Shown: in pieces, positions 1 to 13,765 of the stretch
Numbering within the stretch: position 1 is the first letter of the stretch
Layout of the letters: each line of letters starts with the position of its first letter
NCBI GenBank assembly: GCA_030533315.1
Contig: JAUNJL010000032.1
Span: forward strand, 1-13,765
Direction: 5' to 3'
Source of the DNA: Eubacteriales bacterium
GTDB lineage: Bacteria; Bacillota_A; Clostridia; Lachnospirales; Lachnospiraceae
DNA length: 13,765 nucleotides
Notes under the pieces: model-generated
Databases searched by the model: none
Told to the model about the DNA's origin: nothing
What the model saw: only the letters and a program-made list of their open reading frames with translations
Made by a program: the position numbers and the translations under genes

Positions 1-763
1 CCTTGAGGAGCCTCATCAGGCAGCTCATGCGGTCTAAGCCTTCTTCCCTGCCTTCCTCTAAACCTTCTTTTCTTCCCAGCTCACGCTCATCCTGGAGCAA
101 TTCTTCCATCAGCACAAATCTCGCCTCCCAAATACGGCTCCGTTTGATTGTCCTTACCTGATCCTCTATGGATGCGATCAAGCTTCCGCTTTCCGCATCT
201 TGCGCCAGCTCTTCGGGGCTGCCTATGTACTTCAGGAAATCGGATAATTCCTTCGGCACTTCGTTTTCGTTTTCGCCCTTGGTACTGAGAAAGATGGTGG
301 TGCGGCCATCCTGGAGCAATTCCCCGTTTTCCTGGCACTGTGTCCGGTATGTACTGCGGTATAGAGACGGTTCTGAAATGGCGTAGTCGCATATAAATAT
401 GACGAACGTATCCGACAATTCCCCGTATCTGTGGCCAGTCAGCAGTGCGTCCATATCCATATGAGAGTGGTAATAGCGGCTCCTTCGGGGAAGGTCCGTT
501 TCTTTCTTTACCTGCATCTCGATGTTAAACCGCCGGTTCCTTCCGTCTTCCTTCGCCAGGACATCCAAACGCACGCCCCTGTACTCCGGGTGATAGGTCA
601 TGGTTTTTTCGGTAATCACGGTAACCTCTAAAATATCCATTTCGAGTACCAGCTCCAGGAATCTGCGGCACTGGACTTCATCGCTCATAACCGCCGCAAA
701 CATAAACGCATCCTTTACGGTAAGATCCTGGAACTTTTTTCTTGCTGCCTCATTACATCCCAT
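1..763 (-). CDS. Rpn-family PD-(D/E)XK nuclease / transposase-like protein (3' end beyond window)
   Basis: The gene reads leftward from an ATG at 761-763 and stays open for 254 codons to the window edge, so its C-terminus is missing. A strong ribosome binding site (AGGAGGAG, on the minus strand) lies just upstream of the start. The N-terminus (KFQDLTVKDAFMFAAVM) and the core with RLDVLAKEDG followed by FNIEMQV give the D...E-x-Q signature of the PD-(D/E)XK fold as found in Rpn recombination-promoting nucleases (PDDEXK_2 family). The visible end, GRKEGLEEGREEGLDRM, is the charged Gly-Arg/Glu-rich repeat typical of the C-terminus of these proteins. Family members nick or cut DNA and are often multicopy and variable between strains; this copy's activity is not known. 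Transcription is divergent from the AraC gene. The family call is firm; a role in mobility is inference. Confidence 0.88.
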   Translation of the reverse strand, partial: MGCNEAARKKFQDLTVKDAFMFAAVMSDEVQCRRFLELVLEMDILEVTVITEKTMTYHPEYRGVRLDVLAKEDGRNRRFNIEMQVKKETDLPRRSRYYHSHMDMDALLTGHRYGELSDTFVIFICDYAISEPSLYRSTYRTQCQENGELLQDGRTTIFLSTKGENENEVPKELSDFLKYIGSPEELAQDAESGSLIASIEDQVRTIKRSRIWEARFVLMEELLQDERELGRKEGLEEGREEGLDRMSCLMRLLK

Positions 764-802
764 TTAACTCCTCCTTCATAACAAGAGGAATCCTGTACCA
801 TT

Positions 803-832
803 ATTATAAGCGATGAGAAACCGCTCATGCAA
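803..832 (-). promoter_or_regulatory. Candidate promoter of the Rpn-family gene
   Basis: On the minus strand there is TTGCAT (827-832) and a perfect TATAAT (803-808) separated by 18 bp. This lies about 40 bp upstream of the ATG at 763. The -10 is perfect, the -35 matches 4 of 6 and the spacer is one base long. Confidence 0.55.
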
Positions 833-911
833 GATTTTTTAAAACTTTTTAGCAGAGAATCTGCCATCGCAGTCATTGTTTACGGGTACCGGTGACTTAG
901 GATTTATTCTC

Positions 912-939
912 TTGCTTTGTGGGAAAGCAATCGTTTTTT
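912..939 (+). terminator. Rho-independent terminator with no obvious upstream gene
   Basis: The arms TTGCTTT (912-918) and AAAGCAA (924-930) form a perfect 7-bp stem around a GTGGG loop, followed by TCG and a run of six T (934-939). The orientation is plus strand. No plus-strand gene lies upstream in the window: the only neighbour is divergent. It may insulate the promoter that begins at 941, or be left over from a lost gene. The stem is AT-rich, so its strength is uncertain. Confidence 0.5.
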
Positions 940-940
940 C

Positions 941-968
941 TTGACTTTTGCAGGGAATGTGCTATCAT
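941..968 (+). promoter_or_regulatory. Promoter of the AraC regulator gene
   Basis: TTGACT (941-946) and TATCAT (963-968) are separated by 16 bp, with a TG one base upstream of the -10 (960-961; extended -10). Transcription would start near 975, inside the palindrome at 972-987. The leader to the AraC start codon would be about 240 nt. Confidence 0.65.
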
Positions 969-971
969 TTT

Positions 972-987
972 GTTAGATGAAGCTAAC
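972..987 (+). promoter_or_regulatory. Palindromic operator GTTAG-N6-CTAAC, copy 1
   Basis: GTTAG (972-976) and CTAAC (983-987) form a perfect inverted repeat around ATGAAG. It begins four bases after the -10 element and covers the predicted transcription start, the usual position of a repressor site. The same palindrome occurs upstream of the transporter operon at 2394-2409. The half-sites resemble those in DtxR/IdeR boxes, but the 6-bp spacing differs from that consensus, so the binding protein is unknown. Confidence 0.55.
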
Positions 988-1125
988 TTAAGCGCCATAG
1001 ATCTTTCGATGAAAGAGATTTGCCAGAGACGCTTTATGCGCTGAAAACCTGGGCGCCTATGAAGGGTATGCAGATGGAGGGCGCTCGGACTATTCCGGGG
1101 AAAACGATTGATAGGGGAAGGAATC

Positions 1126-1191
1126 ATGGCGATGGTGGAAGTTAGAGATATCCCAGGGATATACGCCAGCGGCGGGCGTTGGGTCATGTGA
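1126..1191 (+). CDS. Possible 21-residue leader peptide upstream of the AraC gene
   Basis: This short frame encodes MAMVEVRDIPGIYASGGRWV followed by Met and a stop. It is preceded by a purine-rich GGGGAAGGA (1114-1122), a plausible ribosome binding site at slightly short spacing. A second minimal frame, 1194-1217 (MALEGTE), ends with a TGA that overlaps the GTG start of the AraC gene at 1214. The arrangement could couple translation of the leader to the regulator. No homologue is recognised, and a frame this short can occur by chance. Confidence 0.25.
   Translation: MAMVEVRDIPGIYASGGRWVM
1148..1162. repeat. 15-bp perfect palindrome in the AraC leader
   Basis: ATATCCC and GGGATAT flank a single central A. 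With no loop this is more likely a dimeric protein site on DNA than an RNA hairpin. It lies inside the possible leader peptide, about 60 bp before the AraC start. Confidence 0.35.
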
Positions 1192-1213
1192 GCATGGCGC
1201 TGGAGGGTACGGA

Positions 1214-2188
1214 GTGAGAGGAAGAAAAAAAGATATGGAGGATTTCTTGAAGCATACAGCAGCGGATACGTCTGTTCGGCCGGGAGAATATGGGGGAGAG
1301 GCGGAGGACGCGGGGATGGCAGGCTACCCTGTTTTCGATGGTATTCAGATCGTATACCATGACGTACATATGCAGGAGCGCCGCCCCAATGTGGAGATCG
1401 TTCCCCGCTGGGAGAGAATCATTGAAATTGACCATTGCATGGAAGGGCGGATAGAGTGTTCCAAAGGAGAGCAATTTTTTTATTTATCCCAGGGGGACAT
1501 GGCGATCCACAAAAGCGTGGGTGTGGAGCACAATACTTTTTTTCCCACCAGCCATTATCAGGGGATCACCATTGTCATTGATCTGGACAAAGCGCCCAAA
1601 TGCCTGTATTGCTTTCTGGCGGATGTCCATATAGAGCCGGAAAGCATCATGAACCGTTTCTGTGGGAAGGAGGATCTCTTTATCGCCCGCAGCAGTCAGC
1701 GGCTGGAGCACGTCTTCGCAGAGCTTTACCATGTGCCGGAGGAAGTGAAAAGGGGATATTTAAAGATAAAGATTTTGGAGATCCTGCTGTTTTTAAGTGT
1801 ATTTCCTTCAAAACAGGGGGCCGGAAGGAAGTCCTATACGTTTGCGCAGGTACGGCTGGCAAAGGAGGTGTGCCGATATCTGTCGGAGAATATGGACAGG
1901 CACATCCATATCGAACAGCTGGTGCAGGAATTTCATGTTTCCGCATCCCAGCTGCAAAGCTGCTTCCGGGGAGTCTACGGAGAGTCGGTATATGCGTATA
2001 TCCGCAGGCGAAAGATGCAGAGTGCGGCCCATATGCTGAGAAGTACGGATAAAAGCATTCTGGAGATTGCAAACGATCATGGATATGAGAATGGGGGCAA
2101 ATTTGCGTCGGCTTTCAAGTCTGCCATGGGTCTGCTCCCAAATGAATACAGAAGTATGGAGCCCGTATCGATCCCGGAGCAGGGATGA
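1214..2188 (+). CDS. AraC-family transcriptional regulator
   Basis: This 324-residue protein has a cupin-like N-terminal sensing domain (about residues 50-150, including IIEIDHCMEGRIEC, FYLSQGDMAIHK and HYQGITIVIDLDKA) and a C-terminal pair of helix-turn-helix motifs (about 215-315). The second motif contains ILEIANDHGYENGGKFASAF and then PNEYRSM, the classic AraC/XylS ending. The GTG start is chosen because GGAGGG (1202-1207) sits 6 nt upstream; an in-frame ATG at 1235 has a worse site. A CLYC pair near residue 137 in the sensing domain could respond to metal or redox state, which is speculative. The gene has its own promoter and terminator and lies directly upstream of the transporter operon in the same direction, so it probably controls that operon. 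Similar regulators in Clostridia are often next to importer genes. Confidence 0.92.
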   Translation: MRGRKKDMEDFLKHTAADTSVRPGEYGGEAEDAGMAGYPVFDGIQIVYHDVHMQERRPNVEIVPRWERIIEIDHCMEGRIECSKGEQFFYLSQGDMAIHKSVGVEHNTFFPTSHYQGITIVIDLDKAPKCLYCFLADVHIEPESIMNRFCGKEDLFIARSSQRLEHVFAELYHVPEEVKRGYLKIKILEILLFLSVFPSKQGAGRKSYTFAQVRLAKEVCRYLSENMDRHIHIEQLVQEFHVSASQLQSCFRGVYGESVYAYIRRRKMQSAAHMLRSTDKSILEIANDHGYENGGKFASAFKSAMGLLPNEYRSMEPVSIPEQG

Positions 2189-2222
2189 TGCGGCGGTATA
2201 CGGGCTCGGGTCATTCATACCT

Positions 2223-2251
2223 AGGGGGCGCTGTCTGCGCCCCTCTATTTT
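2223..2251 (+). terminator. Rho-independent terminator of the AraC gene
   Basis: GGGGCGC (2225-2231) and GCGCCCC (2237-2243) form a perfect GC stem with loop TGTCT, followed by TCTATTTTGT. It is 35 bp after the AraC stop codon. Confidence 0.8.
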
Positions 2252-2360
2252 GTATATGGCGGCCGTTGAGACTCTGAAAGGTGAACGAACCGTTGCTTTG
2301 GAGCATTTTTCTGCTGGATCGGAGCAGAACACCTTGGAAAGAAGGCGTATACTGATTTTG

Positions 2361-2390
2361 TTGTTTCTCATGCAGGGTGTTTTTTGTCAT
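2361..2390 (+). promoter_or_regulatory. Weak candidate promoter of the transporter/activase operon
   Basis: TTGTTT (2361-2366) and TGTCAT (2385-2390) are separated by 18 bp. The -10 occupies the same position relative to the GTTAG palindrome as TATCAT does at copy 1. Both elements are poor, so the promoter may need an activator, plausibly the AraC protein. The rest of the 312-base gap 2189-2500 holds the AraC terminator, a 7-bp hairpin (2309-2329), the palindrome and the leader hairpins; no gene is seen in it. Confidence 0.35.
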
Positions 2391-2393
2391 ATA

Positions 2394-2409
2394 GTTAGAA
2401 AATGCTAAC
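2394..2409 (+). promoter_or_regulatory. Palindromic operator GTTAG-N6-CTAAC, copy 2
   Basis: GTTAG (2394-2398) and CTAAC (2405-2409) flank AAAATG. A related, weaker site, ATAG-ATGAAA-CTAT (2415-2428), follows with its centre 20 bp downstream and shares the TAG-ATGAA-N-CTA core with copy 1. Both main copies lie exactly 16 bp after a TGCAGGG heptamer (949-955 and 2371-2377). Confidence 0.55.
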
Positions 2410-2431
2410 AATATATAGATGAAACTATTTT

Positions 2432-2447
2432 GCCGTGCGCTGACGGC
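2432..2447 (+). other. Hairpin in the operon leader
   Basis: GCCGT and ACGGC form a perfect 5-bp stem around GCGCTG. A second possible pairing, CCCC (2451-2454) with GGGG (2469-2472), follows before the ribosome binding site. There is no T-run, so this is not a terminator. No known riboswitch was recognised. Confidence 0.3.
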
Positions 2448-2500
2448 GGGCCCCTGCGTTTGAGAGATGGGGGTATCTATTATTTAAGCAGAGAGGAGAT

Positions 2501-3514
2501 ATGATGTCTATGAAAAAGCTTTTGACCTTCATACTGGCTTTTGCAATGATGTGCTGCCCGTTGATCCAGTGCTATGCGGAGGAAAATGAAGAGCAGGCGG
2601 ATCCGGGTACGCAGGTAAGCCAGGAGCAGGAGATTTGTATCCGGGTGGGACTGCCTAAGGCGCCGCCGGCGTTTCCTGTCCTGCATATGCTGGAAGAGAA
2701 AATGCTGGGAGAAAATGTGGGGCTGGAGCTGGAGGTTTGGGATGCGCCGGAGCAGCTAATCGCCATGGTGCAGGATGGCAATCATGAAATGTTTGCTTTT
2801 CCCTTGACCGTCATCAGCAAGCTGTACAACAAGGGCCTGGATGTTCAGCTGATGAATGTGAATACCTGGGGGGTCACCTATTTCTTGACCACGGATCCGA
2901 ATTTTCAGTCGTGGGCGGATCTGAAAGGGAAAAAGGTTTACGTGCCCCTTCAATCATCACCGCCAGATGCTTTGACGCAGTATTTTTTGAAGGAAGCTGG
3001 CTTAAAGGTCGGCGAAGATGTGGAGCTGGTATATGCGGCAACTACGGAGGTGGCCTCGCTCCTTGCTTCTGGGGAGGCGGAGTATGCGACATTGATCGAG
3101 CCTCAGGTGACGGCCGCCTTGGAAAAGAACGACCAGGTGATCCGCAGCCTGAGCTTTGAGGAGGAGTGGCAGAGGGTGACGGAAACAGATACCATGATCC
3201 CCAATGCGGGATTTGGGGTGACAGGCTCCTTTGCTGAGGAAAATCCGGAGCTTACGGCGGCATTCCAGAATGCTTATGAGGAAAGCACGGAGTGGGTATT
3301 GGAACACCCCCAGGAAACGGCGGCTTTGGCGGAAAAATACTTTGGTATGGACGGGGGGCTGGTGGAGAAGGCCATTCCCAATATGGGGCTGTGCTTTAAA
3401 TCTGCCGAGGACGCAAGCTCAGAGCTGGACATCTTCTATCAGCTGCTGAATGATTTTGACCCATCCATGATTGGTGGTAAGCTTCCCGACGAAGGCATGT
3501 ACTATGAAGGCTAA
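2501..3514 (+). CDS. ABC transporter substrate-binding protein, NitT/TauT type
   Basis: This 337-residue exported protein starts with a signal peptide: Lys-Lys, then a hydrophobic stretch from about residue 6 to 24, with likely cleavage after CYA (about residue 26). There is no good lipobox. The mature part follows the NMT1/SsuA/ThiY-like pattern: IRVGLPKAPPAFPVLHMLEE at the start, an NTWGVTYFLTT strand, SWADLKGKKVYVPLQSSPPD, and later YATLIEPQVTAALEKN. These families bind taurine, sulfonates, nitrate, pyrimidines and similar small molecules, so the ligand cannot be named. Three in-frame ATGs (2501, 2504, 2510) follow AGAGGAG (2492-2498); 2504 has the best spacing, 2501 is the longest. This is the first gene of a six-gene operon, and its end overlaps the permease start. 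Confidence 0.9.
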   Translation: MMSMKKLLTFILAFAMMCCPLIQCYAEENEEQADPGTQVSQEQEICIRVGLPKAPPAFPVLHMLEEKMLGENVGLELEVWDAPEQLIAMVQDGNHEMFAFPLTVISKLYNKGLDVQLMNVNTWGVTYFLTTDPNFQSWADLKGKKVYVPLQSSPPDALTQYFLKEAGLKVGEDVELVYAATTEVASLLASGEAEYATLIEPQVTAALEKNDQVIRSLSFEEEWQRVTETDTMIPNAGFGVTGSFAEENPELTAAFQNAYEESTEWVLEHPQETAALAEKYFGMDGGLVEKAIPNMGLCFKSAEDASSELDIFYQLLNDFDPSMIGGKLPDEGMYYEG

Positions 3515-4244
3515 GCTTTGGCCGGGACTGCTGTCGGCGGCTCTGCTTCTGGGCAGCTGGCATTTGCTTTCTCTTTTCTTTCCGCCGCTGGTGGTGCCGC
3601 CCATCTCCAGCGTGTGTGTCAGCCTGGCGGAGATTATTGGAGAGGTTCGATTTCTATCGACGGTTTTTACGACCCTGCTGCGTTTGGCGGCAGGGTTGGT
3701 GATTGGTACCGCCATTGGCGGCGGATTGGGGCTGCTGTTTGGTCTGAACCAGAAGCTGGAAAAGGTACTGTCCCCCTTTGTGGGGGTGCTGCAGGCGGTT
3801 CCTCCCGTGTGTTGGGTGGTCCTGGCGCTGGTATGGTTTGGCTTTAACGGTAAGCCCTGCGTATTTATTGTGGCCACGGCGGCCATTCCTCCTGTTGCCA
3901 TCAACATCAGCGGCGGGGTGAAAAACATCGATAAGGAGCTGTTGGAAATGGCAAGGCTGTACGGCTTTTCCAGGGGGAAGACCCTGAGGCACGTCGTTTT
4001 GCCCTCCATCGGGGCATCCTTTCGGTCTGCTATGGAAATCGTGACCGGCAGCAGCTGGAAGCTGGTGGTGATGGGAGAGGTGCTGACGACCAACAGCGGG
4101 ATCGGCGGTGCGATCACTACGGCGCGGCTGAATCTGGAGCCGGAGAGGATCCTTGCCTGGGCGGTCATCCTGGTAGTTTTTTGCTTTTGTATGCAAAAGA
4201 GTATGGCGGTTGTCTTTTGCGGGAAGAGAGGTGCGGTATGCTGA
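3504..4244 (+). CDS. ABC transporter permease, NitT/TauT type
   Basis: This 246-residue inner-membrane protein has about six hydrophobic segments. The ABC-ATPase docking (EAA) loop is clear: KELLEMARLYGFSRGKTLR followed by HVVLP (near residues 145-168). The N-terminus (WPGLLSAALLLGSWHLL, then PPLVVPP) and AVPPVCWVVLALVWFG are typical of SsuC/TauC-like permeases. The ATG at 3504 is preferred: it has GAAGG 8 nt upstream and starts right before the first membrane segment. A longer reading from TTG at 3471 is possible. The gene overlaps the binding-protein gene by 11 nt and the ATPase gene by 7 nt, which implies tight translational coupling. Confidence 0.9.
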   Translation: MKAKLWPGLLSAALLLGSWHLLSLFFPPLVVPPISSVCVSLAEIIGEVRFLSTVFTTLLRLAAGLVIGTAIGGGLGLLFGLNQKLEKVLSPFVGVLQAVPPVCWVVLALVWFGFNGKPCVFIVATAAIPPVAINISGGVKNIDKELLEMARLYGFSRGKTLRHVVLPSIGASFRSAMEIVTGSSWKLVVMGEVLTTNSGIGGAITTARLNLEPERILAWAVILVVFCFCMQKSMAVVFCGKRGAVC

Positions 4245-4936
4245 GCGTGCAGAAGGTAAGTAAGGCATATGGAGAGCTTCCCGTTGTCCGCAATCTGAGC
4301 CTGGAGGTGGACAGAGGTGAGATCGTTGCCCTGATCGGTCCTTCCGGCTGTGGGAAGTCCACGCTGCTGAACATGATATCCGGTCTGATACAGCCGGACA
4401 GCGGAAGGATAGAAAAGGGAGACGTAAAGCTTAGCTACATGTTTCAGAAGGCGAGGCTGCTTCCCTGGCGGACGGTTTACCAAAACATTGCGCTGGTTCG
4501 GGAAAATGCGTCGAAGGATGAAACAGAGCGTTTGATACAGGCGGTGGGATTGGGGGGATTTGAGAATTATTATCCCGGCCAGCTTTCCGGCGGCATGGCC
4601 AAGCGATGCGCTTTGGCGCGGGCGTTCCACTACCAGGGGGACGTCTTGCTCATGGACGAGCCATTTCAGGGATTGGATTATGGGATACGGATGGAGATGC
4701 TGTCCATGCTGATTTCGATCTGGAAGCAGAAAAAGCAGGGGATCCTTTTTGTGACACATGAGATCGACGAGGCGCTGACGGCGGCCACGAAAATAGCGGT
4801 ACTGAAGGCTCGGCCCACGGCCGTCCAGGAGGTCCTGTGCCTTCCGGGGCAGGTGGGAAGGGACGCTGCGTCGCCGGAGCTGGCAAAGATTCGCGGGCAT
4901 ATCATTCATGAGATGATGCAGGAGCCTCAAGCTTGA
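4238..4936 (+). CDS. ABC transporter ATP-binding protein, NitT/TauT type
   Basis: This 232-residue ATPase has every expected motif: Walker A GPSGCGKST (34-42), Q-loop MFQ with Q70, signature LSGGM (116-120), Walker B VLLMDE (136-141), D-loop GLD (145-147) and the switch His in THE (H174). LLPWRTVYQNI after the Q-loop is typical of the nitrate/taurine/sulfonate group. The ATG at 4238 overlaps the permease stop codon (ATGCTGA) and has AGAGG at a good distance; the frame is open further upstream to 4181, but that part lies inside the permease gene. It powers import through the adjacent permease. The gene ends 23 nt before cupin 1. Confidence 0.93.
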   Translation: MLSVQKVSKAYGELPVVRNLSLEVDRGEIVALIGPSGCGKSTLLNMISGLIQPDSGRIEKGDVKLSYMFQKARLLPWRTVYQNIALVRENASKDETERLIQAVGLGGFENYYPGQLSGGMAKRCALARAFHYQGDVLLMDEPFQGLDYGIRMEMLSMLISIWKQKKQGILFVTHEIDEALTAATKIAVLKARPTAVQEVLCLPGQVGRDAASPELAKIRGHIIHEMMQEPQA

Positions 4937-4959
4937 GAGAAACCGAAAGGAATGAAAAA

Positions 4960-5289
4960 ATGGAATATTTAAGAAATCTTCCCTTGGGTCACCCGAAGGA
5001 GCTGTCGAGGCTGATCCACATCAGGCCAGGGAGGGTCGTCAGTATGGAGCTTTCCCGGAAAGAGGATTGCAGGATATCCCTGCTCAGCTTTGCGGATGGC
5101 GAAGGTGTAAGTGAAGAGGCCTATTATGGCGACACGTTATATTATGTTTTGGAAGGAGAAATGCCCTTTGTGGAGGGGGAAAAGAAGACGGTGGTAAAGC
5201 AGGGAGAGTGTATCTGTGCTCCGGCCCATACCCTTCATGCCATTGGAGGCGCCTCTCCCTTCAAGCTGTTGCAGATCACCATCGGATGA
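4960..5289 (+). CDS. Small cupin-domain protein (copy 1, metal site degenerate)
   Basis: This 109-residue protein is a single cupin barrel: GDTLYYVLEGEMPFVEGEKK, then KQGECICAPAHTLHAIG. The ATG at 4960 is preferred because AAAGGAA lies 7 nt upstream; a TTG at 4933 in the same frame would overlap the ATPase stop. It is a clear paralogue of the next gene (shared GRVVS, DGEGVS/DQGEGVS, LEG and PFKLL/PFKML blocks). The motif-1 histidine of copy 2 (H54) is Glu (E53) here, while the motif-2 histidine is kept (H93). The usual cupin metal site is therefore incomplete, and it may bind a ligand without metal or act as a structural partner. Its function is unknown; its operon position ties it to the importer and the activase protein. 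Confidence 0.82.
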   Translation: MEYLRNLPLGHPKELSRLIHIRPGRVVSMELSRKEDCRISLLSFADGEGVSEEAYYGDTLYYVLEGEMPFVEGEKKTVVKQGECICAPAHTLHAIGGASPFKLLQITIG

Positions 5290-5345
5290 CGGGAAAATGA
5301 GAGTTTATAGAAGCGTTTTGATGTATCGTAGTAGGAGGAAATAAC

Positions 5346-5681
5346 ATGGAAAAGCTGATAAAAAATGTGGAATGTGCACAGCCCTTCGAAGTAAAGGCGC
5401 TGGTTTCCTATGAGAGCGGAAGGGTGGTCAGCCTGACTCTGGCACAACGTCCAGGAGTGGGGATGACCTTGTTTGCCTTTGACCAGGGAGAAGGTGTCAG
5501 TACTCATGCGGCGCCGGGGGACGCCATGGCTTACATTCTGGAAGGAAAGGCCTCGATCACCATTGACGGCACGGCGCATGAGGTAGAGGAGGGAAACGCC
5601 ATTGTGATGCCAAAGGAGGTCCCCCATGCGGTGAAAGCGCTCACTCCCTTTAAGATGCTGCTGACGGTTGTGAAGCCCTGA
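5346..5681 (+). CDS. Small cupin-domain protein (copy 2)
   Basis: This 111-residue single-domain cupin has GEGVSTHAAPGDAMAYILEG (motif 1, H54) and EEGNAIVMPKEVPHAVKA (motif 2, H94). It matches a widespread clostridial cupin type that ends PFKMLLTVVKP. A strong AGGAGG (5332-5337) lies 8 nt before the ATG. The 56-nt gap after copy 1 holds no clear promoter or hairpin. The stop codon is followed two bases later by the first possible start of the large activase protein, so the two are probably translationally coupled. The metal or ligand is unknown; possible roles are metallochaperone, small-molecule sensor or accessory subunit of the activase protein. Confidence 0.88.
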   Translation: MEKLIKNVECAQPFEVKALVSYESGRVVSLTLAQRPGVGMTLFAFDQGEGVSTHAAPGDAMAYILEGKASITIDGTAHEVEEGNAIVMPKEVPHAVKALTPFKMLLTVVKP

Positions 5682-5683
5682 CC

Positions 5684-8600
5684 ATGGGAGAAAACAGAAA
5701 AATGGAGAGGAAGGACATGGGCGAAGGATATCAGCTGGGGATGGATCTGGGCAGCTCAGCTTTAAAGGTATGTCTCTGTCAGAGGGGAAAAATCCTTTTT
5801 TTGAAGAAATCCATTCATCACGGAGGCTGGAAAAAGGAAGCCCGCAGGCTATTAAAGGAATTGGCAGGCCGGTATCCTCAGATGGAAAGGGTCAAGGCCG
5901 CAGTCAGCGGCAGCAATGCGTCGGAGCTGGCGGCGCTTTTGGGGAAGGAATATCTGGTTCAGGACATTCCGGCAATCACCAGGGGAAGCGTGGAATATCA
6001 GGCGGGCTCACTGATGGAGATCGGCTCGCAAAATGCCAGGTTTATCACGGACATCCAGAAAGGGAAAACGCCCAGATTTGCCGTGAACGAGCAGTGTGCA
6101 GGGGGAACTGGGTCGTTCTTTGAAAGCCAGATGGCGCGCCTGGGAATGACCATTAATGACATCTCCCAGCTGGTCTTAAAAGCGGAGTCGGCACCTGCTC
6201 TTTCAGGAAGGTGTGCGGTTTTTGCAAAGACGGACATTATCCATAAGCAGCAGGAGGGCTATCAGACGCCGGACATCCTGCTTGGTCTATGCTACGCCAT
6301 GGTGAGGAATTATAAGGCGGTGATCGTGCGCAAGCTGCCAGTTTACAAGCCTGTGCTGTTGTGCGGTGGGATTGCCGCAAACCTGGGGGTGATCCGGGCA
6401 ATGAGGGAGGTGTTTGCCCTTTCTCAGGAGGAGCTCCTCATACCTCAAAACCATGATTTTATACAGGCTATTGGCACGGCCAGGCTTGGGGAGAGAGAAA
6501 TCCAGGTGGCACAGATCCTCCGGTGTCTGGATGATACCCTGAGGGTTCGGCGGGAAGAAAGGAAGACCTGTCTGGGCAGCAGGGCATGGGATGAGTGCCG
6601 CTGCGGGGATCCGGGTAAGACGGGAAGGCTCAGCGGGAAGGCTTGCTTTCTGGGGATCGACATCGGTTCTACCAGCACCAACGTCTTGCTTATGGAAGAG
6701 GGGAATGTGATCGTGGATTACTGGTATCTCCGCACCCTGGGAGACAGCATGGGGGCTGTGCAGAGAGCCTTTGCCGAAATACGGAAAGGATATGGAGACA
6801 TCAGGCCCTCCGCCGTGGGGATCACAGGTTCGGGAAGGGAGAGGATCGGAAGGATGCTGGGCTGTGATGTCGTCGTGGATGAGATCACATGTCAGGCAAA
6901 GGGAGCGGCGGCGGGGTGTCCGGAGGCCGATACGATTTTTGAGATCGGTGGACAGGATTCCAAATTTATCGCCGTCGAAAGAGGAGAGGTCCGAGATTTC
7001 CGCATGAACAAGATCTGCTCCGCAGGAACCGGAACCCTTGCCGAGGAACAGGCAAATGCGTTAGGGATCTCCATCGGAGAGTTTGGAGAGCTGGCTCTGG
7101 ATGGAGAAAATCCCACCGCACTGAGCGAACGCTGCACCGTGTTCATCGAAACAGCGGTCAAGAATGCCCTCAGCAGGGGAGAGACGAAGGAAAATATCTG
7201 CGCAGGTATCTGCGAAGCGATCGTGAGCAATTATCTGCACAAGGTGGCGGCGGAGGATCGGATAGGAAACCATATCGTGCTGCAGGGAGGGGTAGCCTAT
7301 AATCCTGGTATCGTAAGGGCTTTCCAAAAGAGATTCCAGGGGCGTATCAGGGTGAACCCACTTTTCCCGGTAAGTGGGGCGATGGGAGCGGCCATCATGG
7401 CTATGGAGGCAGGAGTGTCCTCCTCAAGGTTTCGGGGATTTTTGCCATTGCAGGGGCGGCCGGCTGACCGAGACGAAGAGCTTTCCCCGGAGACACAAAG
7501 GAGGATCCAGGCCTATAAGCAGGCACAGGCGGAGCTGTTTGCAGGATACGAGGAAAGGATCAATCCAGAGAAAGAGACGGTGGGGATCCCCCTGGTATTG
7601 GTGCTGCACAAGTTTTTTCCCATGGCGAGAGCATACTTTTCCTCATTGGGTTACAATGTGGTATGCTCTGGCTACACCACCCCGGAGATTTTGGAGCTGG
7701 CACAGAGATATGCCCAGGGAGAGGTGTGCTTTCCGGTGAAGCTGATGTACGGCCACATGATGTATCTGGCGGAGAAAAAGGTAGATTATATTTTCATGCC
7801 GTCGATCCACACGATGCGTCATGTCAACTCTGGCGTGGAGCACAATTATGGCTGTATGTACATGCAGAGCGCAGCCAGGATCGTGGCGGAAAACCTGGAA
7901 TTGGAAAGGATGGGGATACGGCTGCTAGATCCCGTATTTGACATGGATTTCGGCGCTCCTGCCATGGTGAAGTCCATGATAGAGCTGGGGGTCCGGCTGG
8001 GGCATCCCGCGCCAAAGGCCATGTTTGTCATGACGAAGGCTGCCAAGGCTCTGATGTCTTACACCAAAGGACAGGAAAAAATGGGAAGGGAGCTTCTGGC
8101 TTCACTGGGAGATTGCAAAAAGGCGGTGGTGCTGATCTCGAGGCCGTACAATTTGTCGGATCCAAGGCTGCACATGGGGATCGCAGAGATGCTGATGAAG
8201 AGGGGGATGCCCGTGCTGACTATCGAAAACCTGCCGGCGGATGATACGGACATTTCCCAGGAATATCCGAACTTTTACTGGCCTTTTTCTCAGCACATTC
8301 TGACAGCCGCAAAGCAGGTGAGACATCATCCCAATCTGTATGCGGTTTATCTGATGAACCACGGCTGCGGGCCTGACAGTGTGCTGTCCCATGCGTTCAG
8401 AAGAGAGATGGGAGATAAGCCTTATCTGGCCGTGGAAATTGACGAGCAGACCTCGGCGGTTGGGGTGGTGACCAGGATAGAAGCGTTTTTAAGGAGCGTT
8501 CATGGCAGGCCGACCTGTCGATTAGAGAAAGGGTTTGACCTGAAGGCGGTGACGGTCAAGCCGTACCCCGTAACTACTTTGAGAGAGATCGCCGGGGAAA

Positions 8601-9403
8601 GGGTGTATTTCCCGGCTCTGGGAAAGTATACGGAGGCGATCGCCAGGTATCTGAGGGAGACCTACAGCCTGGAAGGGATCCCCTGCGATATCACGGACAG
8701 GGAGACGATCCGTATCGGACGCAGCCTCACATCCTCAAAGGAGTATATCACCTTCACCGCCATGCTGGGGATGGCGGTAGGCCTGGCACGGCAGGCAAAG
8801 GAAAAAGGCGCCCACAGGTATTTTCTGCTGTCGGAAAACCAGGGGGCGGAAGCTGACGGAGTCTTCGCCAGGGTCATAGGATCCGTTTTGGAGGAACAGG
8901 GCCTGGATCCATATCTGACCATCCTTTCGCCCATGCTGGAGAGGGCTTTTGGCATTGCCGGATATTTTTCTGAGGTGGACCGGGGCTTCTCCTCAAAGGG
9001 GAGGATCCTTGTGGTGGGAGAGCCGCTTTGTGTCCACGCCTTTGGAAAGCCATATATGGAGCTGATCCGCAGAGCCGGGATGGAGTATGAGCTTATGCCC
9101 CTTTCCAGTTATCTGGATTTTCTCTGGGGAAGGGAAACGGAGGAGACAAAGCGATGTGCAGGGCTGGCGGATAAGAGGGTGCCTGTTTTTGATGGGGGGA
9201 ATGGGCGCTTCCGCTGTGGCTTTGCAGAGGCTGCGGAGGATGCAAGGGGAGTGCTCCTATTGTCCCCTCTTTATGAGAACACAGGCCTGATCCTGGAGCT
9301 GGCAGGGATCGGGGGGAAGGCTCCCCTGCTCCATCTTGCCATTGACGGAAATGTGGATGAGGGAAGCAGGAACAGGCTGGAGACCTTCTTGTATTATCTC
9401 TGA
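5684..9403 (+). CDS. Large acyl-CoA dehydratase activase fusion: two BcrAD/BadFG domains + DUF2229/HgdB-like region
   Basis: This protein has 1239 residues. Activase domain 1 (about 16-285) has DLGSS (21-25), NEQCAGGTGSF (C138) and SGRCAVFAKTD (C177). Activase domain 2 (about 322-590) has DIGST (326-330), FEIGGQDSKF (420-429), NKICSAGTGT (C445) and SERCTVFIET (C484). The Cys pairs are each 39 residues apart, as in HgdC, where they hold a [4Fe-4S] cluster at the dimer interface. From about 632 comes a DUF2229 region with C661, C682 (GEVCFPVK) and C724, then an HGD-D-like part with NHGCGPD (C895) and VEIDEQTSAVGVVTRIEAFL. The C-terminal 240 residues resemble the last part of HgdB-like proteins but read SSKEYITF where I recall Cys in relatives. 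The likely role is ATP-driven transfer of low-potential electrons to a reductase site in the same chain; the substrate is unknown. The start is uncertain: ATG 5717 has GGAGAGG 6 nt upstream, while 5684 has only a weak site. It is the last gene of the operon. Confidence 0.88.
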   Translation: MGENRKMERKDMGEGYQLGMDLGSSALKVCLCQRGKILFLKKSIHHGGWKKEARRLLKELAGRYPQMERVKAAVSGSNASELAALLGKEYLVQDIPAITRGSVEYQAGSLMEIGSQNARFITDIQKGKTPRFAVNEQCAGGTGSFFESQMARLGMTINDISQLVLKAESAPALSGRCAVFAKTDIIHKQQEGYQTPDILLGLCYAMVRNYKAVIVRKLPVYKPVLLCGGIAANLGVIRAMREVFALSQEELLIPQNHDFIQAIGTARLGEREIQVAQILRCLDDTLRVRREERKTCLGSRAWDECRCGDPGKTGRLSGKACFLGIDIGSTSTNVLLMEEGNVIVDYWYLRTLGDSMGAVQRAFAEIRKGYGDIRPSAVGITGSGRERIGRMLGCDVVVDEITCQAKGAAAGCPEADTIFEIGGQDSKFIAVERGEVRDFRMNKICSAGTGTLAEEQANALGISIGEFGELALDGENPTALSERCTVFIETAVKNALSRGETKENICAGICEAIVSNYLHKVAAEDRIGNHIVLQGGVAYNPGIVRAFQKRFQGRIRVNPLFPVSGAMGAAIMAMEAGVSSSRFRGFLPLQGRPADRDEELSPETQRRIQAYKQAQAELFAGYEERINPEKETVGIPLVLVLHKFFPMARAYFSSLGYNVVCSGYTTPEILELAQRYAQGEVCFPVKLMYGHMMYLAEKKVDYIFMPSIHTMRHVNSGVEHNYGCMYMQSAARIVAENLELERMGIRLLDPVFDMDFGAPAMVKSMIELGVRLGHPAPKAMFVMTKAAKALMSYTKGQEKMGRELLASLGDCKKAVVLISRPYNLSDPRLHMGIAEMLMKRGMPVLTIENLPADDTDISQEYPNFYWPFSQHILTAAKQVRHHPNLYAVYLMNHGCGPDSVLSHAFRREMGDKPYLAVEIDEQTSAVGVVTRIEAFLRSVHGRPTCRLEKGFDLKAVTVKPYPVTTLREIAGERVYFPALGKYTEAIARYLRETYSLEGIPCDITDRETIRIGRSLTSSKEYITFTAMLGMAVGLARQAKEKGAHRYFLLSENQGAEADGVFARVIGSVLEEQGLDPYLTILSPMLERAFGIAGYFSEVDRGFSSKGRILVVGEPLCVHAFGKPYMELIRRAGMEYELMPLSSYLDFLWGRETEETKRCAGLADKRVPVFDGGNGRFRCGFAEAAEDARGVLLLSPLYENTGLILELAGIGGKAPLLHLAIDGNVDEGSRNRLETFLYYL

Positions 9404-9422
9404 GGATGTATCTTTGGGGAAT

Positions 9423-9460
9423 GAAAGAGTGCGGGGGCATGGATCCTCGCACTCTTTCTT
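9423..9460 (+). terminator. Rho-independent terminator of the transporter/activase operon
   Basis: The arms GAAAGAGTGCG (9423-9433) and CGCACTCTTTC (9448-9458) form a perfect 11-bp stem around a 14-nt loop, 20 bp after the stop codon. The T-run is partly inside the stem. A closely similar element follows the BCCT gene at 10900-10948. Confidence 0.82.
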
Positions 9461-9483
9461 ATACAGAAAAAACGTATAAGAAA
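9455..9483. repeat. 10-bp perfect inverted repeat overlapping the terminator
   Basis: TTTCTTATAC (9455-9464) and GTATAAGAAA (9474-9483) are exact reverse complements separated by AGAAAAAAC. The left arm shares four bases with the terminator's 3' arm, so as RNA the two hairpins would compete. As DNA it could be an operator upstream of the BCCT promoter. Confidence 0.45.
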
Positions 9484-9506
9484 AGTGGTAAAAAGGTAAT
9501 GGTTTA

Positions 9507-9535
9507 GGTGACGGAGGCTGCCGCCGCTGGTGACG
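9507..9535 (+). promoter_or_regulatory. Direct repeat GGTGACG x2, 22 bp apart
   Basis: GGTGACG occurs at 9507-9513 and 9529-9535, a spacing of about two helical turns. The second copy ends 14 bp before the candidate -35 of the BCCT gene. This placement fits an activator, but seven-base repeats can be chance. Confidence 0.3.
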
Positions 9536-9549
9536 TTAGGCCCGCAGAT

Positions 9550-9578
9550 TTGCATTTCTTCTTCGTTTGTGTTAAACT
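9550..9578 (+). promoter_or_regulatory. Candidate promoter of the BCCT transporter gene
   Basis: TTGCAT (9550-9555) and TAAACT (9573-9578) are separated by 17 bp, with TG one base upstream of the -10 (9570-9571). Apart from the terminator, inverted repeat and direct repeat listed above, nothing else is seen in 9404-9631. Confidence 0.4.
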
Positions 9579-9631
9579 GGTGCGGTAAGTGTTTTTGTTG
9601 TTATATTTTTGCATCACGAAAGGAGTTTTTT

Positions 9632-10880
9632 TTGAAGAAAAATCAAAAGAGTACGATGAACACCAGGAGAAACCTGTTTGACGTGTTGACGCCGGTGTTT
9701 TGGATCGCGCTGATCCTCACACTGCTCATTGTAGCGGGGGCGCTGCTGTTCCCAGAACCTTTTCAGCAGGTTACCTTGAACATCCAGGTATTCATAGGAC
9801 AAAATTTTGCGTGGTATTATCTTCTATTATCTACTCTGCTTGTCTTAGTCTGTGTATTTCTTGTTTTCAGTCCGATCGGAAAAATCAAGCTTGGGGACCC
9901 GGATTCAAAACCGGAACATTCTACATTTTCATGGCTGGCAATGCTGTTTTCCGCAGGTATGGGGATCGGCCTTGTGTTTTATGGTGCGGCAGAGCCGTTG
10001 TCTCATTTTGCCGTGTCAGCGCCTGAAGCAGAGCTCTTCAGCAGGGAAGCCCTGCGGGATGCGCTAAAGTATTCGTTTTTTCATTACGGGATTCACGCAT
10101 GGGCCATCTATGCGCTGGTCGCCTTGGCTCTTGCCTATTTTCAGTTCCGTAAACAGGAAAAAACCCTGATATCGGAGACGCTGAAGCCTTTGTTCAAAAA
10201 TAAAGTCGATGGTGTCTTGGGAAAAATGGTAGATGCTCTGACGATTTTTGCAACGGTAGTCGGTGTTGCAACCACATTGGGCTTTGGGGCTGCTCAGATC
10301 AACGGGGGCTTGCACCAGCTTTTTGGCGTTCCCAATGGATATCGGACGCAGCATTCGGGAATTTCTGGCCTGCGTGCTCCTGATCCCCTCCGCTTTTTCC
10401 TTCCTGTGGTTCTCCGTATTCGGGGTCATGTCAACCAAGGCGGTGCGCGAGCATCCGGAGCTTGCGGGTCAGCCGTATGAGTCCATGCTTTTTGGAGTCC
10501 TGCAGGAGTATCCGCTGACGCTGACACTGTCGGTCATTGCTATCGTGCTGGTATTTTCATTTTTTATCACTTCCGCCGATTCTGCCACGTATGTGCTGGC
10601 GATGCAGTCTGAAAATGGCAGGCTGAATCCCCATAACAAAGTGAAGGTGGTCTGGGGCGTCCTTCTTTCGGTGATCGCGTCTGTGCTGATGTTCAGAGGT
10701 GGCCTGAATGGCCTTCAAAATGTGCTGATCATTGTCGCTCTGCCGTTTTCCGTTGTTTTGATACTTCTGGTCGTCTCCGCAATTATTGAATTAAATTACG
10801 AAAAGGATCAGATGGGGTTGTCGATCAAGCCGGAAAGGTTCCCTGTGGAAAACGAACCGTTCCGCTCATATGAGGAGTAG
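9632..10880 (+). pseudogene. BCCT-family betaine/carnitine/choline transporter, internally deleted and frameshifted
   Basis: The N-terminal part (from a TTG at 9632, with AGGAG at 9621-9625, six bases upstream) reads as a normal BCCT protein through its first membrane segments. It includes FSAGMGIGLVFYGAAEP, the glycine stretch of Na+-coupled members, and reaches GFGAAQINGGLHQLFGVPN at about 10336. Homology then continues in a different frame from about 10341 with GRSIREFLACVLLIPSAFSF, FFITSADSATYVLAMQSENG and a normal C-terminus ending at 10880. In intact family members about 110 residues separate these two blocks, including membrane segments 5-8 and the tryptophan-rich substrate box (WxWW); here they are absent. 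So a non-multiple-of-three internal deletion has removed the substrate site and shifted the frame. The frame-1 reading runs out of homology and stops at 10480. The gene is very probably non-functional. An assembly error is the main alternative. Confidence 0.87.
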
Positions 10881-10912
10881 AGGTTTTCGGGAGCCTCGAG
10901 GAATGAAAGTCT

Positions 10913-10944
10913 GAGTGCGGAGGCATTGACCTCCGCACTTTTTC
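10913..10944 (+). terminator. Rho-independent terminator of the BCCT gene
   Basis: AGTGCGGAGG (10914-10923) and CCTCCGCACT (10930-10939) form a perfect 10-bp stem around CATTGA, followed by TTTTCTT. It closely resembles the terminator at 9423-9460. Confidence 0.87.
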
Positions 10945-10954
10945 TTAATATAAT
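10926..10954 (+). promoter_or_regulatory. Near-consensus promoter of the aldo/keto reductase operon, overlapping the terminator
   Basis: TTGACC (10926-10931) and a perfect TATAAT (10949-10954) are separated by exactly 17 bp. The -35 starts in the terminator loop and runs into its 3' arm. Transcription would start near 10961, leaving a leader of about 220 nt. The 301-base gap 10881-11181 otherwise holds only the terminator and a doubtful 47-codon frame. Confidence 0.75.
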
Positions 10955-10974
10955 AAAGAGCATATGAAAAAATC

Positions 10975-11118
10975 ATGATAAAAGTAACGGCTCCAGGCGT
11001 ATGGGGTGTTGTGGAAGATTTGGTCGGTGGCCGGCGGAAGGGCTGCTGTGGATCGAATGGAGAAAGGATGCTTCCTAGAGGAAAAATGGGAAGGGTGAAA
11101 CAGAGGATCGCAGCATAG
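10975..11118 (+). CDS. Doubtful small ORF (47 codons) in the aldo/keto reductase leader
   Basis: An ATG at 10975 opens a frame beginning MIKVTAPGVWGVVEDLVGGR and ending at TAG 11116-11118, 63 nt before the reductase start. It lies just downstream of the promoter, but no convincing ribosome binding site precedes it and no family is recognised. It may be chance, or an untranslated leader. Confidence 0.15.
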   Translation: MIKVTAPGVWGVVEDLVGGRRKGCCGSNGERMLPRGKMGRVKQRIAA

Positions 11119-11181
11119 ATGACGCAGGGAGGCGGATGTGAAAGGTGCATTGGGCCGAAGGAAAGGAGAACGACACAAGAA

Positions 11182-12216
11182 ATGGAAATGAAAATGATCA
11201 CATTGGGAACGACGGGGATCCGGGTGCCTCAGAATGGGTTTGGCGCACTCCCGGTTCAGAGGGTGACGAAGGAGAAGGCGGTGGAGATCATCCGAAGAGC
11301 CTATGACGGCGGGATGCGGTTTTTTGATACGGCCAGGGCGTACAGTGACAGCGAGGAGAAGCTGGGGGAGGCGCTGCAGGTCTATCCCAGGGATAGCTAT
11401 TACCTGGCGTCTAAGACGGCGGCCACGACCCCGGAGGGGTTCTGGGAGGATCTGGAAAGGTCTCTGGAGCTTTTGAAAACGGATCATCTGGACATTTACC
11501 AGTTTCACTGTGCGGGAACGGTATTTCGTCCGGGAGACGGAAGCGGGATGTACGAATGCATGGAGGAGGCAAAGAGCCAGGGAAAGATCCGTCACATGGG
11601 GATCACGGCCCACAAGCTGCAGGTTGCCCTGGATGCGGTGGAGTCGGGCCTGTATGAGACGCTGCAGTTCCCCTTCAGCTACCTGTCCTCGGAAAAGGAG
11701 CTGGAGCTGGTGAGAAGGAGTGCAGAGAAGAACATGGGTTATCTGGCCATGAAGGGTCTGGCGGGAGGTCTGATCAACCAGTCTCGCCCTGCCATGGCGT
11801 TTATGGCTCAGTTTGACAACGTGCTGCCTATCTGGGGGATCCAGAAGGAGGAGGAGCTGGAGGAATGGCTGGCCTTTATGGAGGTCTGTCCGGTTCTGGA
11901 CGAGGAGCTTTCAGCCTTTATTGAGAGAGAAAAGAAAGAGCTGGCGGGAGATTTCTGCCGGGGCTGCGGATATTGTATGCCATGTCCGGCAGGCATCATG
12001 ATCAATCAATGTGCGAGAATGTCTCTCATGCTCCGCAGGGCGCCGTCTAAGGCATGGCTGACAGCGGAGATGCAGGAGGAGATGAAGAAGATCGAGGGCT
12101 GTCTGCACTGCGGCCAGTGTGCAAGGAAGTGCCCCTATGAGCTGGACACGCCGACGCTTTTGCAGAAAAATTATGAGGATTATCAGAGAGTTTTGGCCGG
12201 AGAGGTTCAGGTGTGA
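11182..12216 (+). CDS. Aldo/keto reductase with two C-terminal [4Fe-4S] motifs
   Basis: This 344-residue protein has an aldo/keto reductase barrel (about 5-240) with the catalytic tetrad D49, Y54 (FFDTARAYSD), K78 (LASKTA) and H109 (DIYQFH). A ferredoxin-like tail follows: C259, C262, C265 and C268 in CRGCGYCMPCP, and C307, C310, C313 and C317 in CLHCGQCARKCP, enough for two [4Fe-4S] clusters. This architecture is common in anaerobic Clostridia; such proteins are predicted cytoplasmic NAD(P)H- or ferredoxin-linked oxidoreductases with mostly unknown substrates. Three in-frame ATGs (11182, 11188, 11194) follow AAAGGAG (11162-11168); 11182 has the closest spacing, though at 13 nt it is long. 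The EamA gene follows after 16 nt, so the two are co-transcribed. Confidence 0.92.
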   Translation: MEMKMITLGTTGIRVPQNGFGALPVQRVTKEKAVEIIRRAYDGGMRFFDTARAYSDSEEKLGEALQVYPRDSYYLASKTAATTPEGFWEDLERSLELLKTDHLDIYQFHCAGTVFRPGDGSGMYECMEEAKSQGKIRHMGITAHKLQVALDAVESGLYETLQFPFSYLSSEKELELVRRSAEKNMGYLAMKGLAGGLINQSRPAMAFMAQFDNVLPIWGIQKEEELEEWLAFMEVCPVLDEELSAFIEREKKELAGDFCRGCGYCMPCPAGIMINQCARMSLMLRRAPSKAWLTAEMQEEMKKIEGCLHCGQCARKCPYELDTPTLLQKNYEDYQRVLAGEVQV

Positions 12217-12232
12217 GAGGAGGGATCTTGTG

Positions 12233-12646
12233 ATGTGGGCTGTTTTTGCAGTTTTGTCGGCGGTGTTTGCGGCGCTGACCTCCATATTGGCGAAGATCGG
12301 GATCGATGGCGTGAACTCCAATCTGGCGACGGCCTTAAGGACGGTGGTGGTCCTTGTGATGGCGTGGGTGATGGTGTTTTTGACGAAGGCCCAGGGAGGG
12401 ATCGGGCAGATCAGCAGGAGGAGCTGGCTGTTCCTCATCCTGTCCGGCCTGGCGACGGGAGCGTCGTGGCTTTGCTATTACAAGGCGCTGCAGATGGGGG
12501 AGGCCTCCCGGGTGGTTCCCATTGACAAGATGAGCGTGGTCATCACGCTGGTGCTGGCGGCGGTGGTCCTTCACGAGGAGTTTACGGCGAAGTCGGTCAT
12601 CGGTGCGCTTTTGATCACCGCCGGAACCCTGTTCATGGCGCTGTAG
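12233..12646 (+). CDS. Single-domain EamA-family transporter
   Basis: This 137-residue membrane protein has about five hydrophobic helices. One EamA repeat is recognisable: AVFAALTSILAKIGIDGVNS at the start, LATALRTVVVLVMAW, SWLFLILSGLATGASWLCYY, then VPIDKMSVVITLVLAAVVLHE and GALLITAGTLFMAL. Typical drug/metabolite transporters have two such repeats (about 300 residues); this half-size type occurs as a family of its own in Firmicutes and probably works as a dimer. It is therefore not a truncation: start, stop and ribosome binding site (AGGAGGG 12218-12224, 8 nt before the ATG) are intact. A GTG at 12230 is an alternative start. The substrate is unknown; it may export a product or substrate of the reductase. 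Confidence 0.88.
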   Translation: MWAVFAVLSAVFAALTSILAKIGIDGVNSNLATALRTVVVLVMAWVMVFLTKAQGGIGQISRRSWLFLILSGLATGASWLCYYKALQMGEASRVVPIDKMSVVITLVLAAVVLHEEFTAKSVIGALLITAGTLFMAL

Positions 12647-12685
12647 GATCTGCCCTCATGGGCTGGCGGATCAGTCTTGTGTTTT
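12647..12685 (+). terminator. Probable terminator of the aldo/keto reductase-EamA operon
   Basis: GATCTGCC (12647-12654) and GGCGGATC (12665-12672) pair over 8 bp with one G-T wobble, directly after the stop codon. The following T-rich stretch (TCTTGTGTTTTG) is imperfect. Confidence 0.5.
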
Positions 12686-12705
12686 GAAGAAAATTGTACT
12701 ATAAT
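12677..12705 (+). promoter_or_regulatory. Promoter of the PAS-domain gene
   Basis: TTGTGT (12677-12682) and a perfect TATAAT (12700-12705) are separated by 17 bp. The -35 sits in the T-rich tail of the preceding terminator. Transcription would start near 12712, giving a leader of about 205 nt. Confidence 0.65.
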
Positions 12706-12722
12706 AGTCTCATTAAAAACGT

Positions 12723-12745
12723 AACTGCCGGATGTGCGGTTTTTT
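12723..12745 (+). terminator. Possible attenuator hairpin at the start of the PAS-gene transcript
   Basis: AACTGC (12723-12728) and GCGGTT (12736-12741) pair over 6 bp (one wobble) and run directly into T (12740-12745). It begins about 11 nt after the predicted transcription start, so it would end a very short RNA or attenuate the operon. The stem is short. Confidence 0.35.
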
Positions 12746-12756
12746 GTGCAGGACCG

Positions 12757-12844
12757 TCTGCGGGGCCTTGTTTTCCAGAAAGCAGGAGCCTTGCGGAGCG
12801 GATGGCCCGGGAGGCCCCGCAGATGGGGGCCGGGCGGCCGCAGA
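12757..12844 (+). ncRNA. GC-rich structured leader upstream of the PAS-domain gene
   Basis: TCTGCGGGGCCT (12757-12768) pairs perfectly over 12 bp with AGGCCCCGCAGA (12812-12823), enclosing 43 nt that can fold further. A second, partial copy of the 3' arm (CCGCAGA, 12838-12844) could pair with the same 5' arm instead, so two exclusive folds are possible. The element lies entirely between promoter and start codon. I do not recognise a known riboswitch class; the call is a structured leader RNA only. Together with the attenuator hairpin, it accounts for the 271-base gap 12647-12917. Confidence 0.4.
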
Positions 12845-12917
12845 AGGCGTTTTGTGGAAGGTTTGCCCAAAGAGGCGAAGAAAATTGGGGGGGGTGGCCG
12901 TGATTCATAAGGATAGA

Positions 12918-13765
12918 ATGGAAATGGATCGTGACGGGAGGATATTTGAGAGCGCTGGAAGCTCCTGTGAGAATACTATGTTTTCTCAGGATTTTTGTGT
13001 TGCCATGGACGCTGCGACGCAGCCGGTTTACATCATCGACCCGGAGAGCTTTGAGGTGCTCTACTGCAATGCATCCCTGCGCCAGTATTTGGGGTGGAAT
13101 CCCAAGGGGGTTCCCTGCTATAAGGCGCTGAGGGATCTGGAAGAGCCCTGCCCTGACTGTGTTGCCCTGAAGCTGCGCAGAGACGGGGTGAACGAGACCA
13201 CGGAGTACCATACCAGGTACGGGCGTTGGGTCCTGGTGCGCATCTCTCCTCTGATATGGAGGGGGAGGGAGGTTTATAAGCTGATATGCTTCGACATTAC
13301 CGACCGGAAGCGGCTGGAAAACGAGCTGCATCTTCGCGGCGAGGAATACCGTGCCATCGTCCAGCAGAGTGCGACGGGGATTCTGCGCTATGATATCGAG
13401 ACGGACATTGCCTCCGTCAACGTGGACCGGAACCTGGATCGGGTGGAGGAGTATGCGATCCCCAATTTTGTGGACCGGGTCTGCAGGAGCGGGGTGTTGG
13501 CTCCGGAGAGTGCGGAGGCGGTGAACATTATTTTGGCGGATGTCCGCAGCGGCGCTGCCAGCAAAGGCTATGACGTCCGGCTCATCCTGGAGAAGAAGGG
13601 ACCAAGGTGGTGTCATGTGAATTACGCCCTCGTGCGGGGGGAACAGAGTGTACCCTGCCGTGTGATCTTTTCCTTCTACGACAACACGGAGCGGTATGAG
13701 CAGGAGCTGGCCTATTATCACTGGAACAATCAGCTGAATGTCCTGATGGATGCGGACACGGTCTA
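12918..13765 (+). CDS. PAS-domain signalling protein (N-terminal part, runs off right edge)
   Basis: At least 282 residues are present, with no stop before the window ends. A first PAS domain runs from about residue 25 to 135 (PVYIIDPESFEVLYCNASL, RQYLGWNPKG, and VRISPLIWRGREVYKLICFD followed by ITDRKR). It contains a CYKALRDLEEPCPDC segment, the Cys-rich loop seen in PAS domains of many clostridial diguanylate cyclases and sensor kinases. A short helical linker (LENELHLRGEEYRAIVQQS) leads into a second PAS-like domain (about 150-265) ending FSFYDNTERYEQEL. The output domain lies beyond the window; GGDEF/EAL or histidine kinase are the usual partners. The ATG at 12918 follows AAGGA (12909-12913) at short spacing; GTG 12900 and ATG 12924 in the same frame are alternatives. 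No transmembrane segment is visible, so it is probably cytoplasmic. Confidence 0.85.
   Translation, partial: MEMDRDGRIFESAGSSCENTMFSQDFCVAMDAATQPVYIIDPESFEVLYCNASLRQYLGWNPKGVPCYKALRDLEEPCPDCVALKLRRDGVNETTEYHTRYGRWVLVRISPLIWRGREVYKLICFDITDRKRLENELHLRGEEYRAIVQQSATGILRYDIETDIASVNVDRNLDRVEEYAIPNFVDRVCRSGVLAPESAEAVNIILADVRSGAASKGYDVRLILEKKGPRWCHVNYALVRGEQSVPCRVIFSFYDNTERYEQELAYYHWNNQLNVLMDADTV

What the first reader, a model, noticed from the sequence alone, without database searches (positions are those of the whole stretch)
2501..9403. Importer, two cupins and a fused activase/HgdB-like protein in one operon: candidate transporter-coupled ATP-dependent reductase
Six genes are packed with overlaps or gaps of at most 56 nt between one promoter region and one terminator. 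Activases of the BcrAD/BadFG family normally serve separate two-subunit dehydratases, whose genes are usually adjacent. Here none is present; instead the HgdB/DUF2229-like region is in the same chain as two activase domains, and the operon also supplies a dedicated NitT/TauT importer and two cupins. The inference is that a small imported compound is reduced by strongly reducing electrons delivered by ATP hydrolysis, with cupins as ligand or metal partners. The nearest described analogue I know is the double-cubane-cluster protein system of Carboxydothermus, in which reductase and activase are separate proteins.
Basis: partly seen in the sequence, partly recalled or inferred. Interest (0 to 1): 0.75.

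Follow-up and report, generated by a model that had tools for sequence, protein, structure and literature searches.

The report
Single-chain ATP-driven reductase with importer
A bacterial operon pairs an uptake pump and two small cupin proteins with one giant protein that looks like a complete ATP-powered iron-sulfur reducing machine in a single chain; much the same gene set recurs in many anaerobes, so an unknown imported compound is probably reduced by it.

Summary
Window 2501-9403 is a tight six-gene operon: SBP, permease, ATPase, two cupins and a 1239-aa protein (BIG). BIG is activase half A1, activase half A2, an HGD-D-like domain D1 and a second HGD-D-like domain D2. D1 keeps three invariant cysteines, as in BzdO/HadB, not the six of a double cubane. 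In D2 the three cluster cysteines kept by 9 of 9 aligned paralog units are replaced (Tyr, Glu/Asp, YEN) in 28 of 28 clade members aligned. The neighbourhood is conserved: a NitT-type importer near BIG in 24 of 30 relatives and 11 of 18 held-out loci, cupins in 16 of 30 and 12 of 18; in 17 control loci of other DUF2229 proteins, none (three of these contigs are short). An exact GTATCnnnnGATAC palindrome lies within 500 nt upstream of BIG in 14 of 18 held-out loci, and a Crp/Fnr gene is near in 16 of 18; the window has neither, but an AraC gene. Three loci have a FecBCD-type importer instead. Best reading: a one-chain archerase-reductase acting on an imported non-CoA substrate; the substrate is unknown. 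New variant of the BCR/HAD family.

The parts
2501..3514 (+). substrate-binding protein of NitT/TauT type (NMT1 family), 337 aa
   Evidence: PF09084 45.3 bits; nearest solved chain 3hn0 'Nitrate transport protein' E 1.4e-21
3504..4244 (+). ABC permease (ORF opens at 3471, likely start ATG 3504)
   Evidence: PF00528 88.8 bits; best NCBIfam SaoP 115.2 bits, below its cut-off 295
4238..4936 (+). ABC transporter ATPase
   Evidence: PF00005 109.3 bits; best NCBIfam aliphatic sulfonates ATPase 163.1 bits, below cut-off 395
4960..5289 (+). cupin 1, 109 aa
   Evidence: PF07883 32.8 bits
5346..5681 (+). cupin 2, 111 aa
   Evidence: PF07883 45.2 bits; PDB 3rns E 1.5e-29
5684..9403 (+). BIG: fused archerase-reductase, 1239 aa (start at 5717 equally possible: 1228 aa in the protein database)
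5723..6583 (+). A1, first activase half; Cys138, Cys177
   Evidence: Pfam and TIGR00241 report two activase stretches; A2 also aligns to the A1 region of L002; Cys conserved 30 of 31, the other a gap
6635..7408 (+). A2, second activase half; Cys445, Cys484
   Evidence: PF01869; PDB 9gai, 1hux, 4eht, 7yyl; Cys conserved 31 of 31
7526..8539 (+). D1, HGD-D-like domain (DUF2229 plus the next ~100 residues); Cys682, Cys724, Cys895
8546..9400 (+). D2, second HGD-D-like domain without cluster cysteines
8744..8746 (+). Tyr1021 at the position of the first D2 cluster Cys of paralogs
8849..8851 (+). Glu1056 at the position of the second D2 cluster Cys
9272..9280 (+). Tyr1197-Glu1198-Asn1199 (YEN) beside the position of the third D2 cluster Cys
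9424..9457 (+). probable intrinsic terminator, 10-bp perfect arms, 14-nt loop
   Evidence: read by eye; not listed by the scanner
1214..2188 (+). AraC-family regulator upstream, candidate regulator in this genome
   Evidence: PF12833 74.8 bits; position only

Best explanation
The operon encodes uptake and reduction of one small compound. BIG is a complete two-component archerase/reductase in one chain. Inferred path: a ferredoxin-type donor reduces a [4Fe-4S] cluster held between A1 and A2 by Cys138/177 and Cys445/484; ATP hydrolysis in the pseudo-dimer pushes one electron at very low potential to a [4Fe-4S] cluster in D1 held by Cys682/724/895 with one open iron; the substrate, imported by the NitT/TauT-type (in a few relatives FecBCD-type) transporter, is reduced there or in the D2 pocket, where the former second cluster site has become a conserved Tyr/Glu/YEN site. 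Cupins would bind the substrate, product or a metal. In many relatives a neighbouring Crp/Fnr-type regulator probably acts at GTATCnnnnGATAC. Shown by computation: domain order, cysteine sets, D2 cysteine loss, gene co-occurrence, recurrent palindrome. Inferred: cluster types, electron path, substrate link, regulator-operator pairing, cupin role.
For: Domains. D1 and D2 models match HAD/BCR/DCCP structures above unrelated rows. Three invariant D1 Cys parallel the BzdO set Cys95/128/380 with a water ligand (PMC11971306 section 8). D2 resembles the separate second subunit of paralogs; its three Cys positions are changed in 28 of 28 and kept in 9 of 9 paralog units; in 18 further sequences (17 held-out loci plus the L085 plasmid) the first is Tyr 17/Thr 1, the second Glu 18, the third a gap 18. 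NitT triad 24/30, held-out 11/18, P. bifermentans plasmid 1/1, control 0/17. Exact palindrome within 500 nt upstream of BIG in 9/30 discovery and 14/18 held-out loci; about 1 per Mb in shuffles. BIG and SBP identities correlate over 35 loci, rho 0.59, 0 of 1000 label permutations as high, though plain vertical descent would also do this.
Against: No ligand of the SBP and no substrate is known; CoA binding was not tested. L042 has BIG without importer or cupin; L041 and L092 have cupins but no importer. Importer type is not fixed (FecBCD near BIG in L001, L034, L090), which weakens any single-substrate claim. Each activase half has lost part of its nucleotide motif (A1 the Asp of GGQD, A2 the Lys of DxGSTxxK), so ATP use is not certain. 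Foldseek alone gave no match at E <= 0.001, and its best hits for D2 were HdrB chains, not HGD-D. The window lacks the palindrome, and no Crp-type gene was found in it.
Confidence: 0.55

Rival explanations
1. BIG is a reductive activator or maturase: it delivers low-potential electrons to another metalloenzyme or to an imported metal complex used to build a cofactor, with cupins and importer handling the metal or ligand.
For: FecBCD-type importers lie near BIG, without NitT, in L001, L034 and L090; the binding proteins of L001 and L090 have HI_1472 and iron-type binders among their nearest solved relatives; in L090 an exact palindrome lies about 360 nt before the importer genes. Fur-type gene directly before BIG in L036 and a homologue in L040.
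Against: Most loci carry NitT importers. D1/D2 have the fold of the reductase itself, so a further target enzyme is not needed. No non-core family was found in more than 8 of the 31 sources clustered.
Confidence: 0.22
2. The system belongs to nitrogen-oxide stress: BIG reduces a nitrogen oxide or repairs nitrosylated centres with Hcp.
For: hcp within 9.5 kb in 2 of 30, 3 of 18 and 1 of 1 loci, 0 of 17 controls; hemerythrin, ferredoxin, NifU and two hcp beside the full gene set on a P. bifermentans plasmid; the neighbouring regulator is of Crp/Fnr type.
Against: No hcp within 9.5 kb in 43 of 49 loci (some contigs are short). On that plasmid exact GTAACnnnnGTTAC sites (the published HcpR2 motif, PMC1274295, passages) lie upstream of the ferredoxin/hemerythrin pair and of the second hcp, and a one-mismatch site upstream of the first hcp, while the BIG promoter carries a different palindrome, GTCTCATATGAGAC. 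Nitrogen oxides are easy to reduce and need no ATP-driven electrons (general knowledge).
Confidence: 0.13
3. BIG is a 2-hydroxyacyl-CoA dehydratase or CoA-dependent reductase; the importer brings the acid.
For: Same fold family; public names 'acyl-CoA dehydratase activase'.
Against: No CoA ligase or CoA transferase among the window proteins scanned; neighbours in relatives were not all annotated, and CoA binding was not tested. D2 lost its cluster ligands, unlike HAD and BzdNO, where both subunits carry a cluster.
Confidence: 0.08

Closest known systems
Class I benzoyl-CoA reductase / 2-hydroxyacyl-CoA dehydratase family (BCR/HAD)
   Same: Activase pair with two cluster Cys per half, and two HGD-D-fold units; three-Cys [4Fe-4S] site in D1 as in BzdO and HadB
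   Different: All four units in one chain; second unit has no cluster cysteines; operon has importer and cupins, and no CoA-activating gene among the window proteins scanned
Double-cubane cluster protein (DCCP) with DCCP-R
   Different: The [8Fe-9S] cluster has six Cys ligands (described for BzdN, PMC11971306 section 8); BIG has three conserved Cys in D1 and none in D2
Other DUF2229 systems in the same genomes (fused 1446-1638 aa, 995-1012 aa plus 410-460 aa, or split)
   Same: Same A1-A2-D1(-D2) order in the fused forms
   Different: D2 keeps its three cysteines (9 of 9 aligned); both activase halves keep full motifs (8 of 8 printed); no NitT importer or cupin nearby (0 of 17)
NitT/TauT ABC importers (SsuABC, Sao)
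   Same: Subunit families
   Different: NCBIfam scores of the SBP, permease and ATPase are below the equivalog cut-offs shown, so no ligand can be assigned
HcpR/HcpR2 regulon
   Same: Crp/Fnr-type gene next to the target, 5-4-5 palindrome
   Different: GTATCnnnnGATAC instead of GTAACnnnnGTTAC

Membership tests
BCR/HAD radical enzyme family | HGD-D fold with three-Cys [4Fe-4S] site | tested here: met
   model and VIA-align; Cys682/724/895 invariant; the cluster itself not measured
BCR/HAD radical enzyme family | ASKHA activase, two cluster Cys per half | tested here: met
BCR/HAD radical enzyme family | complete nucleotide motifs in the activase | tested here: not met
   A1 without the GGQD Asp in all 21 rows shown of 31; A2 without the Lys in all 27 rows shown of 31; 8 of 8 paralogs printed keep both. 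Functional effect unknown; that these residues define the family is recalled
BCR/HAD radical enzyme family | second HGD-D subunit carrying its own cluster | tested here: not met
   Cys absent in 28 of 28 aligned
BCR/HAD radical enzyme family | CoA-thioester substrate | not tested
   no CoA ligase or transferase among the window proteins scanned
Double-cubane cluster proteins | six Cys for [8Fe-9S] | tested here: not met
   three conserved Cys in D1, none in D2
NitT/TauT ABC importer | NMT1-type SBP, BPD_transp_1 permease, ABC ATPase | tested here: met
SAO (SaoXPA) importer | scores above NCBIfam equivalog cut-offs | tested here: not met
   SaoX 25.9 of 300, SaoP 115.2 of 295, SaoA 146.9 of 360
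HcpR2 regulon | GTAACnnnnGTTAC upstream of BIG | tested here: not met
   no exact site in the 350 nt upstream of core genes in 31 sources; different palindrome at BIG in L085
Cupin_2 | Pfam gathering score | tested here: met
   metal binding not tested

The most novel reading that the evidence does not exclude
A third branch of ATP-driven reductases beside CoA-dependent BCR/HAD and double-cubane proteins: a one-chain enzyme in which one cluster unit stays redox-active while the other was converted, from Clostridia to methanogens, into a cluster-free Tyr/Glu/YEN site that binds an imported non-CoA compound or a metal complex, with its own importer, cupins and Crp-type regulon.
Probability: 0.45. 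Interest if true: 0.87.

Novelty: new variant of a known kind. Interest (0 to 1): 0.72.

Why it matters
Archerase-driven reductases do some of the hardest reductions in biology; known members act on CoA thioesters, and DCCP reduces a few small test molecules with unclear physiology (PMC11971306, passages). A widespread branch with transporter, cupins, a recurrent promoter palindrome and a converted second active site suggests an unknown imported substrate that needs a very strong reductant. The conserved gene set makes substrate discovery practical (SBP ligand screen, regulon induction), and the natural loss of one cluster tests which cluster does the chemistry.

Tried and rejected
Double-cubane membership: rejected on cysteine count. 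Recoded stop codons: one search listed a TAG for G709/G710; tblastn over residues 16-1239 shows none inside; of the seven loci looked at, only that of G776 has an in-frame TAG and that of G458 a frameshift, so I see no recoding. Riboswitch as substrate clue: of the 30 sources searched, nothing in the window; NiCo (L035, L039), FMN (L048, L049) and cobalamin (L063, L065) hits lie in flanks (L067 and the later loci were not searched). Profile searches of D1 and D2 against PDB sequences found no relative, so the fold claim rests on models. Foldseek alone gave no match at E <= 0.001 for either model; its best hit was BzdNO for 590-1239 (E 1.4e-3) but HdrB of the Elp-Hdr complex for D2 alone (E 2.8e-3); the HGD-D relation of D2 comes from VIA-align of Foldseek's candidates, plus paralog subunits and motif positions. 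hhalign of D1 against D2 was only suggestive (67.8% probability). L100 has FecBCD genes upstream of BIG, but with two permeases and an enterobactin-like binding protein (below cut-off); not counted as a replacement importer. SBP ligand: no equivalog above cut-off. Literature: DUF2229 gives 1 paper (listing only); 'CoA-substrate-specific enzyme activase' 7 papers, of which I read passages of PMC5322559 (selenium genes of Slackia) and PMC4153887 (a methanogen table); neither passage describes this system. The listings showed nothing that describes it. PMC1274295: passages and section 12; PMC12915319: passages; PMC10418091: passages (not relevant). The library holds open-licence papers only; the DCCP paper of 2018 is not held.

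Limits of the counts: loci are related (L044/L045 and L048/L049 are near copies), so k of n are not independent events. The palindrome was found after looking at 2-mismatch hits of the HcpR2 motif in the discovery set, hence the held-out test; the held-out order also holds many of the discovery loci. Three control contigs are short (L074 7.7 kb, L083 4.8 kb, L084 8.6 kb). With a lower bar one control locus has a weak Crp hit (L079, 81 bits) and several have generic ABC ATPase hits. D2 counts: window plus 27 of 30 relatives; L047 (long insertions), L063 (interrupted) and L066 were left out. Held-out D2: 17 of 18 loci (L101 ends too early) plus L085. Paralogs: 9 of 17 had a D2 unit that I aligned. 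Four held-out contigs (L087, L098, L101, L103) end near BIG. In whole-genome searches only some candidates per genome were scored, so the tallies 4 of 247, 8 of 391, 12 of 138 and 25 of 247 are lower bounds.
Full report
Observation. The six genes are present at the stated coordinates, on one strand, with overlaps of 11 and 7 nt and gaps of 23, 56 and 2 nt. Pfam gives NMT1, BPD_transp_1, ABC_tran, Cupin_2 (twice), and for the 1239-aa protein (BIG) two BcrAD_BadFG stretches and DUF2229. An AraC gene precedes the operon (1214-2188) and a disrupted-looking BCCT transporter follows.

What BIG is. Residues 14-300 (A1) and 318-575 (A2) are activase halves. Each keeps two conserved cysteines: Cys138 and Cys177 (30 of 31 sequences, one gap each), Cys445 and Cys484 (31 of 31). 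In component A of dehydratases two cysteines from each of two monomers hold one cluster (PMC11574389, passage), so BIG could build it inside one chain. The HGD-D-like region holds three invariant cysteines: Cys682 (31/31), Cys724 (31/31), Cys895 (30/31, one gap). BzdO binds its catalytic [4Fe-4S] with three Cys and a water or hydroxide, HadB likewise, while the double cubane of BzdN has six Cys ligands (PMC11971306 section 8). In the relative P0004, Pfam's HGD-D model aligns to residues 854-907, the stretch with the third Cys (27.9 bits, just under its cut-off of 28.4).

D2 has lost its cluster ligands. A profile of D2 hits the separately encoded second subunits next to other DUF2229 proteins in the same genomes (ORFs of 410, 460, 444 and 364 aa). 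In 9 of 9 paralog units aligned, three Cys are shared (such as NDxC, GGGCR, PFGCLPN). In 28 of 28 BIG-clade sequences the first is Tyr, the second Glu (25) or Asp (3), and the third is a gap with YEN beside it. In 18 further sequences, 17 of the 18 held-out loci plus the L085 plasmid: Tyr 17 and Thr 1, Glu 18, gap 18; YEN in 16; YEN in 1 of 9 paralogs. By a loose pattern, YEN is present in 238 of 240 proteins listed by the two database searches, the window's own included; the methanogen proteins P0200 and P0218 show it by eye. The other D2 patterns of that script were loose or too strict to be a test (Tyr motif 178, Glu/Asp motif 201 of 240). The activase halves also changed: A2 reads EIGGQDSK in 31 of 31, but its first phosphate motif ends in Asn or Asp instead of Lys in all 27 rows shown of 31; A1 ends in Lys in the 16 lettered rows shown, but lacks the Asp of GGQD in all 21 rows shown of 31. 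Eight of eight paralogs printed keep both residues in both halves. I do not know what this does to ATP use.

Neighbourhood. The 30 BIG places found were fetched. An SBP, permease and ATPase of the window's type lie within 9.5 kb in 24 of 30; the six without are L001 and L034 (FecBCD-type importer), L040 and L051 (contig ends), L041 and L042. Cupins: 16 of 30; both importer and cupin: 12; Crp-type gene: 22 of 30. L037 has the window's order with a divergent Crp gene. In L034 a cupin ORF lies just behind the FecBCD genes. Control: 17 loci of other DUF2229 proteins from ten of these genomes show, at the same bars, SBP 0, permease 0, ATPase 0, cupin 0, Crp 0, Hcp 0, FecCD/PBP2 1; three of the contigs are short. 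A held-out set of 18 loci, the places not used before (28 places in 25 of 247 genomes), gave NitT triad 11, cupin 12, both 9, Crp 16; four contigs end near BIG, two of them with the ATPase after BIG. A plasmid of Paraclostridium bifermentans carries Crp/Fnr, BIG, SBP, permease, ATPase, cupin, cupin in a row. BIG-SBP identities across 35 loci correlate (Spearman 0.59; permutation 0 of 1000), which vertical descent alone could also give.

Palindrome. Testing the HcpR2 motif of PMC1274295 (GTAACnnnnGTTAC, passages) showed instead exact GTATCnnnnGATAC palindromes in front of BIG, Crp and SBP genes. Within 500 nt upstream of BIG: 9 of 30 discovery loci, 14 of 18 held-out loci; mononucleotide-shuffled held-out loci give about one per Mb. 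Cupin genes of L038, L043 and L086 have a one-mismatch form 67-83 nt upstream, and the FecBCD genes of L090 an exact one about 360 nt upstream. The window has none within one mismatch, in keeping with its AraC gene. Control loci: one exact site in 17 loci.

Mechanism and rivals. I favour ATP-driven reduction of an imported non-CoA compound at D1 or at the D1/D2 interface (0.55). The FecBCD importers of L001, L034 and L090, the Fur-type gene before BIG in L036 and L040, and arsenite-methyltransferase-like genes (below cut-off) behind BIG there, fused to BIG in P0229, keep a metal or metal-complex reading open. Hcp within 9.5 kb in 6 of 49 loci suggests a nitrosative-stress context in some hosts, but on the plasmid the hcp, ferredoxin and BIG promoters have different palindromes.

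Novelty. The family is known; this branch's architecture, loss of cluster ligands and gene system were not described in what I saw of the papers that my searches found (open-licence library only). I rate it a new variant of a known kind.

Noticed in passing
window 9635-10880: A BCCT (betaine/choline) transporter gene looks disrupted: the first ORF matches only profile positions 1-220 of 485, and C-terminal-looking sequence continues in another frame.
   Followed up: partly
window 11119-12216: Aldo/keto reductase with a C-terminal 4Fe-4S dicluster domain.
   Followed up: no
window 5684-9403, BIG residues 19-28, 112-119, 324-333, 420-427: The two activase halves lost different nucleotide-binding residues (A1 the GGQD Asp, A2 the DxGSTxxK Lys), a complementary asymmetry not seen in 8 paralogs printed.
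   Followed up: partly
L085 17145-23144: Beside BIG on a Paraclostridium plasmid: two hcp genes, two hemerythrin genes, ferredoxin and NifU; exact HcpR2 sites upstream of the ferredoxin (17914) and of the second hcp (21942), a one-mismatch site upstream of the first hcp (19870).
   Followed up: partly
L036 7953-13492; L040 402-5560: Fur-type gene directly before BIG and a methyltransferase resembling arsenite methyltransferases (below cut-off) directly behind it; in P0229 a methyltransferase is fused to BIG.
   Followed up: partly
L002, L044, L046, L050, L052, L053, upstream of the SBP gene: A large protein (ORFs of 728 to 1585 aa) precedes the importer genes; MBG_2 domain in 3 of 4 scanned (L002, L046, L050, not L053). 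Possibly a surface partner of the importer.
   Followed up: partly
L046 12574-15750: SECIS_3 element between an ORF with a Molybdop_Fe4S4 domain and the next 841-aa ORF, perhaps one selenoprotein reading through TGA.
   Followed up: no
L035 18714-18807; L039 1749-1855: NiCo riboswitch next to a CDF-type cation transporter gene a few kb from BIG.
   Followed up: no
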